From positions 1 to 37,270 of IMG/VR virus record IMGVR_UViG_3300044620_000180: a stretch of 37,270 nucleotides of DNA, one strand, 5' to 3'. Within the stretch, counting starts at the first letter, position 1; the number at the start of each line of letters is the position of its first letter. Under the pieces are notes generated by a model. That model did no database searches and was not told the origin of the DNA. It was given only the letters and a program-made list of their open reading frames with translations. Below, piece by piece: positions 1 through 37,270 of the stretch. The stretch comes from a virus. The position numbers were made by a program, and so were the translations under genes.

Positions 1-148
1 GACATCAAAACGAAAAGAAACGCCCATAGGTACAGAAAAGCGATAAGGCCTAATAACATTTCGAAAATAGTTTGTTTCATGATCAAGCCCCTTTCAATTC
101 GCGATATAAAGCTTGCGCTTCTGAATCTAGGTTGTCGACGTATGAATC
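1..148. repeat. Left copy of 148-bp terminal overlap
   Basis: This stretch recurs at 37123-37270 in the same orientation with three substitutions, at positions 127, 131 and 145 of this copy. The rest is identical. It lies inside genes that read continuously across the junction, so the simplest reading is the overlap of a circular or circularly permuted genome rather than a functional terminal repeat. The mismatches bunch in the last 22 bp, which fits two related templates in a mixed population. Confidence 0.93.
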
Positions 149-271
149 AAAGCGGCCGAGCAATTCGTCGCCGTCGACGTCATCGGCGAGAATATTGAAT
201 AGTTCCCATAAATCAGCGCCAGCTTTACTTGTTTTACTTACCGCATAAATTCGATCGGCTAAGTGTGTCAT
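83..271 (-). CDS. Small acidic protein, first gene of leftward block C
   Basis: The product is 62 residues beginning MTHLADRIYAV; I do not recognise its family. It is acidic and probably helical. An ATG further upstream would give 87 residues, but 271 is preferred: a GAGGGG ribosome site lies 8-9 nt before it and the upstream extension overlaps the promoter. It is the promoter-proximal gene of the leftward operon that crosses the genome junction, and its stop lies 2 nt before the start of the 28-residue membrane protein. The right end of the window carries a second, partial copy of its C-terminus with two amino-acid differences (Ser to Ala, Asp to Asn). By position it is probably expressed early, which is inference. 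Confidence 0.75.
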   Translation of the reverse strand: MTHLADRIYAVSKTSKAGADLWELFNILADDVDGDELLGRFDSYVDNLDSEAQALYRELKGA

Positions 272-318
272 TTGATAACCCCTCGTTTGTTTTGTGTAAA
301 TGATTGTGCTGCATGCGT

Positions 319-346
319 AAAATATCACACTTGGAGCATATGTCAA
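319..346 (-). promoter_or_regulatory. Sigma70-type promoter of leftward block C
   Basis: On the minus strand a perfect TTGACA (341-346) is followed by a 16-nt spacer and TATTTT (319-324). The predicted start is near 312, giving a leader of about 41 nt before the ATG at 271. The spacer contains ACACTTGGAGC (plus-strand 327-337), an 11-mer repeated at 628-638 near the divergent promoter, so a shared regulator is possible. Confidence 0.72.
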
Positions 347-439
347 ACATTATTTTACATGCCGAGTGAATAACCTTGCAAAGTGTAAGGGTTATAGCGG
401 TTTCAGGGGTTTAAAACGCGTTTTGTGGGTTGTGGGATG

Positions 440-543
440 ACCCACGGAAAAGCATTGATACGCCTCGGTTTTGGGGTTTTGTGGGTTTTTTGTGGGTCAT
501 GGCGCAACCCACGGAAAAGCGTTGATACGCCTCGGTTTTGGGG
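440..543. repeat. 37-bp tandem-like direct repeat (two copies)
   Basis: The unit starting ACCCACGGAAAAGC and ending CTCGGTTTTGGGG occurs at 440-476 and 507-543, differing by one A/G. The 30-bp spacer is G/T-rich and contains two TGTGGGT motifs. A 72-codon open frame crosses it but is an artefact of the repeat. Confidence 0.9.
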
Positions 544-588
544 CATTTTATAGGGTTGTGGGTCATTCTTTTTTCAAGTTATCGGAAA

Positions 589-606
589 TTACACATAAAT
601 GTGAAA
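589..606. promoter_or_regulatory. Palindromic site in AT-rich segment
   Basis: TTACACAT and ATGTGAAA flank a 2-bp centre; the arms match at 7 of 8 positions. The size and symmetry suit binding of a dimeric regulator. It lies in the AT-rich part of control region 1, about 70 bp upstream of the rightward promoter. Function is inferred from symmetry and position only. Confidence 0.45.
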
Positions 607-674
607 TAATGGCCGCGCTGAGATTTAACACTTGGAGCGGCGCCGACTTAAAATGCATGACCCACATTGCCCAC

Positions 675-703
675 ATGACCCACATCTAAGAAATTTATAT
701 AAT
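675..703 (+). promoter_or_regulatory. Rightward promoter with operator-like -35
   Basis: A perfect TATAAT (698-703) follows ATGACC (675-680, 4/6 to TTGACA) with a 17-nt spacer. The -35 lies inside an ATGACCCACA repeat (675-684), so a protein binding that repeat would occlude the promoter. The predicted start, 7 nt after the -10, is position 710, the A of the next ATG. Confidence 0.7.
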
Positions 704-709
704 GATCCT

Positions 710-919
710 ATGCCAAAACCGCCTACATTGACGCCCAAAAGATTCGACAGAAAATTGACGCAAGAGCAACTAAATATTTTAGCGGCCGCGGGCGCCGGAA
801 ATATTACTGAGGGAATTAATGTAGTGCTAAATTGCTATCAATTGCTTTACAATTCCGGCGTCAAAGATGATGACAAGTTAGCAATATTGCTTTCGAATAT
901 ACGTAAATTAGGGACATAA
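710..919 (+). CDS. Small ribbon-helix-helix-like protein, possibly leaderless
   Basis: The product is 69 residues starting MPKPPTLTPKRF. A basic strand-like segment (KRFDRKLT), a helix, and then a GNITEG turn leading into a second helix resemble the ribbon-helix-helix fold of Arc/MetJ-type repressors, but I cannot confirm the fold. Longer in-frame starts at 632 or 653 exist, yet they run through the ATGACCCACA repeats and promoter. The ATG at 710 has no clear ribosome site and coincides with the predicted transcription start, which suggests a leaderless mRNA. Being the first gene behind an operator-like array, it could be an autoregulator of the late block. An alternative is an unrelated small helical protein. 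Confidence 0.65.
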   Translation: MPKPPTLTPKRFDRKLTQEQLNILAAAGAGNITEGINVVLNCYQLLYNSGVKDDDKLAILLSNIRKLGT

Positions 920-1281
920 CGATTTTCGGCGCTCGGTTGTTAGGTGTCTGCGAAATGGTCCCGCACGCATTCACCCATCAGCAAAAAGCTATCAACCCTG
1001 GGCAATCAATAGCCTGGCCCTATCCCCAATAGTCTGCGCCAATGGCTGCGCATCATTGGCGCGTAACGAGCATTATGTAAAACGCGCTCGGCCGCCGGCC
1101 GGTAGCCATTGGCTATCGACCGCTTGCTTTTTCGGCAACATTGATGGGGGGGTGGGGTGGTCGGTCAGATTAAAATTTGCGGGTGCCTCCAACCCACAAA
1201 AAAAAAGCAAACTGGCAAATACGCCATACAGCTAAAGTTGGCGGTAGAATCGCGGACAGCTTTCCAACTGGAGAAAAAGCG
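920..1281. other. Gene-free leader before terminase genes, with hairpins and G-tract
   Basis: No supported gene lies here. A perfect 9-bp inverted repeat (GCGCCAATG at 1036-1044, CATTGGCGC at 1054-1062) has no U-tract, so it is not an obvious terminator. A second, 7-bp hairpin with one G-U pair lies at 1101-1117. A G-rich run at 1146-1164 (G7-T-G4-T-G2-TC-G2) could form a small G-quadruplex. The position directly upstream of a probable small terminase makes it a candidate packaging-initiation site or late leader, but no direct evidence shows that. Confidence 0.5.
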
Positions 1282-1629
1282 ATGGCAACGGAATACAAAG
1301 CACCGCGCAAACTGCCGATGACTGAGAGTCAGAAGATCAAAGAGTTGCGCCGGATGATGATCGAGGGGCGCGGCAAGGCGGTAGTCCAAAAGATCATCGA
1401 CATTGCGTTAGAGGACGGCCACCCAGGCCAAATGGCGGCGCTAAAGATGTGCGTCGACCGCACGCTGCCGGTCAGTATGTTTGAAAAGACCAACGGCCAG
1501 CGCAGCGCAGTCACCATCAACATTACAGGCATGGACGGCACGCCACTTCAGATCGGCGCACCCAGCGCAATTGAGCCACTGACGCTCGAGATGGAGACGC
1601 TCCAGCCCCAAGGAGACATTAATGGATAG
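1282..1629 (+). CDS. Probable terminase small subunit-like protein
   Basis: The 115-residue product starts MATEYKAPRKL and has a basic helical region (about residues 15-35), then a segment with GHPGQMAALKMCVDRTLPVS. That segment is typical of a small phage protein (DUF5681-like) often found just before the large terminase. The ATG at 1282 has a GGAG site 8 nt upstream; a longer frame from 1177 lacks this. It overlaps the next gene by 8 nt and starts the packaging operon. The small-terminase role (DNA recognition for packaging) is inferred from size, position and helical character; no helix-turn-helix motif is clear. Confidence 0.65.
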   Translation: MATEYKAPRKLPMTESQKIKELRRMMIEGRGKAVVQKIIDIALEDGHPGQMAALKMCVDRTLPVSMFEKTNGQRSAVTINITGMDGTPLQIGAPSAIEPLTLEMETLQPQGDING

Positions 1630-2035
1630 TTATTTGGACAGCTTGGGGCTAACGCCGGCCGAGCTGAACAAGGTCATGTACCACCGCGCGAATATGGCCA
1701 GTCCCGGCCGCGACGCCGAGGGCAACCCGATCACCATCTACGCTACCGGCATTCAGATACCGTCGGGTAAGTACAAAGGGCAGTTCGTGTCGGTGCCGGG
1801 GTTCGTGGGCGGCCGCGTCGTCGAGGACGAAAACGAGTTGTGGAAGACGTGGAAGAAGGACATCAACGCCGGTAAGTGGCCGATCTACCCGACGAGCGAC
1901 GCGTTGAACGCCCGAGATGCTTGGCTGCATCAGGTGATGGATCGGGACATGCAGATGCTGCGCGCGCAACAGGCGCCGACAATGCCGCTCGAGCCGGCGT
2001 TCATGTACAAAGACCCGTTCGGGGCACCGGACTGA
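1622..2035 (+). CDS. Conserved phage protein upstream of large terminase, unknown role
   Basis: The product has 137 residues beginning MDSYLDSLGLTPAEL. It has no signal peptide or membrane segment. The centre is rich in Gly/Val and Pro (ATGIQIPSGKYKGQF) and the C-terminus is Met/Gln-rich (about 105-120). Its start overlaps the preceding gene by 8 nt with an AAGGAG ribosome site, and its TGA shares one base with the terminase ATG. I do not recognise a named family. Tight coupling on both sides suggests a role in packaging or terminase assembly. Confidence 0.8.
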   Translation: MDSYLDSLGLTPAELNKVMYHRANMASPGRDAEGNPITIYATGIQIPSGKYKGQFVSVPGFVGGRVVEDENELWKTWKKDINAGKWPIYPTSDALNARDAWLHQVMDRDMQMLRAQQAPTMPLEPAFMYKDPFGAPD

Positions 2036-3294
2036 TGGCTGACCTTAACTTTCAGCTCCTCCCGTGGCAGCAGACGGTCTTCTCCGACCCGACGCGCTTT
2101 AAGGTCGTCGCGGCCGGGCGCCGGTGTGGTAAGTCCAGACTGGCGGCAACCACCTTGCTAATTGAAGGCTTGCGTTGCCCGCCCGGCTCGGCTGTGCTGT
2201 ATGTGGCGCCCACCAACGGGCAGGCGCGGCAGATTATCTGGAACGTGTTGCTGGACTTAGGGCGAGACGTGATCGCCGGCAGTCACATCAACAACCAGGA
2301 CATCACGCTAATCAACGGGGCGACGATCTATGTCAGGGGCGCCGACCGGCCGGACACGCTGCGGGGGGTTAGCTTGACCTACGCCGTACTGGACGAGGTG
2401 GCCGACATTAAGCCCGAGGCGTGGGAGCAGGTCATCCGGGCGAGCTTAAGTGACAAGAAGGGGCGGGGGCTGTTCATCGGCACGCCCAAAGGCAGGAATT
2501 GGTTCCACGACTTGTACAAGTTGGGGCAGACGCAAGACGACAGCGACTGGAAGAGCTGGCACTTCACCACCAAGGACAACCCGCTGATTGACCCGACTGA
2601 GATCGAGTCGGCGAAGAAGACGTTGTCGACGTTTGCATTTAAGCAAGAATACATGGCGAGCTTTGATAACGCCGGGTCGGACGTGTTCAAGGAAGACTGG
2701 ATCAAGTACAGCGACGAGCCGCAGTACGGCAGTTACTACGTGGCGGTCGATCTGGCGGGGTTTGAAGAGGTGGCCAAGCAGGCGGCGAATTCCAAGAAGC
2801 GCCTGGACGAGTCGGCGATTGCGATTGTGAAAGTGACCGAGGACGGCACGTGGTGGGTGAAGGACATCTGGCACGGGCGGTGGGACATCCGGGAGACGGC
2901 GGCGAAGATTCTGATGGCCATGCGCGACTACCGGCCGATGTCGGTGGGGATCGAGCGGGGGGCGCTAAAGAACGCGGTTTTGCCGTATTTGAGTGACTTA
3001 ATGCGTAAGAATAATGTATATTCGCACATAGTTGACCTGACGCACGGCAACCGAAAAAAGGCCGACCGGATAATCTGGGGACTCCAAGGCCGCTTCGAGC
3101 ATGGACGCATCGTGCTAAACGAAGACGGCGATTGGGAAACATTCCTCGACCAACTGCTGTTGTTTCCTGCGCAGGGCGTGCATGATGACCTGCCCGATGC
3201 ATTGTCCTACATAGACCAGTTGGCCGTAACCTCTTACTTTGCGGACGACGCGGATGATGATTGGGAGCCCATAGACGTTATTGCGGGTGTGTAA
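2035..3294 (+). CDS. terL: Terminase large subunit
   Basis: This 419-residue ATPase-nuclease pumps DNA into the prohead and cuts it. The N-terminal ATPase has a Walker A-type loop GRRCGKS (28-34) and Walker B YAVLDE (116-121, with Asp120/Glu121). The C-terminal RNase H-like nuclease shows YVAVDLAG around residue 240 and ends with DDLPDAL near 395, the usual metal-binding acids. The ATG at 2035 overlaps the upstream stop (TGATG); a longer frame from 1876 lies within the previous gene and is not credible. An HNH endonuclease gene follows after 1 nt. Length is normal for P22/T7-type phage terminases. Confidence 0.96.
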   Translation: MADLNFQLLPWQQTVFSDPTRFKVVAAGRRCGKSRLAATTLLIEGLRCPPGSAVLYVAPTNGQARQIIWNVLLDLGRDVIAGSHINNQDITLINGATIYVRGADRPDTLRGVSLTYAVLDEVADIKPEAWEQVIRASLSDKKGRGLFIGTPKGRNWFHDLYKLGQTQDDSDWKSWHFTTKDNPLIDPTEIESAKKTLSTFAFKQEYMASFDNAGSDVFKEDWIKYSDEPQYGSYYVAVDLAGFEEVAKQAANSKKRLDESAIAIVKVTEDGTWWVKDIWHGRWDIRETAAKILMAMRDYRPMSVGIERGALKNAVLPYLSDLMRKNNVYSHIVDLTHGNRKKADRIIWGLQGRFEHGRIVLNEDGDWETFLDQLLLFPAQGVHDDLPDALSYIDQLAVTSYFADDADDDWEPIDVIAGV

Positions 3295-3295
3295 T

Positions 3296-3856
3296 ATGGC
3301 CACTGACATTCTTAGCTGCGGCGATGACGGTTTGCTTAATGAACCAAGCAAAATCTGCTATGTATGCAGCCAAGCAAAAGTCTTGGCGCAGTTTCACAAG
3401 AATAAAGCGATGGCCGACGGCCACCTAAACGTCTGCAAAGTTTGCGACTACGCTAAAAAGAAAGCGTACAGAGCCGCAAATCCGGGCATGCGAAAAGCCG
3501 AAACCGATAGATTGCGCGCGCGTCGCGGCGCCATGACACGACAAGAGTACTTCGAAAAACTCCGCGCAAACGCTAAAGGCAGAACAATCACCGTTAATGC
3601 GTATGCGCAACGCCGCCGCGCCAAAATAGAATCTTTTCGGTTATCTGAACTCGATATTTTTGTTATCGAAGAAGCCTACCGCCTCCGTGACGCGCGTAGA
3701 CTAGCGACTAATTTTGATTGGCACGTTGACCATATCGTCCCCCTGAACCACAAGAAGGCGTGCGGCCTGCATAACGCACATAATCTTCAAGTAGTCCCAG
3801 CCATATGGAATTTGGCCAAGCGACACGGGAACATGAACAAATATTTAGGGGTATGA
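3296..3856 (+). CDS. Free-standing HNH endonuclease with zinc ribbon
   Basis: The product has 186 residues. It begins with a four-Cys zinc ribbon (Cys21, Cys24, Cys47, Cys50), then a basic helical linker. The C-terminal HNH nuclease shows WHVDHIVPLN, LHNAHNLQVV and NLAKRHGN (about 140-178), with the expected His/Asn/His metal ligands. Genes like this nick or cut DNA and spread by homing. It sits between terminase and portal, a common homing-endonuclease site, and leaves both neighbours intact. Its sequence looks more AT-rich than the flanking genes, which fits separate acquisition. No intron borders are seen, so it is likely free-standing. A role in packaging cleavage, as for some HNH proteins near terminases, is an alternative. 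Confidence 0.9.
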   Translation: MATDILSCGDDGLLNEPSKICYVCSQAKVLAQFHKNKAMADGHLNVCKVCDYAKKKAYRAANPGMRKAETDRLRARRGAMTRQEYFEKLRANAKGRTITVNAYAQRRRAKIESFRLSELDIFVIEEAYRLRDARRLATNFDWHVDHIVPLNHKKACGLHNAHNLQVVPAIWNLAKRHGNMNKYLGV

Positions 3857-3857
3857 A

Positions 3858-5906
3858 ATGGACCAAAACGACTTTGATCAGCCAGACGAGGCCGATAAAG
3901 AGTTAGTTTCTTTCGTGACTGATCATTGTGATCGGTGGCGTACCTACCGAGATGTCAATTTCCTGCCGAACTGGGAAGAGTACGAACGTATCTTCCGTGG
4001 TGAGTGGGCAGTCGAAGACAAGACCCGCGAATCTGAACGCTCCCGCCTGGTCACGCCGATGACGCAGCAGGCGGTAGAGACGCGCCACGCCGAGATCATG
4101 GAGGCGATTTTTGGCTCGGGCGAGTACTTCGACATCGAAGACGACTTGAAGGACATCGACGGCAGCCCACTGGACGTGGAGATGCTAAAGCGCCAGTTGA
4201 TGGAAGACTTCAAGAAGGACAAGATCAGAAAATCTATCGATCACATCGAGTTGTTAGCTGAAATCTATGGCACCGGTATTGGTGAGATCGTCGTCAGCAT
4301 GGAGAAGGAATACATGCCGGCCACGCAACCGATTCCGGGGCAGGTGGGGCAGGCGGCGATTGGCGTGATCGAGAAGCCGCGGGTGTCGGTGAAGTTGGTG
4401 CCGGTAAACCCTAAGAACTTCTTATTTGATCCAAACGGCACGTCGGTCGACGACTGCATGGGTGTGGCGATTGAGAAGTACGTGTCGATCCACAAGGTGG
4501 TGCGCAACATCGAGCGCGGCATCTACCGGAAGGTCAACATCACCCCGACGTATGAAGATACTGATCTCGAGCCCACGCAAGAGGTCAGTCAGTATGAGGA
4601 CGAGAAGGTCAAGCTTCTGACCTACTACGGTTTGGTGCCTAAAGAGTACATCGCCAAGTTGAACGAAAGCGACGAGGAGATGGTCGATCTGTTCCCGGAA
4701 GATTCAGCGGCCGAGGACTACAGCGACATGGTCGAGGCGATCGTTGTGATCGCCAACGACGGGATGCTCTTGAAGGCTGAAGAGAATCCGTACATGATGA
4801 AGGATCGTCCGGTGCTGTCGTACCAGGACGATACGGTGCCGAATCGTCTACTAGGGCGGGGGACGGTTGAGAAGGCGTACAACATGCAGAAGGCGATTGA
4901 CGCAGAAGTGCGCTCGCATCTGGATGGACTGGCGCTGACATCGGCCCCGATGATGGCGATGGATGCGACGCGTCTGCCGCGTGGGGCGAAGTTTGAAGTG
5001 CGTCCGGGCAAGGCGATCCTGACGAACGGCAACCCGAACGAGATTCTGTTCCCGTTCAAGTTTGGCCAGACGTCGAACGACAACTTGGCCACCGCCCAGC
5101 GGTTTGAGACGATGCTGTTGCAGGCAACCGGCACACTGGACTCACAGGGTATGGTCAGTCAAGTCTCGCGTGACGGCGGCAACGCCGGCATGTCGATGGC
5201 AGTTGCCTCGATCATTAAGAAGTACAAACGCACGCTGGTGAACTTCCAAGAAGACTTCTTGATGCCGTTCATCAAGAAGTCGGCGTTTAGGTACATGCAG
5301 TTCGACCCCGAGCGGTATCCGTCGGTGGATATGAACTTCATCCCGACTGCGACACTGGGCATCATTGCACGTGAGTACGAGCAGGCGCAGTTCATCGCGC
5401 TGTTGCAAACCTTGGGGCCAGACACACCGGTGCTGCCATTGATTCTGAAGGGGATCGTTGCCAACAGCTCACTGTCGAACCGCATGGAGCTGATGGAGTC
5501 GCTGACACAGATGGCGCAGCCGAACCCAGAACAGCAGGCGATGGCGCAAATGCAGCAGCAGTTGGCGATGGAAGCAGCGCAAGCGCAGATCGCGGTCAAT
5601 CAGACGCAGGCCGAGCAGAACCGTGCAGAGGCCACGAAGACGCTGATCGAGGCACGATTGAAGCCTGTCGAGACAGAAGCGAAGATCATGGCGGCCAATA
5701 CGCAGAATTTGCCGAACAATGATGAGCTGGCGTCCAAAGAGTTCGACAAGCGGGTCAAGATCGCTGAATTGATGCTGAAAGAAGCCGACATCAAGAACAA
5801 GTCGAAGATCGTTGAGCTTCAGATGGCGGAAAAGCGCAACAAGATCAGCGGTATGGAAGAGGATTTCCTCGACGAACTGACTAAGGAGCTTGGCGGTGGA
5901 CGTTGA
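3858..5906 (+). CDS. Portal (head-tail connector) protein
   Basis: At 682 residues it is in the size range of P22-like portals. It forms the dodecameric DNA gate at the capsid vertex and the base for scaffold and adaptor. The N-terminus (DHCDRWRTYRDVNFLPNWEE) and a central stretch (NRLLGRGTVEKAYNMQKAID) look like the wing and stem of this family. The C-terminus (about 560-660) is a long Gln/Ala/Glu-rich coiled coil resembling the P22 barrel. An AGGGG site precedes the ATG. It lies after the HNH gene and overlaps the start of the first fibre gene by 11 nt. Assignment rests on length, character and position next to the terminase. Confidence 0.9.
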   Translation: MDQNDFDQPDEADKELVSFVTDHCDRWRTYRDVNFLPNWEEYERIFRGEWAVEDKTRESERSRLVTPMTQQAVETRHAEIMEAIFGSGEYFDIEDDLKDIDGSPLDVEMLKRQLMEDFKKDKIRKSIDHIELLAEIYGTGIGEIVVSMEKEYMPATQPIPGQVGQAAIGVIEKPRVSVKLVPVNPKNFLFDPNGTSVDDCMGVAIEKYVSIHKVVRNIERGIYRKVNITPTYEDTDLEPTQEVSQYEDEKVKLLTYYGLVPKEYIAKLNESDEEMVDLFPEDSAAEDYSDMVEAIVVIANDGMLLKAEENPYMMKDRPVLSYQDDTVPNRLLGRGTVEKAYNMQKAIDAEVRSHLDGLALTSAPMMAMDATRLPRGAKFEVRPGKAILTNGNPNEILFPFKFGQTSNDNLATAQRFETMLLQATGTLDSQGMVSQVSRDGGNAGMSMAVASIIKKYKRTLVNFQEDFLMPFIKKSAFRYMQFDPERYPSVDMNFIPTATLGIIAREYEQAQFIALLQTLGPDTPVLPLILKGIVANSSLSNRMELMESLTQMAQPNPEQQAMAQMQQQLAMEAAQAQIAVNQTQAEQNRAEATKTLIEARLKPVETEAKIMAANTQNLPNNDELASKEFDKRVKIAELMLKEADIKNKSKIVELQMAEKRNKISGMEEDFLDELTKELGGGR

Positions 5907-8157
5907 AAGCCTAAAAACATACCTGATCCTTCAGGACATGACGGATGACCAGCAAGAAACCATCCTGTCGTCGGTTCGTGCAGCAAACGAGAAGGCTAAA
6001 CAGCTCAAAAAAGAGCGCATAAGCCAGAACGTCGGGCTGGTTGTCGATGCGTTGAAGAAGATCGAGGCGGATATCCGCGCCAGATACGACGATCTGGGCA
6101 ATAAGATCGAGACACGCGTTAATTCCATCCAAGATGGCCGCGATGGTAGCGACGGCCGCGACGGTAAAGACGGCAAAGATGGTCGCCCAGGCCGCGATGG
6201 GGTGACAGGCCCAATGGGGCCGGCCGGTCGAGACGGTATCAATGGCGTTGATGGTGAAGATGGTGTGTCGGTCATCGATGCGAAGATTGATTTCGACGGA
6301 TCGTTGGTCATCACGCTCTCCAATGGCCGTGAGATCAACGTCGGCGAGGTGGTCGCACCGGATTTGGCCGAGCGCATTAAGGTCATCACCAACGGTGGCG
6401 GCACGTCGCAGGCAGTGCTTGATGCATTGGCCTCGCTCCAGACGCAGATCAACAATCTGATCCCCAGCCAGACCGGCAACGCAGGCAAGTTTCTGACCAC
6501 CAACGGCTCGGCGTTGTCGTGGGCGGATGTCGCTGGCGGTTTGGATTACCAAGGTACTTGGAACGCATCGACAAACACGCCTTCTTTGGCTTCTGGTGTA
6601 GGCACGAACGGTTACTACTATGTGGTGTCGGTCGATGGCTCGACCAACCTGGACGGCATTACCGACTGGAAGGCGGGCGATTGGCTGCTGTTTAACGGCA
6701 CGGTGTGGCAAAAGATCGACCAGAGCTGGGCGATTGCTGGGGCCAACGACAACATCACGTCGATGACGGGGATCACCGGTGGTATTTCGTCACCGGACTT
6801 CATTCAGTTTGATACGGGCGCGACAGTCACAAACGCAGCCGGTCGACTGTACTGGGATAGCACACAGCAGACTTTGACGGTCGGCTTGAACGCCAATATT
6901 GCGGCGGATGTTGGCCAGACCTTGTACGCCTACGCGACGAACGACGAAGCGGTGACGATCAACAAGGGTCAGCCGGTCTATATGTTCGCTGCGCAAGGTG
7001 ATCGGGTGTCGGTGAAGCTCGCGTACAACACGGGCGATGCGACATCGGCCAAGACGCTGGGCGTTTGCGCGGAGAACATTGCAGCCGGTCAGGCCGGCAT
7101 GATTTTGTGCCAAGGTGTGCAGGATGGGTTGGATCTTAGTGCTTATACCGCAGGCGACACGCTGTACCTGGGCGCCACCGCCGGCACACTGACGAATGTG
7201 AAGCCGTATGCACCGAACCATTTGGTCTATATCGGTGTGGTTGAGCGCGCAAACATGGGTAACGGTCGTCTGTACGTGCGCGTGCAGAATGGCTATGAGC
7301 TAGAAGAGCTGCACAACGTCTCGGCACAAAGCCCATCAAATGGTCAGTTGTTGATCTATAACGCCAGCACTGGGTTGTGGACGAAAAACACACTGACAGA
7401 TGGTGATGGCATCACGATCACTGAAGGTGCTGGGTCGATTACGGTCACGAATGCGGGTGTGCGTACAGCGCAAGCAGGCACAGGCATTTCTGTTAGCGGC
7501 ACCAACGACATCACGATCACGAATACGGGTGTTACCAGTCTGACGGGCACAACTAACGAGATTGACGTGTCGGCCAGCACGGGCAGTGTGACCTTGAGCT
7601 TGCCAGCAACGATCAATGCGGACACTACGGGTAATGCAGCGAACGTCACCGGCACCGTTGCGATTGCTAATGGTGGTACGGGTCAGACCAGTCAAACCGC
7701 AGCGTTTGATGCATTAGCACCGACGACTACGAAGGGTGATCTGATCGTATCGAATGGATCAGACAATATCCGTCTGGCCGTTGGCACGAACGGCTACTTG
7801 TTGACCGCCGATTCGGCAGAAGCTTCTGGCATCAAGTGGGCAGCAGCGCCGGTTAGCACGACGGTGGCCAACGATACGAGTACGAATGCATCGTACTACC
7901 CGACGTTTGCAACAGCAACCAGCGGCACGTTCTCAACTGCTACGGTATCCAGCACTAAGCTGACGTACAACCCGTCGCTTGGCCAACTATCAGCGAGTGT
8001 ACCGAGGGCAGATAACGGTATCTTTGTTAATAAGGCAACAATAGCGACGAGCTATACGATTGCGTCGGGTGATAACGGGATGTCTGCTGGAACGATTACG
8101 GTAGCGGACGGTGTAACGGTGACGGTTTCTGACGGCTCGTTCTGGACTGTGGTGTAA
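5896..8157 (+). CDS. Tail fibre with collagen-like repeat
   Basis: The product is 753 residues, a virion fibre. Residues 1-75 are a charged helical, probably coiled-coil region. About 80-123 are Gly-X-Y triplets (DGRDGSDGRDGKDGKDGRPG and on), a collagen-like trimerising rod. Next come domains typical of phage fibres (GYYYVVSVDGSTNLDGITDW, then SAQSPSNGQLLIYNASTG) and a beta-rich Thr/Gly C-terminus including ANGGTGQTSQTAAFDAL. The start is decided by AAGGAG at 5883-5888: GTG at 5896 is 7 nt away, whereas the TTG at 5890 is too close. It overlaps the portal gene by 11 nt. Its place before the scaffold is unusual. Confidence 0.88.
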   Translation: MDVESLKTYLILQDMTDDQQETILSSVRAANEKAKQLKKERISQNVGLVVDALKKIEADIRARYDDLGNKIETRVNSIQDGRDGSDGRDGKDGKDGRPGRDGVTGPMGPAGRDGINGVDGEDGVSVIDAKIDFDGSLVITLSNGREINVGEVVAPDLAERIKVITNGGGTSQAVLDALASLQTQINNLIPSQTGNAGKFLTTNGSALSWADVAGGLDYQGTWNASTNTPSLASGVGTNGYYYVVSVDGSTNLDGITDWKAGDWLLFNGTVWQKIDQSWAIAGANDNITSMTGITGGISSPDFIQFDTGATVTNAAGRLYWDSTQQTLTVGLNANIAADVGQTLYAYATNDEAVTINKGQPVYMFAAQGDRVSVKLAYNTGDATSAKTLGVCAENIAAGQAGMILCQGVQDGLDLSAYTAGDTLYLGATAGTLTNVKPYAPNHLVYIGVVERANMGNGRLYVRVQNGYELEELHNVSAQSPSNGQLLIYNASTGLWTKNTLTDGDGITITEGAGSITVTNAGVRTAQAGTGISVSGTNDITITNTGVTSLTGTTNEIDVSASTGSVTLSLPATINADTTGNAANVTGTVAIANGGTGQTSQTAAFDALAPTTTKGDLIVSNGSDNIRLAVGTNGYLLTADSAEASGIKWAAAPVSTTVANDTSTNASYYPTFATATSGTFSTATVSSTKLTYNPSLGQLSASVPRADNGIFVNKATIATSYTIASGDNGMSAGTITVADGVTVTVSDGSFWTVV

Positions 8158-8167
8158 AGGATAATAA

Positions 8168-9418
8168 ATGGCAACGATACTTAAAGCGGGTAACGTAGCA
8201 TCAGGCGCACAGATAACGTCGGATGCCACAGGTATCTTAGAGATCAGAACGGGTACAGGGGCTGGTACGACTGCGATCACGGTAGGTACGAATCAGGCTG
8301 TGACGTTTGCTGCGGGTACGACGGTTAGTTCATTAACGACTTCTGGGGCGGTATCTGCGGGTTCGTTGACGGTCAACAACAACAACATCTCAGCGGTCAA
8401 TAGCTTGGGTTTCCGTAACCGCATCATTAACGGGGACATGAGGATCGATCAGCGTAATGCTGGGGCGAGTGTTACTCCTACTGACGGGCAGTTTACTGTT
8501 GATAGATTTGCGGCTGGGGTTACTGCTGCATCAAAGTTAACAATGCAGCAAAACGCTGGTGCTGTTACGCCGCCAGCAGGCTTTACGAACTATCTGGGGG
8601 TGACATCAACATCCGCTTATTCCGTTACTTCTAGCGACTATTTTGGGGTTACGCAAAATATTGAAGGTTTGAATACTGCCGACCTTGCATGGGGGACAGC
8701 AAGCGCAGCAACTGTAACTTTATCATTCTGGGTACGCTCAAGCCTAACAGGCACTTTTTCTGGATCGCTGCGTAATAGTGCAGGTAATAGAAGTTATGTG
8801 TTTTCCTACACAATTAATTCTGCAAACACTTGGGAGCAGAAAACAGTAACTATTGTTGGTGACACATCTGGAACTTGGTTAACTACAAACGGTATCGGTA
8901 TTAGAGTTTGGTTTTCTGTTGGCACTGGCTCCACCTTGAGTGGTACGGCAGGCTCATGGTCTGGCTCTAACCTTGTTGCAGCGACAGGCTCAGTATCTGT
9001 GGTCGGAACCAACGGCGCAACCTTCTACATCACCGGCGTACAACTAGAAGCTGGCTCAGTAGCAACACCGTTCGAGCGCAGAGATTATGGGCGTGAGTTG
9101 ATTATGTGCCAGCGGTATTTCCAATTGGTTGAATCTGGAGTTCAAGGGCCAGCTGAAGTTACTACTGCTTGTTATCTTCTTACTCGGTATATTGTTGATA
9201 TGCGGGCGACACCGACAGCAGCCCCGACAGCAGCGCTAAATATCGACGATAACTTTTCTGCCAACTTTACTCAGTCCTCGGCGAGCATTACGTCAGTGAC
9301 TCAAGGGTCAACATCATCTTGCCGACTACGTTTAGGTAATCTTTCAGGATTAACTCAAGGTAGAGTTTACGGGTTAACCACTAGTGGCGGAAAAATTCAA
9401 CTGTCTTCGGAGCTGTAA
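8168..9418 (+). CDS. Tail fibre / receptor-binding protein with carbohydrate-binding-like module
   Basis: The product has 416 residues. A beta-rich Thr/Gly N-terminus (1-75) leads to the signature FRNRIINGDMRIDQRNAG, then a jelly-roll-like region with SFWVRSSLTGTFSGSLRN and ATFYITGVQLEAGSVATPFE. It ends with YGRELIMCQRYFQ, a set of motifs frequent in fibre proteins of phages of Gram-negative bacteria. It probably binds surface glycans. It follows the collagen-like fibre by 10 nt, and a small assembly-helper-like gene overlaps just downstream. Its AT content looks higher than that of the packaging genes, as often seen in exchanged host-range modules. Confidence 0.85.
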   Translation: MATILKAGNVASGAQITSDATGILEIRTGTGAGTTAITVGTNQAVTFAAGTTVSSLTTSGAVSAGSLTVNNNNISAVNSLGFRNRIINGDMRIDQRNAGASVTPTDGQFTVDRFAAGVTAASKLTMQQNAGAVTPPAGFTNYLGVTSTSAYSVTSSDYFGVTQNIEGLNTADLAWGTASAATVTLSFWVRSSLTGTFSGSLRNSAGNRSYVFSYTINSANTWEQKTVTIVGDTSGTWLTTNGIGIRVWFSVGTGSTLSGTAGSWSGSNLVAATGSVSVVGTNGATFYITGVQLEAGSVATPFERRDYGRELIMCQRYFQLVESGVQGPAEVTTACYLLTRYIVDMRATPTAAPTAALNIDDNFSANFTQSSASITSVTQGSTSSCRLRLGNLSGLTQGRVYGLTTSGGKIQLSSEL

Positions 9419-9592
9419 ATGTTTAAACTTGTTTTAGCGTCGTACAACGAACCTATCGCATCAAGCGTTATTCGCACAGCTGACGGTGCTTGCATCCCCT
9501 TTGATCCAGCCAACACCGACTACCAAGCCTATCTAAAGTGGCTTGAAGAAGGCGGTCAACCATTGCCAGCAGATGAAGGAGAATCCAATTGA
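9419..9592 (+). CDS. Small fibre-associated protein (possible assembly helper)
   Basis: The product has 57 residues beginning MFKLVLASYNEPIAS. The motif IPFDPANTDYQAYLKWLEEG and the ending PLPADEGESN are recurrent in small phage proteins encoded beside fibre genes and sometimes annotated as fibre-assembly proteins. The ATG directly follows the TAA of the fibre gene, and its TGA overlaps the TTG start of the next fibre gene. A chaperone role is inferred from position; I cannot prove it. Confidence 0.8.
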   Translation: MFKLVLASYNEPIASSVIRTADGACIPFDPANTDYQAYLKWLEEGGQPLPADEGESN

Positions 9593-10578
9593 CTGCCGGG
9601 ATCAAAGCAAATGTAGACGGAAGTGCAGCTATCCAAGTAGGCGGTGTAGACGCTATTACGCTGACATCGGCGGGTGCTGCATCGTTTGTAACGAGTCCTA
9701 TGACGATTCAAGGCGGTAGTGCTGCTGCCCCGTCAATTACGTTCTCAGGCGATACCAACACGGGTATTTTTTCCCCTGCTGCTGACACGATTGCTTTCTC
9801 AGAGGGCGGTGTTGAGAGCATGAGGATTGATAGTGCGGGGAACGTGGGGATTGGGACGAGTTCGCCAAACGAAAGGGTGACGATTGCTGCCTCTACATCC
9901 GGCAGCTACATCCAAATCTGCGATAGCAGCACAGGCACAACTTCTGGTGACGGTCTGTTTATCGGGTCTTTTAACGGCGCGGCAGAGATCAAGACCAAAG
10001 AAAATAAAGAACTTCAGTTTGGCACCAACAACACCGAACGCGCCCGTATCGACTCCAGCGGTAATCTGCTGGTGAACAGAACTAGCCTTTTTAACTCTGA
10101 AAAGTTCGGCGTTACTTTTAGTTCAAATACGGGTGCTGGCTGCGTAATCAACGACTCAAACGGTCAGAACGGAAACACATTTATCCAGTTTCGTAACAAC
10201 GGCACGACTGCTGGTGCGATTACGTCAAACGGCACAACGACCATGACGTATGGTTCTGCATCGGACTATCGGCTTAAAGAAAACCTATCTCCGCTGACGG
10301 GCGCGCTCGCAAAGGTGGCGTTACTCAAGCCAACGGTCGGCTCTTGGAAAGTAGATGGCTCTGAGTTTGTTGGTTTTATTGCTCACGAATTGCAAGAAGT
10401 TTTTCCCGACAGCGTAGTTGGCGAGAAAGACAAGGCTGATTCTAATGGTGACCCAGAGTATCAAATGGTTGACACCGGATCAGCGTCAATCATTGCAACT
10501 TTAACAGCGGCTTTGCAAGAACAACAGCAAATGATTGAAACACTACAGGCGAAAGTCGCTGCATTGGAGGCCAAATAA
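9589..10578 (+). CDS. Tail fibre with S74 self-cleaving chaperone domain
   Basis: The product has 329 residues. The N-terminal two thirds are repetitive beta-strand modules (NTGIFSPAADTIAFSEGG, MRIDSAGNVGIGT, RARIDSSGNLLVN) that trimerise as a fibre or spike. The C-terminus is a peptidase S74 intramolecular chaperone: ASDYRLKENL holds the Ser225-Lys230 dyad (spacing as in endosialidase chaperones), followed by EFVGFIAHELQEVFPD and a final trimeric coiled coil (about 300-328). Cleavage just before Ser225 is expected from the family. The start is TTG, supported by GGAG 7 nt upstream and a TTGA overlap with the previous stop. Confidence 0.92.
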   Translation: MTAGIKANVDGSAAIQVGGVDAITLTSAGAASFVTSPMTIQGGSAAAPSITFSGDTNTGIFSPAADTIAFSEGGVESMRIDSAGNVGIGTSSPNERVTIAASTSGSYIQICDSSTGTTSGDGLFIGSFNGAAEIKTKENKELQFGTNNTERARIDSSGNLLVNRTSLFNSEKFGVTFSSNTGAGCVINDSNGQNGNTFIQFRNNGTTAGAITSNGTTTMTYGSASDYRLKENLSPLTGALAKVALLKPTVGSWKVDGSEFVGFIAHELQEVFPDSVVGEKDKADSNGDPEYQMVDTGSASIIATLTAALQEQQQMIETLQAKVAALEAK

Positions 10579-10727
10579 TGGAGATCACATTAAAGCTCAG
10601 CGTAGAAGAAGTGAATGGGATATTGCAGACGCTTGGACAACTCCCAACATCTTCTGGAGCATGGCCTTTAGTGGTGAAGATTAAAGAGCAAGCCGAGGCG
10701 CAAGTGCCGAAAGCGGAGGAAGCGTGA
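10578..10727 (+). CDS. Small conserved phage protein, 49 aa
   Basis: The sequence starts MEITLKLSVEEVNGILQTL and continues with LPTSSGAWPLVVKIKEQAEA. A strand followed by one helix resembles small phage proteins often found downstream of fibre genes; no function is known to me. It overlaps the S74 fibre stop by 1 nt (TAATG) and the next gene by 4 nt (GTGA), so translation is coupled. Confidence 0.8.
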   Translation: MEITLKLSVEEVNGILQTLGQLPTSSGAWPLVVKIKEQAEAQVPKAEEA

Positions 10728-10963
10728 CGCCTGAGTTGCAAAAATACTACGAAGACCGGTTCTCCATGATGGCGACACCTGGTTGGAAAGACCTGTTGGA
10801 GGACATTGACAAGATCATATCGACGTTGCAGGATATTTCTACCATTGACGGCGAGAAAGAATTACAATTTAAGAAAGGCGAATTGTCTATCCTGACTTGG
10901 CTGAGAAACCTTAAATCGGTCAGCGAACAAGCTTACGAGGACTTAAATGCGCAGGATGTATGA
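10724..10963 (+). CDS. Small helical protein, unknown
   Basis: The product has 79 residues and starts with GTG behind a GGAGG site. MTPELQKYYEDRFSMMATPGW leads to helical, charged segments rich in Asp/Lys. A motif like this (ELQKYYEDRFSMMATPGWKD) is familiar from hypothetical phage proteins near capsid genes. No enzyme motif is seen. It lies in an overlapping string between the fibre block and the scaffold and overlaps the next gene by 17 nt. Confidence 0.8.
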   Translation: MTPELQKYYEDRFSMMATPGWKDLLEDIDKIISTLQDISTIDGEKELQFKKGELSILTWLRNLKSVSEQAYEDLNAQDV

Positions 10964-11174
10964 ATTTCTCTGCGAAAGCGGCGAATTAATTGAAAGATTG
11001 GCAACTTTTGAGCAGCAAGTAGTTAGTTGCAAGTGTGGCAAGTCAGCCCGCCGCACGATTTCTGCTCCGCACTTCAACCTTGAAGGGTGGTCTGGTCATT
11101 TTCCGACGGCGTATCATCGATTTGACCAGAAACATCGTGAAAAGTTAGAATCGGAGCGCAAAGCGAACGGATAA
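10947..11174 (+). CDS. FmdB-like small protein
   Basis: The product has 75 residues. MYEFLCESGELIERLATFEQ followed by CKCGKSARRTISAPHF resembles the FmdB-type putative zinc-ribbon family, in which a (M)YEFxC start precedes a CxCG pair. Here only three Cys are near (Cys9, Cys28, Cys30), so zinc binding may be degenerate. The ATG at 10947 is 6 nt from GAGG; an internal ATG at 10956 is less well served. The role in phages is unknown. It is the last gene before the scaffold. Confidence 0.7.
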   Translation: MRRMYEFLCESGELIERLATFEQQVVSCKCGKSARRTISAPHFNLEGWSGHFPTAYHRFDQKHREKLESERKANG

Positions 11175-11238
11175 GCATTTTTGCCCCGTTCATGTTTAAT
11201 CCTGGGAACCAAAAGATGGCAGGAAAAGGAACCACGAC

Positions 11239-11997
11239 ATGTTGATTGACAATGAACCCGAGATGCCTAGCGAGTTAGAGGCAGAGGAAGCGAAACTACC
11301 CGACGCAGTAGCGGAGTCTAAGCCGGAATTACCGGATCGATACCGAAATAAGTCGCTTGAGGACATCGTAAAGATGCACCAAGAGGCCGAAAAGGTGATC
11401 GGAAGACAGGCGCAGGAAGTCGGGGAAGTGCGGAAACTGGCCGACGAGCTGATCAAGCAAAACCTTGGGGCACGGCAAACGACTGTTGAAAAAGAAGAGC
11501 CGGAAGTAGACTTCTTTGAAGACCCTAAAACGGCAATTCACAAGACGATCGAGACGCATCCGGATGTTCTGGCCGCTCGCGAAGCAAGCGCCCAGTTCAA
11601 ACTGTTGCAAACGAAGCAAAAGCTGACGCAAGCGCACCCTGACTATGAGCAGTTGATCAATAGTGAGGACTTTGTGAACTGGGTGAAAGGATCGCCCGTA
11701 CGCATTGAGCTGTTTGCCAAAGCCGACGCCAAGGCAGATTTCGATTCGGCGAATGAATTGTTTAGTACCTACAAAGAACTGCGCAATATTCGTGGTGAGC
11801 AGGTCAAGCAGCAGGCAACTGCCGCGCGCCAGCAGACCATGAAAGCCGCGCAAGTGGATAGTGGGGGTACAGGGGAGAGTTCAAAGCGGGTTTACCGACG
11901 TGCTGACCTTATTCGGCTGAAAATGACCGACCCAGCCCGGTATGACGCACTGTCTGAAGAGATTATGGCGGCGTATCAAGAGGGGCGGGTCAAATAA
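11239..11997 (+). CDS. Capsid scaffolding protein
   Basis: The product has 252 residues: acidic N-terminus, long charged helices (about 40-70 and 110-190) and a basic C-terminus (KRVYRRADLIRLKMTDPARY). It contains no Cys. This composition, and the position immediately before the major capsid gene, are those of podovirus scaffolds, which drive prohead assembly and then leave. The C-terminal basic helix-turn-helix is the usual coat-binding part, as in P22. An AAGGAA site precedes the ATG. Confidence 0.88.
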   Translation: MLIDNEPEMPSELEAEEAKLPDAVAESKPELPDRYRNKSLEDIVKMHQEAEKVIGRQAQEVGEVRKLADELIKQNLGARQTTVEKEEPEVDFFEDPKTAIHKTIETHPDVLAAREASAQFKLLQTKQKLTQAHPDYEQLINSEDFVNWVKGSPVRIELFAKADAKADFDSANELFSTYKELRNIRGEQVKQQATAARQQTMKAAQVDSGGTGESSKRVYRRADLIRLKMTDPARYDALSEEIMAAYQEGRVK

Positions 11998-12022
11998 ACT
12001 TTTGACTTTTTAGGAGCTAGAC

Positions 12023-12997
12023 ATGGCTAACACAGCTTTTTCCCCAGCAAATAGCGTTACCCCAACAACAGCAGCAACATTCATCCCAGAGATTTGGAGT
12101 GATGAAATTGTTGCCGCCTATAAGAAGAACCTCGTTCTGGCCAACCTGGTCATGAAGATGAACTTCCGTGGCAAGAAGGGTGACACCGTCCATATTCCAT
12201 CCCCGACCCGTGGCTCTGCATCGGCTAAAGTATCGACCGACGCAGTGACCCTGATCGCTGCAACCGAGTCCGAAGTTCAGGTATCGATCAACAAGCACTA
12301 TGAGTACAGCCGCCTAATCGAAGACATCGTCGAAGCGCAAGCCCTGAACTCGCTGCGTCAGTTCTACACTGCCGACGCTGGTTACGCGCTGGCTCGTCAG
12401 GTCGACACCGATCTGGTTCGCCTCGGCCGTGCTTTCAACGGTGCAACCGTTGGTACTGACGACTATGCAACCAGCAACACCACAACCAAAGCTTACATTG
12501 GTTCAGACGGCACCACCGCGTACAACAGCACCAGCACAAACGCTGCTGCCCTGACCGATGCTGCTATCCGTCGCACGATCCAGCGTCTGGATGACAACGA
12601 CACCCCAATGGACGGTCGTTTCTTCATCATCCCACCATCGTCGCGTAACACCTTGATGGGTCTGGCTCGCTACACCGAACAGGCATTTGTCGGTGACGGC
12701 AGCGCCATCCGCAACGGTGAGATCGGCAACCTGTATGGCATCCCAGTGTTCGTCACCTCCAACGCCGACTTCGGTGCTGGTGGCTCGGGCACTGACCGTA
12801 TCTGCCTGATGGGTCACCGCGATTCGATGGTGTTGGTTGAGCAAATGGCGATCCGTTCGCAGACTCAGTACAAGCAGGAATACCTCGGTACCCTGTTTAC
12901 CGCTGACACCCTGTATGGCGTCAAAGCTATCCGTACTGCGGCTACCACTGGCGCAGCTCTCTCGTCCTCGGCATTCGCTCTGGCTGTTCCAGCCTAA
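12023..12997 (+). CDS. Major capsid protein (HK97 fold)
   Basis: The product has 324 residues starting MANTAFSPANSV. FIPEIWSDEIVAAYKKNLVL near the N-terminus and GDTVHIPSP (about 53-61), followed by a long region of alternating strands and helices, match coat proteins of tailed phages with the HK97 fold. It lies 25 nt after the scaffold, has a strong AGGAG site 6 nt before the ATG, and is followed by an intrinsic terminator, consistent with high expression. Many codons are C-ending (e.g. ACC, AAC), unlike the mixed usage of the fibre genes, which may reflect selection for translation. Confidence 0.92.
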   Translation: MANTAFSPANSVTPTTAATFIPEIWSDEIVAAYKKNLVLANLVMKMNFRGKKGDTVHIPSPTRGSASAKVSTDAVTLIAATESEVQVSINKHYEYSRLIEDIVEAQALNSLRQFYTADAGYALARQVDTDLVRLGRAFNGATVGTDDYATSNTTTKAYIGSDGTTAYNSTSTNAAALTDAAIRRTIQRLDDNDTPMDGRFFIIPPSSRNTLMGLARYTEQAFVGDGSAIRNGEIGNLYGIPVFVTSNADFGAGGSGTDRICLMGHRDSMVLVEQMAIRSQTQYKQEYLGTLFTADTLYGVKAIRTAATTGAALSSSAFALAVPA

Positions 12998-13004
12998 TTG
13001 AACG

Positions 13005-13029
13005 CCCCCGGTGAAAGCCGGGGGTCTTT
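13005..13029 (+). terminator. Intrinsic terminator after major capsid gene
   Basis: CCCCCGG (13005-13011) pairs with CCGGGGG (13018-13024) around a 6-nt loop and is followed by TCTTTAA. The short U-tract suggests partial termination, which would raise capsid mRNA relative to downstream genes. Confidence 0.75.
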
Positions 13030-13049
13030 AACCTAATTAGGAGAACATC

Positions 13050-13376
13050 ATGGCAAACGCTACTTCCGTGACCGTCCGTGCTGGCAATGACCAGTTTCGC
13101 GGTCTTTACACTAACACTTGGCTTGTCCGCGCGACGTTAAACGCCGACAGTTTGTCTGACGGCGCAGGCGACACCGATACCGTAGCTGTCCCAGGCGTTG
13201 CCTTGGGCGACATGGTGTTGAGCGCGTCGCTGGCCGTGGACGTGGCGGGTCTGATCGTGACTGCGTATGTCAGCGCAGCCGATACGGTCAGCATCCGTTT
13301 CCAGAATGAAACTGGCGGTACAGTCGATTTGGCTTCCGCTACGCTTCGTCTGGTCGTCGTTCGTTCGTTGGCGTAA
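13050..13376 (+). CDS. Putative capsid decoration / head protein
   Basis: The product has 108 residues, rich in Ala/Val/Thr and almost all beta-strand. It starts MANATSVTVRAGNDQFRG and ends ASATLRLVVVRSLA. There is no signal peptide or Cys. An AGGAG site lies before the ATG. It sits alone between two hairpins right after the major capsid gene, the usual place for a capsid-stabilising or head-fibre protein. The function is inferred from position and beta character. Confidence 0.75.
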   Translation: MANATSVTVRAGNDQFRGLYTNTWLVRATLNADSLSDGAGDTDTVAVPGVALGDMVLSASLAVDVAGLIVTAYVSAADTVSIRFQNETGGTVDLASATLRLVVVRSLA

Positions 13377-13380
13377 TACC

Positions 13381-13398
13381 CGGGGGCTTCGGCCCCCG
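13381..13398 (+). terminator. GC hairpin with UUCG tetraloop
   Basis: CGGGGGC and GCCCCCG close a TTCG tetraloop directly after the decoration-like gene. No U-tract follows, so it is more likely an mRNA-stabilising 3' end or weak terminator than a strong stop. Confidence 0.55.
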
Positions 13399-13418
13399 AA
13401 CTCACCTCTGGAGGCAAC

Positions 13419-13625
13419 ATGGCCGCGACATTCCGCTGTTTGCAAAGCGGGCAAACTGTTACGTTTACGCTCCAGCACGATATAGACAGCATGAAAGGCC
13501 ACGCTGGATACGTCCGTGTTGATGAAGACGCTCCCGTGGAGGATGAAACCAGACAGATCGCCATGACGCCGCCCGAATACGCGCGCCGTCCCGGCCGTCC
13601 AAGGAAAGAACATGTCAGAAATTGA
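13419..13625 (+). CDS. Small phage protein, unknown
   Basis: The product has 68 residues. MAATFRCLQSGQTVTFTLQH is followed by an acidic middle and a basic end (EYARRPGRPRKEHVRN) whose RPGRPRK resembles an AT-hook core. A TGGAGG site lies 5 nt before the ATG. It overlaps the next gene by 14 nt. I do not recognise a function. Confidence 0.8.
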   Translation: MAATFRCLQSGQTVTFTLQHDIDSMKGHAGYVRVDEDAPVEDETRQIAMTPPEYARRPGRPRKEHVRN

Positions 13626-13821
13626 CCCAAGAGAGTTCGGCAAGCTGGAGGCGCAAGTGGAGGCGCTGCAAACCGAGGTCCACGCCATGCGGAGCGACAT
13701 TAAGCAGTTGCTGGAGATGGCCAACAAATCCAAGGGTGGTTTTTGGGTTGGCATGTCAATCGCGTCTGCCGTGGGCGGCGTTATGACTTTTGTTGCAGAT
13801 CGTTTATTTTTTAAAGGGTGA
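13612..13821 (+). CDS. Coiled-coil plus single-TM protein (XhlA-like topology)
   Basis: The product has 69 residues. Residues 8-37 form a heptad coiled coil (LEAQVEALQTEVHAMRSDIK), then FWVGMSIASAVGGVMTFVADRLFF forms one membrane segment. This layout is that of XhlA-type haemolysin/holin-associated proteins. It lies in the head-completion region, far from the lysis cassette at 22.8-25.5 kb, so a lysis role is uncertain; a virion or membrane anchor is an alternative. Confidence 0.75.
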   Translation: MSEIDPREFGKLEAQVEALQTEVHAMRSDIKQLLEMANKSKGGFWVGMSIASAVGGVMTFVADRLFFKG

Positions 13822-13825
13822 CATC

Positions 13826-13990
13826 ATGCCAATGGTCGATGGAAAGAAATACCCCTACACGAAAAAAGGCAAGCAGGAAGCTGCTTCGGCCAAGATCAGC
13901 AAGTTGCGCAAGGAAGGCTACCCGCAGAAGCAAGCGGTTGCGATCGGCCTAAGCATGGCGGGCATGGCTAAGAAAAAGGCCAAGAAATGA
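13826..13990 (+). CDS. Small basic protein, 54 aa
   Basis: MPMVDGKKYPYTKKGKQEAA starts a very Lys-rich protein ending MAGMAKKKAKK. The start at 13826 has AAAGGG upstream; a longer frame from 13790 lies within the previous gene. Proteins with this KKYPYTKKGK motif recur in phage head regions; nucleic-acid binding is plausible from charge. It overlaps the next gene (ATGA). Confidence 0.78.
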   Translation: MPMVDGKKYPYTKKGKQEAASAKISKLRKEGYPQKQAVAIGLSMAGMAKKKAKK

Positions 13991-14139
13991 AGCCCGGCCT
14001 GTACGCCAATATCAACGCCAAGCGCAAACGTATCGCGGCGGGCTCTGGTGAGAAGATGAGAAAGCCTGGAACTAAAGGCGCGCCGACTGCGCAGGCGTTT
14101 AAGGACTCAGCTAAAACGGCTAAACCGAGGAAAAAATGA
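13987..14139 (+). CDS. Small basic protein with conserved KPGLYANIN motif
   Basis: The product has 50 residues. The motifs KPGLYANINAKRKRIAAGSG and EKMRKPGTKGAPTAQAF are strongly conserved among phages as far as I recall, usually beside portal or connector genes. It is highly basic, so a DNA- or protein-contact role in the virion is possible; no function is established. Both ends overlap neighbours by an ATGA. Confidence 0.8.
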   Translation: MKPGLYANINAKRKRIAAGSGEKMRKPGTKGAPTAQAFKDSAKTAKPRKK

Positions 14140-14438
14140 AGACACCCGCGTGGCAACGTAAAGCCGGTCAGAATTCAAAGGGCGGCTTGAATGCCACGGG
14201 CCGGGCGTCTTATAATGCAGAAACAGGGGGGACCCTGAAAGCGCCGGTGAAATCCGGCGATAACCCGAGACGAGCTTCTTTTCTCGCCAGGATGGGCAAC
14301 ATGCCCGGCCCCGAGCGTAAAGATGGCAAGCCGACAAGGCTGTTGTTATCTTTGAATGCATGGGGCGCATCATCCAAGGCGGACGCAAAGGCAAAAGCTA
14401 AAGCTATTTCCGCAAGGAATAAGGCGAAAAGCAAATGA
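14136..14438 (+). CDS. Basic phage protein (DUF6321-like)
   Basis: The product has 100 residues. WQRKAGQNSKGGLNATGRAS, NAETGGTLKAPV, NPRRASFLARMGNMPGPE and TRLLLSLNAWGASSKADAK match from memory the motif series of the DUF6321 phage family, ending in an Ala/Lys tail. It is strongly basic and Gly-rich. The function is unknown; its neighbours are head-completion proteins. ATGA overlaps on both sides show coupled translation. Confidence 0.8.
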   Translation: MKTPAWQRKAGQNSKGGLNATGRASYNAETGGTLKAPVKSGDNPRRASFLARMGNMPGPERKDGKPTRLLLSLNAWGASSKADAKAKAKAISARNKAKSK

Positions 14439-15085
14439 CCTACTTAGAACTCGTCAACGATGTGCTACTTCGGCTGCGGGAGCAGACCGTCACCACGGTC
14501 AACCTGACCAACTACTCTCAGCTCATCGGCAAGTTTGTCAATGACTCCAAGCGCCAGATCGAGGATGCCTACGACTGGAACGCGCTGGGTACTGAAGTCA
14601 CTGTTACCACTTCCGCAAGTGTTTACGAGTATTCGCTGACCGGCGCCGGTCAGAAGTTTCGCGTCAGTAGCGATCCGTTGAACACAACCTCCAACGTCGT
14701 CATGCGCAACATTACGGTCGGCGACATGCGGCGCAAGCAGAACCTTCAGCCGTTTGTGAATGCCGTGCCTACCGAATATTGCTTTGAAGGTGTCGACGGC
14801 AGCGGCGACGCTAAAGTGCAGCTATGGGGCCGACCCGACGGCGTGTACACCATTAAGTTTTTCTTAACGGTTCCGCAGGCAGTGTTGTCGTCGGACAGCA
14901 CGTCGGTGTTGGTGCCGGATGTACTGGTGGCGCAGAACGCTTACGCCAGAGCGTTGGTCGAACGGGGCGAAGATGGCGGCCTAAATTCTTCAGAGGCATA
15001 CGCACTGTACAGAAGTATGCTTTCTGATTATATAGCTCTTGAAGCTACACGCTTTCCTGAGATGCAGGAGTTCGTCGCGACATGA
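14435..15085 (+). CDS. Head-tail adaptor protein
   Basis: The product has 216 residues. The N-terminus TYLELVNDVLLRLREQTV and the following helix KFVNDSKRQIEDAYDW are typical of podovirus adaptor/tail-tubular-A-type proteins (functionally T7 gp11, P22 gp4), which form a ring under the portal. The C-terminus is helical (QNAYARALVERGEDG). It immediately precedes the nozzle gene and overlaps it by 4 nt, the expected order. Confidence 0.85.
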   Translation: MTYLELVNDVLLRLREQTVTTVNLTNYSQLIGKFVNDSKRQIEDAYDWNALGTEVTVTTSASVYEYSLTGAGQKFRVSSDPLNTTSNVVMRNITVGDMRRKQNLQPFVNAVPTEYCFEGVDGSGDAKVQLWGRPDGVYTIKFFLTVPQAVLSSDSTSVLVPDVLVAQNAYARALVERGEDGGLNSSEAYALYRSMLSDYIALEATRFPEMQEFVAT

Positions 15086-16641
15086 CGCAAGCTATCCAAA
15101 CCTATGGCATTTCAGCGCCTGGTTTCTTTGGCCTGAATACGCAAGATTCGCCGCTTGATCTAGCGTCGGGCTTTGCGTTGACGGCCATCAATTGCGTTAT
15201 TGATCAGTACGGCCGGATTGGTGCGCGCAAAGGTTGGGACAACCTGAACGCCAGCACGGGCAACCTTGGCTCGAATCCGATCGGCGTCATCCATGAGCTG
15301 GTGGTGGCCGACGGCACGTACACGGTGCTGTTTGCCGGCAACAATAAGATTTTCAAGCTTGACGGCAGTAATGCAGTCGTCGAGTTGACCTACGGTGGTG
15401 GCGGCACGGCGCCGACGATTACGGCCAACAATTGGCAGTGCGCGTCACTTAACAACATCACGTACTTTTTCCAGACCGGGCACGACCCGCTGATTTACGA
15501 CCCAACGGTCAGCACGACGACGTATCGCCGTGTCAGTGAGAAGACCGGCTACGCGGGCACGGTGCCGTCTGGCAATGTTTGCATCTCAGCATACGGTCGT
15601 CTGTGGATTGCCAACACCGCGGCAGATAAACAGACGCTGACGTTTTCTGACCTGTTGTCCGGCCACATCTACACTGGCGGCACATCTGGCACGCTAAACA
15701 TAAACAATGTTTGGCCGAACGGACAAGACGAGATTGTGGCGCTGGCCGCCCATAATGGCTTCCTGTTCATCTTCGGTAAGCGCCAGATTCTGGTCTACCA
15801 AGGTGCGACTGCACCGTCGACGATGTCGCTGTACGACACGGTAATTGGCATCGGTTGCATTGCGCGTGATTCGGTGCAAGGCACTAATACCGACGTTTTG
15901 TTCTTGTCGAACAGCGGCGTGCGGTCGATCATGCGCACGATCCAAGAAAAGTCGGCACCATTTCGGGACATCAGCAAAAACGTCCGAAACGACTTGATGG
16001 GTATTGTCGCAGGCGAAACAGCGGCCAACATCAAGGCCGTTTACTCGGAAGTCGACGCGTTTTATCTGCTGACGTTGCCAACTAACAAGTCGGTCTATGT
16101 ATTCGACACGCGCACGACGTTGCAGGATGGATCTGCGCGGGTAACCACTTGGACGGACATTGAGCCAACAGCGTTGCTATCGCGACGTAATGGTGACTTG
16201 TTGATCGGCAAGACAGGCTATGTTGGGCGGTACACTGGACATACAGATAACGGTTCGCTGTACCGTATGCAGTACTACACGAATCACTCTGATTTAGGTG
16301 ACCAAAGTGTCACCTCTATCTTGAAGCGGCTGTTGATTGTCGTGATTGGCGGGACGAATCAGTACATCACGATAAAGTGGGGGTTTGATTTTACTGAGAA
16401 CTACCTGTCGCAGAACGTGCAGATTCCTACGCAGTCAGTTGCGGAGTACGGCATTGCGGAATACGGCGCTAATGGTGTGCCCGTTGCTGAATACGCCGAT
16501 GGTATTGCTTTGCAGACGTTGTACGCGCAGGCAACGGGCTCCGGCAAGATCGTGCAGACCGGGTATGAGGCGGATATTGATGGCGCGGCGCTGTCGATTC
16601 AACGTATTGAAATACAAGCTAAGAATGGAAGGGTGTCATGA
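15082..16641 (+). CDS. Tail nozzle protein (P22 gp10 / T7 gp12 role)
   Basis: The product has 519 residues. Repeating beta blades (GRLWIANTAADKQTLTFSDL, GFLFIFGKRQILVYQGA, DVLFLSNSGVRSIM, DAFYLLTLPTNKSVYVFDT) suggest the beta-propeller-rich nozzle of short-tailed phages. The N-terminal FFGLNTQDSPLDLASGFA is a common start of this family. Near residues 451-475 the triplet AEYG/AEYA occurs three times. It forms the tail tip that contacts the fibres. It overlaps the adaptor and the downstream fibre-tip gene by 4 nt each. Confidence 0.85.
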   Translation: MTQAIQTYGISAPGFFGLNTQDSPLDLASGFALTAINCVIDQYGRIGARKGWDNLNASTGNLGSNPIGVIHELVVADGTYTVLFAGNNKIFKLDGSNAVVELTYGGGGTAPTITANNWQCASLNNITYFFQTGHDPLIYDPTVSTTTYRRVSEKTGYAGTVPSGNVCISAYGRLWIANTAADKQTLTFSDLLSGHIYTGGTSGTLNINNVWPNGQDEIVALAAHNGFLFIFGKRQILVYQGATAPSTMSLYDTVIGIGCIARDSVQGTNTDVLFLSNSGVRSIMRTIQEKSAPFRDISKNVRNDLMGIVAGETAANIKAVYSEVDAFYLLTLPTNKSVYVFDTRTTLQDGSARVTTWTDIEPTALLSRRNGDLLIGKTGYVGRYTGHTDNGSLYRMQYYTNHSDLGDQSVTSILKRLLIVVIGGTNQYITIKWGFDFTENYLSQNVQIPTQSVAEYGIAEYGANGVPVAEYADGIALQTLYAQATGSGKIVQTGYEADIDGAALSIQRIEIQAKNGRVS

Positions 16642-17336
16642 CTAACTACGTTAAATCTACCGATTTTGCGGCCAAGGACGCGTTGGCGTCTGGCAACGCA
16701 GGCAAGATCGTCAAGGGCACCGAGATCGACACGGAGTTCAACAATATCGCTACAGCCGTTGCGACAAAAGCCGACCTTGCCTCACCGACGTTTACCGGCA
16801 CGCCTGCACTGCCCACGGGCACAACGGCCGTCACGCAAACATCGACGGATGACAGCACTAAGTTAGCTACCACCGCTTTTGTGCAAGACGTTGCGGATGC
16901 CATAAAAAGCGCCCTATACCCAGTCGGTTCTATCTATACAAACTCTTCGGTTAGCACGAATCCCGGCACGCTGTTAGGGTTCGGCACTTGGACGGCGTTT
17001 GGCGCTGGGCGCGTCATGGTGGGTTTTAACGCTAGCGACAGCTCGTTTGATACAGCAGAAGAAACCGGCGGCTCCAAAGATGCGGTTGTTGTAAGCCATA
17101 CGCACACGGCTACAGTAACAGACCCAGGCCATACGCATACGCATAACGCTGATCGCTGGAACTCTCCGGTAACAGGTGCGCCTGACGGTTTTTCGCCGGG
17201 TTTCAAAGACGCGGACGCCACAATCAATTCGGCTACTACCGGTATTTCAGTTGCAATTAGCACTACTGGCTCATCCGGTACCAACGCTAACTTGCAGCCG
17301 TACATTACTGTGTACATGTGGAAGCGGACTGCGTGA
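16638..17336 (+). CDS. Tail fibre/tip protein with HxH iron-type motif
   Basis: The product has 232 residues. The N-terminal part (FNNIATAVATKADLASPTFT, GTTAVTQTSTDDSTKLATTA) is the usual phage-fibre linker. The C-terminal domain has YPVGSIYTN, FGTWTAFGAGRVMVG and SHTHTATVTDPGHTHTHN, then ends NANLQPYITVYMWKRTA, typical of short-fibre tip or collar domains. His-X-His pairs of this kind bind a line of metal ions in trimeric tips of known phages. It lies between the nozzle and the cupin gene. Confidence 0.85.
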   Translation: MTNYVKSTDFAAKDALASGNAGKIVKGTEIDTEFNNIATAVATKADLASPTFTGTPALPTGTTAVTQTSTDDSTKLATTAFVQDVADAIKSALYPVGSIYTNSSVSTNPGTLLGFGTWTAFGAGRVMVGFNASDSSFDTAEETGGSKDAVVVSHTHTATVTDPGHTHTHNADRWNSPVTGAPDGFSPGFKDADATINSATTGISVAISTTGSSGTNANLQPYITVYMWKRTA

Positions 17337-17629
17337 TTACCCATCATTTTTCTGATGGTTTGTATGCCAAAGAGATTTATGTCGCCGCAGGCGATGCAAT
17401 ATTGAAGCACACGCATGACTTTAGCCACTTGTCGATTCTGGCTAAAGGCAAAATAGCAGTGCTAGTAGGTGAAGAGATTGAAATCGTGAACGCTCCGGCG
17501 TGCATTGAAATCAAAGCGGGCGTCACGCACGGCGTGAAAGCGATTGAAGATTGTGTTTGGTACTGTATCCACGCAACGGATGAAAAAGACCCGAGTAGCG
17601 TGGACAACGTGTTGATTAAAGGAGAATGA
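17333..17629 (+). CDS. Small cupin-fold protein
   Basis: The product has 98 residues from GTG at 17333, in a GTGA overlap with the fibre-tip gene. The frame could open at ATG 17318, but that lies inside the previous gene. KHTHDFSHLSILAKGKIAV and IEIKAGVTHGVKAIED give the two conserved cupin segments, with the probable metal ligands in HTHDFSH and in THG. The substrate is unknown. Cupins occur as accessory genes in aquatic phages. A structural role in the tail, given its neighbours, is as likely as catalysis. Confidence 0.75.
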   Translation: MITHHFSDGLYAKEIYVAAGDAILKHTHDFSHLSILAKGKIAVLVGEEIEIVNAPACIEIKAGVTHGVKAIEDCVWYCIHATDEKDPSSVDNVLIKGE

Positions 17630-17630
17630 C

Positions 17631-18713
17631 ATGCCTATCGCTGCCGCATTTATAGGGGGTGGGTTAGGGCTTCTAGGTAGTTCGATGCAGTCGAGGTCTG
17701 CTGAACGAGCCGCCGCTACTTCCGCCGCCGCACAACGCGATGCTGCACGGATTGCTGCGGAAGAAGCACGCTTTCGGCCGATAGGCATTACGACACGGTT
17801 TGGCCGCAGTCAATTTACGACGGGACCAGACGGGCGCGTGAGCGGCGCGTCTTATGAGTTAACGCCAGAACTTCGTGCGTATCAAGAACAACTGATGGGG
17901 ATGACCGGCGGCGCCGGGCTTGACTATTTAAGTCGGGCGCCAGGGCTATACGCCCCGATGACCGACGCTGCTGGCAGGCTATTCAATTTGGGTCAGCGTT
18001 ATTTGGCCGAGTCGCCTGAACAAGTGGCGCAACGCTACATGACCTCGCAGCTCGACATCTTGGCGCCGCAACGCGAGCGTCAGTTGGCTGCACTGCGCAA
18101 CGAACAGTTTCAAGCAGGCCGTTCGGGCCTGTCCGTTGGTGCGACTGGTTTGCGCCCAGGTGGTGGTGCAGGTCTTGCGGCGACGAACCCAGAAATGGAG
18201 GCGTATTACAACGCGATCGCGCAACAAGACGCAAAGTTAGCTGCACAGGCGCAAGAAGAAGGGCAACGTCAGTTGGCGTTCGGCACTACGCTGTTTGGCA
18301 CCGGTGCTGATTTGCTGGGCGGCTACCAGCGCGGTCTGGTCGGCTCACTCGCGCCGTTCCAAGGCTATCTCGGCGCGGCGGGCGAGATTGAGGCACTTGG
18401 CCAACAGCCACTTGAACTAGGGTCAGCACTAGGCGGCCGCATTGCCAACCCACAGGGTGGGCAGGCGCTGTTAGAGGGTGGCATGGGAGCAGCGCGGACT
18501 ATGCAGGCAGCGAATGCGTTGAACCCGACCGCATCGTTCTTGCAAGGACTTAGCACTAATCAAGATTTGACTTCAGCCCTTGCGAGCGGAGCGCGGAATT
18601 TGTTTAGCAGCCCTTCGTATTCTTCGTTCAATGAAAATGTGCCGGGCAATTTTCCTACTAACTACTTTACGCCTAACCCTAATGCGCGTAATCAGGGCTA
18701 CGGGTATTACTAA
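17631..18713 (+). CDS. Internal virion (ejection) protein, first
   Basis: The product has 360 residues. A hydrophobic Gly-rich start (AAAFIGGGLGLLGSSMQS) is followed by a long Ala/Arg/Gln helix, and the rest is Gly/Ala/Leu-rich. This fits small pore-forming ejection proteins such as T7 gp14 or P22 gp7, which leave the head and help DNA cross the envelope. The C-terminus is disordered and Asn/Tyr-rich (PNPNARNQGYGYY). It begins a three-gene set of growing size, typical for podoviruses. Confidence 0.78.
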   Translation: MPIAAAFIGGGLGLLGSSMQSRSAERAAATSAAAQRDAARIAAEEARFRPIGITTRFGRSQFTTGPDGRVSGASYELTPELRAYQEQLMGMTGGAGLDYLSRAPGLYAPMTDAAGRLFNLGQRYLAESPEQVAQRYMTSQLDILAPQRERQLAALRNEQFQAGRSGLSVGATGLRPGGGAGLAATNPEMEAYYNAIAQQDAKLAAQAQEEGQRQLAFGTTLFGTGADLLGGYQRGLVGSLAPFQGYLGAAGEIEALGQQPLELGSALGGRIANPQGGQALLEGGMGAARTMQAANALNPTASFLQGLSTNQDLTSALASGARNLFSSPSYSSFNENVPGNFPTNYFTPNPNARNQGYGYY

Positions 18714-18740
18714 GAACGCAGTGACGAATTAGGAGCCATC

Positions 18741-20099
18741 ATGGCAAGCGAAATTTTAGGTCTGTTTACCTCGCCTGAGATGTATCGACGGCAGCAGGAT
18801 TTGATGATGCAGAAGCAGGCTGCGGAACTCGCGCAGCTTGATCCGTATCAAAACGTCCGCTTCAGCGCGATCCGTGCAGGTCAGCAGTTCGGCACCGGTT
18901 TGGCCGGCCTGCTGGGTGCGGAAGACCCACAGTTGCGCATGATCAGCGCGCGCCAGTCGGTGCTGGGTGGGCTTGACCTGGGCAATCCTGACTCAATCCT
19001 TACCGCTGCCCGTCAACTGGCCAATGCTGGTGACCAACAAGGCGCGTTAGCTTTGGCCGACTACGCACGCAAGGCGCAGGCCGACGCGGCGTTGGTGGCG
19101 CAGCGTCAGCGTGAAGGACGTGCAGCCGCTGTGCCGCAAGCAGTTCAGATCGCAGAGGCCCGCGCTAGATTGCAAAGCGATATTAAGGCGCTGAAAGCAG
19201 CGCCTGCGTCGCCAGAGCGTGATGCAAAACTTGAGCAAGCCGAATTTACGCTTGCCGGGCTGCCAATAAAGGCCGAAGGTCTAGTGCGTGAACAGCAGAT
19301 TGCCCGCGACTTTGCTTTGGCCTCAGGTGAAGAAGGGTCTGAGGCATACAAAAAAGCCTACATAGATAAGCTAGGAAAATTAACGTCTAACGAAACTCAA
19401 TCCAAACTAGGCGAGTTTGAACGCGTGATGAACGCGCGTTATCCTGATACGCCAGAAAATGCTGCCGTGCGTAATAAGTTGATGGATGACTTTTTGCGCA
19501 GTGAAATTCAAGGCCGCACTACCAAAGGCACCACAAAGATTGAAAACATTTTGCCCGGGCAAAGTAAAGAAGGTGCAAAAGACGTCCCGGCGTTCCGTGA
19601 CAAGGTCATCAATACGATTGACCCTTTCCGTAAGACTGTTACCGCCGCCGATTCAGCTATCACCAATATATCGGACTCAATCAAAACCAGTAACTTTGCG
19701 TCGTTTCGTGCTGCACAGACGCAGTTTGCGCGCGCCATATCGGGTGCGGGCGATCTGAGTCAAAAAGAATTGAAGGCGGCTGGCGCAGACCCGTCATTAA
19801 TTGGTGGAACGGCGGATTATCTGTCTACATTCTTTACGTCAACGCCGACTAAGGATACACAGCAGAAGCTACTCAGTACTTTGAAAGCAATTCGCACTGT
19901 AGCGGCGAAGAAAGCTAAAGATGAGATTTCTAATCAGAAGAAAATAGCGACGCGTGCGGGCTATACTCAAGACGATACTGATCTAATCTTCAACTTCCCA
20001 GAGTTTGAACAGCGCGGGGGCGGCGGTGGCGGTGGTGGCGGTAAAACCACGACCAGAACATTAAAGAGCGGTAAAACGTACACCGTTACCGAGGATTAA
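18741..20099 (+). CDS. Internal virion (ejection) protein, second
   Basis: The product has 452 residues, almost entirely helical and rich in Ala/Gln/Leu/Lys (MASEILGLFTSPEMYRRQQD at the start). It has no membrane segment. Near the C-terminus a run of nine Gly acts as a flexible linker to a basic tail, KTTTRTLKSGKTYTVTED. Position and composition match the middle ejection protein of short-tailed phages (T7 gp15, P22 gp20 role). An AGGAG site precedes the ATG. Confidence 0.75.
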   Translation: MASEILGLFTSPEMYRRQQDLMMQKQAAELAQLDPYQNVRFSAIRAGQQFGTGLAGLLGAEDPQLRMISARQSVLGGLDLGNPDSILTAARQLANAGDQQGALALADYARKAQADAALVAQRQREGRAAAVPQAVQIAEARARLQSDIKALKAAPASPERDAKLEQAEFTLAGLPIKAEGLVREQQIARDFALASGEEGSEAYKKAYIDKLGKLTSNETQSKLGEFERVMNARYPDTPENAAVRNKLMDDFLRSEIQGRTTKGTTKIENILPGQSKEGAKDVPAFRDKVINTIDPFRKTVTAADSAITNISDSIKTSNFASFRAAQTQFARAISGAGDLSQKELKAAGADPSLIGGTADYLSTFFTSTPTKDTQQKLLSTLKAIRTVAAKKAKDEISNQKKIATRAGYTQDDTDLIFNFPEFEQRGGGGGGGGGKTTTRTLKSGKTYTVTED

Positions 20100-20100
20100 C

Positions 20101-22803
20101 ATGGGCTACACCTATACTATTGACGGTAAGTCTATTCGCACTGATCAGGCGCTGACTGACGATGAAATAGAAGAAATTGCTTCCGGCATGGCCGGCCCGG
20201 TGACTACGGGCGACTACCGTGCCGAGGCCGCCAAACGCGGTGTGACAGGCACGGCAGCCGCAGCCGCGGGCGTTAGTCAGATGATTTCGGACTACCTGAC
20301 ACGACTTAACTTGAACCCGTTCGAGTTAGGCGCGCGCGCTGCTGGTCTGCCACCTGAAGCGCCTGCGGCGACGCCCGGCGAGTCATTCAGACGCGGTCAG
20401 GCTGCAGTGACGGAACCTTCTGCTCGACTGTTCTCGGCGTTAGGTATGCCGATGACTGGCGCGCTACCGCAGACGTTTGGTGAGCGCGTAGTAGCCACAG
20501 GTATTGAAGCGGTGACTGACCCGGCGTCTTACTTGTTCCCACCATTGGCAGGTATACGTCGGATGGGGCCGGCCGCGCAAGTCGTGGCCCGTCCATCCGA
20601 ACAATTCGTTATTGGCACCGGCGCTGAAACCGGCGGCACTGCTGGCGAAGCCGTTGGCGGCACGCCTGGCCGCGTTGTCGGTTCGCTATTCGGCGGTATG
20701 GGTGCTGGTTACGCAGCGGGTACCGCCGTAAAGACCGGCCCATTGGTCGGTAAGGGGTACGATAAGGCGAAGGAAGTTGTCGACAAGTTGCGCGGCGTGC
20801 AACCAGAGAACGAACTGCTGCGCGATGTTGATAGCCGTATCAACAACATCTTTATCGCCGCTGGCGCGGCTGACCCTAACTTCCTAACCACACTGCAAAA
20901 TGCCGTCAAGGCGCAAGAAGGCGTTTCTTTGAAAGCGCCTGGCAGCCCGCGTGTGCAGATGCCGATCAGCGCGTTGATGGCCGACAACCCGGTCATCATT
21001 AGTTTCATTGAGAACCTGTCGTCGCGTGATCCGGTCTTCAAGGCCAAGTACGGCGAACAGTTTGCGCGTGCCAAGACTGATTTGCGTGCTAACCAAATCC
21101 GTCTGTTTGGTGACCCATCTAAAGTCGAGCTGTCGTCATTGAAGCCGGAAGAGCTGGCGTTAATCACGGGCGCGACTGAAAAGTCCGTTCAGCGTCAGGT
21201 GCGTTCGCTAGACCAGCAAATCGCTGACGCCTACAGCGCGCCGGTGGTTGACCCTAATGCGTTCGGCGCTCGGATTGAGAAGTTGGTAGCCGACAAAGAG
21301 AAGAAAGCAATTGCTGAAGTGCGTCCGCTCTACACCGAGGCGTTTAATGTCGCCAAGACGAAAGGCGTGACGTTGCCTGCTTCGTCGGTGGACGACATCT
21401 ACAACTTTGTCGCCGGCACGCAGTCGTCCGATATCTTTAAGACATTCCCAAGCATCTACAACAAGGTGCGTTCGCGCTTCCGTCCAGCGGAAACCGAAGC
21501 CAGCCCGATCCTGACCGCAGAAGGTGTGCCCGCCACGCCAGCCGGCGTCAAGTTTGCCGAAGCCACTGTTGAGGACTTGGACTCGTTGAAGCGCGAGATC
21601 AACAAGCAATTGCGCAAGGCAAACGATCCTGCGGACATTCGTTTGTTGAGCGAACTGAAGACGCGCGTATCTGGCCACATTGACAGTCTTGACCCAGACT
21701 TCGTCGCTGCGTACCGCAACGCTGATCAAACTTACCTAACAAAGGTCGGCCTGCCGTTTAACAGCGAGACGCTAAAAAACGTCGATCGTAAGAAGTTTGT
21801 TGAACAGATTGCGCCGGCTATCATCGGCAACAAATCTAACGTGGACGATTTCATCCGTGCGACCGGCGAAGACGGCGTGCGTGTTGCTCGCGACGCGTTC
21901 TACGACAGCTTCTCCCGCGCCGCGCTCAAGAACGACGTGGTCGATCCTAAGGCGGCCAACAAGTGGCTATCCAAGAACCGCAGCGCAATGGCGCTCATTC
22001 CAGGGCTAGAGGAAGAGCTGCGCGGCACCGTGACTGACGTCCAGCGTTTGCTGGGCAAGAAAGCGGCGCTTGAAGCAGACTTCCGCCGGGTGGCTGGTGA
22101 CCAGCTTATCCGTGATAAAGGCTACTCTAACCCGGCAGAGCTGGTGTCGCGCATGTACAGCGACCGCAGCTTTACTAACAAACTGTTGAACCAGTACGGC
22201 GCAAACAAGGACATCTTGAACGCTGTGCGGTCTTACATGCTGGATGACATTGTGCAGGCCGCTGACCCGGTTGCAATGCTCAACGATCGCAACCGTGCAG
22301 CAGTGTTCAACCGCGTGTTTGGCCCGACGTATGCGCAAAAGGTATCCGACTTTGCCGTGGCTGCCGAGCGCCTATCCAAAGACCCGACGCAGGTATCGTT
22401 CCGTGGCGAGACAGTGCCACGCACACCGATCGAAGAGTTGACCGGTGTACCGCCCGAGCAGATCATCTCGCGTATCTACAACCCAGTGTCTGGACCGGTG
22501 TACGCGGTGACCTCGCTGTTTAGTAAATACTGGGCAAACGCTGCGTCTAAGGCGACGGAAGAAAAACTGAAGGCGCTGTTGTTGAACCCAGCAGATGCTG
22601 TCAAAGTATTCGAGGCCGTGTCACCCAAGGTGCAGAAGTTTGACCCTGCCAAGATTAACCAGGCAATGCAGATCGGTAAGAAGTACGGCATTCAGTGGGT
22701 ACAGGACGCCGTCAACGATCTGACTACAGGTGCAGCGCGCGGCGCAGTACGCGGCGTAGCGACGGAAGGCGCGATGGCGCCGGTGCCTGAGATGGAGGAG
22801 TAA
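20101..22803 (+). CDS. Large internal virion (ejection) protein
   Basis: The product has 900 residues. The N-terminal motif YTYTIDGKSIRTDQALTDDE resembles the short entry domain seen in large phage internal proteins. Next come Gly/Ala-rich amphipathic stretches (about 130-215: TGGTAGEAVGG, GSLFGGMGAGYAAG) that could insert in membranes, then long helices. No lysozyme motif is seen. It is the third and largest of the ejection set (T7 gp16 role). It starts 1 nt after the preceding gene. Confidence 0.77.
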   Translation: MGYTYTIDGKSIRTDQALTDDEIEEIASGMAGPVTTGDYRAEAAKRGVTGTAAAAAGVSQMISDYLTRLNLNPFELGARAAGLPPEAPAATPGESFRRGQAAVTEPSARLFSALGMPMTGALPQTFGERVVATGIEAVTDPASYLFPPLAGIRRMGPAAQVVARPSEQFVIGTGAETGGTAGEAVGGTPGRVVGSLFGGMGAGYAAGTAVKTGPLVGKGYDKAKEVVDKLRGVQPENELLRDVDSRINNIFIAAGAADPNFLTTLQNAVKAQEGVSLKAPGSPRVQMPISALMADNPVIISFIENLSSRDPVFKAKYGEQFARAKTDLRANQIRLFGDPSKVELSSLKPEELALITGATEKSVQRQVRSLDQQIADAYSAPVVDPNAFGARIEKLVADKEKKAIAEVRPLYTEAFNVAKTKGVTLPASSVDDIYNFVAGTQSSDIFKTFPSIYNKVRSRFRPAETEASPILTAEGVPATPAGVKFAEATVEDLDSLKREINKQLRKANDPADIRLLSELKTRVSGHIDSLDPDFVAAYRNADQTYLTKVGLPFNSETLKNVDRKKFVEQIAPAIIGNKSNVDDFIRATGEDGVRVARDAFYDSFSRAALKNDVVDPKAANKWLSKNRSAMALIPGLEEELRGTVTDVQRLLGKKAALEADFRRVAGDQLIRDKGYSNPAELVSRMYSDRSFTNKLLNQYGANKDILNAVRSYMLDDIVQAADPVAMLNDRNRAAVFNRVFGPTYAQKVSDFAVAAERLSKDPTQVSFRGETVPRTPIEELTGVPPEQIISRIYNPVSGPVYAVTSLFSKYWANAASKATEEKLKALLLNPADAVKVFEAVSPKVQKFDPAKINQAMQIGKKYGIQWVQDAVNDLTTGAARGAVRGVATEGAMAPVPEMEE

Positions 22804-23499
22804 ATTGATCCACTAACCCTTCTTGCCGCTGCAAACGCCGCAGTCGCCGCGGTCAAGAAGGGCTGCCAACTTTACAAGGACATCAAAAACGCCAGCGGCG
22901 AGGTGTCAGATGTACTGAAGGATTTGCGTGCGCAGTTCGATAAGGTAACCGGCGGCAATCCGACAGTCGAGCAGAAGCAGAAGTACAACGCCGAGGTGCA
23001 GCGCGTCCAAGAGATCGCCAAGGCCGACCCGAACGACGTGTACACCGAGATTGGCAACCAGTTGGGCGCGTTGATGGACTCGTATGACGCGTTGAGCAAG
23101 GCGCTGTTAGCCGAGCAGGTAGAAGGCAAGAAAGTGTACAAGGGTGAGGAGAGCATCGGTCGTCGGGCGCTGCGCCGTATCATCATCACGACACGGTTAG
23201 ACGCCATGCTGGCTGAGATACGCGAAACGATGGTGTTCCGATCACCACCAGAATTGGGCTCACTTTGGGGCAAGTTCGAAGAGATGTGGAAGACCATCGT
23301 GGCCGAGCAAGATCAGGCGCACGCAGAAGAGCTTAAACTGATTCAAATGGCGAGATGGCGACGCAAAAGAAAAATAGCGGAACTAAGGGCCAAAATAACA
23401 TGGATTTCGGCAGTCGTTTTCGTAGTGCTGTGGGGAGTGGGGCTAATGTGGCTAACGACAAGAAGCGCGATGATGAAGACGTCCCTTGGTCACTATTAA
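22804..23499 (+). CDS. Conserved phage membrane protein with apparent ATT start
   Basis: Read from ATT at 22804 the product is 231 residues starting (M)DPLTLLAAANAAVAAVKKGC, a very typical start for this phage family, directly after the previous TAA. GGAGG lies 5 nt before the ATT, an ideal ribosome site. The next conventional start, GTG 22903, has no comparable site and would remove the conserved helix. The body is helical; the C-terminus has a membrane span (WISAVVFVVLWGVGLMWL, about 200-217). It precedes the lysis genes. The function is unknown. The last 145 nt overlap the next gene in another frame. Confidence 0.78.
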   Translation: MDPLTLLAAANAAVAAVKKGCQLYKDIKNASGEVSDVLKDLRAQFDKVTGGNPTVEQKQKYNAEVQRVQEIAKADPNDVYTEIGNQLGALMDSYDALSKALLAEQVEGKKVYKGEESIGRRALRRIIITTRLDAMLAEIRETMVFRSPPELGSLWGKFEEMWKTIVAEQDQAHAEELKLIQMARWRRKRKIAELRAKITWISAVVFVVLWGVGLMWLTTRSAMMKTSLGHY

Positions 23500-23660
23500 T
23501 CACCGTCATGGCAGTGCTACTGACTTTCTTTATCGTCATGCCCGTGTTGGCGTTCATGTACTACGACATGTATACCGCAACGCAGGCGGCGGTGGTAGAA
23601 GTAAAGAAGATGAAACAATTACGGCGTGAAATACTGGAAGAAAGGTTATACGGCAAATGA
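23355..23660 (+). CDS. Small single-span membrane protein in overlapping frame
   Basis: The product is up to 101 residues. VPWSLLITVMAVLLTFFIVM and PVLAFMYYDMY form one membrane helix, followed by a charged coiled tail ending EILEERLYGK. Starts at 23355, 23400 (ATG) and 23448 (GTG) are possible; the GTG follows GGGGAG by about 10 nt and would give 70 residues starting MANDKKRDDEDVPW. The frame overlaps the 3' end of the previous gene by 52-145 nt and ends in an ATGA overlap with the endolysin. Placement suggests a lysis accessory protein (holin or antiholin candidate). Confidence 0.7.
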   Translation: MATQKKNSGTKGQNNMDFGSRFRSAVGSGANVANDKKRDDEDVPWSLLITVMAVLLTFFIVMPVLAFMYYDMYTATQAAVVEVKKMKQLRREILEERLYGK

Positions 23661-24277
23661 TTACCGAAGCCCAACTACGTCAGATCATTCCACAGAACAA
23701 GTACGTCGAGTACTGGCACCGGGCGCTTGTGCAACTCTTCCCCGATTACGACATCAATACCCCGAAGCGCATGGCGGCGTTCTTAGCCCAGTGTGCGCAT
23801 GAGTCGGGTGGCTTTTCCAGCATCGTCGAAAACCTTAACTACAAACCTCAGGCGCTGCGGCGTCTGTTTTCTAAATATTTTCCTGACGATGTTACAGCTA
23901 ATCAGTATTGCGCGCGGCCTAACAAACAAGAGGCCATTGCAAATCTTATCTATGCTAACCGCATGGGCAACGGCGATGAGTCTAGCGGGGACGGTTATCG
24001 TTTTCGCGGCCGCGGCCTTATCCAGCTCACTGGTCGGTCAAATTATCAGGCATTCGCTGACAGCCTGGAGATGAACATCAACGACGTGCCGGAGTACTTG
24101 GGCACGTTCGAGGGAGCAGCGCAATCGGCCTGCTGGTTCTGGGAGACGAACAACCTGAACAAGTGGGCAGACGCGGGCGACATCAAGGAGCTGACCCGAC
24201 GCATCAACGGTGGCTACATTGGACTAGACGACAGGATCAAACACTATGATCACGCGCTTCATATTTTTGGTGCTTAG
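23657..24277 (+). CDS. Endolysin, glycoside hydrolase 19 (chitinase-like)
   Basis: The product has 206 residues. It cuts peptidoglycan glycan strands at lysis. FLAQCAHESGGFSSIVENLN contains the catalytic Glu49 and the second acid Glu58. GYRFRGRGLIQLTGRSNYQA and WFWETNNLN are the other GH19 signatures. There is no signal peptide or membrane segment, so it needs a holin for export. It overlaps the upstream membrane protein (ATGA) and the downstream lipoprotein gene by 32 nt. Length is normal for single-domain GH19 endolysins. Confidence 0.94.
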   Translation: MITEAQLRQIIPQNKYVEYWHRALVQLFPDYDINTPKRMAAFLAQCAHESGGFSSIVENLNYKPQALRRLFSKYFPDDVTANQYCARPNKQEAIANLIYANRMGNGDESSGDGYRFRGRGLIQLTGRSNYQAFADSLEMNINDVPEYLGTFEGAAQSACWFWETNNLNKWADAGDIKELTRRINGGYIGLDDRIKHYDHALHIFGA

Positions 24278-24449
24278 TATTGCAGGCATCGTTTGGCTGG
24301 TCGGCTGCGAAGACAGATTCAGATACCCGTGCCAGGACAACAAAAACTGGAACAGGCCCGAATGCCAGCGCCCGACTTGCGCTGTGACCGGCACCTGCCC
24401 AGATCAGCTAGTGCCCGCGTCTGACTTCAAGCCGGAGGAACAAAAATGA
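24246..24449 (+). CDS. Small lipoprotein
   Basis: The product has 67 residues. A signal sequence (FIFLVLSIAGIVWLVGC) ends in the lipobox LVGC with Cys21 to be lipidated. The mature part has four Cys (RYPCQDNKNWNRPECQRPTC, then TCP), so disulphides are likely. Similar short lipoproteins with RYPCQD-x-NW-x-PEC recur in phage lysis regions. It starts inside the endolysin gene and overlaps the holin candidate by 4 nt. The function is unknown; envelope action is inferred. Confidence 0.82.
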   Translation: MITRFIFLVLSIAGIVWLVGCEDRFRYPCQDNKNWNRPECQRPTCAVTGTCPDQLVPASDFKPEEQK

Positions 24450-24880
24450 AATGGACACCTGATCTAATCGACAGCGTTATCAAGCTAATCATTGGCGCCA
24501 CCTTCTGTCTGGTGCTGTTAATGATGTCTAGCTTGGCCATGTATTCGGTCGTCTTCGTGACGCAGCCGATGGTGGGTATCGCGCCAGCAGATAAGCAGTT
24601 CTTCATGCTGCTCTCCGACATGTCGAAATACATACTAGGTGCTCTGGCAACATTACTTGCCATCAAAGGCAAAGATGGCGTCGCCAAATTGATCGACCCA
24701 CCGCCTGGCGTATCCAAGGCCAGCGACTGGACCGATCCGCAGCCGCCAGCACCTAAGTCACCGTCACCGACACATGCGCCGGTGCAGCGCATCGAACCGC
24801 AGCTCGCCGCCGCGCCTGTCGTCACCGGTTTCGGCGGCAAGGCAGCGCCTCCCCCAGCACCTCAACCTGAGATTGAATAG
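24446..24880 (+). CDS. Holin candidate with Pro-rich tail
   Basis: The product has 144 residues. The first membrane span is about 12-39 (LIIGATFCLVLLMMSSLAMY region) and a second, shorter one about 58-74 (YILGALATLLAIKG). A long Pro/Ala-rich cytosolic or periplasmic tail follows (DPQPPAPKSPSPTHAPVQ). Two spans next to an endolysin and before the spanins fit a class II-like holin that times lysis. A GGAGG site precedes the ATG. The tail is unusual for a holin, so other membrane roles remain possible. Confidence 0.68.
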   Translation: MKWTPDLIDSVIKLIIGATFCLVLLMMSSLAMYSVVFVTQPMVGIAPADKQFFMLLSDMSKYILGALATLLAIKGKDGVAKLIDPPPGVSKASDWTDPQPPAPKSPSPTHAPVQRIEPQLAAAPVVTGFGGKAAPPPAPQPEIE

Positions 24881-24889
24881 GAGATCGTC

Positions 24890-25057
24890 ATGAAAAAACT
24901 CGTTGCACTTATTGCGTTTGTGCCGATGGTGGCGTTTGCCGGCGGCGAGATGAAGAAAGTCTGCCGTGTCGAGAAGGTCAAGGGTAAGGATACGGAGGTC
25001 TGCAAGACGATCAAGGTCCATAAGAAGCTCGAAGGCACTAAGGTACCGCCGAAATGA
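24890..25057 (+). CDS. Small secreted protein
   Basis: The product has 55 residues. MKKLVALIAFVPMVAFAGG is a classical signal peptide with a cleavage site after AFA (residue 17). The mature part of about 38 residues is Lys-rich and has two Cys (Cys25, Cys38) able to form a disulphide. It has an AGGAG site, and its stop overlaps the spanin ATG (ATGA). It would act in the periplasm during lysis; the function is unknown. Confidence 0.8.
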   Translation: MKKLVALIAFVPMVAFAGGEMKKVCRVEKVKGKDTEVCKTIKVHKKLEGTKVPPK

Positions 25058-25548
25058 ACCCCTATTTTCTTGCTGGCGCCGTTATCGCGGTGGTCGTTGC
25101 GGGCGGCGCTGGCTACGTCAAGGGGACGTCGCACGGCAAGATGGTCGTGCAGGCCGAGTGGGACGCCGAGCGCATCAAGCAGCAGGAGGCGCACGCCAAG
25201 GCCGTGCAGGAGTCGATTGAGAAACAGCAGGCGCTTCAGGCGGACGCTGATCAACTAAGACAGGAGAAAGACCGTGAAACGCGTGATTTGCTTGCTAGGA
25301 ATGCCGCTCTTAATAACAGCCTGCGCAACCGCCCCCAGCGCCCGGTCGTACAAGCCGGTGCCGTGCCCGGTGCCGCCGGTGCTGGATCAGGCGGTTGTAC
25401 CCCAGGAGAGCTTTACCGAGAGGATAGCGAAGTGGTTGTCGGACTCGCCAGAGAAGCCGACGAAATCCGACTCGCCCTCAAGCAGTGCTACGCCCAGTAC
25501 GAAGCGGTCCGGCTCAAACTAAGCGCCGGCGCAACTGCTGGCAAATAA
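25054..25548 (+). CDS. Rz: i-spanin (Rz-like)
   Basis: The product has 164 residues. An N-terminal membrane anchor (YFLAGAVIAVVVAGGAGYVKG) leads to a long periplasmic coiled coil (about 35-90: Gln/Ala/Glu-rich). The C-terminal half contains two Cys (GGCTPGELYRED and LKQCYAQYEA). It spans the periplasm with the o-spanin to fuse inner and outer membranes. The o-spanin gene is wholly embedded in another frame, the classic Rz/Rz1 arrangement. It is the last gene of the late block and overlaps the convergent gene at 25514 tail-to-tail by 35 nt. Confidence 0.92.
   Translation: MNPYFLAGAVIAVVVAGGAGYVKGTSHGKMVVQAEWDAERIKQQEAHAKAVQESIEKQQALQADADQLRQEKDRETRDLLARNAALNNSLRNRPQRPVVQAGAVPGAAGAGSGGCTPGELYREDSEVVVGLAREADEIRLALKQCYAQYEAVRLKLSAGATAGK
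25274..25522 (+). CDS. Rz1: o-spanin lipoprotein (Rz1-like), nested in Rz
   Basis: The product has 82 residues. The start is GTG with AGGAG about 8 nt before it. MKRVICLLGMPLLITAC is a lipoprotein signal with lipobox LITAC (Cys17). The mature part is Pro-rich (YKPVPCPVPPVLDQAVVP), typical of Rz1 proteins anchored in the outer membrane. It lies entirely inside the i-spanin gene in a different frame. Confidence 0.9.
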   Translation: MKRVICLLGMPLLITACATAPSARSYKPVPCPVPPVLDQAVVPQESFTERIAKWLSDSPEKPTKSDSPSSSATPSTKRSGSN

Positions 25549-25696
25549 CGCGGTCACGCGTCGTCATCCAGATCGTCGTGTCCTTCGTCGTGCATTCTGC
25601 AGGCGACGGGCCACGCGGTTCTGGAAGACCAATAGCTAAGAAAGCGAACGTCGCGATTGCGATCGCCGCGTAGTACACCACCACAAGGTCTTTCAT
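25514..25696 (-). CDS. Small membrane protein, end of leftward block A
   Basis: The product has 60 residues. A hydrophobic stretch at the N-terminus (VVVYYAAIAIATFAFLAIGL) is one membrane span, followed by a basic tail with two Cys. Its ATG overlaps the upstream stop (ATGA), which supports it as real. It converges on the i-spanin gene, overlapping by 35 nt. No family is recognised. A GGGAG lies about 11 nt upstream. Confidence 0.65.
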   Translation of the reverse strand: MKDLVVVYYAAIAIATFAFLAIGLPEPRGPSPAECTTKDTTIWMTTRDRVICQQLRRRLV

Positions 25697-25908
25697 ATCC
25701 GTAGCAGTCTCCCTAAGAGCTTGGTGATAGACGACTCTTTATAGGGTTTCGTCCCCAGCACCACGTCTTGCATGAACCGCTCTTCAGGCGTCGACGCGCG
25801 CTGAAACAGCGGTGGATCGTAGAACACGCCGATCCGTACCTTGCCGGTGTCATACGGCGCCGGTTTGATCACAACATTGTCTTGAATGAATCTTCCTTTA
25901 TGTAGCAT
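25693..25908 (-). CDS. Small basic protein, unknown
   Basis: The product has 71 residues starting MLHKGRFIQDNVVIKPAPYD. AGGAG 8 nt before ATG 25908 decides this start over 25929 and 25947. It shows no membrane segment. VVIKPAPYDTGKVRIGVFYD suggests beta strands, and the C-terminus is a basic helix (SITKLLGRLLRI). It overlaps the zinc-ribbon gene by 11 nt and the next gene by 4 nt. The function is unknown. Confidence 0.75.
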   Translation of the reverse strand: MLHKGRFIQDNVVIKPAPYDTGKVRIGVFYDPPLFQRASTPEERFMQDVVLGTKPYKESSITKLLGRLLRI

Positions 25909-26143
25909 CGGTTTTTCTCCTATCTTCATTTGCCCGGCGAACGTCAACCTCTTTCTTTTTTATTAACGCCGCCTCCTCTTTAGTATAAACCGGCTCCGCG
26001 CCGTTGGCCGTTGCTTTCAGCCACACCTCGGCCGTGTAGGCATTAAACTTGCATTCCTTGCACTTGCGCTGGCGGCGCAGCCCGCCGGCCATGTTGATTA
26101 CATTGACAACATACGTCCGTTCCCCGCACTGCATACATTTCAT
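25898..26143 (-). CDS. Zinc-ribbon protein
   Basis: The product has 81 residues. MKCMQCGERTYVVNV and QRKCKECKFNAYTAEVW give a CxxC...CxxC ribbon (Cys3, Cys6, Cys28, Cys31) similar to the start of NrdR, but the DSR and FTTFE motifs of NrdR are missing. The rest is charged and helical (about 50-81). It may bind nucleic acid or RNA polymerase. ATGA overlap with the upstream gene. It is one of two zinc ribbons in this block. Confidence 0.82.
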   Translation of the reverse strand: MKCMQCGERTYVVNVINMAGGLRRQRKCKECKFNAYTAEVWLKATANGAEPVYTKEEAALIKKKEVDVRRANEDRRKTDAT

Positions 26144-26340
26144 GGTCGTACCGCCTTGGCCATGATCTCGATCCGCTCCCGTGCGTCACGCAGAGCGCAG
26201 TAGCGTTGGTGCAGGCGCTGCAAAATGGAGCTGCGGCGCTCATGTATGGATTCGTGCGTCAGTAGCGCGAAGACCTCTTCCTCCGTCATGGACGGCAGGC
26301 GGTCGTTAAGCGCGCGCCAGCTTAGATGTTTCGTTTGCAA
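26140..26340 (-). CDS. Small helical phage protein, probable TTG start
   Basis: The product has 66 residues. SMTEEEVFALLTHESIHERR and SILQRLHQRYCALRDARERI are familiar from small conserved phage proteins with two helices; no function is known. TTG at 26340 follows GAGG by 6 nt and is preferred; ATG 26289 has no ribosome site. It overlaps the previous gene by 35 nt and the zinc-ribbon gene by 4 nt. Confidence 0.75.
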   Translation of the reverse strand: MQTKHLSWRALNDRLPSMTEEEVFALLTHESIHERRSSILQRLHQRYCALRDARERIEIMAKAVRP

Positions 26341-26476
26341 TTTTGGCCTCTAATCGGTCTAGTTTCTGACTTGTTCGGAGCAACGCCCGAGACGCTTGGT
26401 TGTACTCTTTCGTGCGCTGGCGGTATTCTGCCCGCACGGCCTTGTGCTGCGCTTTCCAGTAGTCCAGGCGCTTCAT
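26306..26476 (-). CDS. Small coiled-coil protein
   Basis: The product has 56 residues beginning MKRLDYWKAQHKAVRAEYRQ. It is basic and helical throughout, with heptad-like Leu spacing in LLRTSQKLDRLEAKIANE. GGAGG lies 6 nt before the ATG, and the ATG overlaps the upstream stop (ATGA). It is shorter than many gene callers accept. The function is unknown; charge and helix suggest a binding partner role. Confidence 0.8.
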   Translation of the reverse strand: MKRLDYWKAQHKAVRAEYRQRTKEYNQASRALLRTSQKLDRLEAKIANETSKLARA

Positions 26477-26775
26477 CGATCACCTCCCACTTTAAGTTGT
26501 GCCCCTGTCGCGGGCGTCTGCATGAATAGCGCCTTGGGCATAACGCGCTTCTCGCCGTCTTGCATGTCAATGTAGACCAGCCCCTGCGACTCCGACCAGC
26601 AGCCGTAGGTCGCCCGGTGCTGCCAGTCCACCTCGAACATCATGTGCCGATCCCAGCACGACCCACGGCGCTCGTAGGTCAGCACGGTGCGCAGGCCGAC
26701 GCCGTTCGTGTAGGTCATATTGTTCGGGTTAGCGAAAGCCGGCGCGGCCAGCAGTAGTAAAAGTAGGTATCTCAT
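26473..26775 (-). CDS. Secreted periplasmic protein, unknown
   Basis: The product has 100 residues. MRYLLLLLLAAPAFANPNN is a signal peptide with likely cleavage after AFA (residue 15). The mature part is beta-rich with two Cys (GSCWDRHMMFEVDW and TYGCWSESQGLVYID), probably a disulphide. The start is set by GGAGG 7 nt upstream and an overlap with the helicase stop. A secreted protein inside a replication/early-type operon is odd; changing the host envelope (for instance to block superinfection) would be one explanation. Confidence 0.82.
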   Translation of the reverse strand: MRYLLLLLLAAPAFANPNNMTYTNGVGLRTVLTYERRGSCWDRHMMFEVDWQHRATYGCWSESQGLVYIDMQDGEKRVMPKALFMQTPATGAQLKVGGDR

Positions 26776-28109
26776 TTCAATGCCTCCAATGCGATGTCTG
26801 AGATGGCTCGTTTGTCGTGCAGGGCGGCCCAGATTTTCTCGTCGACCGTTCTCTGTGCCATAAGGATATACACCCATACCTCTCGCAGTTGCCCGGAACG
26901 ATGCAGACGTCCGACGGTCTGCTCGTACAGCTCCAAGGACCACGGTAGGGATATAAAAGCAATGCAGCTTCCTCCGTACTGTAGGTTGAGTCCGTGTCCC
27001 GCGCTTTTCGGGTGAATGGCCATAAGCTCGACCAACCCCTTATTCCAACGCTCCACCGCGTCCACGTCATCCAATGTCTGAACCTGTGGATAGCGCCTTT
27101 TAATCTCTGCAAGCTCTTCTTCAAACTGGTAAACCAGGATCGTATTGGCATGTTGGTTTTCCTCCAAAAGGTCATGCAATAAATCGAACTTGTGACTGCT
27201 GAACCAAACCGCTTTCTTGGTGACGGTGAACTTGCCGGGCATGACGCTGGCGAGTTTCGTCGTGTCGTAAACAAAACCCGATGCCATCTGCTGGAGCTTG
27301 TTAGTCACCACGGCCGCGTTAGCCGCCACCGCCTGGGCGTCAGGAAAGTCCACCACGAAGTCGCGCTTCATCGTCTCATATGGCTGACGATCGTCGATAT
27401 CGCAGCGCAGCTCGACAACATGACACGGCGGCAGTTTGTCCTTGTAGTCGCCCGGCTCCAGTAGGAACGTCGCCGGCTTAATGCGTCGCATGACCTGTTC
27501 CAGCGAGCCCTTGCGCGGCGCCCAGTCGCCGAAATCGCGATTGGTGCAAACGAAGTACTGCTGCATGAACGCGCCCTTCGCACGGCCGAGTAACTTCTCA
27601 TCGACGATCTTGCACTGACCGAAGACGTCCTCCAGACCATTACTGGTGAACGACCCGGTCAAGCCCCAGCGCACTGGGAATTGTTCGATCACACGCTGCA
27701 ACGCCTTGAAGCGTTTGCCTGATGGGTTCTTGAGCTTGGTCAGCTCGTCGAACACGATCGCATCAAAGCCGGTCAAGTTTTGCCCGATCAACCACTGGAT
27801 GTTGTCGTAGTTGATCACGACGACGTCATAGCTGGCGTCAGACAATATCTTCTGGCGTTCGGCAGACGTGCCGATGGCCACACCAAGCTTTAACGTCGAC
27901 CACTTCGGCGCCTCGACCGGCCAGACGCTGGTGCAGACGCGCTTGGGTGCGAGGACAAGGAACCGGTGCGCAATCTTGTCTGCAATGATGTCGCCCATTG
28001 CGGTCAACGTGATCGCGGTCTTGCCGGCGCCCACGGGCGCCAACACCAACGCGCGGTCGTTCTCGTACAAGAAGTCGGCGGCCTCTTCCTGGTAAGGTCT
28101 AAGTTGCAT
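26772..28109 (-). CDS. SNF2-type superfamily 2 helicase/translocase
   Basis: The product has 445 residues. Motif I is APVGAGKT (24-31), motif II VFDELT (119-124, DELT instead of DEAH), motif III LTGSFTSNG, motif V SAGHGLNLQYGG and motif VI QTVGRLHRSGQ. This is the SNF2-like layout: RPYQEEA at residues 4-10 is the Q-motif region and there are two RecA lobes. It would use ATP to move on dsDNA, displacing proteins or migrating branches. Phages often encode such a helicase near a VRR-NUC nuclease, as here. It starts within the NrdR-like gene (11-nt overlap). Confidence 0.92.
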   Translation of the reverse strand: MQLRPYQEEAADFLYENDRALVLAPVGAGKTAITLTAMGDIIADKIAHRFLVLAPKRVCTSVWPVEAPKWSTLKLGVAIGTSAERQKILSDASYDVVVINYDNIQWLIGQNLTGFDAIVFDELTKLKNPSGKRFKALQRVIEQFPVRWGLTGSFTSNGLEDVFGQCKIVDEKLLGRAKGAFMQQYFVCTNRDFGDWAPRKGSLEQVMRRIKPATFLLEPGDYKDKLPPCHVVELRCDIDDRQPYETMKRDFVVDFPDAQAVAANAAVVTNKLQQMASGFVYDTTKLASVMPGKFTVTKKAVWFSSHKFDLLHDLLEENQHANTILVYQFEEELAEIKRRYPQVQTLDDVDAVERWNKGLVELMAIHPKSAGHGLNLQYGGSCIAFISLPWSLELYEQTVGRLHRSGQLREVWVYILMAQRTVDEKIWAALHDKRAISDIALEALK

Positions 28110-28317
28110 CTTTGCCCCACCTGTTAGCTTGTTTTCGCATTTCCGCCATGTGTTCCGGCGTTCGGCGGCCTGCGGCTACTTCGCCGGTATCTACAACTTT
28201 TTCGTGCGTTGTAAAACGTAGGTTGCAACTATCGCAAATGTGCCGCCGCCTAACGTGCGATTTAAGTTGTCGGGTGTCCATCACCGTTGACCGAGAATTA
28301 CAATTAGGACATTTCAT
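28099..28317 (-). CDS. NrdR-like zinc-ribbon protein lacking ATP-cone
   Basis: The product has 72 residues. MKCPNCNSRSTVMDTRQLKS and RRRHICDSCNLRFTTHEKV closely resemble the N-terminal zinc ribbon of the ribonucleotide reductase repressor NrdR (CPxC, then D-x-R, RRR, CxxC, RFTTxE). The ATP-cone domain that follows in NrdR is missing; a charged tail takes its place. It may bind host or phage operators. The start at 28317 uses an ATGA overlap; the longer frame from 28350 lies within the previous gene. No nrd genes are in the phage. Confidence 0.85.
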   Translation of the reverse strand: MKCPNCNSRSTVMDTRQLKSHVRRRHICDSCNLRFTTHEKVVDTGEVAAGRRTPEHMAEMRKQANRWGKDAT

Positions 28318-28526
28318 TTGCACAGCTCTTTGATTGTCTTGATCGGCCAACCTGTCGCGTCGTGAATGCGCAGGATGACGTGCGCGCAGATTGGACGGTA
28401 ACGCGCGCGGTAACGGCTAAGATTCGCTGGCGGCATCTTCAATGCGCGCGCTAATGCTGCGTCGTTCTTAAACTTGTAAATCTCTATGATTCTGTCGAAC
28501 AACGGGTGAGGTAGGCGAGGCGCCAT
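28314..28526 (-). CDS. Small helix-turn-helix protein
   Basis: The product has 70 residues. FKNDAALARALKMPPANLSR fits a Cro/cI-type helix-turn-helix (about 18-42), followed by a helix with PICAHVILRIHDATGWPIKT. AGGAG about 9 nt upstream supports ATG 28526, even though this overlaps the nuclease gene by 43 nt. Its promoter-proximal position suggests a regulator of the divergent pair of promoters. An antirepressor or adaptor role is possible. Confidence 0.85.
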   Translation of the reverse strand: MAPRLPHPLFDRIIEIYKFKNDAALARALKMPPANLSRYRARYRPICAHVILRIHDATGWPIKTIKELCK

Positions 28527-28783
28527 TCATCAATCTCCTGTTTATTAATTAGTAACGCGTAGCGTTGTTGTAGTTTGATTACTTCGTCGCGAAACAATGC
28601 TTGCAAAGGTGCTAACCGTCCGCCCTTGGGCCGCTTCAATTCGATGAACCACGTCTCGCCGTTCGGCAGGCACACGATCCGATCAGCAACCCCGCGCTGG
28701 TTGGGCGACTTGAATTTCCATGCGCGGCCGCCCAAGGTTTCCACCGTCCACACCAAATAATTTTCGACTTCAGATTCGCGCAT
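28484..28783 (-). CDS. VRR-NUC domain nuclease
   Basis: The product has 99 residues, a stand-alone PD-(D/E)XK nuclease. Glu4/Glu7 lie in the first helix; the core is GVADRIVCLPNGETWFIELK with Asp34 and the E-x-K of IELK (about 48-50), then PKGGRLAPLQ. Phage VRR-NUC proteins cut flaps or Holliday junctions. The first gene of block A: its ATG at 28783 has no ribosome site and coincides with the predicted transcription start, so the mRNA may be leaderless. Pairing with the SNF2 helicase suggests processing of branched DNA. Confidence 0.9.
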   Translation of the reverse strand: MRESEVENYLVWTVETLGGRAWKFKSPNQRGVADRIVCLPNGETWFIELKRPKGGRLAPLQALFRDEVIKLQQRYALLINKQEIDEWRLAYLTRCSTES

Positions 28784-28789
28784 GTCCGA

Positions 28790-28818
28790 AATATAAGGGC
28801 TAAAAAAGTATTTGACAA
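28790..28818 (-). promoter_or_regulatory. Leftward promoter of block A
   Basis: On the minus strand TTGTCA (28813-28818) and TATATT (28790-28795) are separated by 17 nt; each matches consensus at 5/6. The predicted start is 28783, the first base of the VRR-NUC ATG. The -35 box overlaps that of the rightward promoter by five bases. Confidence 0.75.
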
Positions 28819-28840
28819 GGATTATTTGCGGCGGTACAGT
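28812..28840 (+). promoter_or_regulatory. Rightward promoter of replication block B
   Basis: A perfect TTGACA (28812-28817), a 17-nt spacer and TACAGT (28835-28840, 4/6). The predicted start is near 28847, 22 nt before the GTG at 28869. GGTACAGT is repeated at the -10 (28833-28840) and over the start codon region (28863-28870). Confidence 0.75.
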
Positions 28841-28868
28841 CGAGGCTCAAACAGTAAACGGAGGTACA

Positions 28869-29990
28869 GTGAACCATTCCAACATCGTCGGCGGCAGCAC
28901 CGCCAAGCGCGTTATCAACTGCCCAGCGTCGGTGAAGCTGGTGCAACAGATGCCGCCGCGTCCGTCTTCTGAACACGCCGACCGTGGTACGCTCCTGCAC
29001 AATGTGATTGCTGAATTACTGGAGTTCGACAAGCCGCCCGCGCAGTGTCTGGGCGCCAAGTACAACGATCAGGTTCTCACGCAGGAGTTGCTCGATGAGA
29101 AAATTATTCCCGCTCTCGCGGCCCTCGATGTCATTGATCCGGGCAAGCGAATGGAGTACATGGTGGAGACGCGTGTGGGCTTTGGTGATTTTCTCCCTGG
29201 TGTCTTTGGCAGCACTGACTTACTTGGGCGTCAGGACTCACGCGCCATCGTTCTTGATTGGAAATTTGGCGATGGTGTACTTGTGGATGCTGTGGAAAAC
29301 GATCAGCTCATGTTTTACGCTGCCGCCGCCATGCGAACCGAAGCGTCGAAGTGGGTTTTCGAGGACGCCGATGAGATTGAACTCATCATCGTACAGCCAC
29401 CAGAAATCCGGCGCTGGACTACTACTAAGGCACGGATTCTTTCTTTTGAACAAGAACTCGCAAAAGCGGTAAAGCGTGCGCAGCAAGACGGCGCGCCGAT
29501 GCAGACGGGCGAGCATTGCCGCTGGTGCGCAGCGAAACCGATCTGCCCACAGATGAACGGCGCAGTCGACCGCGCAGTGCATCAGCAGATCGTCAATCTC
29601 GATAAAGAACAGCTCGCAGCCTACCTCGAGAAGGCCGATGTGTTGGAGGATTGGATTAAAGACCTTCGGGCGCTGGCGTTTCAAGTGTTAGAATCAGGCG
29701 CAGAAGTCCCAGGCTACAAGTTGGTTCCAAAACGCGGTACGCGGCAGTGGGCAAGTGAAGGCGCTGTCGAAGCGTGGGCGGATGTGAACGGAATCACCGA
29801 CGCGTATGAGACGAAATTAAAGTCGCCTGCGCAGATGGAAAAAGTGCTGAAGAAGCACGGCAAAGAATTACCCAGCGATCTCGTCATCACGGTATCGTCA
29901 GGTAGTACGTTGGCACCGGAGTCTGATCCGAGGCCAGCGGTGTTACAAATCGGGAAGCAGTTGACTGCGGCCCTTTCTAAACTCCAATAA
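28869..29990 (+). CDS. Cas4-like PD-(D/E)XK nuclease (DUF2800 type)
   Basis: The product has 373 residues from GTG at 28869, with GGAGG 4 nt upstream. A frame from TTG 28812 runs through the promoter and is rejected. NIVGGSTAKRVINCPASV is the typical start. GTLLHNVIAELLE, GVFGSTDLLGRQDSRAIVLD and WKFGDGVLVDAVENDQLMFY carry the metal-binding acids and the Lys of the nuclease. HCRWCAAKPICPQ is the C-terminal Cys cluster as in Cas4/AddB-like proteins. It probably acts as an exonuclease in phage recombination or replication. It starts the replication operon. Confidence 0.87.
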   Translation: MNHSNIVGGSTAKRVINCPASVKLVQQMPPRPSSEHADRGTLLHNVIAELLEFDKPPAQCLGAKYNDQVLTQELLDEKIIPALAALDVIDPGKRMEYMVETRVGFGDFLPGVFGSTDLLGRQDSRAIVLDWKFGDGVLVDAVENDQLMFYAAAAMRTEASKWVFEDADEIELIIVQPPEIRRWTTTKARILSFEQELAKAVKRAQQDGAPMQTGEHCRWCAAKPICPQMNGAVDRAVHQQIVNLDKEQLAAYLEKADVLEDWIKDLRALAFQVLESGAEVPGYKLVPKRGTRQWASEGAVEAWADVNGITDAYETKLKSPAQMEKVLKKHGKELPSDLVITVSSGSTLAPESDPRPAVLQIGKQLTAALSKLQ

Positions 29991-30001
29991 AGGAAACTAT
30001 C

Positions 30002-30622
30002 ATGGCCTTTGAATTAGCAAACCTCCCTCCTGTTTCTTCCCTGTCAGTTGCTCTGCGTCAGCTCGAGAAAGATGTCGGCCCTGCCGGCAGTGTCATTCTC
30101 AAGATGGACAAGCGCGGTGACTGGGTCTTCGGCGCAGACCAAACCGAAGTGGACGAAGGCACCCTCTGGGCTGTCAATCCGTTCTCGTTCGTCCACGGCT
30201 ATATCGCGTGGGGCGACGGTGAAGTGTTGGGCGAGAAGATGGTGTCGGTATCGCATCCGCTGCCAGAGATGGAATCTGCACCCGCAGGCGCCAAGCGTGG
30301 TTGGGAGACGCAGGTCGGCATGTCGTTGAAGTGCATCAGCGGACCAGATAACGGTCTTGAAGTGCGCTACAGTGTCACGTCAGTCGGCGGCAAGCGTGCC
30401 GTGCAAGGTTTGGCCGTTGCGATCGCGCAGCAAGTTGAGAACGATCAAAGCAAGCCAGTACCTGTCGTCACGCTAAAGCGCGATCACTACACGCACAAGA
30501 GCTACGGGAAAATCTATACGCCGGTGCTCGAAGTGCAAGAGTGGATGAGCATGGATGGTGGCAAGGCCGAAGGTGAAGAACCTAAAGCTGACGCTGCACC
30601 AGCACGTCGTCGTCGCGGTTAA
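30002..30622 (+). CDS. Probable ssDNA-binding protein
   Basis: The product has 206 residues. The centre is beta-rich (SVILKMDKRGDWVFGADQTE, NPFSFVHGYIAWGDGEVLGE), compatible with an OB-fold-like domain. The C-terminus is acidic then basic (EGEEPKADAAPARRRRG). It is encoded between the DUF2800-type nuclease and the DNA polymerase, where phages usually keep an ssDNA-binding protein (DUF2815 or similar). I do not see a certain family signature, so the role is inferred from context. An AAAGGAAACT ribosome region precedes the ATG. Confidence 0.7.
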   Translation: MAFELANLPPVSSLSVALRQLEKDVGPAGSVILKMDKRGDWVFGADQTEVDEGTLWAVNPFSFVHGYIAWGDGEVLGEKMVSVSHPLPEMESAPAGAKRGWETQVGMSLKCISGPDNGLEVRYSVTSVGGKRAVQGLAVAIAQQVENDQSKPVPVVTLKRDHYTHKSYGKIYTPVLEVQEWMSMDGGKAEGEEPKADAAPARRRRG

Positions 30623-30629
30623 GTTTTAC

Positions 30630-30787
30630 GGGCCGAAAGCGGATACTGAAGAGCGCCAGAACGCACCACTGGCACAGAGAAAGCTTCAGGCGCAGCGAGT
30701 AGGCCCACCCTTTCTATGGCTCTGGTCATTTTGATGTTAGGTACCCTTGGTCGGATCTGCCTGATAGCAGTCGAATGACCGGAGCCA
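30630..30787 (+). ncRNA. Structured RNA element / 5' leader of DNA polymerase
   Basis: This gene-free stretch folds into two domains. Domain 1 is three nested stems: GGGCC (30630-30634)/GGCCC (30702-30706), CTGAAG (30646-30651)/CTTCAG (30684-30689), GCCAG (30655-30659)/CTGGC (30669-30673). Domain 2 is a 13-bp stem (30718-30730 with 30774-30786, one G-U), extendable by one pair, enclosing 43 nt with weak inner hairpins such as CTGC/GCAG (30757-30770). The only Shine-Dalgarno-like GGAG (30781-30784) lies in the last stem, 13 nt before the polymerase ATG. It may regulate polymerase translation or be a separate RNA. A published DUF2800-associated RNA motif exists, but I cannot match its consensus from memory. 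Confidence 0.68.
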
Positions 30788-30797
30788 CCCCTACACT

Positions 30798-32741
30798 ATG
30801 AAAATTCTTTGGGTTGATTTCGAAACACGGTCGAAGTGCGACCTGTTCTCGCGTGGAGTCTATAACTATGCACAAGACGGCACCACGGATGTGCTATGCA
30901 TGTCCTACGCGTTTGATGACGATCCCGTTGTTACCTGGACTCCCGACATGCCGTTTCCCGATGCGGTACGCCAGCACACCGGGCAGATACGCGCTCACAA
31001 CGCAGCGTTCGAGCGACTCATCTTCTGGTACGTCTTACAGTGTGACTTTCAACTCGAGCAGTTCTACTGCACCGCTGCTCAAGCGCGTGCTAACTGCCTA
31101 CCGGGCAGCCTTGAAGATGTCGGACGCGCCATCAGCAGCAACATGCGCAAAGACCACCGAGGCAGTCAACTCATCCGAGCACTATCCATTCCACGTGCGG
31201 ATGGCACTTTCAACAGTGATCCATCTTTGATGGCCGAGATGATCGCGTACTGCGAGCAGGATGTCCGCTCCATGCGCGAGATCAGCAAGGCCATGCGCCA
31301 GCTCACCGATGAAGAGCTGCTCGACTACCACGTCAACGAGCGCATTAACGATCGTGGCGTCTTGCTCGACCTACCGCTCGCCCAGGCTGCGATTAAGTAC
31401 GCCGCGACTGAGATGGAAGAGATCGAGAACCTAGTACAAGATATAACCAACGGTGATATCTCTTCAGTGCGCAGCCCGCGCATGAAAGCGTGGGTGATGG
31501 AGCGCGTCGGCGAGCAGGCGCTGAAACTGATGGAGGTCTACAAAGATGGCGAAAAGAAGTACAGTATTGATAAGACGGTACGCGCCAACTTGCTCATCTT
31601 AGCCAAGGAGAATGCTGATGAAATTCCGGCCCATGTTGCGGACGTCATTCAATGCGCGGATGACCTCTGGGCGTCGTCGGTTGCGAAGTTCAGCCGCCTT
31701 GGCGAGCTGGCTGACGAAGACGATCATCGAGTACGAGGTGCATTTGTCTTCGCAGGCGGATCAGCTACTGGACGAGCTTCAAGCTACGGTGCCCAGGTCC
31801 ACAACTTCACCCGGAAGTGCGCAGCAGAGCCCGATGACGTTAGGCACGCTATGGTCCGTGGCCACAGCGTCGTCCCAAGATTTGGAGTTCGCGTTACGGA
31901 TGTTCTCAAGGGAATGCTCCGGCCCGCATTAATCCCGGCGCCTGGTAAACAGTTCGTTGTCGCCGACTGGTCGGCGGTCGAGGCCCGTGTGACTGCGTGG
32001 GCGTCCGCCGATTCGCAGGCCGAAGAGGTGTTGCAGGTCTTCCGTGACGGTCGCGACATCTATAAGCGAGAAGCGGCCGGTATTTACCGCGTACCAGAGG
32101 AGACGGTCGACAAGGACCAGCGCCAGATCGGCAAGGTGGCGATTCTGTCGTTAGGTTTCGCCGGGTCGATCGGCGCGTTCGCTGCGATGGGCCGCGCTTA
32201 TGGCGTGATGATGCCTGAGTCGGACGCACGCCGGATTGTGGACGCGTGGCGCCGTGCGAACTCATGGGCGGTGCGTTACTGGGCCAAGCTCGAGGACGCC
32301 TACACGCGTGCGCTACGCAACCCAGGGCGCGAGTTCTCAGCCGGGCGCGTGACGTACCTCTACGACGGCCAGCATCTCTGGTACGCGCTGCCTTCGGGTC
32401 GGATTCTCTGTTACCCCTTCGCTAAGTTCGAAGGCGACGAGATCACTTATATCAAGGCGGCGTGGAAACCAGCGGCCGACGCCAAAGAATGGCCGAGAGC
32501 GCGCTTGTGGAAGGGGTTGGCCTGTGAGAACATTACTCAGGCAATCGCACACGACTTGCTACGGCATTCTTTACGCCAATTAGATGACGTTGTGCTGCAT
32601 GTGCATGACGAGATCGTTCTGGAGACGGCAGACCCTGAAGCACCCAATACCCTAAAGCAAGTAATGTGTACGCCGCCTGCATGGGCGGCAGGGCTACCGC
32701 TGAACGCGGAAGTGGAAGTGATGAGCCGATATGGCAAATAA
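30798..32741 (+). CDS. Family A DNA polymerase with 3'-5' exonuclease
   Basis: The product has 647 residues. The exonuclease domain starts WVDFETRS (Asp7, Glu9), then HNAAFERL and YCEQDVRSM. Polymerase motif A is VVADWSAVEAR (Asp390), motif B RQIGKVAILSLGFAGSIGAF, motif C HVHDE (601-605, Asp604). There is no 5'-nuclease domain, as in T7-type enzymes. It replicates the phage genome. The ATG lacks a well-placed ribosome site; the nearest GGAG is 13 nt away and buried in a stem. A hairpin terminator lies after the stop. Confidence 0.95.
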   Translation: MKILWVDFETRSKCDLFSRGVYNYAQDGTTDVLCMSYAFDDDPVVTWTPDMPFPDAVRQHTGQIRAHNAAFERLIFWYVLQCDFQLEQFYCTAAQARANCLPGSLEDVGRAISSNMRKDHRGSQLIRALSIPRADGTFNSDPSLMAEMIAYCEQDVRSMREISKAMRQLTDEELLDYHVNERINDRGVLLDLPLAQAAIKYAATEMEEIENLVQDITNGDISSVRSPRMKAWVMERVGEQALKLMEVYKDGEKKYSIDKTVRANLLILAKENADEIPAHVADVIQCADDLWASSVAKFSRLGELADEDDHRVRGAFVFAGGSATGRASSYGAQVHNFTRKCAAEPDDVRHAMVRGHSVVPRFGVRVTDVLKGMLRPALIPAPGKQFVVADWSAVEARVTAWASADSQAEEVLQVFRDGRDIYKREAAGIYRVPEETVDKDQRQIGKVAILSLGFAGSIGAFAAMGRAYGVMMPESDARRIVDAWRRANSWAVRYWAKLEDAYTRALRNPGREFSAGRVTYLYDGQHLWYALPSGRILCYPFAKFEGDEITYIKAAWKPAADAKEWPRARLWKGLACENITQAIAHDLLRHSLRQLDDVVLHVHDEIVLETADPEAPNTLKQVMCTPPAWAAGLPLNAEVEVMSRYGK

Positions 32742-32742
32742 A

Positions 32743-32766
32743 AAAGCCGCCTGGCAGGGCGGCTTT
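32743..32766. terminator. Hairpin after DNA polymerase
   Basis: AAAGCCGCC (32743-32751) pairs perfectly with GGCGGCTTT (32758-32766) around a 6-nt loop. An A-run precedes and T3 closes the stem, so it could work in either direction. Being between two co-directional replication genes it probably attenuates rather than ends transcription. Confidence 0.68.
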
Positions 32767-32786
32767 AACTACTACGGGAGAAGCAC

Positions 32787-35090
32787 TTGGAGTTCTTAGA
32801 GTATCTCACAAAACTCGCGCCTGAAGGCGAAACCCTATTAATCGTTCGGCAAAAGCCGAAACTCAAAGACGGACAGGTCGAACTGCACGCCGACGGGGCG
32901 GTTAAAGCCGTCTGGCCTGCGTTCTATCCTGATCACCGGCGCCGTGACGGCGAGGCGTGGTACGGCAACACCGCGTCGTTTATCGTCGACCGGTTCACGG
33001 ACGGCAAACCCAGCGCCAGTGCCGCGAATTGCGAGTACGTCTTGGTGATGGTGCTGGATGACGTGGGCGACCCGGCTAAAGCGCCTGAGACGCCGCCGTT
33101 AGCGCCGACCTGGATCATGGAGACGTCGCCGGGATCGTTTCAGTGGGGCTACGCGTTCTCAGAACAGCCGACCAAAGCCGACTACGCAGCGGCCATTAAA
33201 GCAATCGCAGCGGCCGGCTACAGCGACCCCGGCGCCTGCAACCCGGTGCGCAACTTTCGACTACCGGGCTCGGTTAACCTGAAACCCGGCCGCGACCGCT
33301 TCGTTGCGCAGCTCGTCGAGTTTCACCCCGAGCGCGAATACACGTTAGATGAAATATGCACGGCATTGAACGTCACGCCGGTGCCGGTCGAGTCGATCGG
33401 CGTTAACCCGATCAAACTGGCGGACGATGGCGGCGACGACGTCTTCGGCTGGCTGGGCGAGCATGGTCTGGTGCTGACCAAACCTAACCGCGAAGGCTGG
33501 GCCGGCGTCGTCTGCCCGAACAAAGACCAGCACACCGACGGCAATCCGGAAGGGCGCTACAACCCGTCCTCGAGGGCGTACTGCTGCCTGCATTCGCACT
33601 GCATCGACTTAAGTTCAACTGACTTTCTCGCCTGGGTGGCGGCGAACGGTGGGCCGAAACGCGAGCCCGGCCTGCGCGAGGAACTGATCGTCGGCACGAT
33701 GAACATGGCGCTGGCTAAACTCGAACCGACGGACGAGTTCCCGGACGTTGCGGCCGACGTGATTGAAGACGTCGAGCGCCGGCAGTCGGCCCGCGTCGAG
33801 CGCGAGGGCTGGTATACGCGGTATGCCTACGTTATCGAGGATGAGGCGTACTTCGACTTACTTAACCGACGGGAAAAGACGCGCAGCGCGTTCAATGCGG
33901 TTTACCGGCATATCAATTGCACGTCGATTCACAATGGCCGCAAAATTGAAGCGTCCGTTTGCTTCGACGAGAACCGAGACGCGAAGGGCGCGATGGCCTT
34001 GACCGGCATCACCTACGCGGCCGGCGACGGCGTGGTGGTGCGCCGTGATGGCGTCGAGTACGGCAACCGCTGGCGCGACGCGCGGCCGGTACCGGTGCCC
34101 GGCGACGCGTCTCCGTGGCTCGAGCATGTCGAGCGCATGGTCCCGAACTCGGACGAGCGCGAGCATTTGCTGAACGTCCTTGCCTACAAAATTCAAAACC
34201 CGAGCGTGAAAATCAACCACGCGGTTTTGGTCGGCGGTTTACCCGGCAGCGGCAAGGACACGATGATGGCGCCGTTTTTCTGGGCCATCGGCGGCGACAC
34301 TAAGCAAAACTGCAGCCTGGTGCGCAACGAAGAACTGACGTCGCAGTGGGGTTATGCGCTCGAGTGTGAAGTGATGGAAATCGCCGAGCTGCGCCAGAGT
34401 GAAGCGCGTGACCGGCGTGCGCTTGAGAATAGTCTAAAACCGATCATTGCAGCGCCGCCGGACTTTTTACAGATTAACCGCAAGGGTCTGCACCCTTACA
34501 TGGCCCCGAACCGCGTCCTGGTGGTGGCATTCTCAAACGAGCGGGCGGCGATTTCAATTCCAACTAACGATCGGCGGTGGTTTTGCCTATGGTCGGACGC
34601 CGGCCGGCTGCCAGAGGCTGACGCGCGGCGCTTGTGGACTTGGTATAAACACAAAGGCGGTTTCGCGGCCGTTGCGTCTTATCTGCACGGCCGTGACGTG
34701 TCAATGTTTAACCCAGGCGCAGCGCCGCCGATGACCGAAGCCAAGGCGATTATGATTGATCACGGCCGGTCAACGGCCGAGTCTTACCTAGTTGAACTCA
34801 TTACCGGCCGCGTGGGTGAATTCGCGGCCGGCGTCGTTGCGTCCCCGTTTTTCTCACTTTGTGACCGGCTAGCAGGGTCTGCGCCGGCCGGCGTCAAAAT
34901 ACCGCCTGTTGCGCTTCTGCACGCGTTAACCGAAGCGGGATGGGTAGACTTGGGGCGCGTACATTCGCGGGACTTCCACACCAAAAAACAGCTGTTCTGC
35001 GCGCCAGACATGGCCGACATGTCGCGTACTGAGCTCAGGCGCTTGGCCGAACAACCGCCGACACCGGCCGCCGTTCGCTTGGTGAAATAA
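32787..35090 (+). CDS. Primase-helicase (AEP-like primase plus D5/DUF5906-type helicase)
   Basis: The product has 767 residues from TTG, with GGGAG 6 nt upstream. The N-terminal third (NTASFIVDRFTDGKPSASAA, YVLVMVLDDVGD, NPVRNFRLPGSVNLKPG) resembles RepB/archaeo-eukaryotic-type primases. A Cys/His cluster (VCPNKDQHTDG to CCLHSHCID, about 242-275) may bind zinc. The helicase has Walker A GGLPGSGKD (483-491), and WGYALECEVMEIAELRQSE carries the Walker B-type acids. NRVLVVAFSNERAAI and NDRRWFCLWSD follow, as in phage DUF5906/D5 proteins. It would prime and unwind DNA. It is the last gene of block B. Confidence 0.88.
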   Translation: MEFLEYLTKLAPEGETLLIVRQKPKLKDGQVELHADGAVKAVWPAFYPDHRRRDGEAWYGNTASFIVDRFTDGKPSASAANCEYVLVMVLDDVGDPAKAPETPPLAPTWIMETSPGSFQWGYAFSEQPTKADYAAAIKAIAAAGYSDPGACNPVRNFRLPGSVNLKPGRDRFVAQLVEFHPEREYTLDEICTALNVTPVPVESIGVNPIKLADDGGDDVFGWLGEHGLVLTKPNREGWAGVVCPNKDQHTDGNPEGRYNPSSRAYCCLHSHCIDLSSTDFLAWVAANGGPKREPGLREELIVGTMNMALAKLEPTDEFPDVAADVIEDVERRQSARVEREGWYTRYAYVIEDEAYFDLLNRREKTRSAFNAVYRHINCTSIHNGRKIEASVCFDENRDAKGAMALTGITYAAGDGVVVRRDGVEYGNRWRDARPVPVPGDASPWLEHVERMVPNSDEREHLLNVLAYKIQNPSVKINHAVLVGGLPGSGKDTMMAPFFWAIGGDTKQNCSLVRNEELTSQWGYALECEVMEIAELRQSEARDRRALENSLKPIIAAPPDFLQINRKGLHPYMAPNRVLVVAFSNERAAISIPTNDRRWFCLWSDAGRLPEADARRLWTWYKHKGGFAAVASYLHGRDVSMFNPGAAPPMTEAKAIMIDHGRSTAESYLVELITGRVGEFAAGVVASPFFSLCDRLAGSAPAGVKIPPVALLHALTEAGWVDLGRVHSRDFHTKKQLFCAPDMADMSRTELRRLAEQPPTPAAVRLVK

Positions 35091-35125
35091 AAAACCCCGT
35101 ACTGAGTTTTGGACTCGGTACAGGG
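35085..35125 (-). terminator. Terminator of leftward block C
   Basis: GTACTGAGT (35099-35107) pairs with ACTCGGTAC (35113-35121), extended by CCC/GGG with one bulged base. Read leftward, the hairpin is followed by TTTTTTATTT, a good U-tract. Read rightward it is followed by CAAAAGG, so it mainly stops leftward transcription, just before it would enter the primase-helicase gene. Confidence 0.82.
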
Positions 35126-35130
35126 CAAAA

Positions 35131-35152
35131 GGCGGCGCCGCATGGCGCTGCC
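35131..35152. other. Second GC hairpin in convergent gap
   Basis: GGCGGCGCC and GGCGCTGCC form a 9-bp stem (one G-U) around GCAT. No U-tract follows on either strand. In the convergent gap between blocks B and C it may stabilise or weakly stop the primase-helicase mRNA. The remaining bases to 35209 show no gene. Confidence 0.5.
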
Positions 35153-35209
35153 GAGGGGAGATTACGCGCCTACAATCTTCGCAGAATTATCATTACGGCG
35201 GCGAAAAGT

Positions 35210-35506
35210 TTAATCAAAATCATGCGGATCCTCGCTTTCTTGGTCTAATACTTCGGCCGCTTCGCGCTCCAGGCGCTTGATTACACGCGAATCGAGAATG
35301 TCCGCAATGTCGCAGGGTGAGCCGGCCGGCCGCGCGTGTATTAGCCAAGCGGTAGCCGGTAGACCTACCGACCTATCAGCCGGCTCGAAGTCATACCAGC
35401 ACGTTAACTCGATATCAGCAATTGATTGCTCGACGCGCTCCAAATAGTGAGCATAGGGCCGCCGAGCGCCGGCGACAGCGGCCGCGTCTTTTCTCGCTTC
35501 ATTCAT
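35210..35506 (-). CDS. Acidic small protein, last gene of block C
   Basis: The product has 98 residues starting MNEARKDAAAVAGARRPYAH. A helical N-terminus is followed by IELTCWYDFEPADRSVGLPA and an acidic C-terminus (LEREAAEVLDQESEDPHDFD). I do not recognise the family. It overlaps the previous gene by 8 nt and is followed by the block C terminator. An acidic, possibly DNA-mimicking surface is conceivable, but this rests on charge alone. Confidence 0.78.
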   Translation of the reverse strand: MNEARKDAAAVAGARRPYAHYLERVEQSIADIELTCWYDFEPADRSVGLPATAWLIHARPAGSPCDIADILDSRVIKRLEREAAEVLDQESEDPHDFD

Positions 35507-35696
35507 TGTCGGACCCTTTCATGATTTGATGCGTGTCAATTACCGCTTTAATCAGCGTAAAAACATTGTCGGAATTACCGTTGGCCAATACACCGGCGGC
35601 CATAATCAACGCGGCGGCGGTATCTGATTCGCTTAGGTTTAACGTATGCTCGGCATAGTCGAGTAAAGCCTGAACCGCTTCGGGTCTGTTATTCAT
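35499..35696 (-). CDS. Small helical protein, unknown
   Basis: The product has 65 residues. MNNRPEAVQALLDYAEHTLN is followed by SDTAAALIMAAGVLANGNSD and a last helix. GAGG about 9 nt before ATG 35696 decides this start over 35732. The start lies inside the end of the upstream gene. No family recognised; helical hairpin proteins of this kind often bind other proteins. Confidence 0.75.
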   Translation of the reverse strand: MNNRPEAVQALLDYAEHTLNLSESDTAAALIMAAGVLANGNSDNVFTLIKAVIDTHQIMKGSDNE

Positions 35697-35979
35697 CGGT
35701 AAATACCTCGCATAATGGAATTGAAGGGTCATATTGAGCGGTGGCGTATTGATTCAGGTTGACGTAATCGCCGGGAATTAGCATATTCAACCGCTCAAAT
35801 TCGCGGACATAATCGCGCGTTGACATGGGCGTGCCCGCTGGATGTCGGACATGCGGAAACTTTCGAATGTTTTTCGGCTTGGCCGGCTTGTACGGTTTGC
35901 GGGCCGCTTTGGCAAGCTCGATCGGATCCCGATCAAATTTCACTTTATAGGTTGTTCCGTCGATGACTATAGTTTGCAT
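35689..35979 (-). CDS. Small basic-N-terminal protein, unknown
   Basis: The product has 96 residues starting MQTIVIDGTTYKVKFDRDPI. A Lys/Pro-rich linker follows (AARKPYKPAKPKNIRKFPHV), then a helical part (STRDYVREFERLNMLIPGDY). AAAGGG precedes the ATG. It lies 13 nt after the small helix-turn-helix gene and overlaps the next one by 8 nt. The basic linker suggests nucleic-acid or acidic-protein contact. No function is known. Confidence 0.78.
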   Translation of the reverse strand: MQTIVIDGTTYKVKFDRDPIELAKAARKPYKPAKPKNIRKFPHVRHPAGTPMSTRDYVREFERLNMLIPGDYVNLNQYATAQYDPSIPLCEVFTDE

Positions 35980-35992
35980 TTTAGTAACCCTT

Positions 35993-36157
35993 TCAATATT
36001 CTTCGTCAGTGCAGGTCAAAATAAATTTCAAAAATGGGACCGCGTAACCGGTCAAATTTGACAATTCTTTGAGTGTCAAATTCGGGTTTTGATCATAGAT
36101 TCGCTTGATATCTGCGTGCGTTAATCCGTCGATTGAGCGCTTTAGTGTATAAGCCAT
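35993..36157 (-). CDS. Helix-turn-helix microprotein, 54 aa
   Basis: MAYTLKRSIDGLTHADIKRI starts it; LTLKELSNLTGYAVPFLKFI is a good helix-turn-helix candidate (residues 28-47). GGAGGG lies 7 nt upstream of the ATG. It is shorter than usual gene-calling limits but the reading frame fills the gap between neighbours exactly. It is likely a small DNA-binding regulator of block C or of host genes, by inference. Confidence 0.8.
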   Translation of the reverse strand: MAYTLKRSIDGLTHADIKRIYDQNPNLTLKELSNLTGYAVPFLKFILTCTDEEY

Positions 36158-36177
36158 TGTTTACCCTCCGTTTAAGT

Positions 36178-36405
36178 TTAGATTGTGCAGCAACCGCAGC
36201 ACGGCGCGTCGATACAGCGGCCGCGCGCGTTGCGGTAATAGTCACGCGGGCCATGCTCGCCGATCAGCGTCACGGTATCGATTCGGGCCGCTCGGCGCTG
36301 CAGTAGCACCGTGCGGCCGCGTTGCCATTGGATAACGTCACCTGGCAATATGCGCGCCCCGGTAGCCGCGCAAAAGCCATCATATTTGGCGGTAATTGTT
36401 TTCAT
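36178..36405 (-). CDS. Small protein with paired-Cys ends, unknown
   Basis: The product has 75 residues. MKTITAKYDGFCAATGARIL and PGDVIQWQRGRTVLL form a beta-rich N-terminus; the C-terminus is CIDAPCCGCCTI with five Cys. A Cys-rich end plus FCAATGARI could form a metal site. ATG 36405 is 1 nt after the upstream stop; the longer frame is a shadow of the upstream gene. No family is certain. Confidence 0.75.
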   Translation of the reverse strand: MKTITAKYDGFCAATGARILPGDVIQWQRGRTVLLQRRAARIDTVTLIGEHGPRDYYRNARGRCIDAPCCGCCTI

Positions 36406-36406
36406 A

Positions 36407-37090
36407 TTAGGCCGCCTTTTGCATGAAAAATACTTTTTCCGCTTTTTTGGCGCCGGATCCGTGGGCCAAGAATCCGACGATCGTCGGCCGGTCGGCCCGT
36501 GCGCACAATTGGCAATCTGCGCAGCTAATATCATCGCGCAGCTGCGCGGGACAGGTGACGACCAGGCGGCCGGCCGGCGTGCGGTTTTTAGCGCCGGCGT
36601 CAATCGGTAGGATTGTGACGACGGGACCGGCGCCGGTGTCGGCGAGCGCGTCGGCGTGCGTCAAATCATTGGCCGATAGGTTGATAGTAAAGCCGGCCGC
36701 GTTGGCCGCTTTAATCTGCGCCAGATTGTCGGCCGTCGCCGGCTTGTGAGTGTAAGTAAAGCCACGGCGGCCGGCATTGGCCGCCACTAACATATCGAGC
36801 GCGGCCGGATTAATCGAATTGTCTAAGCCTGGTAAATCGCCGGCTTGATTGTGGCGCCACAATTGGCCGGCCGGTAATTGCGCGATTGCGTCGCAGAAGC
36901 TTTGCCAATCTAGGCCGCGCTCGCCGGCCGTGACAGCGCGCCAATGCAGCGCAAGCGGACCGCCGTCGGCGTAACAGCCACCGCTTTTGAGCGGGCACGC
37001 GCTCGGGCACGATAGGGCCGACGTCGTCGAAACAGGTATCGGGCCGGTTTTTACGTTAGCTGATTTCAGCGTTAAATGTACGGTTTTCAT
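36407..37090 (-). CDS. Cys-rich phage protein (DUF7227/Gp88-like)
   Basis: The product has 227 residues. N-terminal LSCPSACPLKSGGCYADGGP and C-terminal CPAQLRDDISCADCQLCARA place at least seven Cys in two clusters, then RPTIVGFLAHGSGAKKA. The middle (residues about 70-150) looks like an alpha/beta barrel segment (GRRGFTYTHKPAT, AGFTINLSANDL). The pattern matches, from memory, a widespread phage family of unknown function related to mycobacteriophage Gp88. A metal or Fe-S cluster is plausible. It is the largest gene of block C. GGCC sites are very dense here. Confidence 0.8.
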   Translation of the reverse strand: MKTVHLTLKSANVKTGPIPVSTTSALSCPSACPLKSGGCYADGGPLALHWRAVTAGERGLDWQSFCDAIAQLPAGQLWRHNQAGDLPGLDNSINPAALDMLVAANAGRRGFTYTHKPATADNLAQIKAANAAGFTINLSANDLTHADALADTGAGPVVTILPIDAGAKNRTPAGRLVVTCPAQLRDDISCADCQLCARADRPTIVGFLAHGSGAKKAEKVFFMQKAA

Positions 37091-37115
37091 TGGTCGGATC
37101 CCCTATTACAGGTTT

Positions 37116-37202
37116 TTAGAATGACATCAAAACGAAAAGAAACGCCCATAGGTACAGAAAAGCGATAAGGCCTAATAACATTTCGAAAATAGTTTGTTTC
37201 AT
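37116..37202 (-). CDS. 28-residue hydrophobic membrane microprotein
   Basis: The sequence begins MKQTIFEMLLGLIAFLYLWA and ends FLFVLMSF: almost a single membrane helix. AAGGGG lies about 9 nt before the ATG, and the start is 2 nt after the upstream gene's stop. The same start occurs at position 80 of the left copy but runs off the window there. Too short for routine gene calling. It may insert in the host inner membrane; the function is unknown. Confidence 0.65.
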   Translation of the reverse strand: MKQTIFEMLLGLIAFLYLWAFLFVLMSF

Positions 37203-37270
37203 GATCAAGCCCCTTTCAATTCGCGATATAAAGCTTGCGCTTCTGAATTTAGATTGTCGACGTATGCATC
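37123..37270. repeat. Right copy of 148-bp terminal overlap
   Basis: It matches 1-148 except at 37249, 37253 and 37267. Together with continuous reading frames through the junction, this indicates a circular map of about 37,122 bp. Confidence 0.93.
37205..37270 (-). CDS. Partial second copy of the small acidic protein gene
   Basis: This is the C-terminal 21 codons and stop of the gene complete at 83-271. It differs there by three bases: one silent, and two that change Ser to Ala and Asp to Asn. The rest of the gene lies beyond the window end, i.e. at the window start on the circle. Confidence 0.85.
   Translation of the reverse strand, partial: DAYVDNLNSEAQALYRELKGA

Follow-up and report, generated by a model that had tools for sequence, protein, structure and literature searches.

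The origins of PICI always consist of an AT-rich region with a set of iterons on either side, located 3' of the initiator gene, and this layout has been described as common to no other known bacterial replicon (PMC6092414). The initiator, the SaPI/PICI Rep, is a self-loading helicase that recognizes the iterons by its C-terminal domain, and in SaPI5 Rep a primase is fused to it (PMC6092414, PMC7581432). Similarly, the P4 alpha protein contains in one chain a primase, a helicase, and, for binding to the origin repeats, a winged-helix domain, while pRN1 ORF904 combines a primase-polymerase and a helicase with a C-terminal winged helix (PMC4234260). P4 also has a second repeat cluster, known as crr. 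In PLE, the DNA-binding domain of the initiator RepA and the origin change as a module, and an origin-directed nuclease, Odn of ICP1, appears to drive this co-change (PMC8263062).

Here, we analyzed a 37,270-nt stretch of DNA, hereafter referred to as the window, that corresponds to positions 1 to 37,270 of the IMG/VR virus record IMGVR_UViG_3300044620_000180. It contains a repeat array that we interpret as an iteron replication origin bound by the phage's own primase-helicase, a reading we regard as very likely (probability of about 0.87) in the absence of binding or replication data. As in SaPI/PICI, there are two iteron sets around an AT-rich region, and the putative initiator is an SF3/D5-type helicase; unlike the satellites, where the origin is directly 3' of rep, the array belongs to a tailed phage and lies about 2.4 kb downstream of the gene, with opposing genes in between, and the counterpart of iteron binding by the Rep C-terminus is indirect, supported by covariation only. 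The P4 alpha protein differs in its TOPRIM primase, whereas the N-terminus found here matches RepB_primase weakly, and only one repeat cluster is seen in the phage, in contrast to P4. For ORF904, the proposed origin is a stem-loop without iterons (PMC4234260), and the PLE RepA is an unrelated RepA_N initiator, with iterons of about 30 bp and domain swaps rather than a residue-level code (PMC8263062). By both sequence and fold, the helicase part was closest to the NrS-1 phage primase (PDB 6k9c, 6k9e), with an identity of about 15%.

The repeat array at the gene switch

The initial annotation, made from the sequence alone, had described direct and inverted copies of one 10-mer, a 37-bp repeat pair, and an AT-rich stretch, all located where leftward genes give way to rightward ones, and each of these elements held. 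When the whole window was searched, four exact copies of TGTGGGTCAT were detected, at 491 (+), 557 (+), 657 (−), and 675 (−), all within 491-684, and a copy with one mismatch was found at 437 (−). Upon allowing one mismatch or none, there were eight matches in the window against 1.57 expected, a number not reached in any of 100 shuffles (0/100), and five of the eight fell at 437-684. The exact copies were in the array only and not evenly scattered, and no second cluster of the word was found elsewhere in the genome in this whole-window search. The core [TC]GTGGG gave 10 sites at 424-684, including TGTGGGCAAT at 666 (−). This clustering is a direct observation, as is the arrangement of the sites in two sets. 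The left iteron set, at 421-566, contains exact sites at 491-500 (+) and 557-566 (+), the one-mismatch site at 437-446 (−), and core-only sites at 424 (+), 431 (+), 480 (+), and 504 (−). A 67-bp tandem duplication occupies positions 406-539, with copies at 406-472 and 473-539 that are 79% alike, and the 37-bp repeat pair, 440-476 and 507-543, differs in one base and is inside this duplicated region. The right iteron set, at 657-684 (−), has three sites with a 9-bp period, TGTGGGTCAT (657-666), TGTGGGCAAT (666-675), and TGTGGGTCAT (675-684), all of them reverse. Between both sets, the spacer at 567-656 is AT-rich, with 74% AT at 567-612 and 61% at 567-655, as compared with 45% for the 37,122-bp circle, and it is inferred to be a candidate melting region. 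An imperfect palindrome, TTACACATAAATGTGAAA, was read by eye at 589-606, within the spacer. Moreover, a repeat is present at 322-337 (ATATCACACTTGGAGC) and 623-638 (ATTTAACACTTGGAGC), one copy being within a leftward promoter-like site, and it is possible that this is a site for a second regulator.

On its left, the array is bordered by a leftward ORF (83-271), and on its right by the rightward ORF 710-919 (+), which encodes p69, a 69-aa protein of unknown family. A promoter-like site at 675-703 (+), composed of ATGACC at 675-680, a 17-nt spacer, and TATAAT at 698-703, has its first hexamer within the last iteron. The claim that an inverted copy of the 10-mer forms the −35 box of a rightward promoter held, therefore, only as a consensus match, and positions 1-1300 contained six promoter-like sites against 2.6 expected. 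Farther to the right, a G-run (G7-8, A or T, G4-5) was observed at about 1146-1157, approximately 470 nt from the array and upstream of terS; it was also seen in L090, L023, L117, L013, L121, and other relatives, often followed by GCGGGT(A/G)CC, and 48 of 88 loci had it on the right of the array at a distance of up to 1.2 kb, with 0.013 expected per 1.2 kb. It could be a packaging or end site.

The record is taken as circular because an end repeat starts at 37122, whose first 100 nt are identical, with three differences toward the far end (read by eye). This 37-kb circular record carries genes for TerL, PolA, the primase-helicase, a helicase, and an exonuclease, and is not a phage satellite. 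The initial annotation had proposed that a GC skew minimum at the array would support an origin. The minimum of the cumulative, mean-corrected skew was located at 36547, which on the circle is a distance of about 1.1 kb from the array, and the amplitude was 298, compared to a mean of 212 after block shuffling, with 4.5% of 1000 shuffles reaching 298; the skew backs an origin at the array only weakly. No DnaA box (TTWTCCACA) was found beside the array, and the single copy in the record is at 29291-29299.

The primase-helicase and the arrays of its relatives

The proposed initiator is encoded at 32787-35090 (+), and contains a RepB_primase-like N-terminus and a DUF5906/SF3-type helicase. The array's first site is about 2.5 kb past the stop codon of this gene in the window, and 1.2-4.1 kb past it in relatives; in the window, leftward ORFs stand between them. 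Pfam analysis of 25 family members found DUF5906 in all (25/25) and RepB_primase in 20, the window protein being below the curated cut-off for the latter, and no TOPRIM family was among the hits of these members with E values up to 0.1. The full-length model (pLDDT 76.5, pTM 0.44) retrieved SF3 primase-helicases with Foldseek, NrS-1 being the best and SaPI5 Rep (7ola) and D5/E5 also listed. The C-terminal domain, residues 651-755 (34737-35051, +), was modeled with AF2 with a pLDDT of 85 and a pTM of 0.73, and showed a winged-helix topology. In this model, strands are predicted at residues 720-727 and 730-738, placing residues 726-731 (HSRDFH; 34962-34979, +) at the tip of a hairpin, the wing, which is the proposed reader of the iteron bases. 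A helix at residues 707-716, in the usual place of a recognition helix, is strongly conserved. Fold matches of this domain with VIA-align were many winged-helix domains, with a modest best Z of 6.0, and the P4 origin-binding domain was absent from the listed matches; a sequence search of the domain against solved structures gave chance-level matches only.

In viral contigs, 85 stretches had paired TGTGGGTCAT words no more than 30 bp apart, and arrays of the same kind lie downstream of the primase-helicase gene in relatives of the window's protein. Layout and neighbors were counted in 93 labeled distinct loci, 87 of which extend 1.5 kb or more beyond the array on the right. The array could be split around an AT-rich gap in 81 of the 93, and could not in 12. 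In the split arrays, the left-set sites were forward in 224 of 278 cases and the right-set sites reverse in 274 of 303; the gap had a median length of 107 bp and an AT content of 0.61, against 0.49 locally, and was above the background in 79/81, although the spacer was picked as the most AT-rich gap, and this biases the AT result upward. On the right, a p69-like protein was found beside the array in 31/87 loci and not in 56/87, and tblastn matches to the window's terS and terL were each found in 31/87. Since each of these genes is present at only 31/87, the array persists beside varied right-hand genes, and the same words recur at arrays without terS or terL matches. In a distant case, GenBank MW202483.1, the primase-helicase is 49.5% identical to that of the window and has the wing CFAPELS, and a dense array of TGTTTACATAAAC-like words is found about 3.9-4.2 kb past its gene, just before rightward genes, as would be expected if the arrangement were retained and the word had changed completely.

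Other observations were made in these searches. A homing endonuclease is annotated at 10712-11158 of L388, directly adjoining the candidate origin of MW202483.1. Paired TGTGGGTCAT words were also present in L034, L065, L102, and L111, which have isolate-style IMG identifiers; no relative of the window's primase was found within the fetched stretches of these four. In the distant relatives L145, L155, L171, and L173, several AGTTAGTGAGTACTCACTAACT-type palindromes are located between the array and the rightward genes, and may represent a second repeated operator. A near-identity search with window positions 1-25000 gave no match in a collection of 50,697 phage records.

Joint change of the sites and the wing

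Among close relatives, the layout is kept and the copies of the word change together, to TGCGGGCAAT, TGAGGGCAAT, or TGCACGTCAT. Loci L005, L006, and L008 have TGCGGGCAAT, each with two or three copies of TGAGGGCAAT, while L013-L015 have TGAGGGCAAT, L016 has TGCACGTCAT, and L017 a mixture. In locus L010, the primase C-terminus is of the window type, and the array is truncated, retaining a single exact TGTGGGTCAT copy and a near one; at 7161-7230, a deletion or misassembly spans from the first sites into its p69 gene. The TGTGGGTCAT and TGCGGGCAAT groups (A and B) were compared for 16 window genes, of which 11 were testable, as exo, nt, L35499, p62, and ORF3281 did not have enough data in both groups to be scored. 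The primase-helicase showed 11 segregating residues, all in 726-754, and a small leftward ORF (35689-35979) showed three segregating columns, while none were found in PolA, portal, TerS, TerL, p69, the DUF7227 protein, or three small leftward ORFs. The segregating nucleotides of the primase gene were confined to codons 705-754, indicating that the last stretch of the gene and the distant array changed together. This lockstep change is shown by the comparison.

The analysis was extended to 158 loci, 131 of which were labeled and, after reduction for redundancy and length, yielded 93 distinct near-full-length pairs. A score floor of 3.2 was used; unclear, truncated, or array-less loci were left out by hand, and the labels of L014, L016/L121, L018, L189, L192, L194, and L196 were set by hand. 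On a tree built from primase residues 1-690, motif changes were assigned to 41 of 184 branches. The tree-aware test of the 93 pairs and 450 columns ranked residues 726 (p 6e-6) and 731 (p 3e-4) as the top two, and the block 721-736 had the highest mean score. For site position 2, all six changes coincided with changes at residue 728 (6/6, p 2e-11), and R728 was found with G at this base in 85/85 cases and a residue other than R with a base other than G in 8/8. In addition, T727 accompanied a base other than T at site position 3 in 11/13, D/E731 was present with TGTGGA sites in 20/24 against 1/69 of the rest, N726-T727 went with TGCACG in three proteins whose backgrounds are only 64-69% identical, and M726 went with TGTTAG in two proteins 67% identical. 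Residues 726, 727, and 731 do not follow the sites perfectly, L131, L148, and L185 being misfits, and L155 has an NT wing and a mixed array. The top column for site position 6 was outside the wing (752, p 1.3e-3).

Three further scans provided new data, 184 loci with 110 distinct, previously unseen primases. Here, the wing residues were extracted before the sites were called, and the site caller was blind to the wing. No call was made in 32/110, where the array was absent, short, or weak, and, among the 78 callable arrays, 73 agreed with the position-2 rule (46 R728/G2 and 27 non-R/non-G) and five were contrary. Within the agreeing loci, the call for L374 was spurious and GC-rich, and the register of L225 and L302 was uncertain. 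One contrary locus, L259, was a register artefact, TGTGGACAAT having been read on the other strand, and was corrected by hand for the tree described below; the clade of L294, L301, L305, and L307, with R728, MSRDL wings, and (A)TGTAGTCAT, breaks the rule unless this word is taken as a 9-bp site. The new loci are not phylogenetically independent, and many of the non-R cases come from one clade. In these loci, D/E731 was again associated with TGTGGA (29/33 vs. 0/45 in the others). On a tree of 170 loci, 13 of the 15 R/non-R changes at residue 728, six reversions to R included among the changes, shared the branch with a change of base 2. In this tree, L025, L028, and L186 were read by eye and added by hand, and loci with partial primases were excluded, the contrary L305 and L307 among them. 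The covariation of the sites with the wing is, like the lockstep change, shown.

A control with PolA covered 64 of the 93 loci, and in this subset the primase signal was weaker: column 455 ranked first, above 726, for the whole label, and residue 728 was still first for position 2 but with only three of five changes coinciding. No PolA column went below p 2.4e-3 for the whole label or 3.9e-3 for position 2 in these 64 loci. Parsimony tie-breaking possibly contributed to the weaker signal, as an inference.

Rival readings, proposed mechanism, and meaning

The initial annotation had left open an iteron origin or a multi-site operator. In the operator reading, p69 or another regulator would bind the repeats and control two divergent promoters, and this is favored by the location of the array between divergent genes and by the overlap of the last site with the promoter-like −35. 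However, p69 had no segregating columns between the motif groups, the p69 of L005 is 100% identical over residues 1-66 although the motif of this locus is TGCGGGCAAT, most of the 87 arrays with sufficient right-hand sequence lack a p69-like protein there, and the site sequence tracks the primase wing. On the basis of the segregation, the L005 identity, and the 56/87 absences, p69 was rejected as the determinant of the site sequence, and a p69 operator as the conserved role of the array, and the operator is very unlikely. A packaging site, cosB- or pac-like and bound by the small terminase subunit, is suggested by the window group, in which the terS/terL pair lies downstream of the array, but TerS and TerL had no segregating columns, window terS or terL matches are found at just 31/87 arrays, the words recur beside other genes, and the separate conserved G-run, closer to terS, is a better packaging candidate. 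TerS packaging as the conserved role of the array was rejected on the lack of segregating columns and the 31/87 matches, and this reading is all but excluded.

The remaining alternative is that the primase-helicase binds the array as an autoregulator or at a copy-number control or incompatibility site, with synthesis starting elsewhere. All of the covariation is compatible with the primase-helicase binding the array in any role, the right set overlaps the promoter-like site, and the skew has a weak minimum at a distance of 1.1 kb. Against it, PICI origins have the same layout, with two convergent sets around an AT-rich spacer (PMC6092414), the genome has no other cluster of the word, and the primase gene is not downstream of the array's promoters. 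We consider this reading very unlikely too, but rank it above the operator. An origin with the primase-helicase as the binder is favored because the site sequence covaries with the wing of this protein and not with p69.

In the favored origin reading, binding, loading, melting, and priming are inferred by analogy with SaPI Rep and P4 alpha. The primase-helicase would bind the 10-bp iterons via the wing of its C-terminal winged helix, with R728 at the wing tip reading the G of site position 2 and with an influence of residues 726, 727, and 731 on positions 3 to 6. The two iteron sets facing across the AT-rich spacer would allow two helicase assemblies to load as facing hexamers, and these would melt the spacer before DNA synthesis is primed. 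The word and the wing have changed together many times, which would give distinct origin-specificity groups among close relatives. Binding at the right set might also alter rightward transcription, a side effect inferred as plausible because this set overlaps the −35 of the p69 promoter-like site.

By analogy, the array would work like the SaPI/PICI and P4 origins. What appears to be new, as far as the open-licence literature searched shows, is its setting in a tailed phage, about 2.4 kb away from the gene of the initiator, together with the wing-to-base code. In a bolder reading, toward which we lean only slightly, the wing tip serves as a module for recognition that evolves fast, its residues corresponding to site bases by a simple code (R728 with G2, 726-727 with bases 3-4, and D/E731 with TGTGGA sites), and the motif classes are replicon-compatibility groups. 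If true, origin specificity would be predictable from the protein sequence, and competition among phages that infect the same cell, or nucleases that target origins, would have shaped the compatibility groups; an origin-directed nuclease as the driver of the word diversity observed here is speculation, by analogy with PLE (PMC8263062). The base-level recognition of origin repeats by self-loading primase-helicases is poorly known, and a large natural collection of wings matched to their iterons, in which reversions occur and solutions recur, points to individual contacts. It also offers a sequence handle by which the origins of uncultured phages can be located and these phages grouped by origin specificity.

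Follow-up and report, generated by a model that had tools for sequence, protein, structure and literature searches.

Protective 3' hairpins that lack a U-tract and stand behind the more abundant gene are well established, both from malE-malF and from a survey in E. coli (PMC5927463). Near SSB genes of mobile DNA in Enterobacteriales, STAXI (RF01728) forms a pseudoknot present in two or three repeats, for which it has been asked whether the element acts as RNA or as DNA (PMC2864571). In phage T4, the operator of DNA polymerase gp43 is an RNA hairpin of 16-18 bases with a UAAC loop upstream of the polymerase gene, whereas the mRNA of gene 32 (SSB) carries a pseudoknot operator upstream of the gene and, near the stop codon, a site for RNase E (PMC3014915).

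Here we describe E1, a structured RNA found in a 37,270-nt stretch of viral DNA (IMG/VR record IMGVR_UViG_3300044620_000180, positions 1 to 37,270, hereafter called the window), together with a second element, E2, that follows it. Like the malE-malF hairpin, E1 is a stable hairpin without a U-tract that lies within an operon behind a gene whose product would be needed in excess, and by analogy it may protect the message upstream; it differs in having a conserved core with exchangeable modules and in recurring in unrelated phages. With STAXI it shares a position near SSB genes of mobile DNA and the question of RNA or DNA, but E1 is a single hairpin-type fold, and no covariance-model match in Rfam places it in that family. 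The gp43 operator resembles this locus in that an RNA hairpin precedes the gene of a phage DNA polymerase, whereas E2 has a 13-bp stem with a multi-part loop, both elements are tied to the gene upstream, and the window polymerase belongs to family A. Gene 32 offers a parallel in what would be post-transcriptional control of a phage SSB, although E1 lies downstream of its gene.

The preliminary description had proposed a comparison with the Rfam DUF2800 motif; the replication block of the window does contain a DUF2800 gene, but E1 lies two genes further on and neither element matches the motif. Indeed, no Rfam 15 family reached its gathering score anywhere in the window, the DUF2800 motif included, and none was found at E values up to 10 for positions 30590-30830. 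A literature search that covered few subscription papers yielded no description of E1, the Burkholderiales-1 motif (PMC2864571, no Rfam entry) lying outside the comparison. E1 is an RNA family absent from Rfam, for which a covariance model was made in this analysis. Unrelated phages in large numbers carry it, one per genome and coupled to SSB-type genes from more than one family, which suggests that their replication operons share a post-transcriptional solution. The exchange of its P2 modules prompts one to ask what selection acts on them.

Two structured elements behind an SSB-like gene

The genes of the locus run in the order DUF2800 protein, SSB-like protein, family A polymerase and primase/helicase-like protein, and E1 and E2 occupy the gap between the stop codon of the SSB-like gene (30620-30622) and the polymerase start at 30798. 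The features are as follows.

30002..30622, + strand: upstream gene for the SSB-like protein, 206 aa (ORF)
30630..30706, + strand: E1, conserved structured RNA of class A (covariation; match to model R1 at 62.4 bits, E 2.7e-14)
30630..30634, + strand: P1 5' arm GGGCC, pairing with GGCCC at 30702-30706 (5 bp)
30635..30640, + strand: GAA (loop-E-like 5' strand), A, and GC opening the short helix; GAAAGC is conserved in protein-homology loci
30641..30645, + strand: 5' strand of the class A internal loop, GGAUA, usually GGAUG (alignment A2; partly fixed by the scan pattern)
30646..30689, + strand: P2 and variable interior, here with inner hairpin P3; P2 covaries and the interior is swapped between phages
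30690..30701, + strand: core 3' strand GCGCAGCGAGUA, with AGUA at the end facing GAA (alignment A2; protein-homology loci)
30707..30710, + strand: ACCC tail; mostly ACC or CACC after P1 in relatives (alignments A1 and A2)
30718..30786, + strand: E2, a 13-bp stem plus an inner hairpin with conserved loop CCUUGGUCGG at 30745-30754 (covariation)
30798..32741, + strand: family A DNA polymerase gene, the downstream neighbour (PF00476, E 2.2e-19)

E1 starts 7 nt past the stop codon of the SSB-like gene. The 206-aa product has no Pfam match and matches PHROG 9528, which is labelled nucleotidyltransferase; its AlphaFold model has a pLDDT of 71.7, and the PDB fold matches are mostly to SSBs, none of them significant. 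From these we infer that the protein is an SSB.

From P1, E1 continues into a loop-E-like internal loop (GAA/AGUA) and a short helix, followed by an internal loop that is conserved and by the variable P2. The three nested perfect stems of 5, 6 and 5 bp reported earlier, and the 13-bp stem behind them, are all present and agree with the predicted fold: besides P1, these are P2 (CTGAAG 30646-30651 with CTTCAG 30684-30689, 6 bp), P3 (GCCAG 30655-30659 with CTGGC 30669-30673, 5 bp) and the E2 stem (GGCTCTGGTCATT 30718-30730 with AATGACCGGAGCC 30774-30786, including one G-U pair and enclosing 43 nt). The minimum-energy fold of 30623-30800 (-63.7 kcal/mol) contains every one of them. Shuffled versions averaged -51.2 kcal/mol (sd 4.4; z -2.85), and 3 of 200 were equally stable; folding energy alone is therefore moderately unusual, and it is compensatory change that settles the reality of the structure.

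A test for covarying pairs among relatives had been proposed, and such pairs were found in both elements, as judged by shuffle and slide controls rather than by a phylogenetic test such as R-scape. Across 58 relatives, 86.3% of E1 cells are paired (69.1% when shuffled), changes on both sides occur in 10 of 13 pairs, double-change cells number 121 against 49 in shuffles, and the covariation score is 0.385 against 0.121 for shuffled and 0.03-0.12 for slid controls. All five P1 pairs show double changes, with variants such as GGGG/CCCC, GGGCC/GGCCC, GAGCC/GGCUC and GUCGG/CCGAC, among others. The two pairs beside the loop-E-like motif are invariant in the 58-sequence alignment and vary between classes (G-C, G-U or A-U at one, C-G or U-A at the other), and L057 and L060 have one extra matched pair next to the motif. 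A shifted register for this 2-bp helix was dropped because the first register is extended in classes B to D. The GAA/AGUA pattern between two helices is present in protein-homology loci, in a screen that itself required GAA and AGUA, and the G of the loop-E-like motif is replaced by C or A in some copies. For E2, 97.9% is paired, with double changes at 9 of 20 pairs and 47 such cells against 14 in shuffles. With near certainty, E1 and E2 are real, evolutionarily conserved RNA structures.

Of 51 contigs that carry the E2 loop, 50 have E1 immediately 5' of it, the remaining one being cut at the contig end. As described earlier, a GGAG (30781-30784) sits inside the 3' arm of the E2 stem, 13 nt before the polymerase ATG; in relatives it becomes GGGG, mostly with a matching change on the partner strand, which indicates that pairing is conserved rather than a Shine-Dalgarno sequence. 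An ATG in the E2 5' arm opens a 20-codon frame, MALVILMLGTLGRICLIAVE (window 30717-30779), which is probably no gene since a stop follows after 5 codons in the other E2 group. Upstream of E1 in L095 and L120 stand class B elements whose interiors carry CUUUGGUCAGUUC or CUUUGGUCGGUUC; as these are close to the conserved E2 loop CCUUGGUCGGUUC, modules may be common to different element types.

Distribution, position and exchange of the P2 module

A protein search with the window polymerase gave 80 viral loci, and in most of those that reach the SSB-like gene, E1 lies directly behind it. Beyond these, the core scan pattern AAAGCGGATN{20,50}GCAGCGAGTA matched at least 120 viral contigs, whose gene contexts differ widely. 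The pattern fixes 19 core bases and leaves P1, P2 and the flanks free, so that the invariance of the core in L082-L201 holds by construction; independently of the scan, most class A copies among protein-homology loci retain the core. The covariance model matched 49 of 49 viral records, with one strong copy in 46, a weaker match in one (E 7e-6) and marginal matches in two (about 0.001); the marginal match behind L139 is probably due to chance. One strong copy per record speaks against a dispersed repeat. Tandem copies of other classes do occur, with four elements in L095 and class C plus class A in L271 and L277.

Convincing matches in bacterial genomes are mainly from Burkholderiales (Limnohabitans, Pelomonas, Comamonas, a Burkholderiaceae strain and a beta-proteobacterial MAG), with one in a MAG labelled Armatimonadetes; several others fall within coding DNA and are plainly chance. 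Only 2 of 399 Burkholderiales genomes carry a match, one of them the starting genome, so that a chromosomal bacterial RNA was rejected and E1 is mostly phage-borne. We tentatively consider Burkholderiales as hosts of E1 phages. By BLAST no cultured phage with E1 was found, the only GenBank record being MW202710.1, from spring water, in which E1 lies between genes annotated as single strand binding protein and NTP-PPase.

The position of E1 follows the gene upstream. E1 begins 4-8 nt after the upstream stop codon in 68 of 111 cases. In sense orientation, 67 of 112 distinct elements have an ORF of at least 60 aa whose end falls between -3 and 15 nt upstream, against 5 in antisense. The upstream genes are most often SSB-type and belong to several families: about two thirds of the 67 proteins appear SSB-type, judged by an acidic C-terminal tip, a PHROG match or the family to which they belong, a count that takes in the window family and a DWDDE-tail family (PHROG 27714, of unknown function), both of which we infer to be SSBs. 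The AlphaFold model of the DWDDE-tail protein is of low confidence (49.8), and PDB profile searches returned nothing useful. Downstream genes vary (an unknown-function family in 20 of 78, MazG-like pyrophosphatases, polymerases and others) and are mostly not polymerases. Because E1 occurs once per phage behind SSB-type genes of many unrelated phages, it is probably linked to the gene upstream and is probably not a polymerase switch. Small, Cys-rich, signal-peptide-like proteins with a CTTCCYG motif often adjoin E1, between the SSB-type gene and the next (L006, L094, L125, L133, L156, L178, L180, L194).

The slot behind the SSB gene was followed in the family of L126, with 80 loci found by protein homology, 79 of them informative and one truncated. 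A GC-rich hairpin stands behind the stop codon in 76 of the 79: class A in 23 and in tandem with class C in 2 more, class C-type in 37 (32 by script, 5 by eye), class D in 1, a plain GC hairpin in 12 and a shortened form in 1 (L221); L261, L262 and L265 have none. In L221 (1741-1760) the E1 interior is absent between AAAGC and GAGTA, with flanks like those of L220, a site unique among the viral contigs. A mobile cassette with frequent empty sites was rejected, as this one shortened site (on the same contig as L300) is the only one among all viral contigs; a deletion between AGCG repeats is the more likely origin.

The P2 module is plainly swapped wholesale between phages. It is at least 88% identical (mostly 100%) with 392 nt on either side unrelated in 18 pairs, and less than 60% identical with nearly the same upstream flank in 235 pairs, the pairs not being independent events; for example, L006 and L007, and likewise L026 and L032, differ by wholesale replacement of P2 between near-identical flanks. 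Candidate causes are recombination at the core, co-conversion with genes inserted nearby, and selection for difference.

Candidate functions

Tentatively, we favour E1 as an intercistronic 3' hairpin of the malE-malF type that protects the upstream mRNA. E1 would be transcribed within the mRNA and fold directly behind the SSB-type stop codon; once the polycistronic message is cut downstream, the hairpin would halt 3'-5' exonucleases, so that the SSB transcript stays stable and more plentiful than that of the genes behind it, and E2 might serve as a second barrier in the window lineage. Both the RNA protection and its effect on protein ratios are proposals. The main reason for preferring a barrier is that in the slot the GC-rich hairpin is constant and the interior variable. 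Furthermore, E1 folds stably between two genes, just past the stop codon of the first, with neither a U-tract nor a plus-strand terminator at positions 28700-31000 of the window; the terminator search was confined to this interval, and in the aligned relatives ACC follows P1. Against the barrier, the class A core is conserved although a plain hairpin would do the job; roughly one upstream gene in three is not recognisably an SSB; and a passive barrier leaves P2 swapping unexplained. Since the class A core exceeds the needs of a plain barrier, it may in addition be recognised by a host or phage factor.

Recognition could instead be the whole function, E1 being the site of a specific protein (SSB, a host RNA-binding protein or an RNase) that governs how the SSB message, or its neighbour, decays or is translated. 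The loop-E-like motif, the retention of the core in most class A protein-homology copies while P1 and P2 change, and the bacterial matches mainly in Burkholderiales, which would fit a host factor, make this possible; it is nevertheless doubtful, as SSBs of unrelated families would need to read one core, classes B to D have a different one, and plain hairpins substitute for it. We consider it unlikely that E1 is a new functional RNA class in which a fixed loop-E-like scaffold behind the SSB-type genes of unrelated phages presents interchangeable P2 modules. If so, the modules would act through a partner (a host factor, a defence system or a rival phage), which would explain why they are traded and diversified.

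An RNA acting in trans, separate or released from the mRNA and with target or partner specificity carried by the exchangeable P2, would account for the single strong copy per record and for P2 being identical between unrelated contexts yet different between near-identical ones. Even so, this is quite unlikely: the position is fixed to the stop codon, the window has no plus-strand promoter-like site immediately 5' of E1, and many short forms lack the variety of P2 modules.

That E1 might work as single-stranded DNA, or might be a signal for replication or recombination close to the replication genes, is a doubt of the kind also raised for STAXI (PMC2864571), and one that location in the replication module, one copy per phage and module exchange would all fit. 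We regard it as very unlikely, there being no clear skew switch at the E1 site. RNA is the better fit to the sense orientation, the stop-codon spacing, the loop-E-like motif and the plain UUCG hairpin that takes the place of E1 in L051. In E1 stems G-U pairs outnumber A-C (49 against 25), and E2 stems also hold many G-U pairs; the G-U excess speaks against the bottom strand, while a top-strand DNA hairpin is still compatible with it. A self-cleaving ribozyme cutting the mRNA behind the SSB gene is highly improbable, for although a conserved internal loop lies between two variable helices in diverse phage contexts, classes B to D have another core, plain hairpins can occupy the slot instead, and no Rfam ribozyme matches.

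Of the two guesses in the preliminary description, a separate phage RNA element came closer, and a gp43-like translational operator of the DNA polymerase is scarcely credible: in the window E2 does directly precede the start of the polymerase gene, with no free Shine-Dalgarno sequence visible there, but the GGAG 13 nt from the start is not conserved, neither adjacency to the polymerase start nor overlap with a ribosome-binding site was found as a property of the elements, E1 precedes many different genes, both elements stay with the SSB-like gene when an extra ORF separates them from the polymerase (at least 11 relatives: L002, L005, L010, L018, L021, L024, L035, L036, L038, L056 and L058), and other polymerase relatives have E1 without E2 (L034, L047, L052, L059), another hairpin (L051) or nothing, the SSB-like gene of L073 running directly into the polymerase.

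As a separate observation, the pre-polymerase gap of L060 (~3890-3995) and L075 (~975-1070) holds a different structured element, GGGGGC.GUUAAGCCAGCACUCGAGGAUG ... UUUUCUGGCUUUC ... GCCCCCG.
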